From Chlorobiota bacterium (GTDB lineage: Bacteria > Bacteroidota > Ignavibacteria > OLB7): DNA of 64,000 nucleotides. A model generated the notes under the pieces. That model did not search any database, was not told where the DNA came from, and saw nothing but the letters and a program-made list of their open reading frames with translations. How positions within the stretch are numbered: the stretch's first letter is position 1; each line of letters starts with the position of its first letter. The stretch spans positions 1-64,000 of the forward strand of contig JAEUSP010000085.1 of assembly GCA_016788565.1 (NCBI GenBank), given 5' to 3'. Positions 1-64,000 of the stretch are shown in pieces. Position numbers and translations under genes: made by a program.

Positions 1-360
1 TGATGCTACTGGTTGCCTTACATCCGTCAGTTGGGAGAGGGAGCCAAAGCCGAGAAGGAACCGAAGAAGAGTGAACGTGAGGTGGCACGCAATCTCCGCG
101 CTGAAGCACGGAGTAATGCTGAAGAGAAGCCACCGCCGAACAGCGAAGTACTATCATCGCCCCGACGGGTCGGGGTCTGCGACAAGGAGCGATTAGCGAC
201 GTGGCACCGCGAAGCAGCGGCGCAAGCCCATCTCGCGGCCAGCAGGGTGTCCGATGTCATCCCAGAAACCCGCGGGCTTGCTTCGTCGAAGACTCCTCGC
301 AATGACGAGCCGATGGATGACTAATGACTAATGACTAATGACCACTGTCAAATTGGTTGC
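1..360. other. Left-edge intergenic region without a gene
   Basis: No convincing coding sequence is seen here; the open frames on both strands have low-complexity, charge-biased translations and no family resemblance. Positions 1-60 resemble 30155-30222 (both contain a gggagagggagccaaagcc core), so this is a dispersed non-coding repeat. A TAATGAC heptamer array closes the region at about 317-343, just past the 3' end of the leftmost minus-strand gene. Confidence 0.6.
317..343. repeat. Heptamer array, unit TAATGAC
   Basis: About 3.5 direct copies of TAATGAC lie 18 bases beyond the stop of the DUF420 gene. The same unit recurs at 2193, 4471 and 30260. Confidence 0.85.
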
Positions 361-807
361 TCAACGCCCAGCAACCGCCGGAAACCACTGGTAGAGCATC
401 AGATAGATCAGCACCCCGGTCACCGAAACGTACAGCCAGATTGGAAGCGTGATCCGTGCAATTTTTCGGTGGCGGTCGTATTTGGCGGCAAGCCCGCGCC
501 GCAGTGTGATAATCGCCAGCACCGGAACCACCGCCGCCAACACGATGTGCGAGAAAAGCATGATGAAGTAAAGGGTGCGAACCGCCCCTTCCCCACCGAA
601 CGGAGTGTTCATTCCGCCACGAAGCGCGTGGTAGGTGACGTAGCTGATCAGAAAGAGCACCGAGGTGGAAAATGCCGCCAGCATCACCTTGCGGTGCGCG
701 CTCCGTTTCCCCTGTTTAATCAAGATGAACCCCGTCACCAGCAGCAGTGTGGCAATGCCGTTCAGGGTGGCGTTCACTGTCGGAAGCATCATCACATCGA
801 AGCTCAT
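361..807 (-). CDS. DUF420 family membrane protein
   Basis: A 148-residue hydrophobic protein with about four membrane segments and a conserved histidine-rich pattern (SYVTYHALRGG, FSHIVLA). It matches the DUF420 family, whose members are often encoded next to cytochrome c oxidase genes and are linked to oxidase assembly (CtaM/YozB type). The start codon overlaps the SCO stop by four bases (ATGA), so translation is probably coupled. It is the last gene of the cytochrome oxidase operon. Family assignment is from sequence resemblance; the exact biochemical role is not known. Confidence 0.8.
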   Translation of the reverse strand: MSFDVMMLPTVNATLNGIATLLLVTGFILIKQGKRSAHRKVMLAAFSTSVLFLISYVTYHALRGGMNTPFGGEGAVRTLYFIMLFSHIVLAAVVPVLAIITLRRGLAAKYDRHRKIARITLPIWLYVSVTGVLIYLMLYQWFPAVAGR

Positions 808-1481
808 TCGGCACCTTTATCTTTCAGCACCATGATGTCGGCAAGCAATGTCTTCAGCACGTCGGGATCGTTGTTGCCGTAGTATCCACGGATGTGCATG
901 TTCTGATCCATCAGCACAAACCGCGAGGAGTGAATAATCGGCTCCTTCGGGTCGGTCCCGTCCATAAACGGCAGCTTGAAGGTCTCCTTCGCCATCTGCT
1001 GAATTGCCGATTCCGAGCCGCGCAGAAACAGCCATTTGCGGCCGTCGGCTTGGTACTTTTCGGCAAAGGAGGTGAGCTTCTCCGGAGTGTCGTTTTCGGG
1101 GTCCACGGTGAAGGAAACCAGCCGCACACCATCCACCTGTTGCAGCGCGTTCTGAAGCTCTTTCATCTTGGTGGACATTGCCACGCAGCTCCCTTCGCAG
1201 CGGGTGAAGATGAAGTTGGCAACCCAGACCTCACCTTTCAGTTCATCAAGGCTGAGTTGTTGCCCGTTCCGTTCGGTTAGCGCAAGGTTGGGGACTGTGC
1301 CGTAATCAATCAGGCGTGGAGCGTGGCCGTTGGGATCGGGAGATTGCGTGCCGTTGCGGTTGGCAAGTCCCAGGGCAATCCACGCGCCGCCGCACAGCAC
1401 CACCCCGGCCAGCGCAAGCAGTATCAGCGTCCGGGGATTGATGCCGGAGCGTGAGGAAGTTGAAGCAGTTGAGGTTGACAT
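804..1481 (-). CDS. SCO1/SenC family copper chaperone
   Basis: 225 residues with one N-terminal membrane anchor (about residues 18-40) and a periplasmic thioredoxin fold. The copper-binding CxxxC motif is present as TRCEGSC, and the distal histidine lies in IIHSSRFVLMD. SCO proteins deliver copper to the CuA centre of oxidase subunit II, whose gene lies upstream in the same operon. It starts 13 bases after the subunit III gene. The length is normal for the family. Confidence 0.92.
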   Translation of the reverse strand: MSTSTASTSSRSGINPRTLILLALAGVVLCGGAWIALGLANRNGTQSPDPNGHAPRLIDYGTVPNLALTERNGQQLSLDELKGEVWVANFIFTRCEGSCVAMSTKMKELQNALQQVDGVRLVSFTVDPENDTPEKLTSFAEKYQADGRKWLFLRGSESAIQQMAKETFKLPFMDGTDPKEPIIHSSRFVLMDQNMHIRGYYGNNDPDVLKTLLADIMVLKDKGAE

Positions 1482-1494
1482 AACCCAGAGTTGG

Positions 1495-2079
1495 TTAGAT
1501 GATAAACATGACCAGCATCAGCACCAGCCAGACCGCAAGCAGATAGAGCATCCAGTTGATTGCCCAATCAATCCCCCCTTTTTCTTCCGTCGGCAAAGTC
1601 CCTTTCCAGCTTTGCACGGCAAGGCGGCCAAGCATCAGCAGGGCAATCACCACATGGAGAAGGTGAAGCAGCGTCAGGAACCAGAAGAGCGCGTGGAATA
1701 GGTTGGTGGCAAGCGCAAGCGTGGCGGAGTATTCGCCAAAACGGTCGGCAAGCTGGATGCCAACAAATGCCACGGTTAGCAGAAAGGCAACGTAAACTCC
1801 GTTGGCCCCGCTTCCCCTGCGGCCGGCGGCAAGCAGCTGCCCGGCAAACCAGCAGCAGAACGTTGCCATCACCAGCACCAGCGTTGCCACCAGCGACATC
1901 CCAACCGGCGGCGGCGGCAACTCTGCAAAACCGTTGTGGCTGTTCCACAGCACAATCATCGCCCCAAGCCCCCCCGCAAACAGCATTGCCGAAGCCCCCA
2001 TCAACAGCGCAACGCCAACGCGCGCCGAAGCGAGGTGCGGGAGTCGGGAATCGGGAGCCGGAAATCGGGAATCAGGCAT
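1495..2079 (-). CDS. ctaE: Cytochrome c oxidase subunit III
   Basis: 194 residues with about five transmembrane helices, matching heme-copper oxidase subunit III (GVALLMGASAMLFAGG near the N-terminus; LFHALFWFLTLLHLLHV later). This subunit supports the catalytic core in the membrane. The only ATG upstream of the first helix lies inside a degenerate GGGAATC heptamer array, so the first 14 or so residues (PDSRFPAPDSRL) appear repeat-derived. A shorter product starting inside helix 1 is unlikely. It follows ctaB after a 201-base repeat-filled gap and precedes SCO. Confidence 0.85.
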   Translation of the reverse strand: MPDSRFPAPDSRLPHLASARVGVALLMGASAMLFAGGLGAMIVLWNSHNGFAELPPPPVGMSLVATLVLVMATFCCWFAGQLLAAGRRGSGANGVYVAFLLTVAFVGIQLADRFGEYSATLALATNLFHALFWFLTLLHLLHVVIALLMLGRLAVQSWKGTLPTEEKGGIDWAINWMLYLLAVWLVLMLVMFII

Positions 2080-2095
2080 CGGGAATCGGGACGGT
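2041..2095. repeat. Degenerate heptamer array, unit GGGAATC
   Basis: About seven imperfect copies of GGGAATC (variants gggagcc, ggaaatc, aggcatc). The array covers the 5' end of ctaE and encodes its first residues on the minus strand. A related GGGAATC/GGGGATC array occurs at 4261-4332. Confidence 0.8.
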
Positions 2096-2127
2096 AAAAA
2101 GGTCTGCCTGCCATTCGGCGAAGGCGT

Positions 2128-2152
2128 TCATGGTTCGACAGGCTCACCATGA
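2128..2152. repeat. REP-like element, partial
   Basis: Contains ggttcgacaggctcaccatga, the core of the dispersed TTCGAC...GCTCA family, without clear flanking inverted arms. It lies between ctaB and ctaE. Confidence 0.5.
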
Positions 2153-2192
2153 CGCTGCATCGTTGCGTGCTGAACCGACAAACGCCTCTTTG

Positions 2193-2267
2193 CTAATGAC
2201 TAATGACTAATGACCCAAAATCAAACTCCCCCCCTCTTTGCAACTGACAACTGACAACTGACAACTG
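2193..2267. repeat. Two heptamer arrays, TAATGAC then CAACTGA
   Basis: Three copies of TAATGAC at 2193-2215 are followed by about four copies of CAACTGA at 2241-2267. They fill the gap just downstream of the ctaB stop. Confidence 0.85.
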
Positions 2268-2280
2268 CTCCCCCCCCCAT

Positions 2281-3189
2281 TCACACACTCCCCTTATCCA
2301 ACGCCATCGTCAGCAGCAGCAGCGGCAGATAGAGCAAGGAGTAGTGAAAAACCCAGCGGGCATTGCTGTTTTGGCGGTCGAACCAAAGGCGAAGGCTTAG
2401 GATGATGAAGGCCACCCCAAGCAACAAGGCTCCCCAGAAATAGACCCGTCCGGCAACCCCAATCATTGTTGGAATAAGGCTTACCGGAAGCAGCGCGGCG
2501 GTGTAGAGTAAGGTTTGCCTTGTGGTGCTGATGCCGTCGGGGTCCAGCACGGTCAGCATTTTGTAGCCGGCTTGCTCGTAGTCCTTGCGGTACATCCATG
2601 CAAGGGAAAGGAAGTGGGGCATCTGCCAGAAAAACAGGATGCCGAACAACACCCACGCCCCAAGGTCCAAGCTGTTGGTGACGGCAGTCCACCCGATCAT
2701 TGGCGGAAGCCCGCCGGGGATTGCGCCAACAATTGTGTTCAGCGAGGAAAGGCGTTTCAGCGGCGTGTAGAAAAACAGGTAGGAAACCAGCGTTGCCAGC
2801 GCAAGCGCGCCGGTTAGCAGATTGACAGCAACAGCAAGATAGATCACCCCCACCACCGACAGCATGATCCCCACCACCAGCGACTCGCGCGGGGAAACCC
2901 GCCCCGACGGAAGCGGACGTTGTGCGGTTCGCTTCATCTGTTGGTCGTACTTCCGCTCGGCGTACATATTCAGCGCGCCACATCCGCCGCCAACAAAAAA
3001 CGTTCCGGCAAGGGTGTGGAACAGCAGCCACCCATCCAGCGGCGATGTTGCCGCAACGTAAAAACCGGCCAACGTGGCCAGCACATTCAGCAGCGTCAGG
3101 CGGGGCTTGGTTAGCTCAAAAATATCCCCAACACGCGCCCACCATCCCCCCCGCTCGGTGGGGATAATGCTGCCTGATGACTCGGTCAT
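2281..3189 (-). CDS. ctaB: Protoheme IX farnesyltransferase (heme O synthase)
   Basis: 302 residues with multiple membrane helices of the UbiA prenyltransferase fold. The first aspartate-rich motif appears as NMYAERKYDQQMKRT, followed by RPLPSGR, and the second loop motif as DYEQAGYKML. It farnesylates heme B to heme O for the oxidase. I place the start at the ATG at 3189, which overlaps the ctaA stop by four bases (ATGA); a longer upstream frame reads through ctaA in another frame and is not credible. It pairs with ctaA directly upstream. Confidence 0.95.
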   Translation of the reverse strand: MTESSGSIIPTERGGWWARVGDIFELTKPRLTLLNVLATLAGFYVAATSPLDGWLLFHTLAGTFFVGGGCGALNMYAERKYDQQMKRTAQRPLPSGRVSPRESLVVGIMLSVVGVIYLAVAVNLLTGALALATLVSYLFFYTPLKRLSSLNTIVGAIPGGLPPMIGWTAVTNSLDLGAWVLFGILFFWQMPHFLSLAWMYRKDYEQAGYKMLTVLDPDGISTTRQTLLYTAALLPVSLIPTMIGVAGRVYFWGALLLGVAFIILSLRLWFDRQNSNARWVFHYSLLYLPLLLLTMALDKGSV

Positions 3190-4259
3190 GCCGCTACTCC
3201 TTCTTTGGCTTGTCCTTCTTTGGCTTGTCCTTCTTTGGCTTGTACAGTCATGGTTGTTGGTTGCTTGCTTGGGGGAACCAGTTGGTGGCGAACATGCAGC
3301 GTCAGCAGGAAGCTCACCGCCAGCGTGATTGCCCCAGTCACCACATGCAGCGTAGTGACTTCCGGTTGTTTCTCGGTAAGGATCGTTAAAATTCCCAGCG
3401 TGACCTGGATCATCAGCAGCCACAACAACCCCTCGGCTGGGCGAACAAACATACGGTTCTGGGCCTGCTCGCGCCGCACTTTTACAAACGTCCACACGAT
3501 CATCACCGTCACGGCAACCGCGCCAAGCCGGTGAAGCAGGTGGATCACAATCTGCCCCATCGTCACTTCCTGCAAGCCAATTTTATACATCAGGTTCATC
3601 CGCCACAATTCCTGGTTTGCAAAGGCCAAACGGTCGGAAGTGAGCGGCGGAACCCAGCTGCCGAACATCGTCGGGAAGTCGGGGATCACAAGGCCGGCTT
3701 CGGAGTGGCGCATCACCGCGCCAAGGATAAGCTGGCAGAAGATGGTGAGGGTTGTTGCCAGCACAAGGCTGCGCAAACCAACGCCGGGGCTATCGCTTCG
3801 GTTGGTTGGATTCTGGTTCCAGCGCGCCCCGGTTGCGGCGGCAATCGTCAGCACCAAGCAAAGGTAGATTTGCGCCAGCGTCCCATGCGAGCTTGAAATC
3901 CACACAGGAAGATTGAACCAGACGGTCATCCCCCCCAGCACCCCCTGCACCAGCACCACCACCGAACTCCAGATTGCAACCTGCCGCACCCACTTCCGCT
4001 GGTCGGTCCGGAGCACCCACCACGTGAGCACAAAAGTGAAAATCCCGGCAAGGGAGGCGATCATCCGGTGGGAGTGTTCCCAGAAAATCCCCCCCACCAT
4101 CTGATCCCACGGGAAGCTGAACATGAAGTGGCCGTAGGTGTTCGGCCAATCGGGGACTGAAAGTCCAGAGTTGGTGCTTTTCACATGGCCGCCGAACAGG
4201 ATCAGCAGCAGAATCCAAGCAACCAAAAAACGGGCAAAGCCGGAAAGTGTGATTTTCAT
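3186..4259 (-). CDS. ctaA: Heme A synthase (COX15/CtaA)
   Basis: 357 residues, about eight membrane helices. The N-terminal pattern ILFGGHVKSTNSGLSVPDWP and later HSHRMIASLAG and HLLHRLGA histidine motifs are typical of heme A synthase, which oxidises heme O to heme A. The C-terminus carries a threefold AKEGQ-type pentapeptide repeat, encoded by a 15-base tandem repeat at about 3200-3242, just before the four-base overlap with ctaB. That tail lies beyond the conserved domain. The gene belongs to the oxidase operon after ctaD, across a 217-base gap filled with heptamer arrays. Confidence 0.95.
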   Translation of the reverse strand: MKITLSGFARFLVAWILLLILFGGHVKSTNSGLSVPDWPNTYGHFMFSFPWDQMVGGIFWEHSHRMIASLAGIFTFVLTWWVLRTDQRKWVRQVAIWSSVVVLVQGVLGGMTVWFNLPVWISSSHGTLAQIYLCLVLTIAAATGARWNQNPTNRSDSPGVGLRSLVLATTLTIFCQLILGAVMRHSEAGLVIPDFPTMFGSWVPPLTSDRLAFANQELWRMNLMYKIGLQEVTMGQIVIHLLHRLGAVAVTVMIVWTFVKVRREQAQNRMFVRPAEGLLWLLMIQVTLGILTILTEKQPEVTTLHVVTGAITLAVSFLLTLHVRHQLVPPSKQPTTMTVQAKEGQAKEGQAKEGVAA

Positions 4260-4260
4260 A

Positions 4261-4498
4261 TTGGGAATTGGGAAATGGGAATCGGTTGTCGGGGATCGGG
4301 GATCGGTTGTCGGGAATCGGTTGTTGGGAATCGGATGTTGGTTGTCAGTTGTCAGTTGTCAGTTGTTGGCAACGAACCACTGACCATTGACCACTGACCA
4401 CTGACCACTGACCACTGACCACTAACCACTGACCACTGACCACTGACCACTAACCACTGACCTCCCCTGCTAATGACTAATGACTAATGACTAATGAC
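4261..4498. repeat. Composite heptamer arrays (GGGAATC, TTGTCAG, CCACTGA, TAATGAC)
   Basis: Four consecutive arrays of period seven fill the ctaA-ctaD gap: GGGAATC/GGGGATC variants (4261-4332), about four TTGTCAG units (4338-4366), roughly a dozen CCACTGA units with a few CCACTAA variants (4376-4462), and four TAATGAC units (4471-4498). The last array contains the ctaD stop codon. Confidence 0.9.
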
Positions 4499-6063
4499 TC
4501 TTCCCCAAACTCACTTCCTATCCTCCCCTTTTTTCGGCTCCACATCCAGTTGGCCACAAACAGCAGTTGGGTAAGGCCCAGCATCACCGCGCTCCAAGTG
4601 ATGAAGACGTTGATTGGCTGCAAGCCACGCAAAAAATCGTAGGCGGTTGGGTCGAAAATTCGGCGCGGATGGCCGGCAATCCCCAAAATGTGCATTGGGA
4701 AAAAGGTGAGGTTGAAGAAGATGAACGTCAGCCAAAAATGGGCGTAGCCAAGCGTTGGGTTCATCAGCCGACCGTAGAGTTTTGGGAACCAGTAGGTGAT
4801 ACCGCCAAAGGTTGCGAACAGCGTGCCGCCAATCAGCACGTAATGGAAATGGGCAACGATGAAGTAGGTATCGTGGATGTAAGTATCCACCGAACTGGAG
4901 GCCATGAAAATCCCCGAAAGCCCCCCCACCACAAACAGCGAAACAAACGCCAGCGCGCACATCATCGGAACCGTGAAACGGATGCTGCCACCCCACAGCG
5001 TTCCAAGCCAATTCAGCGTTTTCAATCCGGACGGCACGGCAATTACCATTGTGGCAACCATGAAGGTTGTGCCAAGCATCGGGTTCATCCCCGATTGGAA
5101 CATGTGGTGGCCCCACACCAAACACCCAAGCCCGGCCAACGCCCAAGTTGAATAGACCATTCCACGGTAGTTGAACACCGGTTTCCCAGAAAAGCGGGCA
5201 AGCAGATCGGAGACGATACCCATTGCCGGAAGCACCAAAATATAGACCACCGGATGCCCAAAAAACCAGAACAGATGTTGCCACAACAACGGCTGCCCGC
5301 CGCCGGGGTTGTTCATCGGTTTGCCGGAAAGGTGCAGCCCTTCTGGGATGAAGAATGTGGTTCCGGCAACGCGGTCGCTCAGCAACATCCCCAACGAAAC
5401 AGCAAGAACCGGAATCGCCACCAGCACCAGCAACGCGGTGGTGAACAACGCCCACGTGGCCAGCGGCATCTGGAAAAACTCCATCCCCGGCCTGCGGTGC
5501 AAAATCACCGTTGCGGCAAGGTTGATGGCTCCAAGAATCAGCGAAAGACCCACCACAATCAGCGCGACAATCCAAAGGTTCATCCCCAGCCCCGACCCGC
5601 TAAACCCAGTAAACACCGACAGCGGCGGGTACGCCGTCCATCCCGACGAGGCGGGGCCGCCTTCCACAAAAAAACCGGCGATCATCATTGCTCCGGCGGG
5701 GATCATCAACCAAAATGCAAGCGCGTTCAGCCGTGGATAGGCCGCGCGTTCGGCTCCGATCTGCAACGGAACCAGAAGGTTGCCAAAGAACCCAACCAAC
5801 ACCGGCAGCACCGCAAAATAGACCATGAACGTGGCGTGCATGGTCATCAACCCGTTGTAGGTGTCGGGAAGAATTACTCCATCGGGGGCCATTTCCTGCG
5901 GAAGCAGCCCGCCGCCCAGCGTTGCCGGAACTGCATGGCCAGGATATCCAAGCTGCCACCGCATCAGCAATGCCAGCCACCCGCCGATAAACAGAAATGC
6001 AAACGAGAAGAGCAGATACCGCTTGGCCACCGCGCCAGATTCCGTTGCAAACAGGCGGCTCAT
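4477..6063 (-). CDS. ctaD: Cytochrome c oxidase subunit I
   Basis: 528 residues with about 12 helices, the catalytic heme-copper subunit. Visible ligands: His76 (TMHATF) for the low-spin heme, His270 and Tyr274 (GHPVVY), His319/His320 (WGHHMF) for CuB, and His405/His407 (VAHFHY). Lys348 of the K channel is present. The D-channel glutamate that follows the proline in GHPEVY is valine here, and the entry aspartate is Arg106. The start at 6063 is preceded by GGAGGAAG and overlaps the ctaC stop (ATGA). The last residues (ESLVISH) and the stop codon come from a TAATGAC array. Confidence 0.96.
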   Translation of the reverse strand: MSRLFATESGAVAKRYLLFSFAFLFIGGWLALLMRWQLGYPGHAVPATLGGGLLPQEMAPDGVILPDTYNGLMTMHATFMVYFAVLPVLVGFFGNLLVPLQIGAERAAYPRLNALAFWLMIPAGAMMIAGFFVEGGPASSGWTAYPPLSVFTGFSGSGLGMNLWIVALIVVGLSLILGAINLAATVILHRRPGMEFFQMPLATWALFTTALLVLVAIPVLAVSLGMLLSDRVAGTTFFIPEGLHLSGKPMNNPGGGQPLLWQHLFWFFGHPVVYILVLPAMGIVSDLLARFSGKPVFNYRGMVYSTWALAGLGCLVWGHHMFQSGMNPMLGTTFMVATMVIAVPSGLKTLNWLGTLWGGSIRFTVPMMCALAFVSLFVVGGLSGIFMASSSVDTYIHDTYFIVAHFHYVLIGGTLFATFGGITYWFPKLYGRLMNPTLGYAHFWLTFIFFNLTFFPMHILGIAGHPRRIFDPTAYDFLRGLQPINVFITWSAVMLGLTQLLFVANWMWSRKKGRIGSEFGEESLVISH

Positions 6064-7067
6064 AGGCTTCCTCCATTCTGAAATAGAGTAGCAGCCAAGT
6101 TCGCTTCCTGCTGATGCTGCGCCGCTTGGTGATGTTTCCTCCACCGCTGAGGCAGCCTTCTCCGCTCATACTTCGACAAGCTCAGCACGAGCGGAGAAGG
6201 CTGCCTCAGCAGAAGATTACTTTCCACCCAAGCACTGCCCGTGTTTGGCAAGCTCAGCACGAACGGTGAACGCAACATCCCCGCAATCTTCCCCCCTTGC
6301 TGTTTCTGTTTTTCCTCCATTTTCTTTTGGTACCAAACATCAAAGCTATCCGGGGGCATCACCGTCAGGATGCCGCGCATCACCCCGTGGCCAAGCCCGC
6401 AAAGCTCGGCGCAGACAACCTCCAGTTTCGCAAGCCGGGTGGCGCGGAACCAGAAATTGGTTTCCATGCCGGGGACTGCATCCTGCTTCATGCGGAACTC
6501 CGGCACAAAAAAACTGTGAATCACATCCTGCGCTTGCAACCGAACCAGCACCTGCTTTCCCAGGGGCACGGTGATTTGGTTGATGGCAGTGATATCGTCC
6601 GGGGTGCCGAACAACTTATCCCGCCCGGCATACCGAACATCCCACTGAAATTGGCGAGGGCGAACCTCAACAATCAAGTCCGGATTTTTCGGCTTCTCCC
6701 CTTTCAATCCACCCCAAACCGCTTGGCTGTTGAAAGCAAGAAAAAGCAAGATTGCCAGCAGAATCCCCCCCCAGATCAGTTCCAACCGAGCATTGCCAGC
6801 AACCGCCGACGCAGCGCGTCCTTCGCGGAAACGATACCGCCACACAATCCCCCCCAAGGCAAGCATCACAGCCAGAAAAGCAACGGCGGTAATCCAAAAA
6901 ATCAGCATGATCTCCGCATCAATTTCCGCTGCCGAGGTTGAGGATTGGGGCGGGAACCACCAGTTGAAACCTGTGGAATCGGTTTGGGCTGCAAGCGTGG
7001 TTGCCGTGCCAACCAGCAGAAGCGTTCCCAGCAGCAACCGCCCCCCATTGGCCTGGCTTCGGCTCAT
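6060..7067 (-). CDS. ctaC: Cytochrome c oxidase subunit II with repeat-derived C-terminal tail
   Basis: 335 residues: signal peptide to about residue 27, two membrane helices (about 50-75 and 90-110), then a cupredoxin domain with the binuclear CuA motif CAELCGLGHGVMRG. It accepts electrons from cytochrome c. The conserved domain ends near residue 250; the remaining roughly 80 residues are encoded by two REP-like repeats and read LVLSLSKYERR-type sequence. The stop still overlaps the ctaD start. No C-terminal cytochrome c domain is present. Confidence 0.94.
   Translation of the reverse strand: MSRSQANGGRLLLGTLLLVGTATTLAAQTDSTGFNWWFPPQSSTSAAEIDAEIMLIFWITAVAFLAVMLALGGIVWRYRFREGRAASAVAGNARLELIWGGILLAILLFLAFNSQAVWGGLKGEKPKNPDLIVEVRPRQFQWDVRYAGRDKLFGTPDDITAINQITVPLGKQVLVRLQAQDVIHSFFVPEFRMKQDAVPGMETNFWFRATRLAKLEVVCAELCGLGHGVMRGILTVMPPDSFDVWYQKKMEEKQKQQGGKIAGMLRSPFVLSLPNTGSAWVESNLLLRQPSPLVLSLSKYERRRLPQRWRKHHQAAQHQQEANLAATLFQNGGSL
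6146..6267. repeat. REP-like inverted repeat plus second degenerate copy, inside ctaC
   Basis: Perfect 22-bp arms at 6146-6167 and 6189-6210 flank a 21-base loop with the acttcgacaagctcagcac core. A second, decayed copy lies at about 6233-6267 (ggcaagctcagcacgaacgg). Both are translated as part of the ctaC tail. Confidence 0.88.
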
Positions 7068-7068
7068 C

Positions 7069-7848
7069 TCAGTGCATCGAAAAGGTGAAGGTTGCCGATG
7101 CCGATCCGCCGCTGGCGATTGTCACTTGTGCCGTTTGTTTCCCCAGCCGCTCGTGCCACGCCGTCAGGGTGTAGGTTCCTGGCGGAGCCTTGAAGCTGAA
7201 ACTTCCATCGGTGCCACTGACGGCGAAGAATGGGTGAGTGAGAACGCCAGCGTAGGAACGCATCCAGCCGTGGACATCGCAGGAGATTGGGATCATAATT
7301 TCTTGGTGGGTGAACTCCTTCACGGTTGTTTGCGGCTTGCCGGCGTTGTTTCCGTGGTCGGTTCCATACTGGGCAATATTGAACTGCTTGTTTTGCGACC
7401 CCATCGTGTGGATGTTGTGCAACGTTGGGTCGCTGTTTTTAATGGCAAGTTTCTGCCCCACCATAATCCCAAAAACGTGCGGGGCGTAGCGGCAACCACG
7501 CTGATCCAACACCACAGAATCTGCCGGCGGCTGATACTGTCCGCTTACTCCATCGCTGATGTAGATGAAGGCATTGGCCAATTTGCCATTGTTCACCACC
7601 ACATCTTGGGTTAGCTGGGGGTCGTCCACGTGGTTTGTGTGGCAGGCTTCATCGGCACCCATATCTGCAGGGGTTGGCGGGGGCGGAGTTCCTTGAAATA
7701 TCACCGTGCCGGAAATTGTGCCTGCGGTTGCGGGATCAAACTTCAGCAGCGGGCCGTTGGCTTCGCTTTTCTCGGCCGATTCGCCGCAGCCGGCAGCGAT
7801 TGCAGCAATCACAAGAACGGTGGCAAGCCAAGCAGATTGAGTAAGCAT
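7069..7848 (-). CDS. Cupredoxin-like lipoprotein of the oxidase operon
   Basis: 259 residues. A lipobox (IAAIAAGC, Cys21) predicts a lipoprotein. The middle has a cupredoxin-like region with possible type-1 copper ligands: His in TLHNIHT, then Cys, His and Met in ISCDVHGWM. The C-terminal part (VSGTDGSFSFKAPPGTYTL) is a carboxypeptidase-regulatory-like beta domain. It ends one base before ctaC begins. An electron carrier or copper-handling role near the oxidase is an inference from ligands and position; similar proteins are often just called hypothetical. Confidence 0.72.
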   Translation of the reverse strand: MLTQSAWLATVLVIAAIAAGCGESAEKSEANGPLLKFDPATAGTISGTVIFQGTPPPPTPADMGADEACHTNHVDDPQLTQDVVVNNGKLANAFIYISDGVSGQYQPPADSVVLDQRGCRYAPHVFGIMVGQKLAIKNSDPTLHNIHTMGSQNKQFNIAQYGTDHGNNAGKPQTTVKEFTHQEIMIPISCDVHGWMRSYAGVLTHPFFAVSGTDGSFSFKAPPGTYTLTAWHERLGKQTAQVTIASGGSASATFTFSMH

Positions 7849-7908
7849 AGAAGTGCGTTTGCGTCAGTTTCGGATTCGTGAGGTTCAATTAGCCAGATTC
7901 GCCAGAAA

Positions 7909-8181
7909 TCAATCCTGATCTGGGTCATGGGATGATGTAACGTTGCGTTCTTCCTGGGCCGAAATCGCTGGCCGGATAGCGCGCCGAATTGCCCGCCAAA
8001 CCGCCGCCGCAGCAATCAGCGGAACAGCCATCAGCGCAAGCGTGGCGTAGGTGAGGCCATCGGTCAATCCGGCATTGGCGGCAACATCGGCACTGCAACC
8101 GGGGCAGGCCTGAAGCGTTGCCGAAGCAAGCAGCAGCGCAAGCACAACAAGGAACCACACAGCTTGAAGATGCTTCTTCAT
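7909..8181 (-). CDS. Small CPGC membrane protein, first gene of the oxidase operon
   Basis: 90 residues starting at MKKHLQAVW, with a signal-like helix (about residues 5-24), a CPGC pair at the predicted outer face, a second helix (about 42-62) and a charged tail. I chose the ATG at 8181 because the residues upstream in frame do not look like a signal sequence. It lies 60 bases upstream of the cupredoxin lipoprotein. The CxxC could bind copper or act in thiol chemistry, but the function is unknown. Confidence 0.6.
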   Translation of the reverse strand: MKKHLQAVWFLVVLALLLASATLQACPGCSADVAANAGLTDGLTYATLALMAVPLIAAAAVWRAIRRAIRPAISAQEERNVTSSHDPDQD

Positions 8182-8461
8182 GCAGAGATTGGAAGATGAA
8201 GTTTGGCCAAGAGCATGGCAAGAAGTTATGGAAAACCACCACCGCAACGTTGCACCGATCCGTTACGCAGCCGCGTAAAAAGGGGCAAACGGTTTGGAGT
8301 GGGGAATCGCTGGGGTGTAGTTTTGCGGCGGTTTTGGTGGGTGGTATTCATGGATGGGCTACATTTGCAACTACCTTCGCAAGGAGGATACCCAAGTAAC
8401 CATACTGCTCTCCGACTGGAATGATGATTTGACGAAATCTAAAAACCAAGTAAGCCATAGC
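8182..8461. other. Divergent intergenic region, oxidase operon / restriction-modification
   Basis: 280 bases between divergent genes. It must hold the oxidase-operon promoter and probably the restriction operon promoter. I see no strong consensus. An AAGGAGGA Shine-Dalgarno-like run at about 8380 is not followed by a standard start in the endonuclease frame. Confidence 0.35.
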
Positions 8462-9538
8462 ATGAAACAGCAAGAACCCTGGCTATATGGAATTAAGTAT
8501 TCAAACAGAGATTTCAGCCAAGCAGACTCATGGGGCAAGAATCAATTCAATTCTTCATTCCCTGCTGGTTTGGCAAACTTTCTTGCTTCTACAGGGCTAG
8601 ATGCCGTGTATCTTTATCTTGACAAAAAATTGAGAGTAAAGCATAAAAAAATATCCATAGAACAGCTTTATGGAATAGCTCCAAACTCTAACGACTTATT
8701 TTTTTCATTTGAAAGCCCTTATACGCCTTATCAGCAATTGCTGATTGGGACTTTACCAAGAGTTGACTTAGTGACCCAATTGAGAAGCAGCGGACAATGC
8801 TTGCGGCCAATTGAAATAAAACTGACTGCTTTACCTGACAATTCGACTTGCAGTCTGGACGAAGAGCATTATGGCTGTGAAATAGTAATTAGACCTGACA
8901 CCATTCTTTATTTAGCCTGCGGCATTGCAATGAATTTCAGAAATGATAGGAGTAAGCTATTTCCACTTATCAACACTAAGTTTGATAAGATCAAGGATTG
9001 GGCTGACGGTGCTTCTATCTGGCCTTATATAACCGATATCATTGCTGCACTTGACAACATCATGCTTTCAACTATCAACAATCAAGAGCCTCTGCTACTA
9101 CAACCTGTTTGGAAAACAGATGGCAAATCATCTATGCTCGCTACTAACTGTTTAGATATTTTTATCTGGTCAAATTTTGCATTTGCACAACTTTTTTTAG
9201 ATGTTGCAAGAGGAGAATTAGCCGTCGGATCGAATCGAATTACTCGGCAAATTCGAACGATCATTTGGCTTTTTAAAATGCTTTATGATTTTGCGAATCA
9301 TAGCCAAATCAACTATCATAAAATTATTGACGAGCTATCGTACAATACTAAAAACGACAAGGCGTTTGCCGTCAGTGGAAGGATAACACATAGGTATATG
9401 AATTGCCCGGAGCTAACAACACCAAGAATTAAAAAATGGGACATAAAAAACATAATTCTTGGTGAAGGGCAAAACCTGCTTAGTCCTGAAAGACGATTTG
9501 ACGCTATTATCTACAACTCACCTGAACTTTTTGCATAA
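8462..9538 (+). CDS. HindVP/HgiDI-type restriction endonuclease
   Basis: 358 residues resembling the HindVP restriction endonuclease family: LYGIKYSNRDF at the start, LPRVDLVTQL, then RPIEIKLTALPDNST, a plausible PD-(D/E)xK-type core with the Glu-x-Lys pair. Family members such as HgiDI cut GRCGYC; that specificity is inferred from the family. The gene is AT-rich compared with its neighbours. The stop overlaps the methyltransferase ATG by one base (TAATG), a typical R-M arrangement. An upstream in-frame ATG at 8354 would add 36 poorly supported residues. Confidence 0.85.
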   Translation: MKQQEPWLYGIKYSNRDFSQADSWGKNQFNSSFPAGLANFLASTGLDAVYLYLDKKLRVKHKKISIEQLYGIAPNSNDLFFSFESPYTPYQQLLIGTLPRVDLVTQLRSSGQCLRPIEIKLTALPDNSTCSLDEEHYGCEIVIRPDTILYLACGIAMNFRNDRSKLFPLINTKFDKIKDWADGASIWPYITDIIAALDNIMLSTINNQEPLLLQPVWKTDGKSSMLATNCLDIFIWSNFAFAQLFLDVARGELAVGSNRITRQIRTIIWLFKMLYDFANHSQINYHKIIDELSYNTKNDKAFAVSGRITHRYMNCPELTTPRIKKWDIKNIILGEGQNLLSPERRFDAIIYNSPELFA

Positions 9539-10476
9539 TGCGAACAATAGACCTTTTTGCAGGATGTGGTGGGCTATCTCTGGGTTTCCAAAACGCAGGA
9601 TTTACGATATTGGCAGCAATTGATAATTGGGAGCCTGCGGTAAAAGTGTACAGGGAAAATTTTGCTCATCCTATCTATAATTTGGATTTAGAAAGTGAAG
9701 AAAGCCTTAAATTTATAACAAGCATGAAGCCCGAAATGATTATTGGTGGTCCACCTTGCCAAGATTTTTCAAGCGCAGGAAAAAGAGATGAGACATTAGG
9801 GCGTGCCGACCTAACAATTTCCTACGCAGATACCGTAATAGCCGCAAATGCTGAATGGTTCGTTATGGAGAATGTTGAGCGAATCATGAAAAGTCATATT
9901 TTAAAAAAAGCATTGTATCTCTTAAAAAATGCAGGTTATGGAGTTTCTTATCAAATTTTAGATGCAAGTTATTGTGGTATTCCTCAAACGCGGAAACGTT
10001 TGTTCATCGTTGGCCATAAGCATTCACCTGACAATTTTCTACTCCCCTATTTCAACAAGAACCTTTCAAGCAAACCAATGACGCTGTTTGATTATTTCGA
10101 CAATACATTAGGCATTGAGTATTATTACCGTCATCCAAGAAGTTATGCAAGGCGTGGGATTTTCAGCATTCACGAGCCAAGTCCAACAATTCGTGGAGTG
10201 AATAGGCCAATTCCCAAAGGCTATACCAAGCATGAAGGCGATCCAGTTGACATTTCAAAAAACATCAGGCCACTTACTACCAAAGAAAGAAGTTTAATAC
10301 AGACTTTTCCTGAAGATTTTATCTTTCACGGCAGCAAAACTGACCTTGAGCAAATGATTGGCAATGCTGTTCCCGTAAAACTTGGCGAGTATGTTGCACG
10401 CTGCATAAACGAATACGTCAAGGACCGAAAACAAAATAGACATATTGAGGCTGCACAATTAGAATTTTCATGCTGA
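9538..10476 (+). CDS. DNA (cytosine-5-)methyltransferase
   Basis: 312 residues with the ordered motifs of m5C methyltransferases: motif I DLFAGCGGLSLGF, motif IV GGPPCQDFSSAG with the catalytic cysteine, motif VI ENVER, motif VIII QTRKRLFIVG, and motif X IGNAVPVKLGEYVA. The target-recognition region is short (about residues 180-240), normal for a type II enzyme. It protects host DNA against the adjacent endonuclease, and expected specificity follows that of the HgiDI family. It is low in GC like its partner, which suggests joint acquisition. Confidence 0.95.
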   Translation: MRTIDLFAGCGGLSLGFQNAGFTILAAIDNWEPAVKVYRENFAHPIYNLDLESEESLKFITSMKPEMIIGGPPCQDFSSAGKRDETLGRADLTISYADTVIAANAEWFVMENVERIMKSHILKKALYLLKNAGYGVSYQILDASYCGIPQTRKRLFIVGHKHSPDNFLLPYFNKNLSSKPMTLFDYFDNTLGIEYYYRHPRSYARRGIFSIHEPSPTIRGVNRPIPKGYTKHEGDPVDISKNIRPLTTKERSLIQTFPEDFIFHGSKTDLEQMIGNAVPVKLGEYVARCINEYVKDRKQNRHIEAAQLEFSC

Positions 10477-10569
10477 TAATGTGCCAGTAGTGCCCGCAAC
10501 AATGGATGCTTCAATATCAATGCGCAAATTCTCTTCTCAAACAACACTCATTCCTCACACAACACAACC

Positions 10570-11511
10570 ATGAACCTTTGCGTTATCGGCACACTTGCCT
10601 ACGACTCTATCGAAACTCCATTTGGGCGCGCCGATGATGCCCTGGGGGGGTCGGCAACGTATATCGCTACTTCGGCCAGCTATTTTACTCAGCCCATCGG
10701 GGTTGTTGGAATCGTTGGTGATGATTTTTCCAGCGATGCTCTGGAGTTCCTTCGCTCGCGCGGGGTGGATACTTCTGGAGTAGTGGTGAAAGAAGGGGGA
10801 AAAACCTTCCGGTGGAGCGGACGCTACCACCACGACCTGAACCAGCGTGACACCCTGGACACCCAACTGAACGTGCTGCTGGACTTTGATCCGGTAATCC
10901 CCGAAGCCTTGCGCGATGCCGAGTTCGTCTGCTTGGGAAATTTCGATCCAACCTTGCAAGGGAAAGTGCTTGACCAGATGCGCAATCCCAAGTTCATCGT
11001 TTGCGACACCATGAATTTTTGGATTGAAGGCGCGTTGGAAGAAGTGAAAAAAGTGCTGGCACGGGTGGATTGCCTGATTATCAACGACAGCGAAGCCCGG
11101 CTACTGAGCAACCACCCCAACTTGATCCGCTCGGCACGGATGATTATGGAGATGGGCCCCCACGTGCTGATTATCAAAAAAGGGGAACATGGCGCGTTGC
11201 TCTTTATCGGAAATGAGATGTTCAGCGCGCCGGCCTATCCGCTGGAGGAATTGTACGACCCGACCGGCGCGGGCGACACGTTTGCCGGTGGGTTTATCGG
11301 GTACTTGGCACGGGTTGGCGCAGTCACCGAAACTACTCTGCGCCGCGCGGTGATTTACGGCAGCGCGATGGCCAGCTTCTGCGTCCAGCAATTTTCGCTG
11401 GATGCCATGAAAAACCTTTCCAACCAGGAAATTCAGCAACGTGCCGACGCATTCCGCACCATTGCTCAGTTTGATTTAGACGAAGTGGAGATTGGCGATG
11501 CTACTGCTTGA
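10570..11511 (+). CDS. PfkB family sugar kinase
   Basis: 313 residues of the ribokinase/PfkB fold. The N-terminal region has the GGSATYIATSASYF substrate-side motif; the C-terminal signature DPTGAGDTFAGGF carries the catalytic aspartate and anion hole. Substrate cannot be told from sequence; the family phosphorylates sugars or nucleosides. Its last 14 bases overlap the imidazolonepropionase start, so the two genes are probably co-transcribed. Confidence 0.9.
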   Translation: MNLCVIGTLAYDSIETPFGRADDALGGSATYIATSASYFTQPIGVVGIVGDDFSSDALEFLRSRGVDTSGVVVKEGGKTFRWSGRYHHDLNQRDTLDTQLNVLLDFDPVIPEALRDAEFVCLGNFDPTLQGKVLDQMRNPKFIVCDTMNFWIEGALEEVKKVLARVDCLIINDSEARLLSNHPNLIRSARMIMEMGPHVLIIKKGEHGALLFIGNEMFSAPAYPLEELYDPTGAGDTFAGGFIGYLARVGAVTETTLRRAVIYGSAMASFCVQQFSLDAMKNLSNQEIQQRADAFRTIAQFDLDEVEIGDATA

Positions 11512-12757
11512 AAACATCACAACATTGGTCACGGTGGCCGCCCCAGCCGACCCGCCCAGCAACTCCGCAATTCCCATTCCGCACCGTGCCGGAAGCGCGA
11601 TGGGGGAACTTGGGGTGATCCGTAACGGAGCAATCGCCGTTGAGGGAGAACGGATTGCGTGGGTTGGCCCAACCGAATCGGCCAACTTCCCCGATGCCGA
11701 GCGCATTGACTGCTCCGGAAAAACGGTTCTTCCCGGCTTTGTTGATTCCCACACCCACATCGTGTTTGCCGGAAACCGCGCGAATGAGTTCGCAATGCGG
11801 CTGCGCGGGGCAACCTACCAGGAAATTGCCGAGGCTGGCGGCGGGATTCTTAGCTCGATGCGGTCCGTTCGTGGGTCAACTGTTGCAAGCCTGGTGGCCG
11901 AAAGCCTGCCACGAATCAGGAACGCTTTCCGCCACGGGACCACCACGCTGGAAGCCAAAAGCGGCTACGGCTTGGATACCGAGAATGAGTTGAAATTGCT
12001 GCACGCTATCCAGCAAGCGGCGGCGCAGGTTCCGGCAACTATTATCCCAACATTTTTGGGAGCGCACGCAATCCCACCGGAACACAAAGCCAGCCGCCAA
12101 GAATATGTGCGGAGTATTGCCGAGGAGATGATCCCGGTGGTGGCCGAGCAAGGCTTGGCGGAGTTCTGCGATGTGTTCAGCGACACGGGGTATTTCACGG
12201 TGGAGGAATCGGAGCAGATTTACAAGGCTGCGGCAAAACATGGGATGAAGCTGAAGGTCCATGCCGACGAGCTTTCCAGTTTTGGCGGAGCTGAAATGGC
12301 GGCCCGGGTTAGCGCGGTTTCTGCAGATCACTTGCTGATGATCTCCGATGCTGGAATTGCGCAGATGCGGGAGGCTGGCGTTGTGGCCACGTTATTGCCG
12401 GGAACAGCCTTCTATCTTGGGCTTCCCTTTGCTCCGGCGCGGAAGATGATTGACGAAGGGATGGCGGTGGCACTGGCCACCGACTGCAATCCGGGATCGA
12501 ACATGAGCGAGAATATGCAGATGACCCTTGCGCTGGCCTGCATGGGGATGAAGATGACGGTGGAAGAAGCGATCACCGCCGCCACGCTGAACGGCGCGGC
12601 AGCCGTGCGCCGGTCCGATCAGATCGGCTCGATTGAGGTTGGGAAATCCGCCGATGTAGCAATCTTCAACGTCCCCGATTACCCCGACATCGTGTATCAC
12701 TACGGGGTGAACCAGGTGGAGATGGTGATGAAGTTGGGGCGGGTTCATCGGGTGTGA
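11498..12757 (+). CDS. hutI: Imidazolonepropionase
   Basis: 419 residues of the amidohydrolase superfamily. Metal ligands are visible in FVDSHTHIVF, HADELSSFGGAE and ATDCNPGSN; NRANEFAMRLRGATY is the substrate loop typical of HutI. It hydrolyses imidazolone-5-propionate in histidine breakdown. I prefer the ATG at 11498, preceded by GTGGAG, over a TTG two codons upstream. No other hut genes are seen nearby. Confidence 0.93.
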   Translation: MLLLENITTLVTVAAPADPPSNSAIPIPHRAGSAMGELGVIRNGAIAVEGERIAWVGPTESANFPDAERIDCSGKTVLPGFVDSHTHIVFAGNRANEFAMRLRGATYQEIAEAGGGILSSMRSVRGSTVASLVAESLPRIRNAFRHGTTTLEAKSGYGLDTENELKLLHAIQQAAAQVPATIIPTFLGAHAIPPEHKASRQEYVRSIAEEMIPVVAEQGLAEFCDVFSDTGYFTVEESEQIYKAAAKHGMKLKVHADELSSFGGAEMAARVSAVSADHLLMISDAGIAQMREAGVVATLLPGTAFYLGLPFAPARKMIDEGMAVALATDCNPGSNMSENMQMTLALACMGMKMTVEEAITAATLNGAAAVRRSDQIGSIEVGKSADVAIFNVPDYPDIVYHYGVNQVEMVMKLGRVHRV

Positions 12758-12777
12758 TTCCAGGCCACCGAATTGCG

Positions 12778-12835
12778 CCCCCCTGCTTCGCTCTGGCGAG
12801 CTTCGCGTCCCTCCAAATTTGGGGGAAAGAAAAAA
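12778..12835. repeat. Gene-end hairpin repeat (ctgcttcgc...cttcgcgtccc family)
   Basis: Contains cctgcttcgctctggcgagc followed by cttcgcgtccctccaaattt and ggggg. Nearly the same module recurs at 40147-40200 and shorter forms at 40240 and 27852. The C-run/G-run pair can fold as a hairpin followed by A-rich sequence. It lies just after hutI. Confidence 0.7.
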
Positions 12836-12877
12836 ATAGGAAGTAGGAGAAAGGCCGGGCGGAACCACCGAATAGCC

Positions 12878-12975
12878 TCCCCGCTCATGCTAAGCTCCAT
12901 CGAAGTATGAGCGGAGCCACCGGATAGCGTCTCCGCTCATGCTGAGCTCCGTCGAAGTATGAGCGGAGCCAGCGG
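12878..12975. repeat. Two tandem REP-like units
   Basis: Two units of cgctcatgc.gagctcc.tcgaagtatgagcg type, each with ccgctcat/atgagcgg arms, at about 12878-12918 and 12930-12972, separated by a shared gccaccggatagc-type spacer. Confidence 0.85.
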
Positions 12976-13040
12976 ATAGCGAGGCAGCCGATCGGTCATC
13001 TACCGATTTCTCCCTTCGCACACAAACTTTAGATCAGCCA

Positions 13041-13087
13041 AACCCAACAAGCCGGAAACAGACTGTGTGCTTCCGGCTTGTTGGGTT
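13041..13087. terminator. Probable bidirectional terminator hairpin
   Basis: A perfect 17-bp stem (aacccaacaagccggaa with its complement) and a 13-base loop, placed between the convergent hutI and DUF4397 genes. Neither side has a long T-tract, so intrinsic termination is likely but not certain. The MITE-like element begins at its right edge. Confidence 0.55.
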
Positions 13088-13223
13088 ATACTCGGCGCAA
13101 ATTGGTTTGCGAAACACTACTCAGCTATGTGTGCTATGGATACGCTTCGCAGGCCTTCGGCTCCCGCTTTCGCGGGAATGACAGCGCGGGTTTTGTCGCA
13201 AATCACTTTCGTAGAAGTATATA
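13087..13223. mobile_element. MITE-like palindromic element, copy A
   Basis: Begins tatactcggcgcaaattgg and continues tttgcgaaacactactcagc; it has a central cccgctttcgcgggaatgac hairpin and ends in a gtcgcaaatc...agtata arm. It is homologous to copies at 46818, 62107 and 53576. No coding capacity. Confidence 0.7.
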
Positions 13224-13246
13224 ACGATTTCTGCCTGTGCCACTCC

Positions 13247-14950
13247 CTACCTCACCACCATTACCCCACACTGGCCCAACTCCCTACCATCTTCACGTAC
13301 CACGCGAACCCGATAACTCCCGCTCGATAACTCCACGGTGCTGATTCCCACCAATCGTTCACCTCCTATCTCACCCGCTATCGCTTGACCCAACACCACT
13401 CGCCCAACCATATCCACCACCTCGATCCGATCCTCCCCTACTCCACCCGACACATACCGCACAACCACTTGATCCCGTGCTGGGTTTGGCCAGAGTGCTA
13501 CGCCTCTGGCTCCTTGCTCTTCTTCCGCAACATCCGTTGTCACTGTGGTGAACTGCACCATCGGCTTTTGCAACTCGCCGTAGCTGTCGTTCAATAACGT
13601 TGCGCCCATTGTCTTCCGCTTCTCCATTCCCGTTAGCAGTAGCGTGTAGCTGCTATCGCTTGGCAAGCCCCCTTGGCTCTCGAACAGCACCTTCCCGCTT
13701 CCGGGCTGCAAGCACCGCACCGTTACTGGGCCACCAGCTACCTCGATATACTCGCTGTTCTGCTTGAAGGCAAGTCCCGCAACCGTTCGCTCCTCACCAT
13801 CGCTGAACTTCATTTGCAAGTCAACCCCTCCCAGATCGGGAATTGTGTGGAATAACCGCAGACGAACCTTCCCCGATGCTGGGCGGTCGTTCCAGTTGGT
13901 TGGTAGAATTACTGTGCTGGCGTTGCTATCCATCCCAGTGCCAACAACAAACAGTGTGTAGAGCGTGTCGGTTTGAACATTGACGGTGTCGTAGAGGAGT
14001 TGGAATTGTTCGGGCGGGCCGGTTAGGCCAACGTAGGTTTGTGCGATGGTGGGGCCAAATAAATCACTAACAATCATCGTGGCACCAAGGAGTTCAGCAT
14101 CCTGACGATTCCAGTAGGCAATGGAAGTGCTGATATACCGGCGACCAGCCGCATCTCCGGTAAATTCATCCGGCACACAATCCACATATCGCATTCCACC
14201 ATCGCCTTGATTGGCATATCGCTGCTTCTCTACCGGACGCTGCTCTAACGTATCGCTATCATTTACCATGTACAACCCAAGCGTATTCTCCGCTATCGTT
14301 CCACTAATCACCATCGTTAGCACTTTCGGGCCGATGTATTGACCTGTGAAATAGATGTTTGTCGGTTGGTCGTTTGCTAAAATTGTTGAGGTAATCCGAG
14401 TTTCCTGGCGTAGGAAATATGGTAATCCACCATTTACACCTCTACGGCTGAACCAAAATTCAGTATTAAAAGCTACTGCGCCGTTCACATCAGATGCCTT
14501 TAATGTAATATTTCCAATCTTAGATGCGGCATGGAATATTCCAATAAATATCTTTTTAAATTCCTGATACTCTGGTGTTAATGTCCGCCCAAACGTTATC
14601 CCTCGCAACGTATCCCCTGGCGTTCGCACGGCATACACCGTGTAGGCCGAATCCGATGTCACCGTAAACTCTTCCGTAAATATCGCCTCACTTTTCGGTG
14701 ATCCCGATGCTACCGCTATTACCGTATGCCCCCCAACGCCTATCGGTACCGATGCCGATGCATCAGCAAATCCCAACCCAGCCGCAAACGGCGTTGCCCC
14801 TTCATCTACGTAAAAATCTAATTTCTCTGATGGTGCCTTCTCCATGAAATTTGCAACACGCAAGCGGGGAATTGCTGTCTGGCTATACGCGCTCTGGTGA
14901 GCCATTATTATACTTATGAGAATAATGGCGATTGTGTAGAGGTTCTTCAT
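13247..14950 (-). CDS. Secreted DUF4397 protein with T9SS sorting domain
   Basis: 567 residues. Signal peptide MKNLYTIAIILISIIMAHQS..AYSQ, then repeated DUF4397-like beta domains (about residues 27-110, 130-220 and 370-460; for example RLFHTIPDLGGVDLQMKF). The last about 85 residues, starting VALWPNPARDQVVVRY, form a type A T9SS C-terminal sorting domain, so the protein is probably exported and attached to the cell surface. The role of DUF4397 is not established. It lies downstream of the SBBP gene on the same strand. Confidence 0.85.
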   Translation of the reverse strand: MKNLYTIAIILISIIMAHQSAYSQTAIPRLRVANFMEKAPSEKLDFYVDEGATPFAAGLGFADASASVPIGVGGHTVIAVASGSPKSEAIFTEEFTVTSDSAYTVYAVRTPGDTLRGITFGRTLTPEYQEFKKIFIGIFHAASKIGNITLKASDVNGAVAFNTEFWFSRRGVNGGLPYFLRQETRITSTILANDQPTNIYFTGQYIGPKVLTMVISGTIAENTLGLYMVNDSDTLEQRPVEKQRYANQGDGGMRYVDCVPDEFTGDAAGRRYISTSIAYWNRQDAELLGATMIVSDLFGPTIAQTYVGLTGPPEQFQLLYDTVNVQTDTLYTLFVVGTGMDSNASTVILPTNWNDRPASGKVRLRLFHTIPDLGGVDLQMKFSDGEERTVAGLAFKQNSEYIEVAGGPVTVRCLQPGSGKVLFESQGGLPSDSSYTLLLTGMEKRKTMGATLLNDSYGELQKPMVQFTTVTTDVAEEEQGARGVALWPNPARDQVVVRYVSGGVGEDRIEVVDMVGRVVLGQAIAGEIGGERLVGISTVELSSGSYRVRVVREDGRELGQCGVMVVR

Positions 14951-15003
14951 CTATTCTGTTCCTGTTAGGTTCATCGTGAATATGGAGTGTTCTTCCGTAC
15001 CAT

Positions 15004-15033
15004 TCCCCTCGTGATCCTATGATCACGAGGGGA
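15004..15033. terminator. Inverted repeat downstream of the SBBP gene
   Basis: A perfect 13-bp stem, tcccctcgtgatc with its complement around a four-base loop (15004-15033), 22 bases after the stop of the giant gene. No clear U-run follows, so termination is probable rather than proven. Confidence 0.5.
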
Positions 15034-15055
15034 TAGTAGGAGAATTTGTTCTCTA

Positions 15056-18000
15056 TTACCGTAAATCAAACTTCGTGGCTGGTTGCGGTTTCGCGCCCAT
15101 TGCTGGTTGCGAACCACCATTACCGTTGATTTTCAATATCCCGGTTCCATCAGTTTTCATCTTTGTGATGGCAACGTCCTTCCCAGCAATGGCCGTGCGG
15201 CGGTAGCCACCGAGACTTACCGGGAAATCGGGACTGAGCGTGGTGCTAACGATATAGAGGTTATTTGCAGGATCGGTAGCAATTCCGCCACGTGGCGGGA
15301 CAATTGGCGCGCCGACACCGCCACCAACTCCTTCCCACGCACGCCCTCCCAAATATCCCGACCAAATCGGCTGACCTGATGGTGGTGCTGGTGTTGCTCC
15401 CCCACCGAATTTTGCAACAAACCCATCGGAGACTCCGCCACGATAAGTTTTCTGCAATGTGGAAGCTCCTGCAACAGGGAAATTGGTGCTGCTGGTGGAG
15501 CCGCCAACCAACAAATCGTTGTTGGCATCGGCAGCGATTGCATATCCGTAATCCAAGTTTGTTCCGCCGAAGTAGGTTCCCCATAAGCGATTCCACGTTG
15601 CGGGGTTTGGCCCTGCGTTGAACTTCACAACCACTGCATCATAGTTTATAACGTTGGCATGGAATGGCTGGAAAGCGGTTGCTTGGCTTGGGTTTGGTGG
15701 GAAGGAGACAGGGAAATCGAATGAGAGAGTACCACCGGTAAAGGCAAGATTGCCGTTACCGTCAATGACGATATCCTGACCTTCATCAATATCATGGCCA
15801 CCATAATAGCTGGAGTATTGCAGCGCAACGGGCATTCCTCCGGCATTATCGGTAATGGCAGCAAACCAAATATCGAAATACCCAACCAGCACGTTTTGGA
15901 ACCAATTTCCGGCAAGAGGGAAATCGGGAGAGATGGTATGGCCAACTATACAGATCACCTCTTTTGGGCCAACTGGTTGTGGATACTGAATTGTACGCAC
16001 AGCCACTCCATTGCCATGATCGGTCATGGAGCCACCGTGGTAGGCAGCCCACCGTGGCATTCCCACTGGCGAAAATCGCGCCACAAAAGCATCCAGCATT
16101 GTTGGGTTTAGCCCAAGATTCAGCAGATTACCGGAAGGGGTAACGGCTGCTGGAGGTGTCGGGGGAGTCGTCATCAACGGCCCAGGAATAAGTGCAGGAA
16201 TTGCCAGACTGTTGGTGTTCCCCACCACAATGATATCCTCCAATTTCCCACCGTTCCCGCTATTTTTTCCGATAGCAATGCTGTGAATTGCATCATCCCC
16301 AGCACCACCGTAATAGGTTGACCAGCGCACACCTCCGCAGCCATCCAATTTCAGCAGGAACCCATCGGTGCCACCACCACCAAAGTTGGGTTGTGTTGGC
16401 TGTACCAACAGCAATGGGCTCGGCGAATTGTTGGTAGTTGTGGTGTATCCGCCAACAATAATGTCATTATTGGCATCGGTTATTAGGCTATGAGCAATAT
16501 CATCGCCTGAACCACCAAAATAGGTTGACCAGCGAAGCCGGCCTTTGGCATCGAATTTCGCGATAATTGCGTCGAACCCTCCACGCGCACCGGCCCCTAC
16601 GGTTCTGGGCAAATCGGTAGTAATCGAATATCCAGCAATGAGGATATTCCCCGCGCCATCCAAGGCAATGTCGTTCCCGAAATCATCATCATCGGTTGTT
16701 GATGATGTTGATTCGCCACCGCCGTAGTAGGTGGAGATTTGGGAAAAGGACTCACGAGAAAGTTTTGTGATGAACGCATCGAATGGGTATGATGGGTATT
16801 CTGGATTATTTGGTATTGTTGTGGAATTAAATGATTCGTCAAACGCTCCAGAGGTAACAGGGAAATCTTGGCTCCAGGTATGCCCAGTTGTTAGAATCGC
16901 ACCTGCCCCATCAATTGTCAGATCAATTCCATGATCTCTCCCCACACCTCCACGTAATTTTCCCCACGTTAACATTCCACTAGGGTTAATAGAAATAAGG
17001 AATTCATCAAAATCACCAGATAGCTGTCCCTCAATAGCGGTTGTTGTAACCCAGCTTGAAGAAGTAAGCCCTGTGCAAAATATATTATTCAATGGGTCAA
17101 CGTTTACACCATATACAATTTCATCCCCTGTCCCCCCAAAGAATGTTGACCAAAGAATGTTTGATCCAGTTTCTCCAGAGAATTGAGTGATAAATCCATC
17201 ATATCCTCCATTTTGTGCCAATGTTGGCTGGAATGTTCCCGAAGTAGTTGGGAAATTCGAACTGAACGTTAGCCCTACAACAACCACATCGCCATCTACA
17301 TCAAATGCTACATCCTTTGCCTGATCTTCTTTTGATCCTCCAAGATATGTGGCCCACTTTCTTGTCCCTTTATCACTGCCATCAGTTTCCTTTTTAAATA
17401 CGGCGACAAAAGCATCTCCTTTCCCTCCTCCATACGCTGTTTGTGCCGTTCCGCTGGATGATATTTCATTTGTGCTGAAAGTATATCCCACAATCGCAGT
17501 GTTTCCTGCATCGTCCATGACTACTCGATTACCAAAATCACTCTTTGATCCACCGTAATAAGTTGACCAAATTATGTCTCGAACTACATCCCCTACTTCA
17601 TCTATTGAGCGATCAATCTTTGCTACAAAAGCATCTGTCCCTCCTTGTCGGGTACGTTTATGCCCGTATGTAGAATGGCGAGGGATATTGCTTGTTCCCG
17701 GACTTGTTTCTCCGGTAATTGCAATAGTACCATCTGCCAACACAGCGATACCGTTGGCCTTGTCCTTTCCATTATCGCCAAAATAGCTAGCCCAAGATTT
17801 TGCTCCGTTTGATGAGAACTCCACAATAAATGCCTCCGTTCCTCCTCTGTAATCATACACCGCATCGCCACCCCCTTTCGTTCCTAGATCAGCACTTTCC
17901 GTAAACCCAACTGCCACTATGTTTCCTTCGGCATCCGCACCGACATCTATAGCTTGATCATTCTGGTTGCCACCATAAAAACTAATCCATATTCGCTCGC

Positions 18001-20554
18001 CTGTGGGAGTAAATTTTGCGATATAAGCATCACGATATGGCTCATCGCCTTTAAACACGCTTTGGTATGCCCCGGTAGATGTAGGAAAATCTGAGCTACC
18101 TGATGACCCAACAACTATTACGTTCCCCGATAAGTCTGTAATTATTCCTGATCCAACATCGTTATCTTCACCACCAAGATAGGTAATCCATGAACTGCTG
18201 GTGGTTGCTCCAAACTTCACCACAAACAAATCGCTTTCTGTTCCATTTAATGAAGGTTGGAATGCTCCAACTGTAGTTGGGAAATCTTTACTCTGTGATT
18301 GACCAATCATGATGAAGTTTCCATTATAGAACGTAAGTGCTGTTCCATAATCATTTTCACAGCCTCCATAATATGTTCCCCACTCTTCCTGAAGATTTGT
18401 ACCGCTTTGGTTAATCTGAACAAGGAAGGCATCGGCCCCGCCAGCATTGTATGACTGTGCAATGTCAGTTCCAGTAATGGGAAAATCGGTGCTTGTTGTC
18501 CAGCCCGCAACCCACACTTTTCCTTGCGCATCCAGCACAGGATCGAAGGCAATTTCTCCGGCAGAACCACCCAAGAAAGTTGACCACAATAATTGCTGGC
18601 TACCATTGTTGATTGTGGTAAGATCGCCAACCAATTTTGTCACGAAGCCATCCATTCCCCCTTGCAGCAAGTTCTGTCCGGTGATGTTTCCCTTCACAGG
18701 GAAGTTGGAGGATTCCGTGAAGCCGGTAATAATAGGATTAATACCGTCCAATATCACACCATACCCCACTGTTTTTGCTGCACCACCTACATAGGTTGTC
18801 CATTGCAAGGTCGGTGTTTGGTTGTTTGGGTTATCGTACATGGCCACAAAGGCATTAATAGTAGAGTTTGTGGTTTGATGAACTTTTGTGGGCTGCACTA
18901 ATGGCAAGTCATTACTGGAAGTCCATCCAGTAATTGCTACTCTGCTTGCAGTTGCCGCAATATCATAACTTTCCTCTGTGGGTGAACCGCTTAATGTTCC
19001 AGTCCCAGTTCCACCCAGATAGGTACCCCATGTTTGTGCGCCAGAGGGTGTGAACTTGGACACGTACATATCAATACCAGAAACCAGAGTAGTATTATCT
19101 GTGGAAATATATCCAGTGCTACCAGTAAACCCGGTAATGATTGGATTACCGCTGGGATCAACTGTTAATCCATAGGCATCATCGGCATTTGCGCCACCAA
19201 AAAATGTGGCCCAAATCTTTCCGCCACTTGTATTCATTTTCATCAACCAAGCATCCCGATCTCCGGCAAACCCAGGGCGTGTTGTTTGTTGAGCAGACCC
19301 GCCACCAACTGGAAAATCGGTTCCGCTGGAAGGGGCATCGGTATGTCCCGACAAATAAATGTCGTTGTTGCTATTAATCGCTACACCGTGAACCCAATCT
19401 TCTGCCGCACCGCCAATGTATGTTGCCCAAATTCGTTTGCCAATCGGGCTCATCTTCACAATAACAGCATCGTAATTCCCCGTCTTGCTTGCCTGAAACG
19501 CTCCCGCCGTTACTGGGAAATCAGTGCTAACGGTGTTCCCACCAAAAACCACATTGCCATTTCCATCTATTGCGCAAACACCTCCTTCATATTCTTCGTC
19601 GCTTCCGGTTCCACCATACAGTGTTGCCCAGAGTACGTCGGGATCAATGACCAATGTTTTTGAACGGTCGTAGGAGTCAACGCCAAACCGCACGTTGTTC
19701 TCTTTCAGAATAAATCGGCTGCTTACTGGCATGGCGGCTTCGCTTCCGGTAAGCGGGTCGGCTGTTTGGTAGGTTACTGGTGCTTCTTCCACAATGTACC
19801 CTAACGGATTTTCCACGCGGATGCCCCCATCATCCATTGCGCTTGCCGTTCCACCGTTGTAGCGGAGTTGAATATCCCCAGCATTCCCCCCTGGATGGAC
19901 GATAAACTCATACTTCATTCGCTTCCCCGATGAGCGCAACCGCAGATCAATCTTCGGATAAATGTTCTGATAGACCACTGTGCGGAACGTGCGGATATTT
20001 TGCACCGATTTGCCCGCCACGTAGTAGTTCTGCGTTTCGATTGCTGTATCGGTGGCAGTTACCGTTGCGTTGGCCGCTGCGCCCACTACCTCCATATCCA
20101 TCCTCCAAACCTTTACGCTTCCCGTTGTTGCGTGGGTGTGATTGTTATGAGATAGTGCCTGCTCGGCTGTTTTTTCTTGCGTTGGTGTTGCCTCCTCATG
20201 TTGGGTAAACACATAGCTGATGCGCCCAGCATCAAGGTACAGCCGTAGGTTCCCAGATTCGGCGGTGAAGTCAATATCCGAGCGGACGGAGCCATGATCG
20301 TCCTTCACCTGTCCGCTGTTTTGAACAAACAGCAGCTCTTGTTTTTGTGCAAAATCACGAGCCTTGTTCATCAACTCCTCCTTTGTGCTTGGGTTCGATA
20401 CAGGTACTACTGGAACAGTAGTTTGAGCATTGCTTTGATTCGTGTTGGTTTCTTTGTCACCAGTGTTGGTTGCAAGCAGCCACCATCCGGTGGCAATGGC
20501 TGTAAGCAGAACGGCTGCAACAGCAGCAGAGCGTGTTGTTTTGTGAGATTTCAT
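15056..20554 (-). CDS. Giant secreted SBBP-repeat beta-propeller protein
   Basis: 1832 residues. Start at 20554 is supported by GGGAGGG nine bases upstream. An N-terminal hydrophobic segment (about residues 11-28) exports or anchors it. Residues about 60-300 form the N-terminal domain usual in SBBP proteins (FVQNSGQVK). Then 21 repeats of about 65-90 residues follow, each beginning with a W.TY.GG-type strand and containing G.T.S.DFP and DAF...F blocks. Twenty-one repeats could make three seven-bladed propellers. The end (QPATKFDLR) has no T9SS sorting domain. Partner or ligand unknown. Confidence 0.85.
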   Translation of the reverse strand: MKSHKTTRSAAVAAVLLTAIATGWWLLATNTGDKETNTNQSNAQTTVPVVPVSNPSTKEELMNKARDFAQKQELLFVQNSGQVKDDHGSVRSDIDFTAESGNLRLYLDAGRISYVFTQHEEATPTQEKTAEQALSHNNHTHATTGSVKVWRMDMEVVGAAANATVTATDTAIETQNYYVAGKSVQNIRTFRTVVYQNIYPKIDLRLRSSGKRMKYEFIVHPGGNAGDIQLRYNGGTASAMDDGGIRVENPLGYIVEEAPVTYQTADPLTGSEAAMPVSSRFILKENNVRFGVDSYDRSKTLVIDPDVLWATLYGGTGSDEEYEGGVCAIDGNGNVVFGGNTVSTDFPVTAGAFQASKTGNYDAVIVKMSPIGKRIWATYIGGAAEDWVHGVAINSNNDIYLSGHTDAPSSGTDFPVGGGSAQQTTRPGFAGDRDAWLMKMNTSGGKIWATFFGGANADDAYGLTVDPSGNPIITGFTGSTGYISTDNTTLVSGIDMYVSKFTPSGAQTWGTYLGGTGTGTLSGSPTEESYDIAATASRVAITGWTSSNDLPLVQPTKVHQTTNSTINAFVAMYDNPNNQTPTLQWTTYVGGAAKTVGYGVILDGINPIITGFTESSNFPVKGNITGQNLLQGGMDGFVTKLVGDLTTINNGSQQLLWSTFLGGSAGEIAFDPVLDAQGKVWVAGWTTSTDFPITGTDIAQSYNAGGADAFLVQINQSGTNLQEEWGTYYGGCENDYGTALTFYNGNFIMIGQSQSKDFPTTVGAFQPSLNGTESDLFVVKFGATTSSSWITYLGGEDNDVGSGIITDLSGNVIVVGSSGSSDFPTSTGAYQSVFKGDEPYRDAYIAKFTPTGERIWISFYGGNQNDQAIDVGADAEGNIVAVGFTESADLGTKGGGDAVYDYRGGTEAFIVEFSSNGAKSWASYFGDNGKDKANGIAVLADGTIAITGETSPGTSNIPRHSTYGHKRTRQGGTDAFVAKIDRSIDEVGDVVRDIIWSTYYGGSKSDFGNRVVMDDAGNTAIVGYTFSTNEISSSGTAQTAYGGGKGDAFVAVFKKETDGSDKGTRKWATYLGGSKEDQAKDVAFDVDGDVVVVGLTFSSNFPTTSGTFQPTLAQNGGYDGFITQFSGETGSNILWSTFFGGTGDEIVYGVNVDPLNNIFCTGLTSSSWVTTTAIEGQLSGDFDEFLISINPSGMLTWGKLRGGVGRDHGIDLTIDGAGAILTTGHTWSQDFPVTSGAFDESFNSTTIPNNPEYPSYPFDAFITKLSRESFSQISTYYGGGESTSSTTDDDDFGNDIALDGAGNILIAGYSITTDLPRTVGAGARGGFDAIIAKFDAKGRLRWSTYFGGSGDDIAHSLITDANNDIIVGGYTTTTNNSPSPLLLVQPTQPNFGGGGTDGFLLKLDGCGGVRWSTYYGGAGDDAIHSIAIGKNSGNGGKLEDIIVVGNTNSLAIPALIPGPLMTTPPTPPAAVTPSGNLLNLGLNPTMLDAFVARFSPVGMPRWAAYHGGSMTDHGNGVAVRTIQYPQPVGPKEVICIVGHTISPDFPLAGNWFQNVLVGYFDIWFAAITDNAGGMPVALQYSSYYGGHDIDEGQDIVIDGNGNLAFTGGTLSFDFPVSFPPNPSQATAFQPFHANVINYDAVVVKFNAGPNPATWNRLWGTYFGGTNLDYGYAIAADANNDLLVGGSTSSTNFPVAGASTLQKTYRGGVSDGFVAKFGGGATPAPPSGQPIWSGYLGGRAWEGVGGGVGAPIVPPRGGIATDPANNLYIVSTTLSPDFPVSLGGYRRTAIAGKDVAITKMKTDGTGILKINGNGGSQPAMGAKPQPATKFDLR

Positions 20555-20966
20555 GGATTTTGTCCCTCCCGGTAAGCAAGCATTATTGCACAATGCCGCT
20601 TCCCAGTTGTAATTTGGGTTCAATTGTTAGTGTGAATTTGCTATCAACGAACTCCGCATGGGACCATTTCTGGCTCCATAGGGATAGACTGAATGTTCCG
20701 AAAGTCTGAACGAATGCGCTGCAACGCAGACGTTGATTATTGCTTCATCGGCAACAGGCTTCTTGGTGCAGGTAGCTTGAACTATGGAGCCATTGTTATA
20801 CCCCCTCCTGAATGGATTGATGATTGTTGGAATGGTTGGTGCAGACAAACCGAAGGCTGGCAGGCGCGTGACGGTGTACGAAGGTTGCCGGGGCAGGTGA
20901 TGCCGTTAGGTGTAATCGGGAAGTAGAAACCTCCCCAAAACACAATGGTTGCCAGGGTAAGGATTA

Positions 20967-21014
20967 AGTACCGAGTACCGAGTTCCGAGTTCCGAGTTCC
21001 GAGTTCCGAGTACT
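20967..21014. repeat. Heptamer array, unit GAGTTCC/GAGTACC
   Basis: About six copies of a seven-base unit (gagtacc, then gagttcc several times, then gagtact) in the gap upstream of the zinc-ribbon gene. Confidence 0.85.
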
Positions 21015-21237
21015 CGCTTTGAGAAACGGGAATGTTTGGAGCAGGAGGTCCCTCATGGTGACTAAAAATTAGTAGGGTCTAAACAAGAACTAAAGGCACG
21101 TGTGTTTTGCCTGATCCGAACGTACAACAAGAATTGTTACCAGGCAACACCCATAAGGAAGTTTGAAGAAAAAACGTTTGCATAACGGGGTTATGGAGGA
21201 GGTTTGAAAAAAAACCTACCAAAAACCACCCGAATGC

Positions 21238-21266
21238 TTGAACATCCCCGTTAGAGTGTATCTTTG
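21238..21266 (+). promoter_or_regulatory. Probable Bacteroidota-type promoter
   Basis: TATCTTTG at 21259-21266 matches the TAnnTTTG -7 element of Bacteroidota sigma factors, with TTG at 21238-21240 at about the expected -33 distance. It lies about 80 bases upstream of the zinc-ribbon gene. Confidence 0.5.
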
Positions 21267-21344
21267 CCGCCGATTCTTTTTTATGGAAGGGAGCGTTGGA
21301 ACAGCTTCCTTGTCTGCAACCCACAAACTTAGTCCAACATCCGC

Positions 21345-21596
21345 ATGACGATTGATTCCGCATTTGCCAACCAACTTGCCCAGGGCATCGAAGCCAGCAC
21401 CAGCCCTAACTGCCCAGCGTGTGGCCGCCCGGGCTGGAAAATCATTGCGCGCGTTTATGAAGCACGCGAGTTTATGGGGATAGCAAACCCCGATCCCACC
21501 ACTGTTGATGTTATCCATCAACTCCCCAGAATCTGCGATAACTGCGGGTTTATCTCCTGGTTTCGCATCCAGCTTAGCCCAGCGGAACCAAGCTGA
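21345..21596 (+). CDS. Small zinc-ribbon protein
   Basis: 83 residues with two CxxC pairs, CPACGRPGW near residue 23 and CDNCGFISWF near residue 64, which together should bind one zinc ion in a zinc-ribbon fold. No catalytic motif is seen. It is soluble and lies 86 bases upstream of the large AAA regulator on the same strand, so the two may be co-expressed from the promoter at 21238. I do not recognise a specific family or function. Confidence 0.6.
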   Translation: MTIDSAFANQLAQGIEASTSPNCPACGRPGWKIIARVYEAREFMGIANPDPTTVDVIHQLPRICDNCGFISWFRIQLSPAEPS

Positions 21597-21682
21597 TACG
21601 CCGCTCCCTCCTTCACTGGCGATTCGCCGCCTGTGCTGACGTTCACTGAAGTACTACTCCCTCTATTCTTTTCCTGTAGCAC

Positions 21683-24600
21683 ATGGAACTTCGGCTGATT
21701 GACTTTCTCAATCATGGCATCCTTCCATTTGTTGGCCGCTTGGCAGAAGTCGAGCGGGTGATGGGGCTGTGGCGTGGAAACAGTGAGTTCCACCACCTTC
21801 GCGCCATGCTCATTTCTGGTGAATCTGGAATTGGGAAAAGCCGGTTGATTGAAGAGATCACCCCGCGCATCTCGCAGCAAGGGGGGGCAGTGCTGCACAC
21901 AAAACTCTATCCGGAGACCTCCACCTCCATTGCTTCGCTTCAGGCGCGCGCGCTCCGTTTTTTGAACACCCGCCGCGGCTTGATGATTGAAGAACCGGAA
22001 GAAAAACTCCTTTCGGTCATCTCCTCCCTTCGCCGCCTTGCACGGTTGCGCCCCACGCTGCTGATTATCGAAGATATCCACCTGCTGAACACCGAAACCA
22101 CCAGCGAACTGGCGATGATGCTGGAGGCGATCAGCGATGAGCAGTTATCGGTGCTTTGCTTGGCGCGCCCGGTGGAGCTAAGTGTGCGGGGAATTTTGGA
22201 GCGGTATGTGGTGGATGAAATTGAGCTAAAAGGGCTGAACATTGATGAAATTTCCACAATCTGGGAACAACTGTTTGGAGCGACACCGCCGCCGGAAATT
22301 TTGAGCCAAGTATGCAATGCCACCATCGGCAACCCGCTGGCGCTCCGCTCGGCGTTGCGGGGGATTGTGAAATCGGGCGCGCTCACCCACGACCCGCTTA
22401 GCAACAGATGGCACCCCGCCGTTGCTGCCGATGCTTTTGGGCAGATCGTGCAGCGGAACGTTCGGGTGCTTTCCGAAGGGCTTGCCGCACACCTTACCCC
22501 CGATGCACGCCAAGCCGCTGTGCAGATTGCAGCCCTGGGTGAGGTCTTCTCGCGCGAGGCCGCACGGGCCGTTAGCGAGAATAACGATGCCTTGATTGAG
22601 TCGCTGGGATTCCGGGGAATCATCATTGCTTCCAACACCCCGGTTGCTCCCATCAGCGGACAAGCAAGCGGGTTTCCGGTGCTGGCATTCACCCACACGA
22701 TTCTGCATAACCACCTTCTGCGCCAGGGAACTCACGATGTCCAACGCCTGATCCAGCTCATCGCCTCGGATATCCCACTCTACTCCGTTGCTCCGTTCCA
22801 ACTTCTTAGCGAATCCACCATCGCGCCAAGCCTTCCGCCAGAAGAAGCCTACCAGGCAGCAATGCGCGCAATCGAGGTCAGTTGCCTTCTGGACACCAGC
22901 ACCGACTGGCGTTTGGCAATGGCCCCGTGGCGCGCCGCCCAAGCAATCAATGAAGCCTACCAGCCAGTGTGGAGCAAGCTGCAAGAACTGACACTTTCTG
23001 CCGAGCTGATCTCCGCACGGCTGATGCTGCTTCGCCGAACCGAAGACCACAATGAGTACGAGCGACTGGTGATGGAGCTTCTGCAGCTTACCGATGAGCC
23101 AGTCCCCGCCCCCATTCTTGAATATCGCTTGCTGGCGTTCACCTACCTGCACTCACTGGGGCGGCGGAAGGATACTCACCTTTGCCACCAAGCATGGGGT
23201 TTCTCGCGGGCGTTTGTGCAGCGGCATCCAGAACTTCGCTACACTCCACGCTACATCAGCTACCTTGATTCGGCGGCGCGTTCGATGCTCTACATCGGGG
23301 AGTTCGAGACGTTGCGGGAGATTGAGCGTGAGTTGTCGGAGCTTGCCGCAAGCCCGCACGTCAGCGACGATTATCGCTACTTGGCCAAGCACAAAGTTGC
23401 CGTCCATTTCTTGGATATGTTCGACACGGAGGAGGAGCTGCAAGAACGGCTGAAACTGCTTTCCGACCTTGAAACCCACAGCGACGAACGGAAGATGAGC
23501 TTCCTGATTTTCAAGCTGGGGTTCCTGGTGGATATTGGCCAGATGGAGGACGCGCTGAAGACCTCCGCCGAAGCATTGCAGCTGTTCCGCGAGCGGGGAC
23601 TTACTCACAATCTGTTCTACGGCTCGCTGAATCGCCTGTGTGCGGTGGCTGCGTTGGGGATGGAGTTGCCCACCGTGGAAGCCGAAATGATGCGGCTGTG
23701 CGGCGAGGCCCCGGGCGACATCAGCCACCGTTTCCGAACCTTTGCGGAGACTGCGTTGGCGGAGATTGGATTGCTGCATGGCGACCGCCAATGGCTGCGC
23801 CAAATGATTCAGCAGGAGCGGCTGCGGTTCGACTATCTGCGCCCCGAATCACAGGCACTACTGAAGTTAGAAGAAGGGGTTGAGTGCCAAACGCTTGCCG
23901 CAAGCACCCACCTTACTTCCCAAAAATTTAAGCCGTTGTTAGAAGCCTGGATCAGCCCCCTGCTTCCCGATGCTGGCAGCATCGAGACAGCGGCGCGGTC
24001 CGCACTGCGCGCTCCAATCTTGCGGGTTCAGGACTTGCTGGAACGCAGGGCTGTGCTGGGGATTATCGTAGAGTTAGAGCAGCGGCTTGGGAAAGGAAGC
24101 CTGATCCCACGGCTGCACGATGACATCATCCACGCCGTTGAACTGACGCTGCATTGGCTTAGCGAACGGAAGCTGTTCCCCTACATGCGGCCAATCATAG
24201 CACTGTTTGGCAAGTACCTTCCCAAAGGTGTTGAAGGCTCGTGGCAAACACGAATGGGGCAACTGCAAGCCCAGCAGGCAGCGGCGCATACTCTCCCCTC
24301 CCAGCAGCGGCGCACCATACTCACCATGCTTGGCTCCATCGAGTCGGGGGTGGAAGGTGAGGAGCAATCCCCGGTTCGCGGCGCACGGCTGCGGGCGTTG
24401 CTTGGGGTGATGGTGGCCGATAGAATGCTGGATGAGCGGTTAGATTACCGTGAGTTCTGCCACATTGTCACCGGAATTGACGACGACCCCGACCGCGCAA
24501 GAAAGACCCTGAACGGAATTGTGTTCCGGCTGCGTGAGATGCTTGGCCATGAGGTCATCAACACCGAATCGGAAACGCCGGAGCTGAATTTGGATTGCGT

Positions 24601-24991
24601 GGAGGTGGATATTCTGAAGGCCTACCGGCATATCCAACAGGCCACCGCCGCCTTGCGTAGCGAGTCGCTGATCCGTTCGCAGCGTGAACTGCTGAAGGCG
24701 TTGGAATACACCTGCGGCGAAGTCCCCTTCCCCGGCTTGTACGAGCCGTTCTTCGAAGCCGTTCGTGATGACTTCGAGGGGAATATCCGGGCACTGATCC
24801 TGAAGGTGTCGCGGCATTTGGTGAACGAGCGCGATCTGCGAAGTGCGGAAGAATTGCTGCGGCTTGGATTCAATGCCATGCCCCACGACGAAGAGCTTGC
24901 CGACCTACTCTACCAAACGCTTCGCCAACTTGGCAAACGCGCCGATGCCGAACGTGTGCGGATGAAATTGAGCGAAGCAATGGCATCGTGA
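21683..24991 (+). CDS. AAA ATPase-TPR regulator with C-terminal SARP/BTAD module
   Basis: 1102 residues. An Orc1/AAA_16-type ATPase domain comes first: FVGRLAEVERV, Walker A GESGIGKS (about residue 47) and Walker B LLIIEDIHLL (about 127). A long alpha-helical TPR-like region follows (about 400-850). The C-terminal 200 residues resemble a winged-helix plus bacterial transcriptional activator domain (LRALLGVMVADRM, RKTLNGIVFRLREMLG, then the BTAD helices). It probably senses a signal and activates transcription. In classical SARP-LAL regulators the DNA-binding domain is N-terminal; here it is at the end. Confidence 0.75.
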   Translation: MELRLIDFLNHGILPFVGRLAEVERVMGLWRGNSEFHHLRAMLISGESGIGKSRLIEEITPRISQQGGAVLHTKLYPETSTSIASLQARALRFLNTRRGLMIEEPEEKLLSVISSLRRLARLRPTLLIIEDIHLLNTETTSELAMMLEAISDEQLSVLCLARPVELSVRGILERYVVDEIELKGLNIDEISTIWEQLFGATPPPEILSQVCNATIGNPLALRSALRGIVKSGALTHDPLSNRWHPAVAADAFGQIVQRNVRVLSEGLAAHLTPDARQAAVQIAALGEVFSREAARAVSENNDALIESLGFRGIIIASNTPVAPISGQASGFPVLAFTHTILHNHLLRQGTHDVQRLIQLIASDIPLYSVAPFQLLSESTIAPSLPPEEAYQAAMRAIEVSCLLDTSTDWRLAMAPWRAAQAINEAYQPVWSKLQELTLSAELISARLMLLRRTEDHNEYERLVMELLQLTDEPVPAPILEYRLLAFTYLHSLGRRKDTHLCHQAWGFSRAFVQRHPELRYTPRYISYLDSAARSMLYIGEFETLREIERELSELAASPHVSDDYRYLAKHKVAVHFLDMFDTEEELQERLKLLSDLETHSDERKMSFLIFKLGFLVDIGQMEDALKTSAEALQLFRERGLTHNLFYGSLNRLCAVAALGMELPTVEAEMMRLCGEAPGDISHRFRTFAETALAEIGLLHGDRQWLRQMIQQERLRFDYLRPESQALLKLEEGVECQTLAASTHLTSQKFKPLLEAWISPLLPDAGSIETAARSALRAPILRVQDLLERRAVLGIIVELEQRLGKGSLIPRLHDDIIHAVELTLHWLSERKLFPYMRPIIALFGKYLPKGVEGSWQTRMGQLQAQQAAAHTLPSQQRRTILTMLGSIESGVEGEEQSPVRGARLRALLGVMVADRMLDERLDYREFCHIVTGIDDDPDRARKTLNGIVFRLREMLGHEVINTESETPELNLDCVEVDILKAYRHIQQATAALRSESLIRSQRELLKALEYTCGEVPFPGLYEPFFEAVRDDFEGNIRALILKVSRHLVNERDLRSAEELLRLGFNAMPHDEELADLLYQTLRQLGKRADAERVRMKLSEAMAS

Positions 24992-25123
24992 GTTTTCGGT
25001 GGTTGGGGGGCGGTAGTCGGGGAGCGGTAATTGGTTCTTCATGGCTGCGTGCTTCAGCGCGAGGATTGTGAGCCACCTCACCTCACACCCCGTCGGGGCG
25101 ATGACGGTAACGCGCCGTTCGGT

Positions 25124-25162
25124 GGCTCCACTCATACTTCGACGAGGCTCAGCATGAGCGGA
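25124..25162. repeat. REP-like unit
   Basis: One unit, ctcatacttcgacgaggctc followed by agcatgag, with ctcat/atgag arms, in the gap between the convergent AAA-regulator and CCA-transferase genes. Confidence 0.75.
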
Positions 25163-25186
25163 GGGCAATATTCGCAGGCTGCCGTC

Positions 25187-26617
25187 CTACTTCCTATTTC
25201 CTACTTCCTTCCCCACCTCCATCATCTCATCCTTAATCTCCAACAGGTACGCCAGCGCTGCATCGTACTCGTTCGGGATGCGCCCTTCTAGGATTGCATC
25301 TTCGATGGCGGTCTTCAGAATGCCCACCATTTTGGACGGCCCAAGCCCGCAAAGCTCCATGATCTGCTCGCCACGCACCGGCGACTGAAACGCCCGCAGC
25401 CGATCTTTCTCGCGCACTTCTTGGATGCGCTCAATCACCCCGTCGTAATTCTTCAGATATTTCTTCACCCGCTGCGGGTCCTTGCTGGTGATGTCGGCGC
25501 GGCACAGGATGAACAAGTCGTCCAAGTCCTCGCCAGCATCAACAATCAGCCGTCGGATGGCGGAATCGGTAACGCCGTCATCCACCAACGCCATTGGGCG
25601 GTGATGCAGCCGCACCAATTTTTCCACATACTCCTTCTGCTTCATCGGCAGCTTCATCCGCCGGAAAATTCGCTCCTGCCAGCGCGCTCCAATCTCTTCG
25701 TGGCCGTGGAAGCTCCAGCCAATCCCTTCGCGGAATTTCTTGGTTTTTGGCTTGGCAACGTCGTGCATCAGCGCGGCGAAACGGAGGTAGAGGTTATCGC
25801 TGACGGCGGCGGCGTTATCCACCACTTTCAGCGTGTGCCAAAAAACGTTTTTGTGGGCGTAGCGGATTCCGCCAACGTTCATCAAATCCACCCCCTCAAG
25901 CCGGTGAACTTCGGGGAAGACAAGCTCCAGCAACCCTGTCTTCAGCAGAATTGCAAGGCCGATGCTGGGCTGGCTGGATTGCAGCAGTTTCAGAAATTCA
26001 GCCGTGATCCGCTCCTGCGAAACGATGCTGATCCGCTCCCGCATCTGGCTGATGGCATCGTAGGAATCGGGGTCCAACTGGAACTGAAGTTGCGCGGCAA
26101 ACCGAGCGGCACGCATCATCCGCAAGGGGTCGTCGCTGTAGGTGATGACCGGGTCCAGCGGGGTCCGAAGCAGCTTCCGCTCAAGGTCGCCCAGCCCGTC
26201 GAAGTGGTCAATGATCTCACCGGTTGAACTTCCGTTCACCCTGATTGCCATTGCGTTTACGGTGAAGTCGCGGCGGCGTAAATCATCAAGCAGCGTCCCT
26301 TCGGTGACGATTGGCTTGCGGGAGTCTGGCAGATATTCCTCCTTGCGTGTTCCAACGAACTCAATCTGGGTTTCCCCCACCATCAGCATTGCGGTGCCGA
26401 ACCGTTCAAAGATGATTGGCTTCACCCGAAGCTCCCTTGCCACAAGCTCGGCAAACTCCAAGCCGCTCCCTTCAATAGTGATGTCAATGTCGTGGCTTGG
26501 GTTGCCCAACAACAGGTCGCGAACGTAGCCGCCAACAAGGTAAATCTCCTTGCGGTGGCGTTCGGCAATGTTGGATAGCTGCTGCAGAATCGGGTGGCTG
26601 ATGCTGACCTTCTTCAC
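25187..26617 (-). CDS. cca: CCA tRNA nucleotidyltransferase / poly(A) polymerase family
   Basis: 476 residues. The nucleotidyltransferase head carries YLVGGYVRDLLLG and SHDIDITIEG with the two metal-binding aspartates, followed by RRRDFTVNAMAI. The C-terminal half has an HD domain (ALMHDVAKPKTK). It adds or repairs the 3' CCA end of tRNAs. The start overlaps the upstream oxidoreductase stop by four bases, so translation is coupled. The last residues (EVGKEVGNRK) look repeat-like and may come from drift into intergenic sequence. Confidence 0.93.
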   Translation of the reverse strand: MKKVSISHPILQQLSNIAERHRKEIYLVGGYVRDLLLGNPSHDIDITIEGSGLEFAELVARELRVKPIIFERFGTAMLMVGETQIEFVGTRKEEYLPDSRKPIVTEGTLLDDLRRRDFTVNAMAIRVNGSSTGEIIDHFDGLGDLERKLLRTPLDPVITYSDDPLRMMRAARFAAQLQFQLDPDSYDAISQMRERISIVSQERITAEFLKLLQSSQPSIGLAILLKTGLLELVFPEVHRLEGVDLMNVGGIRYAHKNVFWHTLKVVDNAAAVSDNLYLRFAALMHDVAKPKTKKFREGIGWSFHGHEEIGARWQERIFRRMKLPMKQKEYVEKLVRLHHRPMALVDDGVTDSAIRRLIVDAGEDLDDLFILCRADITSKDPQRVKKYLKNYDGVIERIQEVREKDRLRAFQSPVRGEQIMELCGLGPSKMVGILKTAIEDAILEGRIPNEYDAALAYLLEIKDEMMEVGKEVGNRK

Positions 26618-27600
26618 TGGTTGCGTCCCTTCGCTTCGATGGTGTTGATAATCAGTGCGGCGATGCGCAAGGCTTCGGCCCCGTCGGTTGCGGTAACGGG
26701 GGGCGCGCCGCCGTGCAAGATTGCGTCGGTGAACGTCTGAAGCTCCATCTGGATGGCGTTCACCTGCGGCATTGTTGGTTGATCGAACAAAATTGTCCGG
26801 CGGCTTTCCCCCAAGTCAAGCTCACCTAACGAGAGCGTTCCGGTTGCGGTTGGGTCGTCGGTGATGCGGAAAATTTCCACGGAAGGTTTGGCGAAATCAA
26901 GCGAGATGTAGGCATCGCGCTGGAACATCCGCAGCTTCCGCATCGGGCGTTGCGAAATCCGGCTGGCGGTGATGTTGGCAACGCAGCCGTTGGCGAACTC
27001 TATCCGTGCGTTGGCAATGTCAATCGTGGAGGTGACAACCGCCACGCCGCTTGCGCGAACCTCGGTCACGGGGCTTTTGACGATGTGCAGGATCAGGTCA
27101 ATATCGTGGATCATCAGGTCCAGCACCACCGCAACATCGGTGGCGCGCGGCTTGAACTGCGCCAGCCTGTGCGATTCGATGAACGTTGGCTCCAGCCGGT
27201 AACCAGCAAGTGCCAAAAACGCCGGGTTGAACCGCTCGACATGGCCAACTTGCAGCGTGATGCCGGCTTGGTTGGCATGGTCAATCACCGCGACGGCTTC
27301 GGCAAACTGGGCGGTGATTGGCTTCTCGATGAAGCAGTGAACGCCGGCAGCAATGGCCGCGTGGGCAATGCGTGCGTGTTCGGATGTTGGCGCAACAATG
27401 CTGACAGCATCCACCGCCGCCAGAAGCTCATCCATGGTGCCGAACGTGGCAACATCATGCTCGGCAGCGATTGCCTGTGCGCGGTTGTGGTCGGGGTCGA
27501 ACACCCCAACAAGCTGTGCGTTCTGGGTCCCTTTCCAAAGCCGTGCATGGATTGCGCCAAGATGGCCCACGCCAATAACGCCAGTGCGAAGAATGGTCAT
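26614..27600 (-). CDS. Gfo/Idh/MocA family oxidoreductase
   Basis: 328 residues. An N-terminal Rossmann domain starts with GVIGVGHLGAIHARLW for NAD(P) binding and includes the EKPIT motif, whose lysine is the usual catalytic residue; MIHDIDLILHIV is the second conserved active-site block. The C-terminal half is the alpha/beta substrate domain. Substrates in this family are mainly sugars and related alcohols; which one is used here cannot be told. It is the first gene of a two-gene unit with cca. Confidence 0.88.
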   Translation of the reverse strand: MTILRTGVIGVGHLGAIHARLWKGTQNAQLVGVFDPDHNRAQAIAAEHDVATFGTMDELLAAVDAVSIVAPTSEHARIAHAAIAAGVHCFIEKPITAQFAEAVAVIDHANQAGITLQVGHVERFNPAFLALAGYRLEPTFIESHRLAQFKPRATDVAVVLDLMIHDIDLILHIVKSPVTEVRASGVAVVTSTIDIANARIEFANGCVANITASRISQRPMRKLRMFQRDAYISLDFAKPSVEIFRITDDPTATGTLSLGELDLGESRRTILFDQPTMPQVNAIQMELQTFTDAILHGGAPPVTATDGAEALRIAALIINTIEAKGRNQ

Positions 27601-27660
27601 TGATGATTGATCGTGAAGTCTGTTTTGAAGTTTTGGCTCATCTCAAATTAGTGTGCAAGT

Positions 27661-27790
27661 CGCCCTGAAGGGGCAGCCTACAGTGGGATGCAATCTCACA
27701 GAAATTTTTCATCTCACGCGGCGCAGCCTGTTGCGGACGGGGGGCATAAGCCTGAACAGATGAGGTCGCTTTGGGCCGCCCCTTCAGGGC
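27661..27790. repeat. Element bounded by 13-bp inverted repeats
   Basis: gccctgaaggggc at 27662-27674 and its complement at 27778-27790 bracket a 103-base core with no open frame. It could be a small non-autonomous element or an RNA hairpin. Confidence 0.45.
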
Positions 27791-27851
27791 TTGGATTTTC
27801 GTTGACACCTCACACCCAGGGCGTTGCCTCTGCTGGAGTGAGTCGCCCCGT

Positions 27852-27896
27852 TGGGGCTTGGCTTCCCGTTCCCCAAAAATTGGGAAAGAAAGCTGG
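27852..27896. repeat. Gene-end hairpin repeat, short form
   Basis: ggcttcccgttccccaaaaa followed by ttgggaaagaaagc; same layout as the modules at 12778 and 40147. Confidence 0.5.
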
Positions 27897-27910
27897 AAAT
27901 AGCTGCCTCA

Positions 27911-27960
27911 CACTTCACTCTTCACATTTCACTCTTCACTCTTCACATTTCACTCTTCAA
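27911..27960. repeat. Heptamer array, unit CACTCTT
   Basis: About seven units of CACTCTT with cacattt variants. The last unit contains the stop codon of the T9SS plug gene (27957-27959, minus strand). Confidence 0.85.
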
Positions 27961-29285
27961 CTCACCACCGCCCCCACGCCAACAATCCGGTCGTAGCCGC
28001 CGCTGGTGGTTTCGGCGTAATAGACGAAAGCATAGAAGAGTTGCGAAGATTGCCGCGAGTTCCCCTCCAGCAACGTTGCGTCGGGGTATCGCAAGGTTCC
28101 AGCATCTTCATCCCACGTTCCGGCAACATACTGGTATTCGTGGAAGGCGCGTTTTATCAGGCCGCGCGCAAGGTAGTAGCCGGTTTTCTCATCGTAGAAC
28201 ATCCGCCAATCGCGCGTTGGAAGCCAGTTGTTGAACGTTCCCACAACGCAAATATCCTCCTTTGCCTTCTGCCCAAACAGGTCCAGCCGGAATTGGAAAT
28301 AGAGGTAATCGTTGTCAATGTCGCCAACGTAGCGTTCGGGGGCCATGCCGTTGTTGTCAATCGTGTTCGGCCATTGGCGCGGCTGGTCGCTGAGCGGAGT
28401 GGAGATCAGCCCGCCGGTGGATGGATAGTAGGAAAGGTCGGTTAAATCCAGCAGCCGGTGTTCGTTTCCGGCGGGGATATTTCCGAACTCAACCACCGAT
28501 TTGGTCCCAAATGCAGAGTTCCACCGCGTCCAGTAGCTTCCCCGCTCCAGCGAGTCGAACTGGTCGCCAACGTTGGCCACCATTGGGCTGAACCACGCGC
28601 CGCTGTTGTACAGATGCACCGCCCGAAGCTGCGTGCTGAACAGGGAGAAATCCAACTCAGTTTCGATATTCACCCGCAGCCCGGTTTGCAGCGCGGTGGC
28701 CTGGCGGGTCTCGTAGAAATCACTGTAGGTTGCCATCCGCAACGCCGCCGAAGGTTCCACCACAAAAAACCGGGTTTCCAGCAGAACGTTATCGGGGTTG
28801 AAGTAATCCACCACACGAGCAAGGTAGTTGCCGGAGTGCTCAATCCGCAGCAGGCTTCCGCCGGTTGGGAAGGTGATGGCTGCAGAGTAGTCATAGTGAG
28901 TTGCGCCAAACGGAGCGATGGAGACGGTGAAATCGCTGGATTGCAGGCGGGTGGCATCCTGCACAAACACATTCTGGGTAGGCTTCCAGTCCCGGTCGCA
29001 GTGGATCAGTTGCAGCGTCAGGTTTGGGATGGAAGGTGCTTGCAGATCGAAGGTGAGCGTCAGCGCGTCGCTCCCAATTCCGGCACGCTTCCCGTTGATG
29101 GGAATGCGAAGGATTGGCGCGGTTGTCACCTCACCCGCGCCATGCAGCCGATACCAGAGCACCCGCGTCAGTTTTGCCGCTTCCCCATCTGCCTCCCCCC
29201 CGGTTCTCCCCCCTTGCTGGCGCGGGGGAATGCAGCCGGAAGCCAAAACCAGCAGAAAAAGAATGAGCGATTGAAGGTGTTGCAT
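27957..29285 (-). CDS. T9SS plug-type lipoprotein (DUF5103 family)
   Basis: 442 residues. Lipobox LVLASGC near residue 18 predicts a lipoprotein. The body matches DUF5103, now described as a type IX secretion plug protein that closes the SprA translocon: LTLQLIHCDRDW, YSAAITFPTGGSLLRIEHSGNY, and the C-terminal ICVVGTFNNWLPTRDWRM domain with a carbohydrate-binding-like fold. It fits the T9SS cargo proteins elsewhere in this window. It begins four bases after moaE ends. Its stop codon lies in a CACTCTT array. Confidence 0.85.
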   Translation of the reverse strand: MQHLQSLILFLLVLASGCIPPRQQGGRTGGEADGEAAKLTRVLWYRLHGAGEVTTAPILRIPINGKRAGIGSDALTLTFDLQAPSIPNLTLQLIHCDRDWKPTQNVFVQDATRLQSSDFTVSIAPFGATHYDYSAAITFPTGGSLLRIEHSGNYLARVVDYFNPDNVLLETRFFVVEPSAALRMATYSDFYETRQATALQTGLRVNIETELDFSLFSTQLRAVHLYNSGAWFSPMVANVGDQFDSLERGSYWTRWNSAFGTKSVVEFGNIPAGNEHRLLDLTDLSYYPSTGGLISTPLSDQPRQWPNTIDNNGMAPERYVGDIDNDYLYFQFRLDLFGQKAKEDICVVGTFNNWLPTRDWRMFYDEKTGYYLARGLIKRAFHEYQYVAGTWDEDAGTLRYPDATLLEGNSRQSSQLFYAFVYYAETTSGGYDRIVGVGAVVS

Positions 29286-29288
29286 GGT

Positions 29289-29714
29289 TCAGGGGCGAGC
29301 GTTTACCCATTCGGCTCCATCACGGAAAACCTCACGTTTCCAGATTGGGGCGCGTTGTTTCAGTTCTTCGATTACGTAGCGGCAGGCATCGAACGCAGCG
29401 GCCCGGTGCGGGGTTGCCACCGCAACCACCACCGCCACATCCCCCACCACTAACTCCCCCACCCGATGCTCCACCACTCCATGAAGTATCCCAAACATGG
29501 CTTGGGCCTCGGCAAGAATTTCACCGATCACGGCTTCGGCCATCGGGGCGTAGGCTTCGTACTCCAACCGCTCCACCCGCCCTTCCCTGCCGGACCCGCT
29601 GGAGGCGCGGACCAGCCCAACAAAGGTGGCAACGGCTCCGGCATTGGGTTCCTCAATTCCGGCAAGAATGGCGGGGGCATCAAGGTGATTGAAACTTACT
29701 CTGCAGCGCAGCAT
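29289..29714 (-). CDS. moaE: Molybdopterin synthase large subunit
   Basis: 141 residues. The family core is visible as GAVATFVGLVR, LEYEAYAPMAE, HRVGELVVGD and the active-site lysine region LKQRAPIWKRE. MoaE transfers sulfur from the MoaD C-terminus to the precursor, forming molybdopterin. It starts three bases after moaD ends, so the two subunits are produced together. Confidence 0.93.
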   Translation of the reverse strand: MLRCRVSFNHLDAPAILAGIEEPNAGAVATFVGLVRASSGSGREGRVERLEYEAYAPMAEAVIGEILAEAQAMFGILHGVVEHRVGELVVGDVAVVVAVATPHRAAAFDACRYVIEELKQRAPIWKREVFRDGAEWVNARP

Positions 29715-29717
29715 CGG

Positions 29718-29960
29718 TCAGCCTCCGGCAACGGGGGGAATAATGGCGATTTCGGAGTGAGGTTCCACTGGGTCGTGGTTCCCCAGATACTGCTGGTTCA
29801 CGGCAATCCGCGACGATTGCTGGCATTGCAGCAAGCCGGGACGCAGCCGAAGCAGTTGCGTCCAAAAATCGTGCTGGGAAAGTGGTTCGTCGAACCGAAG
29901 CTCGTCGGCATCGGCACCGGCGCACTCGCGCGCCCATCCGAAATAGAGTATCGTTGCCAT
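29718..29960 (-). CDS. moaD: Molybdopterin synthase small subunit
   Basis: 80 residues of the ubiquitin-like beta-grasp fold. MATILYFGWARECAG opens the protein and the C-terminus ends in PPVAGG; the terminal double glycine is the site that is thiocarboxylated. I choose the ATG at 29960, since upstream in-frame residues do not belong to the fold. First gene of moaD-moaE-plug. Confidence 0.9.
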   Translation of the reverse strand: MATILYFGWARECAGADADELRFDEPLSQHDFWTQLLRLRPGLLQCQQSSRIAVNQQYLGNHDPVEPHSEIAIIPPVAGG

Positions 29961-30054
29961 GCTGAAAAAATTTTGGCGGAAAGATAGCAGATAGTGGGGA
30001 ATGTCGAATGCCAAATCAAGAATGAGGAATTTTGGAGTTGTTTCTGAATCCAGC

Positions 30055-30093
30055 TCTCCGCTCATGCTGAGCTCCGTCGAAGTATGAGTGGAG
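30055..30093. repeat. REP-like unit
   Basis: ctccgctcatgctgagctcc gtcgaagtatgagtggag, with ctccgctcat/atgagtggag arms, upstream of moaD. Confidence 0.85.
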
Positions 30094-30259
30094 CCTCCGA
30101 ACCCGTGTACTCTCTTCGCTGCCTGCCCTCACCCCCCGCCCTCTCCCAAATTGCTGACGCTACTGGTTGCCTCACATTCGTCGGGTGGGAGAGGGAGCCA
30201 AAGCCGGGGAAAAGAAGAATGTAGAGTGACATGGGAAGAGTGAAAGAGACCAAATACAC

Positions 30260-30287
30260 CAATGACTAATGACTAATGACTAATGAC
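30260..30287. repeat. Heptamer array, unit TAATGAC
   Basis: Three to four copies just beyond the stop of the epimerase-like gene. Confidence 0.85.
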
Positions 30288-30299
30288 CAGCAGCGGGCT

Positions 30300-31316
30300 T
30301 TAATACCTCCCATCCGCCACCTCATAATGCGTCGGCTTCCCCAAAACCCGCCCTTGGTGTTCCAGCCAATTCGCCGTCCACCGGATCACTTGTTCGATTG
30401 AGGTTTCCGGCAAACCAAGCAACTGGTGTGCTTTGCCCGAATCATTCAGCAACGCAACCGGGGATTCTGTTCCCGCAAAAATCGGCTCGCGCCGGAACAA
30501 CTCTCCAAACCGCTGGGCAACCGCCCGCACCGAAAGCGTTTCCGGGCCGGTCAGGTTCAGCGGAAACGCGGGGGATTGAGCAAGTGAGAGCGCGCGGATA
30601 ATCATCGCGTTCGCGTCACGTTGCCAAATCGCGTTCAGGTAGCCGACGGTTAGATCAATCGGCGCACCACTCAGAACCTTCAAGGCAATATCCACCAGCA
30701 CACCGTAGCGGAGGTCAAGGGCGTAGTTCAGGCGAATCAAGCAAACGCGGGTTCCGGTGGTGGTGGCCAGATACTCAAACACTCGTTCGCGGGCAACGCA
30801 GGCATTGCTGTACTCGCCAATTGGGGTTAGCGGGTCTTCCTCGCGCGATCCCCCCTGCTCGACTGGGATCAGCGGATACACACACCCGGTTGATAACGCC
30901 ACAACCCGTGCGTTGGGAAATCGGCGGCAAACGTACTCCGGCGGAAGCATGTTCATGGCCCAGGTCAGCGCAGGGTTATCGGTGGTGCCAAATTTCCGCC
31001 CGGCCATGTAGATGATGTCGTCGGCATCGGGCAATGCGGCAACGTGTGCGGGGTCCAGCAGGTCGCAGGCAAGGGTTTCCACGCCCCGTTCTTCCAGCCA
31101 ACGGCGTGCGGCTTGGTCGGAAAATCGGGAGAGAGCAATCACCCGAAGCTCAACGCCAGCCAACGCCGCAGCACGTTTTGCCATTGCCGCCAACGAAGGC
31201 CCCATCTTCCCGCTTCCCCCCAACACCAGCAGCGGCGAGCGGACGGAGGTGATAAATTCAACCAACGGGGCGGTTGGTTCGGTCATGGCGTGGTCAAGTT
31301 CGGGTTCGGTGAGCAT
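30300..31316 (-). CDS. NAD-dependent epimerase/dehydratase-like protein
   Basis: About 338 residues of the extended SDR fold. The NAD-binding glycine motif is VLGGSGKMG; ALSTGCVYPL is the usual serine/threonine strand. The normal YxxxK catalytic pair is replaced by YSNAC (about residue 168), so the lysine is missing. A start at 31316 or at 31286 (MTEPTAP) is possible. The start lies in the first copy of a 126-bp tandem duplication. It could be a nucleotide-sugar enzyme that has lost or changed activity. It lies downstream of the sugar ABC genes. Confidence 0.75.
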   Translation of the reverse strand: MLTEPELDHAMTEPTAPLVEFITSVRSPLLVLGGSGKMGPSLAAMAKRAAALAGVELRVIALSRFSDQAARRWLEERGVETLACDLLDPAHVAALPDADDIIYMAGRKFGTTDNPALTWAMNMLPPEYVCRRFPNARVVALSTGCVYPLIPVEQGGSREEDPLTPIGEYSNACVARERVFEYLATTTGTRVCLIRLNYALDLRYGVLVDIALKVLSGAPIDLTVGYLNAIWQRDANAMIIRALSLAQSPAFPLNLTGPETLSVRAVAQRFGELFRREPIFAGTESPVALLNDSGKAHQLLGLPETSIEQVIRWTANWLEHQGRVLGKPTHYEVADGRY

Positions 31317-31522
31317 AGATTTGATTTGTTGTATGAACCCCCACCCAACCCTCCCCTGCAAGCGGGTGGAGGGCTAAGAAGTGAGATGCGCTCCGGCGGT
31401 TGGTTCGGTTATGGCATGGTCAAGTTCGGGTTCGGTGAGCATGGATGTGATTTGTTGTATGAACCCCCACCCAACCCTCCCCCACAAGCGGGTGGAGGGC
31501 TAAGAAGTGAGAAGTGATCTGT
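31271..31522. repeat. Tandem duplication, 126-bp unit, at the epimerase start
   Basis: 31271-31396 and 31397-31522 match closely. Both contain the tggttcggt...tggtcaagttcggg stretch that encodes the gene's N-terminus and both end in the same ccacccaaccctccc/gcgggtggagggc stretch. The unit length is a multiple of three. Confidence 0.85.
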
Positions 31523-31641
31523 TTTTTGAACTCCATTTTCCAACCTTCAACTCTATTTCTCTCCATCAGGCTATCCTTTCTACCAACTACTGATCCGTTG
31601 CTATTTCTTTTTCCTGTCCCCCTCTCTCAGCTAACGTAAGG

Positions 31642-32475
31642 TCACCCCTTCACCCCCCCCACCCCTATCCCTTTCACAAAAAACTTTTGCGCAACCACAA
31701 ACAGCAGCACGATTGGAATAATGCTGACCACAGCCCCGGCCATCACAAGGTCAATCCGTGCGGTTAGTTCCCCACCTTGCAGCGCGGCAAGGCCAACGGT
31801 TAGCGTCATTTTTTCGGTGCTGGAAAGGTAGATCACCGGCCCCAGCAGATCATTCCAGTTTGCCATGAAGGCAAGCACCGCAAGGGTTGCCAACGCCGGG
31901 CGCGCAAGGGGGAGCATCACTTGCCAGTAAATTCGGAAACGACCCGCGCCATCAAGCAGCGCGGCTTCCTCCAGCTCCTTTGGCACGGTTGCAAAAAACT
32001 GGCGCAGCAGAAACACACCAAACGCCCCCATGCCAAACCCAAACCATGCCGGAAGAATCAGCGCGGCATGGGTATCAATCAGCCCCAACGTTTTGATGAC
32101 GAAAAACAACGGGATCATCGTCACCTGGAACGGGATCATCATGGTTGCAAGGATGACCCAGTACAGCGCGTTCTTTCCCCGGAACTCCATCCGCGCAAAC
32201 GCATAGCCGGCCAGGGATGCGCTGGCCACCGTCCCCAACGATGCCAGCACCGCAATCTTCAGGCTGTTGAAGGTAAAAGTGCCAAACGGGAAGCGGCTGA
32301 AAACCTCAGCGTAATTTTCAGGATGCCACGTTGCGGGAAGCTGCGGTGGGTAGTGGTACAGGTCGGCAGGTGAGGAAAGTGAGGTGATAATCATCCAGAG
32401 GAACGGCCCGATCATGGCCACCCCGATGCCAAGCAACAGCAGATAGAGTAACGGGGATTGGAGTCGGTTGGTCAT
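31642..32475 (-). CDS. Sugar ABC transporter permease (MalG type)
   Basis: 277 residues with six membrane helices. The EAA loop that contacts the ATPase is visible (EAALLDGAGRFRIYWQVMLP). The type, with YHYPPQLPATWHPENY near the N-terminus, is the carbohydrate-uptake MalG/LacG subfamily. It is the last of three genes encoding binding protein, MalF-like and MalG-like subunits. No ATPase gene follows. The transported sugar is unknown. Confidence 0.92.
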   Translation of the reverse strand: MTNRLQSPLLYLLLLGIGVAMIGPFLWMIITSLSSPADLYHYPPQLPATWHPENYAEVFSRFPFGTFTFNSLKIAVLASLGTVASASLAGYAFARMEFRGKNALYWVILATMMIPFQVTMIPLFFVIKTLGLIDTHAALILPAWFGFGMGAFGVFLLRQFFATVPKELEEAALLDGAGRFRIYWQVMLPLARPALATLAVLAFMANWNDLLGPVIYLSSTEKMTLTVGLAALQGGELTARIDLVMAGAVVSIIPIVLLFVVAQKFFVKGIGVGGVKG

Positions 32476-32579
32476 TTGGTTGTTGGGAAAGTATCCGATG
32501 CTTGAGGTGATTCTCTGTGTCTTTTTTTAATGAACCACAGAGGCACAGAGGGCACAGAAGAGAGTAAGAGAGGGGGCTT

Positions 32580-33485
32580 TCACTGATAATACACCCACCG
32601 CTTCTGCATTCTGAATTGCACGATTGTCACCACCAGAGTAATGGCAAACAACACGTAGGCCATTGCCGTAGCGTAGCCCATGCGGAAGTATTGAAAAGCG
32701 TTTTGGTAGATGTGATAGCTGAGCGTTAAGGTGCTGTTGGCCGGGCCGCCTTGCGTTAGTGTGTAGGTTTGCTCGAATAATTGGAACGAGCCGATCAGCG
32801 TAATCACCACCACAAAAAATGTTGTTGGCGAAAGCATCGGCAGGGTGATGCTGAACAGCCGCCGCGCCCCGCCAGCGCCATCAATCAGTGCCGATTCGTG
32901 CAGCTGGTCGGGGATGGATTGCAGCCCGGCAAGGAAGATCAACATGTTGTAGCCCACCCCCTTCCAGACCGTCATCAGCGAGATTGCTGGCAACGCCCAC
33001 GACGTGCTTAACAACCACCCAGGCCCCTGGATCCCGAACCACTCGCGAAGCAGATAATTGATAAACCCAAACTCAGGATTGTACAGCCACCCCCACACCA
33101 CAGCAACCGCAATCATGGAGGTGACAACCGGGAAGAAATAGATGGTTCGGAAGAAGGTGATCCCACGCAATTTCCGGTTCACCAGCAATGCCAAACCAAG
33201 CGAGCAAACCACCATCAGCGGCGCGGTGATCCCCACAAAGTAGAAGGTGTTCCCAAGCACCTGGTAAAACTGCTCCGAACGGAACATTGCCTGGAAGTTG
33301 GCAAACCCAACCCAAACCGGTGGCCGCACCAAATCCCAATCGGTGAAGCCCAGCAGGAACGCCGCCACGATTGCCCCCCCGGTCACCACCACCACACCAA
33401 TCAGCACCGGAAGCAAGTACAGATATGGCTGGGCGCGGCGGAAGCCGGAGCGTTCGTACGGTGGGATGTTGGGTTTGGAGTTCAC
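32580..33485 (-). CDS. Sugar ABC transporter permease (MalF type)
   Basis: 301 residues, six helices, with the EAA loop ESALIDGAGGARRLFSITLP and the N-terminal PYLYLLPVLIGVV helix typical of MalF/UgpA permeases of carbohydrate uptake. It starts 19 bases after the binding-protein gene ends. A 104-base spacer separates it from the MalG-type gene. Confidence 0.92.
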   Translation of the reverse strand: MNSKPNIPPYERSGFRRAQPYLYLLPVLIGVVVVTGGAIVAAFLLGFTDWDLVRPPVWVGFANFQAMFRSEQFYQVLGNTFYFVGITAPLMVVCSLGLALLVNRKLRGITFFRTIYFFPVVTSMIAVAVVWGWLYNPEFGFINYLLREWFGIQGPGWLLSTSWALPAISLMTVWKGVGYNMLIFLAGLQSIPDQLHESALIDGAGGARRLFSITLPMLSPTTFFVVVITLIGSFQLFEQTYTLTQGGPANSTLTLSYHIYQNAFQYFRMGYATAMAYVLFAITLVVTIVQFRMQKRWVYYQ

Positions 33486-33504
33486 AGTTTGGAGTTCACA
33501 AAAA

Positions 33505-34776
33505 TTAGCGGCTCAAGACTTCGTTGATTTTTCGGTCGGCATCGGCGGCGGCTTGCTGCACGGTTTTCTCGCCGTTCACCATCAGGTCAAGCTCCGGCAT
33601 AAATCCGTTGTCGCGGAACTCCAACCACCGCGCACGCCACGTGCTGATGCTGTATTTCTCAATCAAATCAATCACCACACGGCGGTTCACCGTTGGTTGG
33701 CCGTTTAGATATTCCGGCGACAGTGCCAGCCGGCGGCTGTTCGGAACAAGCCCGTAGAATAGGCGGTCGGAATATTTTGCTGGCATATCCCTGATAATCC
33801 ACCGCAGAAAGGTCCAGGCGGCATCCACGTTTTTGCTGTTTTTGGGGATTCCAAACGCGGCTGCAAAACGAAGTGCTTTCCGCCCCGCAGGGCCGCTTGG
33901 CGGAAGCGCGATATCCCACCGGAACTGATTGTTTTTGTAGGTGGTCAGCATCGAACCAAGCATCGCCATGGCAAACCGCCCTGTCTCGAACGGGCGCAAC
34001 GACCCACCCGAGCTTGCCCCACCACGAATCGAAGCATACGACGGACTGACTTTGTACTTCTGCACCAGATCAACCCAAAACTGCAACGCCTGCAGAGTAC
34101 GCGGCTGGTTGAACGCGCTCCGCTTCAAATCTTGGGTGAGCACACCGCCGCCAAGTGAGTAGAGCACGCCATCGAAGCCGCCGCTGTTATCAAGCAGAAA
34201 TCCCCACTGATCTGGCTTGCCATCGCCATTTTTATCAACCGTCAGTTTTTGGGCGGCGGCAAGAAGCGTGTCGTAGGTCCACGTGGAATCGGGGTAGCGC
34301 AGCCCGGCGGCATCGAACAAGTCCTTGTTGAAAAAAAGCGGGTAGCTCCCCATCGCCACCGGAAACGCCCGAAGTGAGGTGCCACGGCGGAAGGATTCCA
34401 GGGAGATTGGGAATATCTGGTCGGGCTTCAGGTCACGATCCACAAAGGGTTGAAGGTCAGTCAGATATTCGCGGTCAAGCAGTTCTTGAGCGAACCAATC
34501 TTCCAACAGAATCAAATCGCCAGCATCAACATCGGCGGCTGCGGCGGCCAGAACTTTATCCTTGTGGACGGTGAAACTCACCACTTGCTGCTCCACCTTG
34601 ATATTTGGGTTAGCCTTCTCAAACTCGGCAATCACCTCCTTCCACAACTCCTGCTGGTCGCCCCAGAAGTGGGCCACGCGAATCGTGGTTTTTCCATCCA
34701 CCGATTGTTGAGAATCGCCACCGCAAGCAATGGCCAGCAGGGCAAGAAACAGAAAAAGAAATTTGTTGAAGTTCAT
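33505..34776 (-). CDS. Extracellular sugar-binding lipoprotein of the ABC importer
   Basis: 423 residues. Signal peptide and lipobox ALLAIAC give a membrane-tethered lipoprotein. The body has the family-1 solute-binding pattern: TTIRVAHFWGDQQELW, EFEKANPNIKVEQQVV, PLFFNKDLFDAAGL and RRVVIDLIEKY. It captures a sugar or oligosaccharide and delivers it to the two permeases encoded immediately after it. The ligand is not identifiable. Confidence 0.92.
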   Translation of the reverse strand: MNFNKFLFLFLALLAIACGGDSQQSVDGKTTIRVAHFWGDQQELWKEVIAEFEKANPNIKVEQQVVSFTVHKDKVLAAAAADVDAGDLILLEDWFAQELLDREYLTDLQPFVDRDLKPDQIFPISLESFRRGTSLRAFPVAMGSYPLFFNKDLFDAAGLRYPDSTWTYDTLLAAAQKLTVDKNGDGKPDQWGFLLDNSGGFDGVLYSLGGGVLTQDLKRSAFNQPRTLQALQFWVDLVQKYKVSPSYASIRGGASSGGSLRPFETGRFAMAMLGSMLTTYKNNQFRWDIALPPSGPAGRKALRFAAAFGIPKNSKNVDAAWTFLRWIIRDMPAKYSDRLFYGLVPNSRRLALSPEYLNGQPTVNRRVVIDLIEKYSISTWRARWLEFRDNGFMPELDLMVNGEKTVQQAAADADRKINEVLSR

Positions 34777-34823
34777 GGTTTGTGTTAGGCTATGATAAGC
34801 TCATGAATGATGCTTCACTGTCC

Positions 34824-35069
34824 TCAAAGAAGTTTCGAATGTTGATATAACGACGGCGCAATAATGCGGCGTTCACGTTCGGCAGCAAAAACAAGGCTGG
34901 CGCGAATATCATCCTGAACTAAGTATGGAAAATCTATGAGAATTTCCGCCTCACTCATGCCAGACGCTAGGTATTCCAAGATGTCTTGCACAGCAACTCT
35001 TGTTCCCTTAATACAGGGTTTACCGCTTCGGATTTCTGGATCAATGTGGATACGCTCTAAGTAGTTCAT
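34824..35069 (-). CDS. DUF433 protein, antitoxin-like, without partner
   Basis: 81 residues. IHIDPEIRSGKPCIKGTRVA and DILEYLASGMSEAEILIDFP match DUF433, a small helix-turn-helix-like family usually encoded before a PIN-like (DUF5615) toxin. The downstream space is only about 50 bases and holds no such gene, so it is an orphan here. It might bind DNA or be the remnant of a toxin-antitoxin pair. Confidence 0.8.
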   Translation of the reverse strand: MNYLERIHIDPEIRSGKPCIKGTRVAVQDILEYLASGMSEAEILIDFPYLVQDDIRASLVFAAERERRIIAPSLYQHSKLL

Positions 35070-35123
35070 CGTGTGATTGTTGTATTGGAACTTGAATCTC
35101 GGCTCTCACTCTCTCTTTCTCAT

Positions 35124-36020
35124 TCACTCATCAACTTGCTCAAAATACTGCTTGGCCTTGCTTTGCCGTTCTGCAATGGCGGCATATTCTTTGGCGAACA
35201 GGTCAAGCCGGGTGATGGATTGAAGGTCCTGGCGGAAACAATCCGGCTCGCGAAGCAGAACGGTCCAGGAAGTTAGGCGTTCTTCGTCAAGGTCCACATC
35301 GGCAACGGCAAGGCCGCCGCGCCGTCCGGTCCAGGCAAGCACGTCGCCGTTAAAATCCATGATGCGCGCAGTTCCCGGGCGGAACCGGCCTGAGTAGGGG
35401 GCATACGGCGGGTGGTTTGCCAGATTCGATTCCACAATCCACAAGCCGTTATCAATCGCGCGCGATGCCATCTGGGCAAGCAAGCCTTCCTGCGTAGGGC
35501 CCAAACTGACGGTTGGCCAAAAAAGAATTTCGGCCCCTTTGTGGGCGTAGATGCGGGGAATTTCCGGGAAGTAGATGTCCATGCAGATCATCACGGCAAC
35601 CTTGCCAATGTCCAATTCAATCACTGGAAACTGGCTTCCTGCGGTGATGCCAGCCTGCATCTCGCCGCCGGTTGGCTGTGCCTTCCGGTAATGGCCAGCC
35701 ACCGCGCCGCTGCGGTCGAACACGGTTGCTTGGTTGTAGGTTTTCCCCCCTTCGCTCACATACCACGCCCCGATGATGTTCATCCGCAGTGTGGCAGCAA
35801 GCCTTGAAAGCAGCTGCCAGGTTTCGCCGCCAAGTTCCTCCGGCTCGCTCTCCCGATCTTTCACCTTCAGCGTTCGGAACATCTCCGGCAGGCACACCAC
35901 ATCACACCCACGTTCGGCGGCTTGGCGGATGTAGGCTTCGGCACGCTGCAGATTGAACTGAACTGTGTGGGGCGAATCTTCCAGAAGGAAGGAGATGGTT
36001 CCGATTCGGACTTGACGCAT
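35124..36020 (-). CDS. Carbon-nitrogen hydrolase (nitrilase superfamily)
   Basis: 298 residues. The catalytic triad is visible: Glu in CLPEMFRT, Lys in HYRKAQPT and Cys in VAVMICMDIYFPE. Start at 36020 (MRQVRIGTISF) is chosen because upstream residues do not match the fold. Members hydrolyse amides, nitriles or carbamoyl groups; the exact substrate is not clear. It is divergent from comB. Confidence 0.88.
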   Translation of the reverse strand: MRQVRIGTISFLLEDSPHTVQFNLQRAEAYIRQAAERGCDVVCLPEMFRTLKVKDRESEPEELGGETWQLLSRLAATLRMNIIGAWYVSEGGKTYNQATVFDRSGAVAGHYRKAQPTGGEMQAGITAGSQFPVIELDIGKVAVMICMDIYFPEIPRIYAHKGAEILFWPTVSLGPTQEGLLAQMASRAIDNGLWIVESNLANHPPYAPYSGRFRPGTARIMDFNGDVLAWTGRRGGLAVADVDLDEERLTSWTVLLREPDCFRQDLQSITRLDLFAKEYAAIAERQSKAKQYFEQVDE

Positions 36021-36264
36021 GGTTTGGGAAGGATTGCTGTTGATAACGCTCGAAAAAATTTCACTACCGCCAAATTTCAATCTCAAGCAACGCTGCTACT
36101 CACTCTTAAAGTTCATTTCAAGGTGAATGCTGGCCACTTCAAGTAAATACTCACTTGAAGAGTTTTGGCTGACAACTTCAAGATTATTCTTGTTGTTCTG
36201 GTCGCAACGTGGCCGCATATTGCCCTTGCTGAAACTGAGTACCGACCCGAACTGCACGTAACCC

Positions 36265-37053
36265 ATGATTCTTGAGGTTCGATTCACTCCATCGGCACTT
36301 GCGTCCGACCCCGCGTTGCGCAATGTGACCGCCGTGGTTATTGACGTGCTGCGCGCCAGCAGCACCATTGTGGCCGCGCTGATCTCTGGCGCGCGCGCGG
36401 TGATCCCGACCGACTCCGTCGAAAACGCCGTTGAAATTGCCCACCGGCTTGGTGGCGACCGAACCGTGCTTGCTGGCGAACGGAACTCACTTCCGATCCC
36501 CGGATTTCAACTTGGCAATTCTCCCGCTTCCTGCAATGCCGAAACCGTTGCCGGAAAAACAGTGGTGATGACCACAACCAACGGGACTCGCGCATTCCAG
36601 CAAACCCACGGCGCGCAGATGGTGCTGTGCGGGGCATTGATGAACGCACGCAATGTTGCCCAAACGATTGCCGCCGCCGGGGAGGATCAGCGGGTGGTGC
36701 TGCTTTGTGCCGGAAGCTACGGGCTGTTCTCGATGGATGACGCTATCGGTGCCGGGGCAATCGTGCATGAGCTGCGGAACATTGCTGGCGGCAACATCAG
36801 CAGCATCAGCAACCTCACCATTCTGGACAGCGCGCACGCGGCATTGCGGCTGTTCCAACACGCAGAAAGTGATTTGAGCGCGGCACTGCTGCAAAGCGAT
36901 CACGGCGCGCACCTTGCCAGCCTGGGGTTTGCCGATGATGTTCGATTCTGCGCCCAGCTGAACGTTGATGCCGCACCCGTTCCCAGCTTCGATGGATCAT
37001 TGCTTCGGGTTGCCGATGCAGCCCCCGCCCCACATCCCCAACTCCGTTTTTAA
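36265..37053 (+). CDS. comB: 2-phosphosulfolactate phosphatase family (ComB)
   Basis: 262 residues. The family blocks are present: VVIDVLRASSTIV, ERNSLPIPGFQLGNSP, TTTNGTRAF and GSYGLFSMDDAIGAG. ComB removes phosphate from 2-phosphosulfolactate in coenzyme M or sulfolactate synthesis. Here no other sulfolactate genes are seen, so the actual substrate may differ. It is followed after 48 bases by ftsK on the same strand. Confidence 0.85.
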   Translation: MILEVRFTPSALASDPALRNVTAVVIDVLRASSTIVAALISGARAVIPTDSVENAVEIAHRLGGDRTVLAGERNSLPIPGFQLGNSPASCNAETVAGKTVVMTTTNGTRAFQQTHGAQMVLCGALMNARNVAQTIAAAGEDQRVVLLCAGSYGLFSMDDAIGAGAIVHELRNIAGGNISSISNLTILDSAHAALRLFQHAESDLSAALLQSDHGAHLASLGFADDVRFCAQLNVDAAPVPSFDGSLLRVADAAPAPHPQLRF

Positions 37054-37101
37054 GAACACGCTTGCTGTTGCTGTTCCCCGACGTAACAACCAGGAAGACC
37101 T

Positions 37102-40059
37102 ATGGCAGAAAACACGTTCCCAGAAATCACGCTGACCCGCGTCCGTAATGGTGCCGTACCACGCGGTGCCGAATCACGCGGTGATGACGGCCAGAGCGAT
37201 CCAGCAGCATCGCCCTCGTCGGCAACGGCGACACCTCAGCGTCGGCAGCCAGCAAAATCGCGGAAGTCCCCCTCCCCCGCTCCAAAACGCGCGCCCGATC
37301 CAGATGAGCGGATGCGGCAGATTACCGCCATTCTTCTGCTGCTTGGCGGGACGTTGCTGCTGCTGGCACTGATCAGCTACACACCGCTGGATCAGGCCAA
37401 CACCGACATCAGCCCGCGCGAGCTTACGGGGCTGTTCACCAACGACCCCAACATTGCGGCCCGCGCCGACACCACCCAAAATTGGCTGGGGTTGATCGGA
37501 GCCTACCTTTCCAACGCGCTCATCAACGGCACAATCGGCTACGCGGCGTTGGTGCTTCCGCTGTTGATGGGGTTCTGGGGGCTGATCGTCTATCGCGCAC
37601 AAGGCTACAACCGCACCGCCCGCCTGACCGGAACAATCCTGCTTCTGGCAATGCTTGCCTCCGGAATTTTTGGGACGATGCAACTGATTTCCTGGATGCC
37701 GAACCCCGCGCACGAGTGGAGCGGAGCAATCGGCGCGTTCTTGGGGACCATCCTTTCGGGGCTGATTGGAACCGCTGGCTCGATGCTGTTTCTGCTTGCC
37801 TCGGTGGCAGTCACGCTGATTATCGCGTTCAATCTTGACGTTCGCAAAGGGGTGGCTGCGGCCAAACTTTACAGCAACGCATTGATGAGTAAAGCCGCCC
37901 AGGCTCGGCAATCGGTGGGGATGAAATTGGGGGAGTTCACGCGGGAAGAAACATCTGCGGAACCGAGCTTGGCCGCAGCACACAATGCGCCGCAGACCGC
38001 GGTGAGTAGTGGCGGCGACCGGATTGATGGCGAACCTGCCCGAATGGTGCGGCGGATGTCGGTGGCCCCCGATCCTGCAGAGTCCGTTGCCGCCCCGCCA
38101 CGTGGCGTTCGGACCTCCACCATTCCCTTCCCCGAGCCACGAATTGCACGGCCAACTACTCCCGTAACTTCACCGGCAACTTCGTCGGCAACTTCATCAG
38201 CAACTCCATCGCTGCAAGTTCCCCCCCCCTCCCCTGCTGCTGCAACTGGCGGGAAGCACGGTGGCGAGCGGCCTGAGCCTCTTACTCCACCAGCCGCGAA
38301 CCGCGCCCCGATTGACCCCGCAGTGCAGCTTGAGCGGACTCACGTTGTGAAAGAAGAAGGGGAGCCAGTTGGATATGCGCCAGCGGCCCCAGCCAACACC
38401 AGCAATGTTGAGTTAGCTCACATTCCAACCGCCGTTCCCGCAGAAGTTGCTTCGGCACCAGCCGCCGCCAACACACTGGCAGCACAACCGGCCCGATTGC
38501 GGGTGAACGTCCAGGAGCTTGAAATCCCAGCCGACAGGGAGGCCGACGACGATGGTGATTTGCTGGAGGATATTTCCGACGAACAGATAGACTACCAGCC
38601 ACCGCCGGTCGAGTTGCTCACGCCGCAATCGGATCAGGCCGATGTGAACGATGAAGAGTTGAAGGAGAACGCCCGAATACTTCAGGAGAAATTGGGGACG
38701 TTCAACATCCAGATTGAGAATTTGACGGTGACACCAGGCCCGGTTGTCACCCTGTACGAGTTCGTCCCGGCGGCGGGGATCAAAATTGCGCAGATTGAGT
38801 CGCTGGCCGACGACATCGCGCTGGCACTGAAAGCGCGGGGAATCCGGATCATCGCGCCGATTCCCGGGAAGGGAACTGTTGGCGTGGAAATTCCGAACCA
38901 CAAACCAGCAATGGTGCGAATCCGTGCGGTGCTGAACACCGCAAAATTCCGTGAAGCCGATTTCCGGTTGCCGCTGGCATTGGGGAAAACCACCGTTGGG
39001 GAAGTTTTCTGCGATGACCTTGCAAAAATGCCTCACCTGTTGATTGCTGGCGCAACCGGTTCCGGCAAGTCTGTTGGCATCAACGCAATCCTGGCCTCGC
39101 TTCTGTACAAAATGCACCCTGCCGATCTGAAGTTTGCGATTATTGATCCCAAGAAAATCGAGCTTACTCAGTACCGCGCTCTGAAAGATCACTTCCTTGC
39201 AACCTCACCCGATATTGACGAGGACATCGTCACCAACCCGCAAAACGCGGTGATCCTGCTGAAGGCGTTGGAGATGGAGATGGATCGGCGATATGACATT
39301 CTGGCAAAAGGGCGGCAGCGAAATATCCTGGACTACAACCGGAAAGTTGACGAAGGGCATTACAGCAGTGATACCAGTTTCAACCACGCGAAGCTCCCCT
39401 ACATTGTGGTGATTGTTGACGAGCTTGCCGACCTGATGATAACCGCCGCCGGCGAAGTGGAAGAACCGATTGCCCGGCTTGCACAGCTTGCCCGCGCAAT
39501 CGGAATTCACATGATTGTGGCAACACAGCGGCCCTCGGTGAACGTGATTACTGGAACGATTAAAGCCAATTTCCCGGCGCGAATCGCCTACCAGGTGGCC
39601 ACAAAAATTGATAGCCGCACAATCCTTGATATGAACGGAGCCGAACAGCTTCTGGGGAATGGTGATATGCTCTACCTCCCCGGCGGAATGCCGAAGCCGG
39701 TTCGGTTGCAAAACGCGTTTATCTCCACCGAAGAAGTGGAAGCCTTGTGTGACCACATCGGAAACCAGAAAGGGTACTCGAAGCCATTTTTGCTGCCGTC
39801 GGTGGTGGAGAAAAAAAGCAAAAGCGGTGGCAGTAGCGATGCCGAGCAAGATGAATTATTCGAGGAAGCTGCACGGCTGATTGTGCGGCATCAGCAAGGC
39901 TCGGTTTCGCTAATTCAACGCCGGCTGAAAGTTGGCTACAGCCGCGCCGCACGGCTTGTGGATGAGCTTGAAATGGCCGGAATCGTTGGCCCGTTCGATG
40001 GCTCGAAAGCCCGCGCGGTGTTGGTGGAGAGTGAGTCGGAGTTGGAAGCGTATCTGTGA
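37102..40059 (+). CDS. ftsK: DNA translocase FtsK/SpoIIIE
   Basis: 985 residues. An N-terminal membrane domain with four helices (about residues 73-255), a proline/alanine-rich linker (about 290-500), then the RecA-like motor with Walker A GATGSGKS (about 650) and Walker B VIVDELADLM (about 770). The C-terminal gamma winged-helix (IQRRLKVGYSRAARLVDELE) recognises KOPS-like sequences. It pumps chromosome ends across the division septum. Length is normal for the family. Confidence 0.96.
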   Translation: MAENTFPEITLTRVRNGAVPRGAESRGDDGQSDPAASPSSATATPQRRQPAKSRKSPSPAPKRAPDPDERMRQITAILLLLGGTLLLLALISYTPLDQANTDISPRELTGLFTNDPNIAARADTTQNWLGLIGAYLSNALINGTIGYAALVLPLLMGFWGLIVYRAQGYNRTARLTGTILLLAMLASGIFGTMQLISWMPNPAHEWSGAIGAFLGTILSGLIGTAGSMLFLLASVAVTLIIAFNLDVRKGVAAAKLYSNALMSKAAQARQSVGMKLGEFTREETSAEPSLAAAHNAPQTAVSSGGDRIDGEPARMVRRMSVAPDPAESVAAPPRGVRTSTIPFPEPRIARPTTPVTSPATSSATSSATPSLQVPPPSPAAATGGKHGGERPEPLTPPAANRAPIDPAVQLERTHVVKEEGEPVGYAPAAPANTSNVELAHIPTAVPAEVASAPAAANTLAAQPARLRVNVQELEIPADREADDDGDLLEDISDEQIDYQPPPVELLTPQSDQADVNDEELKENARILQEKLGTFNIQIENLTVTPGPVVTLYEFVPAAGIKIAQIESLADDIALALKARGIRIIAPIPGKGTVGVEIPNHKPAMVRIRAVLNTAKFREADFRLPLALGKTTVGEVFCDDLAKMPHLLIAGATGSGKSVGINAILASLLYKMHPADLKFAIIDPKKIELTQYRALKDHFLATSPDIDEDIVTNPQNAVILLKALEMEMDRRYDILAKGRQRNILDYNRKVDEGHYSSDTSFNHAKLPYIVVIVDELADLMITAAGEVEEPIARLAQLARAIGIHMIVATQRPSVNVITGTIKANFPARIAYQVATKIDSRTILDMNGAEQLLGNGDMLYLPGGMPKPVRLQNAFISTEEVEALCDHIGNQKGYSKPFLLPSVVEKKSKSGGSSDAEQDELFEEAARLIVRHQQGSVSLIQRRLKVGYSRAARLVDELEMAGIVGPFDGSKARAVLVESESELEAYL

Positions 40060-40091
40060 TGGGAAATGGGACTGAGGCCACCGAATATAGC

Positions 40092-40137
40092 CCTCCGCTC
40101 ATGCTGAGCTCCGTCGAAGTATGAGCGCGGAGCCACC
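40092..40137. repeat. REP-like unit
   Basis: ccctccgctcatgctgagct ccgtcgaagtatgagcgcgg, with the gccaccgaata flank shared by other copies. Confidence 0.85.
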
Positions 40138-40146
40138 GAATACTCA

Positions 40147-40274
40147 CCCCCCTGCTTCGCTCTGGCGAGCTTCGCGTCCCCCCAATTCTGGGGGGAAAAG
40201 GAAGAGCGTACAGGAAATTCACTCTTCACTCTTCACTCTTCTGCTTCGCGTTCCCCCAGTTCTGGGGGGGGAAA
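40147..40274. repeat. Gene-end hairpin repeats flanking a CACTCTT array
   Basis: cccctgcttcgctctggcga gcttcgcgtcccccc followed by aattctggggggaaaa (40147-40200) matches 12778-12835. A shorter copy ctgcttcgcgttcccccagt plus gggggg lies at 40240-40274. Three CACTCTT units (40218-40242) lie between them. Confidence 0.75.
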
Positions 40275-40341
40275 TGGGGAAAAGTGAAAGTGGAAATTGG
40301 ATGGGAAGGAATTTGATAAAACACTGCCCCCCTCCCCTATC

Positions 40342-40983
40342 TCACCGTGCCACCTGCAACACTCGCTGCTCAACCGGTTGGAATGATTTCATGATGTTGG
40401 CAGCGCGAATAACCACGTGGGGTTGTTGCAGCAAGGGTAGTTCGCTGGAGTTAAAAGGCCCCACGTGCGTTTCGTCGTAGAAATGGATGCGGCGTTCGCG
40501 GGTTTCCACCACAAGGCAAGGGCTGTTGCTGCTGGGGTCTAGGTTTTCCTGCGGCTCGTACCGGATCAACCCCTCGCCCAACACAAACGATTCCCGCTGT
40601 GGCAACGCCGTTAATTGCACTTGGAAGCTACCATCGGGAACCAACTGTGTGCAGCAGGAAGAAAGAAATTCGGAGGTAATTACGGTGTTATCGCGGGTGA
40701 TAATGGAAAGGGGTGATTTCCGCCGCAACGCACGCGAGTAGCTAACAAGCGAGCAAACGCCACGGGTGTATTCCATTGTGGTGTCGGTAAGCACCACCCC
40801 TTTCAGCGAAAGTATCCGTTTTATTTTCCCCTCTTGATAGAGCGCGCTCATTATTTCTGGGCGTGGATTCACCACAAACACCGCCCCTTTGTAGGCAATA
40901 ATTGCACCACTAATCTGCCCATCATCCGAAATAAAAACTTCGGCTTGGTGCCGGCGGTCGTACCACACGTGTTTACTAAACAT
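40342..40983 (-). CDS. Metallo-beta-lactamase-like pseudoenzyme
   Basis: 213 residues. The order of strands resembles RNase Z-type metallo-beta-lactamase proteins: IAYKGAVFVVNP, then LKGVVLTDTTMEYTRGV at the position of the usual LTHxHxDHxGG motif, LVSYSRALRRKSPLSII, and LVVETRERRIHFYDET where HDT-type motifs lie. All expected zinc ligands are changed (HxHxDH becomes DTTMEY), so it probably binds no zinc. The start at 40983 follows fur after 34 bases. Function unknown; resemblance is by eye. Confidence 0.5.
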   Translation of the reverse strand: MFSKHVWYDRRHQAEVFISDDGQISGAIIAYKGAVFVVNPRPEIMSALYQEGKIKRILSLKGVVLTDTTMEYTRGVCSLVSYSRALRRKSPLSIITRDNTVITSEFLSSCCTQLVPDGSFQVQLTALPQRESFVLGEGLIRYEPQENLDPSSNSPCLVVETRERRIHFYDETHVGPFNSSELPLLQQPHVVIRAANIMKSFQPVEQRVLQVAR

Positions 40984-41017
40984 AGGTTGGTAGTCGGTCG
41001 TCAGGATGGTTGATATT

Positions 41018-41554
41018 TTATTGATTATGCGGGCATTTTCCCGGCTCGGGACATTCGGCAAATACTTGGAAGGAGTGATCCACAACTTTCAGCCCGGCCA
41101 TATCGGCAACTTGCTTGCGGATGCTCAGAAGCTGCGGGTTCACAAATTCCGAGATATGCCCGCATTTCACACAGATCAAGTGGTCGTGGTGCGGCTCATC
41201 GAATCCAACTTCATAATAGCTTCTGTCGGTCCTGAAATTATGCTTGATAATTATTCCAGCTTTTTCCAGCAATTCCAATGTTGAATAGACGGTTGCGCGG
41301 CTGATGCGAATTTTACTCATCACCATATTTGCGTACAACTCATCGGCATTAAAATGCCCGTGGCCAACGCGGTTCAGCACCATCTCCAACACCTTGAACC
41401 GCTCGTCGGTTGAGCGGTAATGCTCCTGGGTCAGAAATTTGGTGAACGTTGCAATGGCCTGCTGCTTTTGCTCGTTGGAAAGTATGCGATCTTCTTCGTG
41501 CAATTCTTTCGATTGCACGGCTTCGGGAACGGTTGGTTGTTTTGTTTTCGGCAT
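41018..41554 (-). CDS. Fur family metalloregulator
   Basis: 178 residues. An N-terminal winged-helix region (STDERFKVLEMVL, RISRATVYSTLELLEKAGII) is followed by the metal-binding dimer domain with DEPHHDHLICVKCGHISEF and a C-terminal CPEPGKCPH. The two CxxC-like pairs suggest a structural zinc site, and the histidines a regulatory site. The start at 41554 is preceded by a GAGAG/GGAGAAG region and follows ccmF by four bases. It is the penultimate gene of the ccm operon. Fur, Zur or PerR specificity cannot be fixed. Confidence 0.9.
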   Translation of the reverse strand: MPKTKQPTVPEAVQSKELHEEDRILSNEQKQQAIATFTKFLTQEHYRSTDERFKVLEMVLNRVGHGHFNADELYANMVMSKIRISRATVYSTLELLEKAGIIIKHNFRTDRSYYEVGFDEPHHDHLICVKCGHISEFVNPQLLSIRKQVADMAGLKVVDHSFQVFAECPEPGKCPHNQ

Positions 41555-41558
41555 CTCT

Positions 41559-43982
41559 CTAAACTTCTCCCGCATTAATTTCTTTCGGACGTGCGTTGCT
41601 TATTTTCTCACCATTGGCAAACTGAGTTTGTGCCTGTTGCAGAGGCGAAGGTGCTGACGGGTTTACCACCCGGAACACATCTTTCCAACGGCGAATGATG
41701 GAGAAGAAAAATCCCCCAACCATGATAATTACCCCGGCCCAAACGAACGAAATAAACGGCTTCACCGAAACATCAACCGTAATGACCCGCTTGGAGGGTG
41801 GTGCTGGATGCGAGGGCGAGCTGAAGACAAAAACAGCCTCGGAGTTTGCCAAATTTTCCCGATCGGCCCGCAGGTCGCCAAAGCCGATGGAAATATCGGT
41901 GGATGGAATTAAAACCGGCAGGTAGCGGCCACCTTCCAAAATGCGCGAAGCTGTCAGGGAGAAGGTGCTATCCTTTGTGGCGACTTCAACAACTGCGGAT
42001 TGCTTCCCATCTTGGGCTGCGTTGGCCATTTCAAATTTCACAAAACGGAGGGTGATGCTGGAATCAAACGGGAGGGGAATTTTATCCCCTTTGTGCATAG
42101 CAACCGTTGGATTTCCGCCATCGTCTTCAATGGCTTTTGGGGAGACGTAAATATCCTTTGTTGGGTAGTACAATATCCCCGGCTCAAGAAATGCCGACTG
42201 CCGTTTGTTAAAATCGCTCCAGAAAATTATTGGTTGGACTTCGTAGCTGCTTCCATCCTTCACCATCTCAATTTTATGGGCAAATTTTTCGCGGTCGGTT
42301 TTATCTAACTCAATCTGCTCCTGCCCCTTGTAGGTCATCTTGTAGCCGAATGCTTCCTTGGTCTCCCCTTGCGGCAAACGGACGTGCTGGGTGACGGAGT
42401 AGCGTGCGGTGAAGACAATGCCAAGCATCATCAATGCAACGCCAGCGTGAGAAACATACGCGCCAACAAAGCTCTTATTTCCGCGAAGGATTTTCCAACC
42501 CATTTCAAGGTTGATGGTTAAGGCCAGCACCGCCCCAAAACCAAGCGCGATGTAGATAGGGTCGTGGATTCCCAGCAGTATCAGCCCGAGAGTTCCAACG
42601 GCGGCAATAATTGTTGATAATGATAACGCTTTTATGAACGATTCTTTGGAGGTATTCTTCCATTTCAGCCCCATGGTGAGAGCGTTCAAAAACACGATGA
42701 TAAAGCCGAACGGAAGCATCAGCATATTAAAGTCGCCGGTTTCGAACGGCTTTTTTGCCAAGCCGAAAATCGGGCGAATAATGGGCCAGCTTGTTCCGAT
42801 TAAGGTGACGATGGAGCACCCCACCAACACCGCCGAACCCAACGCCAAACCGTTCTCGCGCGACATCAATTTCATTTCGCCAGCGATGTTCGTTAGCTGT
42901 CGCCAGCGGATTGCCAGGGCAACAACACCAATCCCAAGAAACAGGAAAATAATTCCCAGCAAAACTGCATACACGAACATCCCAGGCGCGACGAAACTGT
43001 GGACTGAGGTATCGCCAAGAACACCGGAGCGGGTAAGAAAAGTTGAGTAAAGAATCAGAGCATAAGCAAAAATTGCCAACACAAAATTGGTGCGAACAAG
43101 CCCACCCGCCATTGGAAGCCCATTCGGGCCATTCATGGTTCCGGTTCGTTTTTGCACCAGCATGGTGTGGACCAACGCCACGCACACCAACCACGGAATT
43201 AGCGATGAATTTTCCACCGGATCCCACGCCCAGAAACCTCCCCAGCCAAGCGTCTCGTAGGCCCACCAGCCGCCAAGCATAATTCCAAAACCGAGCACCA
43301 TGGAGGCGAACAACGTCCAGGGGAGCGAGACGGTAATCCAGCGTTGAAAATCCTTGCGGAACAGCCCAGCAATGGCAAACACAAACGGGACGGACATTGC
43401 CGCAAACCCCATGAAAAGAATTGGTGGATGAATGGTGATCCACAAATTTTCCAACTGTGGGTTCATTCCTTTTCCGGTTGGGGGGATATAGCCAGCGGGG
43501 ACTTCGCCAGGGAAGGATGCTTGCAGCGTTTCGAAGGGGGATTGCACCACCAGAATCATCAACAAACAGACCAACACCAGCGTGTAGATGGTCATCACTG
43601 GGGCTTCGTAGTTCACCCGCTGGGCGTATCCCATCACAAACACCGCAACGATGCAGGTCAGCAAGGTCCACAGCATGAAGCTCCCCTCCTGCCCTGCATA
43701 AAAGGAGGCCATCAGCAGCGGGCGGGAAAGGAAGCTGGAGGAATGCTGCCAGACGTAGGTGTATTGGAACTGGTGGGTAAAAATCAGGAACATCAGCGTG
43801 GCCGATGCAAACATGAAGCCGAGCACCGAAGCATGGAAGCCAACGCGGCCAATCTTCCCAAAACGCTCCTCTCCATTTTTCCACATCAGGCCATACGCAA
43901 CCATGGAGATTGCGGCGGTGGCAAGCGCAAAGCAAATGGCAATCGTGCCAAGTGTTCCGTTAAAAACTGCTGTATCGTTCAT
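41559..43982 (-). CDS. ccmF: Cytochrome c heme lyase subunit CcmF
   Basis: 807 residues, about 14-15 membrane helices. The tryptophan-rich heme-handling WWD motif is clear (WGGFWAWDPVENSSLIPW) and conserved histidines occur in TIHPPILFMGFA and elsewhere. CcmF transfers heme from CcmE to apocytochrome c at the outer face of the membrane. The C-terminal periplasmic domain (about 560-760) is normal. It ends four bases before fur. Confidence 0.95.
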   Translation of the reverse strand: MNDTAVFNGTLGTIAICFALATAAISMVAYGLMWKNGEERFGKIGRVGFHASVLGFMFASATLMFLIFTHQFQYTYVWQHSSSFLSRPLLMASFYAGQEGSFMLWTLLTCIVAVFVMGYAQRVNYEAPVMTIYTLVLVCLLMILVVQSPFETLQASFPGEVPAGYIPPTGKGMNPQLENLWITIHPPILFMGFAAMSVPFVFAIAGLFRKDFQRWITVSLPWTLFASMVLGFGIMLGGWWAYETLGWGGFWAWDPVENSSLIPWLVCVALVHTMLVQKRTGTMNGPNGLPMAGGLVRTNFVLAIFAYALILYSTFLTRSGVLGDTSVHSFVAPGMFVYAVLLGIIFLFLGIGVVALAIRWRQLTNIAGEMKLMSRENGLALGSAVLVGCSIVTLIGTSWPIIRPIFGLAKKPFETGDFNMLMLPFGFIIVFLNALTMGLKWKNTSKESFIKALSLSTIIAAVGTLGLILLGIHDPIYIALGFGAVLALTINLEMGWKILRGNKSFVGAYVSHAGVALMMLGIVFTARYSVTQHVRLPQGETKEAFGYKMTYKGQEQIELDKTDREKFAHKIEMVKDGSSYEVQPIIFWSDFNKRQSAFLEPGILYYPTKDIYVSPKAIEDDGGNPTVAMHKGDKIPLPFDSSITLRFVKFEMANAAQDGKQSAVVEVATKDSTFSLTASRILEGGRYLPVLIPSTDISIGFGDLRADRENLANSEAVFVFSSPSHPAPPSKRVITVDVSVKPFISFVWAGVIIMVGGFFFSIIRRWKDVFRVVNPSAPSPLQQAQTQFANGEKISNARPKEINAGEV

Positions 43983-44006
43983 TGGTGTAAACTGCTGTGT
44001 GGGGGG

Positions 44007-44363
44007 TCACTTAAAGAAGAGTTCTTTGCCGTGGAAATGATCCGAGTGGGCGTGGCCGGCAATGTGCAGGACTTCCTTTTTCTGCAGAGCTTGGTTCAGC
44101 CGTTCGTGGTCGAATGCCTCGCCATCGTAGCTGACTTTCACCTGGGTCCCGTCCATATCGGTCACGTAGAACACCACTGCGCCATCCTCGGTAGCGGGGC
44201 GGTCAATCCCCTTCCCCACCAGAATCACTTTTTTGGATTCATCATTGATCTTCACCGCTTCGGCAAAGGTCATTTGCGGCACACCGACGTTCATCACCCC
44301 GTAGATCACTACACCGGCCGAGAGCAACAGGAAGAAGGAGATGAAAAGGATTCTGCGTTGCAT
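44007..44363 (-). CDS. CcmE-like OB-fold protein, second copy
   Basis: 118 residues: one membrane anchor (about 5-24) then an OB-fold region (KKVILVGKGIDR, VVFYVTDMDGTQVKVSY, VLHIAGHAHSDHFHGKELFF). It resembles CcmE but has neither the HxxxY nor the CxxxY heme-attachment motif; a cluster of histidines occurs instead near the end. It lies between ccmE and ccmF. A helper in heme transfer is plausible but unproven. Confidence 0.7.
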   Translation of the reverse strand: MQRRILFISFFLLLSAGVVIYGVMNVGVPQMTFAEAVKINDESKKVILVGKGIDRPATEDGAVVFYVTDMDGTQVKVSYDGEAFDHERLNQALQKKEVLHIAGHAHSDHFHGKELFFK

Positions 44364-44418
44364 TGAGGAAGGGAGTTTTGTTGGAAAAACGCAAGCGTGC
44401 AGTGCGGCCAGAGCGTGG

Positions 44419-44802
44419 CTACAACTGTAAGTCTTTGGAGGTTGCTTCGTACTTGCTGGGGCATTTGGTTAGGATGTTCGTTGCCACGAACTCCCCGTTC
44501 TCCACCCTACCGGTACAGACCACCTCGGTAGCGATTTCAAAGTTATTCGGCTTGGCACCTTCAAACTTCACCGGCATGGTGTTGCCGTCGCGATCCTGCA
44601 TGGTGAAGGTGAACAGATTGCTGGCAGCGTTGTATTCCTGCCCTTTTTCTTTCACCCAAACGCCGGCCACCTGCACTTTGCTTCCCGATTCGGAGGCGCG
44701 TGGGAAGTTCATATACTCCACGCCACGGCTTTCAACAACGATAAACGCCGTGACCAGCACAGCAAAGGCGATAACGGCCCCGATGATATACTTTGGTTTC
44801 AT
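44419..44802 (-). CDS. ccmE: Cytochrome c maturation protein CcmE, cysteine variant
   Basis: 127 residues: a membrane anchor (about 5-24) and the periplasmic OB fold. The heme-attachment motif is NILTKCPSKYE, giving Cys114 and Tyr118 (CxxxY) instead of the usual HxxxY. Variant System I pathways in archaea and some bacteria use such a cysteine CcmE and lack CcmH. Its start overlaps the ccmD stop by four bases. Confidence 0.9.
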   Translation of the reverse strand: MKPKYIIGAVIAFAVLVTAFIVVESRGVEYMNFPRASESGSKVQVAGVWVKEKGQEYNAASNLFTFTMQDRDGNTMPVKFEGAKPNNFEIATEVVCTGRVENGEFVATNILTKCPSKYEATSKDLQL

Positions 44803-44933
44803 GGTTGTGGTTCCTCTTGTTCAAGTTTTCGCAGCCGAGCATCAATCCGATTTAGGTAGATCAGCAACCCGCTTAGGATCAAGAGTGCGATAATGAGAAC
44901 AACGTAGATAGAGTGTTCGGATAGGAATTGCAT
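44799..44933 (-). CDS. ccmD: Small CcmD-like membrane protein
   Basis: 44 residues, MQFLSEHSIYVVLIIALLI followed by a helix end and a charged tail LNRIDARLRKLEQEEPQP. This is the layout of CcmD, the small partner of CcmC that releases holo-CcmE. It lies between ccmC and ccmE and overlaps the ccmE start by four bases (ATGA). It is too short for ordinary gene calling. Confidence 0.8.
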   Translation of the reverse strand: MQFLSEHSIYVVLIIALLILSGLLIYLNRIDARLRKLEQEEPQP

Positions 44934-44990
44934 GGTTGTTGGTTGGCAATCGTTCAGTGTATGAAGTTGATCGCTTCGGCAAGCCGCGGC

Positions 44991-46091
44991 TTACAGACGA
45001 ACCACCGTCGGCCCCATTGCCGATGATGGTTGTTTCTCTCGGTTATCCATCCCCGCTGCGCGGCGTTCCCGGCGCATCCCCAGCAGCCGCGTGCGGACAG
45101 CAACGTTCAGCATCCAGAAGTAGAGGACAATAAACGCAAAGATTGCCAGGCCGTAGATGACCTGCATCACAATGTTCATCGAATCGGCTTGACCCGATAG
45201 CACTGGGCCGGAGTTCACATCCCCTTTCGAGCCGGGGTGCAGCCCGCCGGCAATGCGTGGATAGACGAACATGAAGAAGGTGACCGGCAGCACCAGAATC
45301 ACCATATAGACTGCGGAAATTCTTCCCCGCTGGTCCTGGTTCTCGATGGCAGAACGGAGCGCGAAGTAGGCCCCGAAGACAATCAGCACAATGGTGATAG
45401 AGATCAGCCGGGGATCGTCCCAGGTCCAGAATGTTCCCCAATTAAAGCGCGCCCACACCGAACCGGTGATGGTTGCTAACAGGCAGAAAATCCCCCCCAA
45501 CGCGGCAGCCGAGCTTGCGATGATGTCGTGTTCGATCTTCCGTTTGCGCAAGTAGGCAATCGCAAAGCCGAACGCCACAAACCAAGCGATTTGCGCCACC
45601 CATGCCGAAGGGACATGGAAATAGAGATTGCGGGCGCGTTCTTCCAGCCCGGGGATCAGCGGCGCGGTGACAATGGGGTTCACCGAAGCAACCCGTTCGG
45701 CCTCGAACAATTTTTCCGCACGGACGAAGCGGGCATCAAGGATCACCTGGTCGCCAGGTTGAATATCGGAAGGGTTGATCCCCGCGCCGGCTAACCGGAA
45801 CGTATCCAAATCACCATCGGAATCTTGCAGCACCGCAAGGCCGTTGGTTGGGGCTTGTATCACCTTCCCCATCACCGGAAGCAGTGGCGGAGTGTCCTTG
45901 GTCATGCTGATCATTTTTGCCGAGCCGAAGGTCCCCCCGGTTGGCACGCCGAACCCAACAATCACCAACACCACAAGGGCCACCATTGCAACGGCGCGCC
46001 ACCAAAACGGGCGCGGCTTGGTAATGCCACCGGGATAGAAGCCGAGGAACATCCCCAGGGCAAACCCGCCGAAGATGAGAAGTGCTTTCAT
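44991..46091 (-). CDS. ccmC: Heme transporter CcmC with an extra N-terminal domain
   Basis: 366 residues. The C-terminal part (about 140-366) is the standard six-helix CcmC/CcsA-type core, with FHVPSAWVAQIAW and the WWD-type motif WGTFWTWDDPRLIS, which loads heme on CcmE. Before it lie one or two helices and a soluble beta-rich segment (about 52-130; VMGKVIQAPTNGLAVLQD, GDQVILDARFVRAEKL) that may be a small OB fold. The extension is not part of normal CcmC. It begins 14 bases after ccmB. Confidence 0.9.
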   Translation of the reverse strand: MKALLIFGGFALGMFLGFYPGGITKPRPFWWRAVAMVALVVLVIVGFGVPTGGTFGSAKMISMTKDTPPLLPVMGKVIQAPTNGLAVLQDSDGDLDTFRLAGAGINPSDIQPGDQVILDARFVRAEKLFEAERVASVNPIVTAPLIPGLEERARNLYFHVPSAWVAQIAWFVAFGFAIAYLRKRKIEHDIIASSAAALGGIFCLLATITGSVWARFNWGTFWTWDDPRLISITIVLIVFGAYFALRSAIENQDQRGRISAVYMVILVLPVTFFMFVYPRIAGGLHPGSKGDVNSGPVLSGQADSMNIVMQVIYGLAIFAFIVLYFWMLNVAVRTRLLGMRRERRAAGMDNREKQPSSAMGPTVVRL

Positions 46092-46105
46092 GGAGTATTC
46101 GTTGA

Positions 46106-46762
46106 TTATTCCTTCCAGAGAGAATCGAAGAGGATGTAGCTGACGACAATCACCAGCACTGAATAGAGGAGCAACAGCAGCAACGGTTCGGCCATCACCC
46201 CCAACGCTGCACCGGCAAACGCACGCCCAAGAAGGTCAATTCCCAACACCATCAGCGGCAGCAGAATTGGGAAACAGAGCACCGGAAACAGCGCGCTTTT
46301 GGAGGAAGACCGGGCAATAATCGCCGAAGCAATTGTGAGCGACGCGGCAAACCCGAAACTGCACAGAAGCAACACGATCACCAGAGCAAACGGCGAACCC
46401 AACTGCACGTTGGTGGAGAAAAACAGGTAGAGCATCCCCACCACTGCATTGACCCCAACAGCAAACAGCAAGTTCACCAGCAGCTTCCCGAAATAGACTG
46501 GGATTGCCGAGGTTGTTAGCCGCAGCAGCAGCACCGTGCCACGCTCTTCCTCGCTTACGAACGTGCGGCCAAGCCCGGTCACCGCAGTGAAAAACATGCT
46601 AACCCACAACATCCCCGAAGCAATCCCGACGGGAACTTTCACTTCCTCGCGAGCGGCATACACCAGCACCACCACCGTCACCACGGCCACCATCGCAAGT
46701 GAGTTCAGCGCGAATCGGGTGCGAAGCTCACTTCGGATATCTTTTGCCGCAACAGCAGCCAT
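46106..46762 (-). CDS. ccmB: Heme exporter subunit CcmB
   Basis: 218 residues, six helices, with the CcmB pattern KDIRSELRTRFALNS, EEERGTVLLLRLTT and FGFAASLTIASAI. CcmB is the membrane partner of the CcmA ATPase and helps release holo-CcmE. I choose the ATG at 46762, because a longer frame runs into a MITE-like repeat. The partner ccmA is not adjacent and was not found in the window. Confidence 0.88.
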   Translation of the reverse strand: MAAVAAKDIRSELRTRFALNSLAMVAVVTVVVLVYAAREEVKVPVGIASGMLWVSMFFTAVTGLGRTFVSEEERGTVLLLRLTTSAIPVYFGKLLVNLLFAVGVNAVVGMLYLFFSTNVQLGSPFALVIVLLLCSFGFAASLTIASAIIARSSSKSALFPVLCFPILLPLMVLGIDLLGRAFAGAALGVMAEPLLLLLLYSVLVIVVSYILFDSLWKE

Positions 46763-47154
46763 TTGTTGGAATGCTTTGGCAAGCGTGGAAGGCACAGCGT
46801 TGATTCCGCAGTAATGGTTATACTCCAAACAGAATGGTTTGCGAAAAACCTAGTCGTTGTCATTCCCGCGAAAGCGGGAATCCATAGCGAACCTAGCTGA
46901 GTAGAGTTTCGCAAACCAATTTGCGCCGAGTATAGCCCCAGTTGAAGTTTTCTACCGAAGCAAGCTACGGAATTCACGATAGGGATTGCTGTCGCAGCGT
47001 TTTTCAAACTGTGGGAACGACCTCACCCCTGTTCAAGCAGCTCCGATACAGTGAAGGCACGAAATCTCGAGGATTGCTCCCCAGAATCCATGCCTCCATC
47101 ACTGCCATGTGTTACTCTATTCGATTGCGTCTGTACGATTGGGGTTGCCGTGCG
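46763..47154. other. Intergenic region containing a MITE-like element
   Basis: 392 bases upstream of ccmB and downstream of the multiheme cytochrome. A MITE-like element is at 46818-46934. Nothing else was recognised. Confidence 0.6.
46818..46934. mobile_element. MITE-like palindromic element, copy B
   Basis: About 117 bases bounded by tatactcc and cgagtata ends, with inner arms tggtttgcgaaa / tttcgcaaacca and a central cattcccgcgaaagcgggaa hairpin. It is the reverse orientation of copy A and shares almost its whole length. Confidence 0.8.
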
Positions 47155-49149
47155 CTACGGCAGCACAATCACTTTTTCGCTGGTGGTTCCAGCCGGCGTT
47201 GTGATGCGAACCATGTAGGCCCCGCTTGCCACCCGCTTGCCGAAGTTATCGTTGGCATCCCACACCACTGAGTAGTTCCCTGGCTCGGTCATCCCGCTGG
47301 AAACGTAGCGGACGTTTCGACCAAGCATATCCACAATCTGCACCCTCACGCTCGCGCGGGACTTCACGTTGTACTGGATGTTCAGCGTGTTGCCGGATAC
47401 CATTGGGTTTGGAGCCATGCCGGTGACGGCAATGTCCGAGGCTTCGACTCCAGATTGATTATGCCGTGTTGACCATCCCCATTGCTTCCAACGCTTGAAC
47501 AGGGTATCGGCCAACAGGCTATCCGATTTCTCCTTGTAGAAGACTGGATTCAGATCAACGAGTCCAAAATCTGGTGCCAGTGGGTCGCCCGGTTTGCGGT
47601 TTCGTTCGCCGCGCCCGTTGCGGTGGCAACCTGCGGCGCAGGTGTTAATCGTGCCGAGTGTTGCGCCACGGCGGTAGTACCAGATCGTCTCTTCTGGAGA
47701 AATCACCTTAAAGCTGTGATCGGTGAAGTTAAACTTGCCGTCGAAGGAGATGGTTGCGGTTGCCGTAAAGTGGCAATTCACACACTGGCTTACCCCTTGC
47801 GAGTGGAACGTGTGTGCGTTCACAGTTTTCCCATCCAAGATGGTATCACGCCCCAGATTATCGGCGGGGAACTCACTCTTTCCTCCCTGCGCTTTTGGAA
47901 TACCGTGGCAGCTCATGCAGCCAACACCATCCTCCAAGGAGTAGTAATCATCTTTCAACTGGAACGGTAGTCCTGGCTTGTTGTAGTGAGACAAGTGGCA
48001 ATCGGAGCAGCCATCAACGAATAGATGAGACTTGTACTGAGACGAACGTGAGTAATCATCGCCATGCTGGTGGTGGGCGTAGGAAGTTTTTCCATCGTCC
48101 CACACTGTTGGGCGTGCAAAAAGGAAGTCGCTCAACGGACGATCGCCACCGGGGATGAACGGCTCGTTATTAGTTTCATCAAATGGGTAGCGGTGGATAC
48201 GGCCTGGCTTGCTGGGGCCACGAGTGTGGCAGTAGTTGCAAAGGTCCAATTTTCGGTCGGTTCCTTCCTTGGTTTTTGGCAGCACCGAGTATGCAAAGAT
48301 GTTATCCTTCCGTGGGCTTGCAACGTGCTCCGAGCCTGGGCCGTGGCAGCTTTCGCAGCCGACTTTAACGTTCTGATCGGTCAAGGCAGAATCACCTTCG
48401 GCCACACCAACCCAAGTTGCATAGTTTGCGGTGTCGGTTGTGCCCGGTTTGGGATCCACAACCAAGCCGAACCCGTTTACGTGGCAAGCCGCACATTCGT
48501 GATCCCACGACAGCTTCAGGAATTCATTCTTTTCCCAGCGGAGGAACCGTGCACCACCAGTGCTTGGGTCGTTTGCTTGGTACCATTTCTGCATATCCAA
48601 CCCAACCCAATAACCAGTATCGGATTGGTTACGATACTCGGGAAGCACGTACTGGAACGGGGGAACGTAGTAGGCTCCGTTGACCTCCACTAAGAATCGT
48701 TGCAGCCACCCTTCGCCGCCGTAGGTGTAGGCCACTTTCATTTTTGGCAGGGAGTCACCACCGCCCGAAAAGCGGAGTTGGATGTAGTATTCATCCTCAC
48801 GCTCCCCCTTGCTTAGCTCAATCAGCAACGTATCCTGCCCTGGCGTTGGAATGCCTTGGTCATAAATTTTCAACACACGTTTTTCGCGGAACCAGCGGTC
48901 AATAATCACCGTCTCTGGATTTGGCCGCAGGTGAATCTTGGTGTGCATCGTTTCCATGAACGCTGCCGCACCTTTGTAGCTTTCTCCGTTTCCATACTGC
49001 CCCGCATGGCAGTTTGCCGTCAGGCACGATTGCACACCGGTGTACGTACGCGCCGCAGGCTTCGGAGAGGATTTGGTGTTGATGGCCACCAGCACGCCAG
49101 CAGCAACAAGCAAGGCTGCTGCAAGGTAGTAACGTAGGGCTTTGGTCAT
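47155..49149 (-). CDS. Multiheme cytochrome c with T9SS sorting domain
   Basis: 664 residues. N-terminal export segment (about 5-24). Six classical CxxCH motifs: CAACH 219, CESCH 265, CNYCH 304, CSDCH 381, CMSCH 411 and CVNCH 456. Two unusual ones: CLTANCH at 42 (CX4CH) and CAAGCH at 504 (CX3CH), so up to eight hemes. From about residue 573, a NPMVSGNTLNIQY... sequence ending SEKVIVLP resembles the T9SS type A sorting domain. A surface electron-transfer role is inferred. It lies upstream of the ccm operon on the same strand. Confidence 0.85.
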   Translation of the reverse strand: MTKALRYYLAAALLVAAGVLVAINTKSSPKPAARTYTGVQSCLTANCHAGQYGNGESYKGAAAFMETMHTKIHLRPNPETVIIDRWFREKRVLKIYDQGIPTPGQDTLLIELSKGEREDEYYIQLRFSGGGDSLPKMKVAYTYGGEGWLQRFLVEVNGAYYVPPFQYVLPEYRNQSDTGYWVGLDMQKWYQANDPSTGGARFLRWEKNEFLKLSWDHECAACHVNGFGLVVDPKPGTTDTANYATWVGVAEGDSALTDQNVKVGCESCHGPGSEHVASPRKDNIFAYSVLPKTKEGTDRKLDLCNYCHTRGPSKPGRIHRYPFDETNNEPFIPGGDRPLSDFLFARPTVWDDGKTSYAHHQHGDDYSRSSQYKSHLFVDGCSDCHLSHYNKPGLPFQLKDDYYSLEDGVGCMSCHGIPKAQGGKSEFPADNLGRDTILDGKTVNAHTFHSQGVSQCVNCHFTATATISFDGKFNFTDHSFKVISPEETIWYYRRGATLGTINTCAAGCHRNGRGERNRKPGDPLAPDFGLVDLNPVFYKEKSDSLLADTLFKRWKQWGWSTRHNQSGVEASDIAVTGMAPNPMVSGNTLNIQYNVKSRASVRVQIVDMLGRNVRYVSSGMTEPGNYSVVWDANDNFGKRVASGAYMVRITTPAGTTSEKVIVLP

Positions 49150-49445
49150 GGCTTTGGGCAGTTATTGGCTTTGGCAAGCCTGTTGAAACGGAGGTATTTC
49201 CGGCAGCACGGAAGTGAAGACTCCGTACAAACCGGATGTGTTACATCAATGGCTAAAATTGTTGATTGGCTGGCAGCAAGCCAGAAATCACGCATGAACG
49301 GAACGCACAGCAGAAGGACGCGGAGAGCATCCCATGCCTTGCTTGCTTGCGGAATGGTTTCGGAAAGCCGGAAAGGAGCTAAAGAAATGACAGCGGTGGC
49401 AAACATAGACTTTTTTTCCAGACAGCAGCATCCTGTATGAGCAAT
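49150..49445. other. Intergenic region, no gene seen
   Basis: 296 bases; it should hold the promoter of the multiheme cytochrome gene on the minus strand, but I found no clear TAnnTTTG element. Confidence 0.4.
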
Positions 49446-50603
49446 CTACCGCTGCTGCACTGTTCGCGTGTGCTCCATCATCCCCTCGACAAAGGCATCC
49501 CAGCTATACTTCTTCCGTTCTTGGATGATGTTGTGAGAGAATTGCTGGAGCGTGCTGTTGTGGTACATCTTATCAACTGCGTTGGCAATTCCGTTGGGGG
49601 AAGGGTCATCTATCACAAACCCGGTGTTGCCATCCACCACCACCTCACCTAAGCTGCCAACGTTGGTGACAATCAGCGGTGTGGCGAAGTTGTAGGCAAT
49701 CTGGACAATGCCGCTGTTGGTGGCCGAGTGGTAGGGCTGAACAAGCATATCGGCTGCCGAAAACCAGAGGGCGACTTCATCGTTCGGCACGTAGCGATCC
49801 ACAATGGTGATGTTACCGCTTACCCCCCCCTGCTGGATTTGCTGCAAGTACGGTCCCTTCTTTTTTTCGCCGCCAAAGAACTCACCAACCACATACAACT
49901 GGGCATCGGGGTGGCGGCGGACGATTTCGGGCATTGCCGCAAGCAGCCGATCCAGCCCTTTGTACTGGCGCACAAAACCAAAAAAGAGAAGCACTTTTTT
50001 TGCATTAATTCCCAGCTGCTGGCGGGCCTGTTGGGGATCAAGTTTTGCACCGAAATTTTCGTACATCGGGTGGGGGGTCAGCCGCTGGGGGATTGCGGGA
50101 TAGGCGGCTGCAAGCTGGTTATAAACTGTGCTGGATTGAGTAAGAGCCAGACTGCAATAACGGAAAAATTTATCGGTCAGAAATCTGTCAATTAGCCGCC
50201 GTTCGTGCGGAAATAGATTGTCCACAATCACCATGATATCCTTCCTCCCTTCATGCCGGGCCCGCTTGGCAATGCTGGAAAATGCCGGAGCCAGCATTGG
50301 GGTCCAGTACTTGAACGCAATCAAATCGTAGTTCCGCTGGTGAAGTTCCCTCCCCACCGCTTTCCAGTTACCGAAGCTCATACTGTCAATCAATCGCTCC
50401 GATTTCACTTGCTCGGCAAACCCGCCCCCGTCCCCTATTTCTTCCTGAAACCTTCCAGGATAGAGGATTTTGGGATATTGCCGGCGGAAGGTGATAACAT
50501 CCACCGCATGGCCATGCTTCCGCAAGTAGATGGCAAGCATGTTGGTGTGGTGGGCAATCCCGCCACGCAACGGGAACGCTGGGCCAATCAAAGCAATCTT
50601 CAT
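49446..50603 (-). CDS. Glycosyltransferase family 4 type
   Basis: 385 residues of the GT-B fold. N-terminal FPLRGGIAHHTNMLA is the acceptor-side glycine loop; the C-terminal donor domain has GFVRQYKGLDRLL, ADMLVQPYHSATNSGIVQIA, and GFVIDDPSPNGIA. It transfers a sugar to a polysaccharide or lipid acceptor; donor and acceptor are unknown. The start at 50603 is chosen because upstream in-frame sequence is not similar. It is divergent from purF across 67 bases. Confidence 0.85.
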   Translation of the reverse strand: MKIALIGPAFPLRGGIAHHTNMLAIYLRKHGHAVDVITFRRQYPKILYPGRFQEEIGDGGGFAEQVKSERLIDSMSFGNWKAVGRELHQRNYDLIAFKYWTPMLAPAFSSIAKRARHEGRKDIMVIVDNLFPHERRLIDRFLTDKFFRYCSLALTQSSTVYNQLAAAYPAIPQRLTPHPMYENFGAKLDPQQARQQLGINAKKVLLFFGFVRQYKGLDRLLAAMPEIVRRHPDAQLYVVGEFFGGEKKKGPYLQQIQQGGVSGNITIVDRYVPNDEVALWFSAADMLVQPYHSATNSGIVQIAYNFATPLIVTNVGSLGEVVVDGNTGFVIDDPSPNGIANAVDKMYHNSTLQQFSHNIIQERKKYSWDAFVEGMMEHTRTVQQR

Positions 50604-50670
50604 GGTTGTGGTACGCTCTTCCTGTCGTAAGTTTGAACGGTTTTCTTGAACACTCACTGAACTTCCCTGT

Positions 50671-52200
50671 ATGGAATTTCCACAATCCGCCGAAACCACA
50701 TCCCAACAACGCGAAATTGATAAGCCACTCTGCAACTGCGGCGTTGTTGGCATTTTCAATAACCCACGGGCTTCGGTGATGACCTACTACGCGCTTCACG
50801 CCCTGCAACATCGTGGCCAGGAAGCCGCCGGAATTGTGGCTTCCCGGCCAAGCCAGTCGCGCCCCGGTAAACGGACCTTCACCATCCACAAGGATCACGG
50901 GCTTGTGCTGGATGTCTTCAACGAAGACATCCTGGTGAAGGACCTTCGGGGCGATTGCTCTATCGGCCACAACCGCTACTCCACCACCGGCAACAATATC
51001 AAACGGGCCAACGTCCAGCCGTTTTTCGTCAATTATCACCACGGCAACCTTGCGCTGGCCCACAACGGAAACTTGACAAATACCCTGACGCTTCGCCGGA
51101 ATCTGAGCAACGATGGTGTGCTGTTCCAAACCACCACCGACTCGGAAATCATGCTCCACCTGATCGCGCGAAGCCGCGAAGATAGCACCGTAGGAAGAAT
51201 TCGGGATGCCTTACGCCAAGTTCGCGGAGCCTACTCCGTCACCATTCTTACCGATGACTGCCTTGTTGCCGCTCGCGACCCCCACGGGTTCCGCCCGCTC
51301 TGCATCGGGAAGTTGGGCGACACCTACATCGTCACCAGCGAAACCTGCGCCCTGGATATTCTTTCTGCAGAGTACGTGCGCGATGTCCGCCCCAACGAGA
51401 TTGTGGTGATTGATGCCGAAACCGTCCGAACCGGCCAGATCCACTCCTACCAAATTGATGATGTCACCCCACGCCCAGCCCACTGCATCTTTGAGTACAT
51501 CTATTTTTCCCGCCCCGATAGCCACATCTTTGGCCACTCGGTGGACAAAGTCCGACGCAAACTGGGGAAACGCCTTGCCGAAGAATCGGGAATGATTAGC
51601 GACCGCCCCGGCGGAAAAGTTGTGGTGATTAACGTCCCCGATTCCTCCAACACCGCAACGCTTGGGTTCCGCCAAGTGAACGAGGAGTTGTACGATCAAG
51701 ATACTCGTTATGAAATTGGGCTGATCCGCAACCACTACGTTGGCCGGACCTTTATTGCCCCTGGCCAATCCAACCGCGAACTGAAAGTGAAGATGAAGTT
51801 CAACGTGGTGCGCGGTGTGCTGGAAGGGCAGCAAGTGGTGGTGGTGGATGACTCCATCGTCCGCGGAACCACCAGCAAAGCGTTGGTGAATTTGGTGAAA
51901 GAAGCCGCCCCACGCAGCGTTCACCTTCGGATCAGCTCGCCGCCAATCACTCACCCCTGCAAGTATGGCATGGACTTCCCCAGCAAGGAAGAACTGATTG
52001 CCAACAACTTCAATCTGAACGTCAGCGCCATCCGCGACTCGCTTGGTGTGGAATCGCTCCACTACCTCTCCATCGAAGGCTTGCTCGACTCCGTCCCGCA
52101 CGAAAACGGCGAAGGCTACTGCACCGCCTGCTTCACCGGAAACTACCCGGTGGAGATTGACTCGGAGGCCAGCAAACTTGCGCTTGAGGAGGTTGGATAG
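50671..52200 (+). CDS. purF: Amidophosphoribosyltransferase
   Basis: 509 residues. A 22-residue propeptide precedes the N-terminal nucleophile Cys23 (CNCGVVGIF). The glutaminase domain carries HRGQEAAGI, and the PRPP-binding loop is VVVDDSIVRGTTSK. Cysteines in CTACFTGNYP support a [4Fe-4S] cluster, as in the Bacillus-type enzyme. It catalyses the first step of purine synthesis. Confidence 0.96.
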   Translation: MEFPQSAETTSQQREIDKPLCNCGVVGIFNNPRASVMTYYALHALQHRGQEAAGIVASRPSQSRPGKRTFTIHKDHGLVLDVFNEDILVKDLRGDCSIGHNRYSTTGNNIKRANVQPFFVNYHHGNLALAHNGNLTNTLTLRRNLSNDGVLFQTTTDSEIMLHLIARSREDSTVGRIRDALRQVRGAYSVTILTDDCLVAARDPHGFRPLCIGKLGDTYIVTSETCALDILSAEYVRDVRPNEIVVIDAETVRTGQIHSYQIDDVTPRPAHCIFEYIYFSRPDSHIFGHSVDKVRRKLGKRLAEESGMISDRPGGKVVVINVPDSSNTATLGFRQVNEELYDQDTRYEIGLIRNHYVGRTFIAPGQSNRELKVKMKFNVVRGVLEGQQVVVVDDSIVRGTTSKALVNLVKEAAPRSVHLRISSPPITHPCKYGMDFPSKEELIANNFNLNVSAIRDSLGVESLHYLSIEGLLDSVPHENGEGYCTACFTGNYPVEIDSEASKLALEEVG

Positions 52201-52917
52201 GTGTATGTTGGCGACCTGCTGATTGGCGCGCTTGCTGGGTTCGCTTTGGCGATTCCACCGGGGCCAATCTCCATTGCCGTGATGAAGCAGGCACTGGAAG
52301 GAAATGGGAAAATCGGAGCGCAGATTGGCGTTGGCGCTGCCTTTGCCGATATGCTGCTGGCCACATTAGCCGCCTTTGCTTCCTCTGCTTTTGTGGATTC
52401 GTTGCTCCGCTCCATCACCTCCTACGGTTGGTTAGTGATGCTGGTGCAAATCGGGTGCATTGTGGCTTTGATATTCTTGGCCCGAAGCTATTTTCAAGCA
52501 ACATCCCAGGCGGTGGTGAAGTCGGCAGCAAAGGGGAAGAAGCAGGAAGAGCGGGCGCAGAATCTTGGATTGCAATCCCCCATTGCGTTGGGGGCGTTGC
52601 TTGGCATTATGAACATCGCCTCACCCACCTTCCTTCCCACCCTAACGCTGGTGATCGGATCGCTCCGCACAAACTCCTACCTGCAAACAGTTGTTGGAGC
52701 TTCCACCACCGATAATATCATCCTTGCTGTTGGCTTTGGCTGTGGGGTGTTCCTCTGGTTTTTTGTGCTGCTTCAGCTGCTGATAAAATTCCGCTCGCGC
52801 ATTCCCACCAATTTCATCGGAAGGGTTTATCGTTTTGCTGGGTGGGCGTTTGTGCTGTTTGCGGTTATCCTTGCCTACAAGGTTGCAACATCAACGGATT
52901 GGGGGAATATCTGGTAG
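52201..52917 (+). CDS. LysE family amino-acid exporter
   Basis: 238 residues with six membrane helices, beginning GALAGFALAIPPGPISIAVM, the conserved LysE/RhtB helix 1. It exports amino acids or related small molecules; substrate unknown. The start is a GTG directly abutting the purF stop, with GAGGAGG inside the last purF codons acting as its ribosome-binding site, so translation is coupled. Confidence 0.88.
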   Translation: MYVGDLLIGALAGFALAIPPGPISIAVMKQALEGNGKIGAQIGVGAAFADMLLATLAAFASSAFVDSLLRSITSYGWLVMLVQIGCIVALIFLARSYFQATSQAVVKSAAKGKKQEERAQNLGLQSPIALGALLGIMNIASPTFLPTLTLVIGSLRTNSYLQTVVGASTTDNIILAVGFGCGVFLWFFVLLQLLIKFRSRIPTNFIGRVYRFAGWAFVLFAVILAYKVATSTDWGNIW

Positions 52918-53031
52918 GCGTTTGTTCGGAGATTGGAGATTGCTGTGTGGTTGATTGATTGCTTCTTCACTCGGTTCTAGGCTGCGTTGTACTGGAATTT
53001 TGTTGTTTGGATTTAAAGCATAGATTATTGC

Positions 53032-53487
53032 TTATTCACAATTGAATGTATTTAATATTTCATCATATTTTTCTTTTAACGAATCTGGCACATGATGATA
53101 ACCTACATTTACTCTATCCCAAGATATGTTTTTCCAATGCCGACCTAATGAATCAACACCGCTAATTTCATATTTATTCCCGAACCATTTTTTTTCTTGA
53201 TATAATTCAAATTTATTTGCTTTTATTAAATTTTCATTGTTTTGGGTTTTATCATTTTGAATATATATCCAACACGAATCTGGATATTCAATAACTTGAT
53301 CTGCATCAAGATAATAGATAAAACTCCAATTGCTTGGTATAATCATGCAGCAATCAGAATCTGCAAAAAATCCTTCTTTTGTCTTCACAACAACTCCATT
53401 TTCAGTTCGTAAACCTGAAAGTCTCGCTATTTGCTTATTACACGAGGCAATAACCACTATTAACAAGGTAATATATTTTGCTTTCAT
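53032..53487 (-). CDS. AT-rich small lipoprotein of unknown function
   Basis: 151 residues. MKAKYITLLIVVIASCN gives a signal peptide and lipobox (IASC), so a lipoprotein. The body contains FIYYLDADQVIEYPD and SWDRVNVGYHHVPDSL with two tryptophans and two cysteines, no known domain. Base composition is much lower in GC than the neighbours, and a degenerate MITE-like element lies upstream, which suggests acquired DNA. The start at 53487 gives a proper signal peptide. Confidence 0.55.
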   Translation of the reverse strand: MKAKYITLLIVVIASCNKQIARLSGLRTENGVVVKTKEGFFADSDCCMIIPSNWSFIYYLDADQVIEYPDSCWIYIQNDKTQNNENLIKANKFELYQEKKWFGNKYEISGVDSLGRHWKNISWDRVNVGYHHVPDSLKEKYDEILNTFNCE

Positions 53488-53575
53488 TGTAGCACTATGA
53501 ATTTGAATCAGGATACCAATCAAGGGGGATTGGTAGATTTTACTCCAATGAAATTGGGTTGTAAGAACACCCACG

Positions 53576-53686
53576 TTTCATTGCCGCGAAGGCAGGAGCA
53601 CGGCGGGTCTGCACAGCACATCCACGTGGGTTAGCCGTACACTCAGCTTCGTAGAATTTCGCGAACCATTTTGTTTAGAATATGGT
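53576..53686. mobile_element. MITE-like element, degenerate copy D
   Basis: Contains attgccgcgaaggcagga, a decayed form of the family core, and cttcgtagaatttcgcgaac followed by agaatat, matching the arm of copies A-C. The left half is diverged. Confidence 0.45.
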
Positions 53687-53736
53687 TCTAGATGAGCCGA
53701 AATTTCATGCCTGCAAAAAGCGGATGCCGTACAACC

Positions 53737-54609
53737 TCACTTCCGAAGAATCTCCAACGAGATATTCAAGGCTTTTGCCGAGTGGGTTAGCGCGCCGGAA
53801 CTGATAAACTGCACCCCGGTCTCGGCCACCTGCCGGACGTTCTCCAGCGTCACATCCCCTGATGCTTCCGTTTCCTTCTGCCCTGCCACCAGCGCAACGC
53901 CTTCGCGCATCATCTCCAGCGTGAAATTATCGAACATGATGCGCGCGATTGATGGCAACTCCAACGCCTCACGCACTTCCTCCAGTGTTCGCGTCTCCAC
54001 CTCAATCGGTATTCGTTCCTGAAGATTCCGCTCCGTTAGCCATTCCGAAGCGGCATTCACCGCGCCGGCGATTGAGCCGTAGGCTTCGATGTGGTTATCC
54101 TTAATCATCACCATGTCGTACAGCCCCATCCGGTGGTTACGCCCGCCGCCCGCTGCAACAGAGTATTTATCCAACAGCCGCCACCCGGGAATTGTTTTTC
54201 GGGTGTCCAAGATTGTTGCTCCGGTTCCGGCCACGGCATCCACAAAACGGCGGGTGAGCGTTGCCACGCCCGACATCCGCTGCATGAAGTTCAGCGCGGT
54301 TCGCTCGCCAACAATGATGCTTTGCACCGGCCCGCGAATGTGGCCAATGACGGTTTTTGGAGCCACGGTTGCCCCATCCTGGACTAACCAATCGCAGGTG
54401 ACATCGCCATCAACCTCCCGGAATGCCAACGCGGCAAGCGCGGTTCCGGCCACTACTCCATCGGCTTTTGCCAGCATCACCGCTTCGCCAAAAACTTCCG
54501 GTTGCAGCAGCGATTCGCTGGTGACATCGCCATCGCCGATATCCTCATGCAAAGCAATTTGAACAAGCCGAAGGACAGAAAGATCGTTCAACAGAGTGTG
54601 GTATGGCAT
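53737..54609 (-). CDS. nadC: Nicotinate-nucleotide pyrophosphorylase (carboxylating)
   Basis: 290 residues. Motifs HEDIGDGDVTSESL, RTALNFMQRMSGVAT, TRKTIPGWRLLDK and GGRNHRMGLYDMVMIKDNH are typical of quinolinate phosphoribosyltransferase. It converts quinolinate and PRPP to nicotinate mononucleotide in NAD synthesis. No nadA or nadB is adjacent. It is divergent from the secreted protein at 54682. Confidence 0.95.
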   Translation of the reverse strand: MPYHTLLNDLSVLRLVQIALHEDIGDGDVTSESLLQPEVFGEAVMLAKADGVVAGTALAALAFREVDGDVTCDWLVQDGATVAPKTVIGHIRGPVQSIIVGERTALNFMQRMSGVATLTRRFVDAVAGTGATILDTRKTIPGWRLLDKYSVAAGGGRNHRMGLYDMVMIKDNHIEAYGSIAGAVNAASEWLTERNLQERIPIEVETRTLEEVREALELPSIARIMFDNFTLEMMREGVALVAGQKETEASGDVTLENVRQVAETGVQFISSGALTHSAKALNISLEILRK

Positions 54610-54681
54610 GGTAGATTCTTGGCTGTGGAAGGATGGTTATTCGGAAGTTTTCCCCGTATCTTGCCCAAAACAAGGTACAGG

Positions 54682-56211
54682 ATGAGAATTGTTATGAACC
54701 CAAGTACACCAACGTTGGCCCAATTCGTTGTTGCCATTGCCACACTGTTGTTGGGGGGAACGGCCACTGTTTCGGGACAGATCAGCAGGATTGCAGCGTT
54801 GTTCCCAGCGCAGTTTCTGAGCGGGGAGCGCACGGGGGATCAGGATATTATCGCTGCCCGTTTTTTCACCGATGGCCGGCTGGAAACCCCACCTGCCACC
54901 CCTGCTTCCATCTGCGCGCAAAGCTACAAGGAATTTTCCCCCATTACTCTTCCCGATGCCGATGGCGGTTGTTTTCTTGTGTACACGGTGGAGCATACTT
55001 CAAGCGCGCACGCCAGCGACCGCGACATCCTGATGCGCCGCCTGGACCGCGAAGGGCGCGACCGTTGGGGGGATTCCACAAACCACATCACCGCCATTGC
55101 CCGCTCCAACTTCAGCGAACAAAACGCCAAAGCCGTGAAACTGTACGATGGCTCCATCATGGTGCTGTACGAAGTCCACTACTCGGCAAGCAGTTTTGGG
55201 GATGTTGATATTGCCGCCGTGAAAATCGGAGCCGACGGGAAGCCAGTTTGGGGGTCAGGTTCCTGGATAGCCAAAACGAAGCGGCGCGAACGCCTTTCCG
55301 GGATTGTGGCCGACAGCCGTGGCGGGGTGATTGCCATCTACGAAAGCGCCTCAATCGTGCGCGACTCCGTTGCCGCCAGCGACCTGCTTGCAATGCGGAT
55401 TGATGGCTTCGGCAAAACCGGATGGGGCGCTTCGGCCAACCCGATGCACGTTGCCACAAGCCGCCATTTGGAACGGAATGCCGCAGTAGTCAGTGATGGA
55501 GCCGGCGGGGCGTATGTGGCCTACGAGATTGAGTACACAACCGGGGCGCGCACTGGCGATATTGACATCCTTGCCCAACGAATCTCCCCCGATGGTTCGC
55601 GCCGTTGGATGGATGAGTCATCGCTGCCGCTGGTTAGCTCCGATGCAAAAGCCCACGAGACTGATCCGGTGGTGGTGGCCGAACCGGCCGGGCTGGCGGT
55701 GGCGTTCAAACTTCAAATTGGGGGACAAACATTTATTGGAATGCAGCGGTTAGATATGCTTGGCAAACCGCTCTGGAACGAAGGGAAAAAGGCAGTGCTG
55801 ACAGGGGTGCAACATGAACAAGTGGCCCACCAACAGTTGATTGCCGATGGGCTTGGGAACTTCTACCTTGCGATGGAAACCACCGACACCGCCACCCACG
55901 ACCGCGACATCTACGTCCAGCGGATTGCTGCCGATGGAGCGCAGGCCTGGGGGGAAGGGGATTACGCAGTGGCAGCTTTCAACACACCAACGCCCGAACG
56001 TGATGCCGCGCTGACGGTGGATGGAGTAGGGCAGCTTATCCTGGTTGCTGTCCGCGACATTCCGCTGGAGCATCCGGGGGAGTACAGCAGCCAGATTGTT
56101 GCCCAAAAATTTGCGGTTGATGGGACTTCATCTTGGGCCAGCTTGCAGCCGCCAATTGTGCTGGCCGGCGATGGCAGGTTGTACGGAAGCATAGTCCTGT
56201 TGCGGGAGTGA
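54682..56211 (+). CDS. Secreted repeat protein, propeller-like
   Basis: 509 residues. Signal peptide starts MRIVMNPSTPTLAQFVVA and ends near VSGQI. The body has about six to seven repeats with GDxDIL/MxR, GxxxWG and the DGxGGxYVAYE pattern, suggesting a beta-propeller. No sorting domain is visible at the end (LYGSIVLLRE). I pick the ATG at 54682 since upstream in-frame sequence belongs to the opposite-strand nadC. Role unknown. Confidence 0.65.
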   Translation: MRIVMNPSTPTLAQFVVAIATLLLGGTATVSGQISRIAALFPAQFLSGERTGDQDIIAARFFTDGRLETPPATPASICAQSYKEFSPITLPDADGGCFLVYTVEHTSSAHASDRDILMRRLDREGRDRWGDSTNHITAIARSNFSEQNAKAVKLYDGSIMVLYEVHYSASSFGDVDIAAVKIGADGKPVWGSGSWIAKTKRRERLSGIVADSRGGVIAIYESASIVRDSVAASDLLAMRIDGFGKTGWGASANPMHVATSRHLERNAAVVSDGAGGAYVAYEIEYTTGARTGDIDILAQRISPDGSRRWMDESSLPLVSSDAKAHETDPVVVAEPAGLAVAFKLQIGGQTFIGMQRLDMLGKPLWNEGKKAVLTGVQHEQVAHQQLIADGLGNFYLAMETTDTATHDRDIYVQRIAADGAQAWGEGDYAVAAFNTPTPERDAALTVDGVGQLILVAVRDIPLEHPGEYSSQIVAQKFAVDGTSSWASLQPPIVLAGDGRLYGSIVLLRE

Positions 56212-56215
56212 ATGG

Positions 56216-56385
56216 AATGTCGAATGCCAAATACCAAATTGGTTTTTGCAACTGACCACTGACCACAATCAGTGATGGAAATGCCGAATGTCGAATGCCG
56301 AATGTCGAATTGTTTTTTGCAACTGACCACTGACCACTGACCACTGACCACTGACCACAATCAGTGATGGAAATGCCGAATGTCG
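56216..56385. repeat. Composite heptamer arrays (CGAATGC/T and CCACTGA)
   Basis: Units of cgaatgc/cgaatgt (56218-56230, 56282-56310, 56374-56390) and CCACTGA (56251-56266, 56325-56360) alternate in a larger duplicated pattern, in the gap between convergent genes. Confidence 0.85.
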
Positions 56386-56457
56386 AATGAAAGATGCCAA
56401 AGCCACCGGAATAACGCAGCCCTCAAATCAAGCTGATGAGACTACTCCAATCAAGAA

Positions 56458-57498
56458 CTAAATCCCTAACCCCGGCTGGTCGCCCACCTTCCGCTCGATT
56501 CCAAAGTGGCGATAGGCAAGCGGGGTGGCTTCGCGTCCGCGCGGGGTGCGCTGCATGAAGCCTTCTTGGATCAGATATGGCTCATAGACCTCCTCAATCG
56601 TTCCCGGCTCCTCGCCAACGGCAATCGCCAGCGTGTTTAGCCCCACCGGGCCACCGTTGAATTTTTCCATGATTGCCACCAAAATTCGTTTGTCCATTTC
56701 GTCAAGGCCATGCTCATCAACTTCAAGTTGAGCAAGAGCGTAATCAGCAATGCTTTTGGTGATGATGCCGTTCCCTTTCACATCGGCAAAATCGCGGGTG
56801 CGGCGCAGCAGCCGGTTGGCAATGCGCGGGGTCCCACGCGAACGCCGCGAAATCTCGTAAGCCCCCTCCACCTCAATCGGGATATTGAGGATGGATGCCG
56901 AGCGGTTAATCACGTGGAATAAATCCTCTACTGAGTAGTAATCCAACCGATTGATGATCCCGAAACGGCTACGCAGCGGAGCGGTCAGCAACCCCTGGCG
57001 CGTGGTTGCCCCCACCAGCGTGAACTGCGGAATGGTGAGCTGCACCGAGCGTGCGTTTGGGCCGGAATCAATCATAATATCAATCCGGTAATCCTCCATT
57101 GCCGAGTACAGATACTCCTCCACCACCGGGCTTAGGCGGTGAATTTCATCAATGAACAGGATGTCGCCGTGGTTCAAGCCTGTCAGCAATCCGGCAAGGT
57201 CGCCGGGTTTTTCTAGAACTGGGCCACTGGTGGTTTTAATCTCGGCACTCATCTCGTTGGCAATGATGTAGCTGAGGGTTGTTTTGCCAAGCCCCGGCGG
57301 GCCGGTAAACAGCACATGATCCAGCGCTTCCTCCCGCATTTTTGCGGCTTTGATGAACACCATCAGGTTATCCACCACCTTGCTTTGTCCAGTGAATTCG
57401 TGGAACCCACTGGGGCGCAATGCGGCCTCAATTTCCGACTCGACGGTGCTTTGAACTTGCTGGCTAACGGTTTTGCGGTTTCCTTTTGGTTGTTCCAT
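56458..57498 (-). CDS. ruvB: Holliday junction helicase subunit RuvB
   Basis: 346 residues. AAA+ motor with Walker [10 protein letters not shown], Walker [11 protein letters not shown], sensor ATTRQGLL and arginine finger region, then the winged-helix C-terminal domain ([20 protein letters not shown]). It drives branch migration with RuvA. An in-frame TTG at 57537 would add 13 residues; the ATG at 57498 gives normal length. Confidence 0.96.
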
Positions 57499-57558
57499 TT
57501 CGGCTGTGGTGTTGGGTTGTTCCAGTGGATGGGGCAAGATAGGTGATGGCTACAAACA

Positions 57559-57599
57559 AGCAACGCAAGCCAGGGATTTTTCCCCGAACTTGCGTTGCT
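57559..57599 (-). terminator. Probable terminator of the bifunctional nuclease gene
   Basis: An 11-bp stem (agcaacgcaag, complement at 57589-57599) with an inner ggga/tccc stem, followed on the minus strand by a T-rich tttgt stretch. It lies 53 bases beyond the stop of the gene at 57652. Confidence 0.6.
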
Positions 57600-57651
57600 G
57601 TTGTTCTGTCAGGTGCCCCGAAGCCTTGCTGGCATCTTGGCTGTTTCTGTC

Positions 57652-58272
57652 TTAGCTGTTCCGATCCAAGCGGTCAATCTCATCTCTGATCTGTGCGGCC
57701 CGCTCGTAGTCTTCCTGTTTTACGGCAACATCTAACTTCCCTTGCAAGACTTCCCGAAGGGTTCTGGGCCGTTCCGGCTTCGCTTCTTCCGCTTCTGCTT
57801 CCCCCTGGAACTGGTCGTGAGCATCGTCGTCGTCGTCGTCGTCAAAATCTTCGTCATCGTGGGGCAGCACTCCGGCTTCGGCAAGCACTGCCTCGGCAAC
57901 GTAGATGCTGGCTCCGCAACGGATTGCCAGAGCAATGGCATCGGAAGGGCGGGCATCAATCGGTTCGCTAACACCTTCGATATTCAGCACGGCATAGAAG
58001 GTGCTTTCGCGCAGTTCGGTGATGCAGACATCCAGCAGTCGGGTTCCCAACGCATCAATCATCGTCTTCATCAGGTCGTGAGTGATTGGGCGGGGAGGCT
58101 TCAGGCTTTCCAGCTCCAACGCGATCACTTGGGCAAGGTCGCCACCAATCAGGATGGATAGCCGACGAATGCCGCCGGTTTCCTGCAAGATTAGCGCGTA
58201 GGAGCCGCTTGTTTGGGGGCTGCTGGTTAGCCCGATGATTTCCATTTGAACTCTATCCATGCCGTTCATCAA
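57652..58272 (-). CDS. Bifunctional nuclease family protein with UVR motif
   Basis: 206 residues. The N-terminal domain (about 1-135) matches the bifunctional nuclease/DUF151 family, with ALELESLKPPRPITHDLM and SEPIDARPSDAIALAIR. An acidic linker rich in aspartate (about 140-150; encoded by a gtc trinucleotide run) leads to a UvrB/UvrC-like helix pair (VAVKQEDYERAAQIRDEID). It is a possible nucleic-acid-processing protein; the UVR motif suggests a repair link. Confidence 0.85.
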   Translation of the reverse strand: MMNGMDRVQMEIIGLTSSPQTSGSYALILQETGGIRRLSILIGGDLAQVIALELESLKPPRPITHDLMKTMIDALGTRLLDVCITELRESTFYAVLNIEGVSEPIDARPSDAIALAIRCGASIYVAEAVLAEAGVLPHDDEDFDDDDDDDAHDQFQGEAEAEEAKPERPRTLREVLQGKLDVAVKQEDYERAAQIRDEIDRLDRNS

Positions 58273-58342
58273 TTGCGTTCCATTGAAGGTTCAAGCCCCC
58301 TTTTGCACCCATCCACGCAGCCCCACGCATTCACTGATTTGC

Positions 58343-59317
58343 TTACTTGCCGTGCAGCGCGTTTACTTCCTGGGTAAGGGCCGGTAGCACCTCGAAAACA
58401 TCCCCAATAATGCCGTAATCGGCAACGCCAAAAATCGGTGCGTCCTTGTCCTTGTTGATGGCAACAATGTACTTCGAGCTTGACATTCCTGCAAGATGTT
58501 GGACCGCTCCGCTGATCCCGCAGGCAACGTACAGCGAGGGGGAAACGGTTTTCCCGGTTTGCCCAACTTGCTCGGAGTGTGGCCGCCAGCCGGCATCCAC
58601 CACCGCACGCGACGCGCCAACGGCTCCGCCAAACGCCTCGGCAAGATTTTCCACAAGGTTGAAGTTTTCCGGCCCCTTGAAGCCGCGCCCGCCGGAGACG
58701 ATAACGTCAGCTTCGGCAACATCTTTCTTGCCGGTGTTCAGCTTGGTTTCCACAACCCGCGTTGCAAAATCCTTCTCCCCAAAACTGACTGATGCCGAAC
58801 GCACGGCAGCGGAAACCCCTTCCACCACAGTGGCAGTGAAGACGTTTGGGCGGAGTGAAAAGACCTTGTTCGGCGTGGTGACAGCCACGTCAATGCGGGC
58901 TTTTCCGGCAAAGACTGGGCGGGTGGCAACGACGTTGCCATCGCTAAGCTCCAAGGCCACGCAATCGGGAACCAAGCCAGCCGATAGTTTTACAGCAACC
59001 CGCGGAGCAAGGTCCTTGCCGTGCAGAGTGTTGCTGATCAGCACAACGTTGGCCGATTCGGCAGCGGCAACCGATGCGATTGCGGTGCTAACCGCGCCCG
59101 ATGCAAACTGTGCAAGGCGCGCATCCTCAACCACGATAACATCAGCCGCGCCGTACGGAGCAAGCTGGCTGGCCAGCCCCGCAACGCCATCCCCCACCAG
59201 CAATGCCGAAAATTTCCCGCCGGTGCTGGCCGCAAGGTTGCGCGCAGCGGTGATCGTCTCAAAGGCGTTCTTCTTCAGTTGCCCGCCACGTTGCTCGATA
59301 TATGCAAGAATAGTCAT
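58343..59317 (-). CDS. etfA: Electron transfer flavoprotein, alpha subunit
   Basis: 324 residues. N-terminal domain, then the FAD-binding C-terminal domain with the signature LYVACGISGAVQHLAGM and the preceding SGGRGFKG and GWRPHSEQVGQTG. It passes electrons from acyl-CoA dehydrogenases or similar enzymes to the respiratory chain. The start at 59317 is chosen because the residues upstream in frame do not match. It follows etfB after 43 bases. Confidence 0.95.
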   Translation of the reverse strand: MTILAYIEQRGGQLKKNAFETITAARNLAASTGGKFSALLVGDGVAGLASQLAPYGAADVIVVEDARLAQFASGAVSTAIASVAAAESANVVLISNTLHGKDLAPRVAVKLSAGLVPDCVALELSDGNVVATRPVFAGKARIDVAVTTPNKVFSLRPNVFTATVVEGVSAAVRSASVSFGEKDFATRVVETKLNTGKKDVAEADVIVSGGRGFKGPENFNLVENLAEAFGGAVGASRAVVDAGWRPHSEQVGQTGKTVSPSLYVACGISGAVQHLAGMSSSKYIVAINKDKDAPIFGVADYGIIGDVFEVLPALTQEVNALHGK

Positions 59318-59360
59318 GGTGTTCGTTCTTGAAAGTTTAGTACATGGATGGAGTAACAGC

Positions 59361-60101
59361 TTAGATGACCTTCGCTTCCTCATGCAGAAGCCGAACCAAC
59401 TCGCGCACATTTTCTGGCGAGAACTCCAGAATCTTCCCTCCCTGTTTTTTCTCCGGCAGGCGCATTTCAACCGTTTGAGTGCGGTCCGGCATGTTAGCGG
59501 CGGGGCGTTCCTCAATCGGCTTGGCTTTGGCTTTCATGATGTCGGGGAGCTTCGGGTAGCGCGGTTCGTTCAACCCTTTTTGTGCGGTGATGATGCAGGG
59601 GAGCGTTGTCTCCACCACTTCCTTTCCCCCTTCCACGTCCCGCTCGGCACGGAGGGTGGTTCCGTTGATTTCGAAGCTGGTGACAAAGCTGACGACAGGC
59701 AGGTCCAGCAGTTCGGCAAGCATTGGGCCTATCTGGGCCGAATCATAATCAATGGATTGACGGCCAACCAGAACCAACTCAGGATTTAGGCTTTTGATTG
59801 CTTCGGCAAGTGAGCTTGCCACGCTGAAGGAGTCGTTCCGCTGCTCATCTTTAATCAGCACTGCTTTGTCGGCACCAACGGCCAGGCCCCAGCGGAGGGT
59901 TTCTTTTGCGGAGTCGCCGCCAACGCACAGCAGCGTCAGGGTTCCGCCATCGCGGCGGCGCAGGCCTTCTTCAACGGCAAACTCATCGTAGGGGTTGGGG
60001 ATAAATTTCACCCCTTTCGGGTCAATCGTTTTGCCGTCGGCTCCAACAACAATTTTGGTTGCGGTGTCGGGCGTGTGGCTAACGCAGACAACAATGTTCA
60101 T
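59361..60101 (-). CDS. etfB: Electron transfer flavoprotein, beta subunit
   Basis: 246 residues, typical length for EtfB. MNIVVCVSHTPDTATKI starts the protein; GADKAVLI, QSIDYDSAQIGPMLAELL and KAKAKPIEE are family blocks for AMP and subunit contacts. It pairs with EtfA encoded next. Confidence 0.95.
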   Translation of the reverse strand: MNIVVCVSHTPDTATKIVVGADGKTIDPKGVKFIPNPYDEFAVEEGLRRRDGGTLTLLCVGGDSAKETLRWGLAVGADKAVLIKDEQRNDSFSVASSLAEAIKSLNPELVLVGRQSIDYDSAQIGPMLAELLDLPVVSFVTSFEINGTTLRAERDVEGGKEVVETTLPCIITAQKGLNEPRYPKLPDIMKAKAKPIEERPAANMPDRTQTVEMRLPEKKQGGKILEFSPENVRELVRLLHEEAKVI

Positions 60102-60246
60102 GGTGCTATGATTTGTTCGGTTTGTGTAGATCGTTTTTTGCTGAAAAACAGCGGGCAAATATACGTGGGGGCATAGGAAGAACCGGCCATTTCCGTGCTG
60201 TGTTCATACTTTCTAACTGTATTCACCAACTCTGTTTGCAGCACTT

Positions 60247-62025
60247 TCAAAACTGGTTCACCAACCCCACAAACACCTTCCCGGTCTCCGGTGTGTCGTC
60301 GCGGCTAAGGGCAAAACCGATGCGGGCAAGGCCCAGCGGAGTTTCGATTTGGCCGGCAACGCCGTAGCCCGCCAGCCAATCGCTTGCGGCAACCCCGCCG
60401 GTGCGGGTGGCCGGGCGTTCGTACCAACCTCCATCCAGAAACAGCGCGACGTAGGATTGTTCCGACAACAACAGCCGCAACTCCACCCCACCCCAAGCAC
60501 GCCGCGCCGCACGGAACTGGCGTTCGTAGTATCCCCGCACAGTTGTTTGCCCACCAACAAAATAGAGGTCGCTTTCATCCACCACACCTCCATCCACTTG
60601 CCCGCCATGCAGCCCGGTTGCCGCCACGATTGTTCTGGCGATTGGCCAGTAGGCCTCAATATCTACATCTATTTTTTGGCGTGCGGCGTTGGTTGGCAGT
60701 GCGGAATCAACACAAGCCAGCGGGCCGTTGATTGATCTTCCGGCAAACTGGTAGCTGGTGCTGTACCGAACCCCAGAACGGGGGCTGTACGGGTTGGAGC
60801 GGTTATCGAACTCAATCCCAACGTTGGAGCCAAGCAGACTGCTGTTCAGCAACTGGCCAAAGCAATTTCCGGTGGAGTCGGGGGCCGGGATGGTGGCTTC
60901 GTAATCGCCGCCAATATGGAGTTGCCAAGCATCGGCAAACTGGTAGGATAGGTTGGCGGCAAGGAACCGCTGCACGTAGCTGGTAAGGGCCGGGGTTGCG
61001 GCTTCCTGGTTCTGGCGGTAATCAAATTGGAAGTTGAACGGCAGCCGGAAAATGTAGAGTTCGGAGTACCCAACCGCTAACTCCTGGGCCCCTTTCCCGG
61101 GAAATTGAATCCGTGCCGAAACCCGCCTGCCCGCCCCAAACAGATCACGCAGCACAACGCTCAGATACCCCGTGAACGCACCGCTTTCGCCAGCCGTAAC
61201 CGCCGGCTGGTAGCCAATAATTCCATCGAAGCTGTTGGGGCTTCCCGGGGTTACTTGCAGCAGCAGGCCGTAGCGGTGTTCCGCGCCGGCACTGTCGTAG
61301 CGGAACAGCTGAGGCTCGGCCACCTCGCTAAAAATGGCAAGCCGGGTAAGCCGCTCGCGGACTGCTTCGGCGGTAGCGGGGGTGAACGGTTCATCCGGTT
61401 TCACCCGCGCCGCAGCACGGATCAGCGCGGCAGCATCGGGGTGGCCAACAACATCAATTTTGCTGATGATGACTCTATCACCGGGGATTACTTCAATCTC
61501 AAGATCAATCGTGGCGGTTGCGGTGTCTGGGCTGGGCTGGGGGCGCGCCACGGCAAGCGGGTAGCCTTGTTCGGCAAGCTGTGCAAGCCGTTGGCGCAAA
61601 AGCTCTTCCAACGTTGTGCTTCGGTAACGTTGTCCTTGAAGAACCAACGAATCAAGCGTAGAAATTGCGGGGAGTGAGTCGGGGGCGATCAGCCGTTCTT
61701 TCACCTTCCCAAACCGGTAGGCCTTCCCTTCCTGAATCTGCACTCTATTTCCCTCCCGCTGGATTTCAGCATCCAGAAAGCCTTCTTGGAAATAGAATTG
61801 GCGGAGCTTGGCAACGGCAGAATCAATCGGCAGCCCCTCAATTTTTTCTTGAAGCAATGCGGCCGGGAACGTTGCACCTGCAAGAATCACCACGCTATCC
61901 CTTGTTTGCGCCAACGCTGCGGAAGCAGAAGCCAACAGCAGAAGTGCAACCGCCAGAATAAGCATCACCAGGCGAAGGCCAATGGCCGGTTGCAGCAACG
62001 GGGGAAGTAAAAATTGTTGGCTCAT
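60247..62025 (-). CDS. BamA/TamA-like outer-membrane beta-barrel protein
   Basis: 592 residues. Signal peptide ends in ASAALAQ. Two or three POTRA-like domains (about 50-270) include GDRVIISKIDVVGHPDAA. The C-terminal barrel has FVGGQTTVRGYYERQF, the conserved surface-antigen motif, and ends in a phenylalanine (FVGLVNQF), the outer-membrane signal. Size is smaller than BamA and closer to TamA or ShlB; substrate unknown. Confidence 0.85.
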   Translation of the reverse strand: MSQQFLLPPLLQPAIGLRLVMLILAVALLLLASASAALAQTRDSVVILAGATFPAALLQEKIEGLPIDSAVAKLRQFYFQEGFLDAEIQREGNRVQIQEGKAYRFGKVKERLIAPDSLPAISTLDSLVLQGQRYRSTTLEELLRQRLAQLAEQGYPLAVARPQPSPDTATATIDLEIEVIPGDRVIISKIDVVGHPDAAALIRAAARVKPDEPFTPATAEAVRERLTRLAIFSEVAEPQLFRYDSAGAEHRYGLLLQVTPGSPNSFDGIIGYQPAVTAGESGAFTGYLSVVLRDLFGAGRRVSARIQFPGKGAQELAVGYSELYIFRLPFNFQFDYRQNQEAATPALTSYVQRFLAANLSYQFADAWQLHIGGDYEATIPAPDSTGNCFGQLLNSSLLGSNVGIEFDNRSNPYSPRSGVRYSTSYQFAGRSINGPLACVDSALPTNAARQKIDVDIEAYWPIARTIVAATGLHGGQVDGGVVDESDLYFVGGQTTVRGYYERQFRAARRAWGGVELRLLLSEQSYVALFLDGGWYERPATRTGGVAASDWLAGYGVAGQIETPLGLARIGFALSRDDTPETGKVFVGLVNQF

Positions 62026-62062
62026 CTAAAGTGTAGTGTTCAAAACCCACCGGATCCCGCCC

Positions 62063-62101
62063 CCGCTCATGCTGAGCCTGTCGAAGTATGAGCGGAGCCA
62101 T
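62063..62101. repeat. REP-like unit
   Basis: ccgctcatgctgagcctgtc gaagtatgagcgg, upstream of the outer-membrane barrel gene. Confidence 0.85.
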
Positions 62102-62106
62102 GGAAT

Positions 62107-62233
62107 CTATATTCCGATGAAAGTGCGTTGCGAAATACTACGAAGCTCTGTGTGTTGCTACCCCGCATGGATTCCCGCTTTCGCGGGAATGACAGTGATT
62201 GAGTTTTTCGCAAGCCACTCTGTTTGGAGTATA
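62107..62233. mobile_element. MITE-like palindromic element, copy C
   Basis: About 127 bases: ctatattccg...gttgcgaaa left arm, central attcccgctttcgcgggaat hairpin, and a right arm tttttcgcaagccactctgt followed by ttggagtata. A REP-like half unit (62236-62262, gcctgtcgaagtatgagcgg) abuts its right end. Confidence 0.75.
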
Positions 62234-62290
62234 AGCCTGTCGAAGTATGAGCGGAGCCACCGAATCCAGAAACTACTGCTCCCACTCCCC

Positions 62291-62323
62291 TTCACTCTTC
62301 ACTCTTCACTCTTCACTCTTCCC
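62291..62323. repeat. Heptamer array, unit CACTCTT
   Basis: Four to five units. The stop codon of yigZ (62306-62308, minus strand) and its last codons lie in the array. Confidence 0.88.
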
Positions 62324-62932
62324 CTCAATCCCCACCACCCCGGCCCGGCCCTGCGATGCGTCGGTGACAAGTGCTTGGAACTCCTCGGCTTGGTCGGTAC
62401 GGATTGTGGCGGTGTAGGTAACAACATCCAAAAACTCCTCTTCAAACTTCAGCGCGTACCGCTCCACCAGCGGGCGGATTGCCTTCATATCCTCGTACGG
62501 AGTAAAAACCCGGAAATCGCGGCTTGGGTAGGTGATGATGGTTTCCGTGGTGTTCAGTGCTTCGGCGGCGGCATCGCCGTAGGCGCGGACCAGCCCGCCA
62601 ACCCCCAATTTCACCCCGCCGAAGTACCGCGTAACCACAACAAGGGTGTTCAGCAGTTCGCGTTGCTGCATCACAAACAGGATCGGCTTTCCGGCGGAGC
62701 CGGCGGGCTCGCCGTCGTCGGAGAAACGATACTGAAGCCCATCGGGGGCAAGCCGCCACGCATAGCAATTATGGGTTGCATCCCAGAATTCCTTGCGGAG
62801 TGCGGCAAGCTCGTGGTCAATCTGGTCGCGGTCGGAAACGGGGATTGCGGTCCCGATAAATCGTGAACCACGGATCTTCACTTCCTGGCGCGCCCTTGCG
62901 GTAATGGACTTGAACGGCTTCACCAATGCCAT
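62306..62932 (-). CDS. YigZ/IMPACT family protein
   Basis: 208 residues. The N-terminal domain holds WDATHNCYAWRLA and DDGEPAGSAGKPIL, followed by VVVTRYFGGVKLGVGGLVRAY, the family signature. A small ferredoxin-like C-terminal domain follows. These proteins are linked to translation or peptide handling, but the role is not settled. The start at 62932 is taken because upstream sequence is not part of the fold. Its stop lies in a CACTCTT array. Confidence 0.9.
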   Translation of the reverse strand: MALVKPFKSITARARQEVKIRGSRFIGTAIPVSDRDQIDHELAALRKEFWDATHNCYAWRLAPDGLQYRFSDDGEPAGSAGKPILFVMQQRELLNTLVVVTRYFGGVKLGVGGLVRAYGDAAAEALNTTETIITYPSRDFRVFTPYEDMKAIRPLVERYALKFEEEFLDVVTYTATIRTDQAEEFQALVTDASQGRAGVVGIEGKSEE

Positions 62933-63079
62933 GCTGTTGTGCTCTCCTTCGGCGGCATAATCGCAATTCTGGCGCAAACAATCTATGCGTGGATACATCT
63001 CCACATTCTTCACACTCTTCACACTGCGTCATGGAATCATGGCGGTGCTTCTTTGGGGCATTGTTGTAACTTCGCCACC

Positions 63080-64000
63080 ATGAACATAGGCATTACCTGT
63101 TACCCTACCTACGGCGGAAGCGGCGTTGTTGCAACGGAGCTGGGGAAAGAATTAGCCACACGCGGCCACAACGTTCACTTCATCAGCTACGCGCTCCCGT
63201 TCCGGCTGAACGGCTTCCGGCAGAACATCTATTTCCACGAAGTAGAGTTGCCCGATTACCCATTGTTCGAGGTTGACCTTTACTCACTTTCCCTCACCAG
63301 CAAAATGGTGGATGTGGTGTTGTACGACGACCTTGACATCCTTCACGTCCACTACGCAATCCCCCACGCCAGCAGTGCCTACATGGCCAAGCTGATCTTG
63401 AACGAACAGGGGCGCGACATCAAGATCATCACCACCCTGCACGGAACCGACATCACCTTGATTGGGCTGGACCCCACGATGCTTCCGCTGGTCCGTTTCT
63501 CGATTGACAAATCGGACGGCATCACCACCGTTAGCCGTTTCCTGCGGGAGAAAACGCTCACCAACTTCAACTTAGATGTCCCGATTGAGGTGATCCCGAA
63601 CTTCGTCAACATCGAGGAATGGAAACGCCAGGACGGAAGCTGCCTGCGGGCGCAATGGGCACCGAACGGTGAGAAAGTTCTGGTTCACGTCAGCACCTTC
63701 CGCCCGGTGAAACGGGTGTTGGATGTTGTTCGGACCTTCGACCAAATCCGCAAAACAACCCCCAGCAAACTGATTATGGTGGGCGATGGCCCCGACCGCG
63801 CCGAGGCCGAACGGATGTGCCGCGAACTTGACATTATCAACGATGTGATCTTCCTGGGGAAGCAGACCTGCCTTGCCGAAATTTTTTCCGCCAGCGACCT
63901 ATTCCTGATGCCAAGCCAATCGGAAAGTTTTGGGCTTTCGGCACTGGAAGCAATGGCCTGCGGGCTGCCGGCCCTGACAAGCTCGGTTGGTGGATTGCCG
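63080..64000 (+). CDS. bshA: N-acetylglucosaminyl L-malate synthase, partial at the right edge
   Basis: 307 codons are visible and the frame is open at the window end. MNIGITCYPTYGGSGVVATE is the BshA N-terminus; HVHYAIPHASSAYMA and LHGTDITLIG follow, with the donor-domain blocks VSTFRPVKRV, MVGDGPDRAEAE and PSQSESFGLSALEAMACG. It makes the first intermediate of bacillithiol. A TAACTTCG stretch at about 63067-63074 is near the ATG but too close to be its promoter. Confidence 0.93.
   Translation, partial: MNIGITCYPTYGGSGVVATELGKELATRGHNVHFISYALPFRLNGFRQNIYFHEVELPDYPLFEVDLYSLSLTSKMVDVVLYDDLDILHVHYAIPHASSAYMAKLILNEQGRDIKIITTLHGTDITLIGLDPTMLPLVRFSIDKSDGITTVSRFLREKTLTNFNLDVPIEVIPNFVNIEEWKRQDGSCLRAQWAPNGEKVLVHVSTFRPVKRVLDVVRTFDQIRKTTPSKLIMVGDGPDRAEAERMCRELDIINDVIFLGKQTCLAEIFSASDLFLMPSQSESFGLSALEAMACGLPALTSSVGGLP

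Follow-up and report, generated by a model that had tools for sequence, protein, structure and literature searches.

A probable T9SS-delivered, OcwA-type octaheme surface cytochrome with unconventional heme motifs in a bacterium of the class Ignavibacteria

How might a Gram-negative bacterium bring a heme-rich protein to the outside of its cell, and what could such a protein do there? The question is raised by a gene within the window, a stretch of 64,000 nucleotides from contig JAEUSP010000085.1 of a Chlorobiota bacterium (class Ignavibacteria). The gene occupies 47155..49149 on the minus strand, starts with ATG and encodes an octaheme c-type cytochrome of 664 aa that carries a C-terminal sorting domain of the type IX secretion system (T9SS). 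The plus-strand frame of 47155-49149 is interrupted by stops. A first-pass annotation, made from the letters of the DNA, had described six CXXCH motifs, one CX4CH and one CX3CH, and this count is exact: there are precisely eight C-Xn-CH motifs, and they take up all of the protein's cysteines (16/16). Composition-preserving shuffles of the protein (20,000) gave a chance expectation of 0.035 motifs per protein and a maximum of 2, and none of the other open reading frames of at least 100 aa in the 64-kb window holds more than one heme motif. Our main reading, to which we assign a probability of roughly 0.62, is that the cytochrome is a T9SS-delivered, OcwA-type octaheme surface oxidoreductase belonging to the OcwA/NrfA superfamily.

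The eight sites are distributed over most of the protein, all on the minus strand. Site 1 is the CX4CH motif C42LTANCH (49006..49026), followed by site 2, C219AACH (48481..48495). Sites 3 to 7 are C265ESCH(GPGSEH) at 48343..48357, C304NYCH at 48226..48240, C381SDCH(LSH) at 47995..48009, C411MSCH at 47905..47919 and C456VNCH at 47770..47784. Site 8 is the CX3CH motif C504AAGCH (47623..47640). Every cysteine and histidine of these eight sites is present in 27/27 aligned members of the family, in line with the up to eight hemes proposed at first.

The two unconventional motifs differ in how widely they are shared. Site 8 has the same CX3CH spacing in 27/27 aligned members and is CXXCH in the proteobacterial and acidobacterial homologs. 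The CX4CH spacing of site 1 is restricted to the cytochrome's own family (f1), a well-supported group of four in the tree; the remaining members of the class, as well as all aligned homologs outside f1, have CXXCH at this place. Other sites vary too, with CX4CH at site 6 in G002 and G003 and CX3CH at site 5 in G162 and G200. In the Rhizobium, Roseibium and Pseudoalteromonas homologs, 8/8 sites are plain CXXCH, and in a Granulicella homolog seven sites are present, all of them CXXCH. Because canonical CXXCH motifs of homologs in other phyla fall in the alignment columns of the odd sites, we read the unusual spacings as small insertions at genuine heme sites. By conservation, the CX4CH and CX3CH motifs are true heme sites, at which heme would be attached. 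The opposing idea, that they bind no heme and the product is a six-heme protein, can draw on their non-canonical form and on the AF2 model of the whole cytochrome (pLDDT 30, two-sequence input), which gives them no structural support. It is extremely improbable, however, given that both sites keep their C, C and H throughout, that no cysteine falls outside the eight motifs and that sites 5 and 6 toggle between spacings in the same manner.

Relatives of the heme domain were found by profile search in 33/391 genomes of the same class, the other matches involving the tail only, and in a phylum sample of 396 genomes, strong matches came only from members of this class. A scan of genome contigs returned one relative only, a protein from a MAG that is 94% identical, and no relative of the cytochrome was seen on viral contigs. 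This nearest named relative (L021, JADZEY010000089.1) is labelled Armatimonadetes, a label that looks wrong given the complete T9SS in its genome group. A few members deviate in architecture. One gene (L033, G038:C1:159331-161130) is interrupted in its N-terminal part by one in-frame TAG stop and is either a pseudogene or the product of an assembly error. An ethylbenzene-dehydrogenase-like domain (PF09459) occurs in 1/25 family members, and its likely bearer is L050:599-3481 (961 aa), where it would separate the octaheme part from the T9SS tail. Two more members are long, G312:C77 with 1022 aa, which include an ASH/HYDIN-like Ig domain, and G100:C75 with 1016 aa.

The route to the cell surface is suggested by the C-terminus. 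Residues 579-662 (47164..47415, minus strand) match the T9SS type A sorting domain TIGR04183 with 39.6 bits against a cut-off of 23, so that the sorting domain suspected in the first pass was recovered by a domain search. Modelled alone, the region forms a seven-stranded Ig-like sandwich (pLDDT 78), and the sorting domain of RgpB has a seven-stranded sandwich fold as well (PMC4804311). The combination of multiheme protein and sorting domain is not peculiar to this genome: the tail is present in 25/25 scanned members of the heme-domain family. It is absent from the relatives examined outside the class, several of which are TPR proteins. SprA (907 bits, counted with its in-frame neighbour), PorU (783 bits) and 150 scored sorting-domain matches in the cytochrome's own genome indicate that the organism possesses a T9SS.

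At the other end, a hydrophobic helix at residues 1-23 (49081..49149, minus strand; helix 3-23 in the AF2 model) is presumed to be a Sec signal. The N-terminus has no lipobox and, by eye, no clear signal-peptidase site, and from its sequence the helix could instead be an uncleaved anchor. This feature bears on a different localization, in which the C-terminal domain is a mere Ig-like accessory and the cytochrome stays in the periplasm or is anchored in the inner membrane through its N-terminal helix. Such a reading would fit the profile scores, in which PF13860 (FlgD_ig; 37.3 bits, cut-off 27) exceeds PF18962 (Por_Secre_tail; 26.9 bits, just under the cut-off of 27), and also the Foldseek matches of the sorting-domain model: these are Ig-like folds of a general kind, and the best, which include FlgD and PorZ, do not discriminate. 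We nevertheless regard it as very unlikely. The TIGR04183 score lies well over its cut-off, the domain is shared by all scanned members and sits at the extreme C-terminus, its P580-N-P and G643-x-Y645 positions are invariant, and the genome has both the T9SS components and the many further tails noted above.

The genes next to the cytochrome offer a plausible source of its hemes. Past its stop and on the same minus strand lie ccmB (heme exporter subunit, 46106..46828), ccmC (44991..46091), ccmE (44419..44802), a second, weak CcmE-like protein of 118 aa (44007..44363) and ccmF (heme lyase, 41559..43982), followed by fur (41018-41575). A heme-maturation operon directly downstream had been claimed for this place. 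The ccm genes are indeed the next ones on the same strand, but a gap of about 330 bp separates the cytochrome stop from the first possible ccmB start, and adjacency need not mean co-transcription. A promoter and terminator scan gave a signal no better than shuffles. Within the gap, at 46830-46930 on the minus strand, the sequence GGATTCCCGCTTTCGCGGGAATGAC looks like a dispersed inverted repeat.

In G001, G002 and G003, which represent three genera of the family, the cytochrome and the ccm genes adjoin each other with their order unchanged. The only family member without the cytochrome, G004, is also without a CcmF match, and one missing contig could explain both absences at 95% completeness. 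CcmE itself carries the heme-binding motif CPSKY, of the CXXXY type (PMC9084895). This type of motif, known from archaea and Desulfovibrio desulfuricans (PMC9084895), is conserved across the three genera, and the short CcmE-like protein follows CcmE each time and is thus kept beside it in the family. In the loci annotated from the rest of the class, the octaheme gene has no ccm genes beside it and is often found next to other redox genes. The invariant CX3CH, together with the toggling between CX2, CX3 and CX4 spacings at single sites, amounts to a natural experiment on the motif lengths that the Ccm heme lyase tolerates.

To place the cytochrome among known multiheme proteins, the family profile was compared with solved structures in the PDB. 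The closest is 6i5b (E=2e-31, 112 bits, over profile positions 178-516), followed by 6qvm (E=1e-15) and NrfA (E=1.5e-8). Although 6i5b is listed as an 'uncharacterized protein', we identify it as OcwA, since a constant offset of 29 separates the HH pairs of its chain (252/253 and 351/352) from HH281/282 and HH380/381 of OcwA (PMC6703420). OcwA is a nonaheme terminal reductase from the cell surface of Thermincola potens; two of its hemes, 2 and 5, are five-coordinate, with an HH pair beside each of them (PMC6703420). Site 2 of the cytochrome is the counterpart of the open OcwA heme 2 (PMC6703420), and the H359-H360 pair (48070..48075, minus strand), invariant in 27 homologs, aligns with HH281/282 on the distal side of that heme (PMC6703420). 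In total, H275, H359, H360, H446, H449 and H478 of the cytochrome all align to histidines in OcwA.

One of the OcwA hemes 5-7 has no counterpart in the octaheme family, and which of them counts as lost depends on the alignment. In a MAFFT alternative, sites 5 and 6 of the cytochrome pair with OcwA hemes 5 and 6, leaving OcwA heme 7 unpaired. We favour the loss of heme 5 because of the CHxxH motif (CxxCHxxH then CxxCH), the order of the ligands and the alignment with 6qvm. It is also consistent with the replacement of the second HH pair of OcwA (380/381, at heme 5; chain 351/352) by H-T/S in the octaheme family. Judged from these alignments, the family appears to have lost heme 5, the second open heme of OcwA, so that hemes 1-4 and 6-9 remain.

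The conserved histidines would fit a single open site. Besides those of the heme motifs, histidines 359, 360, 388, 446, 449 and 478 are invariant in the 27 aligned homologs and 69 and 73 nearly so; H275 is shared by OcwA and the closer relatives, without being conserved throughout the 27. It is suggestive that the seven conserved residues 69, 73, 275, 388, 446, 449 and 478 would suffice as distal ligands for the seven hemes other than heme 2. The invariant histidines are, however, numerous enough for a pure surface electron relay as well, with eight six-coordinate hemes, H359 or H360 as an ordinary ligand and no catalytic site. The TPR-tailed homologs keep all hemes without the HH pair, so the pair may reflect a change of ligand. 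Against this stands the conservation of the pair in all 27 homologs and its alignment with the OcwA pair over the open heme (PMC6703420), and we consider a relay devoid of a catalytic site to be quite unlikely.

The main reading, a T9SS-delivered oxidoreductase of the OcwA type, would then work as follows. Judging by its N-terminal helix, the cytochrome would be taken through the inner membrane by Sec, and the adjacent Ccm proteins would attach eight hemes to it in the periplasm, including those at the CX4CH site 1 and the CX3CH site 8. Substrates of the T9SS are folded proteins taken from the periplasm (PMC9251779), which makes heme attachment before export feasible. The Ig-like sorting domain could thus direct the folded holoprotein through SprA and would then be processed by PorU, with the cytochrome left on the surface or released. 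By homology, a chain of hemes, most of them bis-His, would pass electrons on to heme 2, which is predicted to have an open distal side with H359-H360 alongside as in OcwA; an extracellular acceptor would be reached from heme 2 or from other exposed hemes. By analogy with OcwA, a role in extracellular electron transfer is plausible. The idea of a surface electron-transfer system that uses T9SS therefore stands in its routing part, for which the tail, SprA and PorU speak; its electron-transfer part follows from the OcwA homology and is plausible. It would further imply that the T9SS is able to carry heme-loaded multiheme proteins.

It was also suggested at first that T9SS is used instead of a porin-cytochrome complex. 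We do not follow this suggestion: T9SS moves protein rather than electrons, so what it replaces is a secretion step and not a porin-cytochrome conduit. Candidates for such a conduit were sought in the cytochrome's own genome. No MtrB/PioB porin was found there (TIGR03509, E<=1, a search for this type as distinct from OmbB-type porins), and the control genomes likewise gave nothing over the cut-off. Searches with PF13435, PF14522 and PF09699 brought up no large periplasmic or trans-membrane multiheme conduit, and the other multiheme proteins that they returned were the two of NrfHA, the multiheme subunit from an alternative complex III cluster, a c554-like protein with four hemes and a protein with two.

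Homologs elsewhere in the class do have other multiheme genes nearby. At L073:2593-8071, a T9SS octaheme gene lies beside a beta-barrel gene and genes for a 12-heme and a 9-heme protein, candidates for a porin-cytochrome conduit with its surface partner. Genes for 10-heme and 13-heme proteins are found near the octaheme homolog at L065 and L066, and a NapC/NirT-type gene and a 23-heme gene near that at L069. Further T9SS-tailed multiheme proteins adjoin family members at L068:6716-8290, L072:5355-7901, L075:4952-6754 and L076:2905-4830; the one at L072 (848 aa, 9 hemes) combines MtrC-like and NrfA-like matches. Sensor kinase genes adjoin several octaheme homologs.

These surroundings also bear on the substrate. 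A surface reductase exported by T9SS could act on a soluble substrate such as nitrite, hydroxylamine, sulfite or similar, in detoxification or auxiliary respiration, and not in electron transfer to minerals or electrodes. The superfamily includes NrfA, HAO and MccA, the family profile also matches NrfA, OcwA itself has been reported to carry out nitrite- and hydroxylamine-type reactions (PMC6703420), and a lone surface enzyme suits a genome seemingly without a multiheme conduit. We hold this to be unlikely all the same. The genome already has a periplasmic NrfHA, homologs adjoin large multiheme clusters, one of them with a beta-barrel, and an enzyme outside the outer membrane would still need a supply of electrons.

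Ignavibacteria are rich in multiheme cytochromes and possess porin-cytochrome complexes (PMC7399161). For Ignavibacteriaceae, bacteria of the T9SS type that have been found active on electrodes, the mechanism of electron transfer has been stated to be unknown (PMC10874420), and a family of surface cytochromes with an export tag provides a concrete and testable candidate for it. The combination of an OcwA-like octaheme domain, an invariant CX3CH and a T9SS tail can serve as a search handle. A literature search, with most subscription journals outside its coverage, found no paper on T9SS-routed multiheme cytochromes. In a broader and rather doubtful extension, T9SS, and not T2SS or lipoprotein export, would deliver the terminal multiheme reductases of extracellular electron transfer throughout the class, and here, where no porin-cytochrome conduit is recognisable, electrons would need a way across the outer membrane that has not been described. 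In Shewanella, the export role for surface cytochromes belongs to the T2SS.

Comparison with known systems places the cytochrome at varying distances from each. With MtrCAB and other porin-cytochrome complexes it shares a multiheme protein proposed to reside at the cell surface, and the MtrC-like domain PF22113 matches it weakly (27.9 bits, cut-off 30). In contrast to these complexes, however, it has a T9SS tail and no lipobox, and its genome is without an MtrB/PioB match. The octaheme sulfite reductase MccA of Wolinella corresponds to OcwA hemes 1-4 and 6-9 (PMC6703420), the very set that we infer for the cytochrome. In the PDB search, which went up to E=10, the family profile did not match MccA, and the two proteins differ in their motifs. 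MccA carries a CX15CH heme motif, which is absent from the cytochrome, whose last motif is CX3CH.

Sequence similarity is greater for the 'Multiheme cytochrome cf' 6qvm, which matches hemes 2-7 of the cytochrome at the E-value given above but has no T9SS tail and does not retain the HH pair in the alignment. The TPR-tailed octahemes, annotated as 'tetratricopeptide repeat protein' or 'multiheme c-type cytochrome' and found on plasmids of Rhizobium, Roseibium and Pseudoalteromonas, align one to one at all eight sites and retain histidines 69, 275, 388, 446, 449 and 478. They differ in that all their motifs are CXXCH, HH359/360 is missing and a TPR or other C-terminus stands in place of the T9SS tail; identity is about 25%. 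Arylsulfatase genes adjoin or lie near the TPR-type genes in 3/3 cases (L100, L101, L103).

OcwA, a metal-reducing enzyme on the surface of a Gram-positive bacterium, remains the closest relative of known structure. Several features set the cytochrome apart from it: eight hemes instead of nine, with an apparent loss of heme 5 together with its HH pair, CX4CH at the first heme site and CX3CH at the last, a T9SS tail, a Gram-negative host, and a stretch of only about 70 residues in place of the C-terminal three-helix bundle of OcwA. Measured against an OcwA subfamily defined by nine hemes and two open hemes flanked by HH pairs, it falls outside, having eight hemes and the heme-2 pair only; defined by homology (E=2e-31) and a shared heme order in the alignment, the subfamily includes it. 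The likeness extends from the order of the heme sites to the CHGPGxxH and CHxRG motifs, the HH pair at heme 2, the HxxH between hemes 7 and 8 and the histidine ahead of the last heme.
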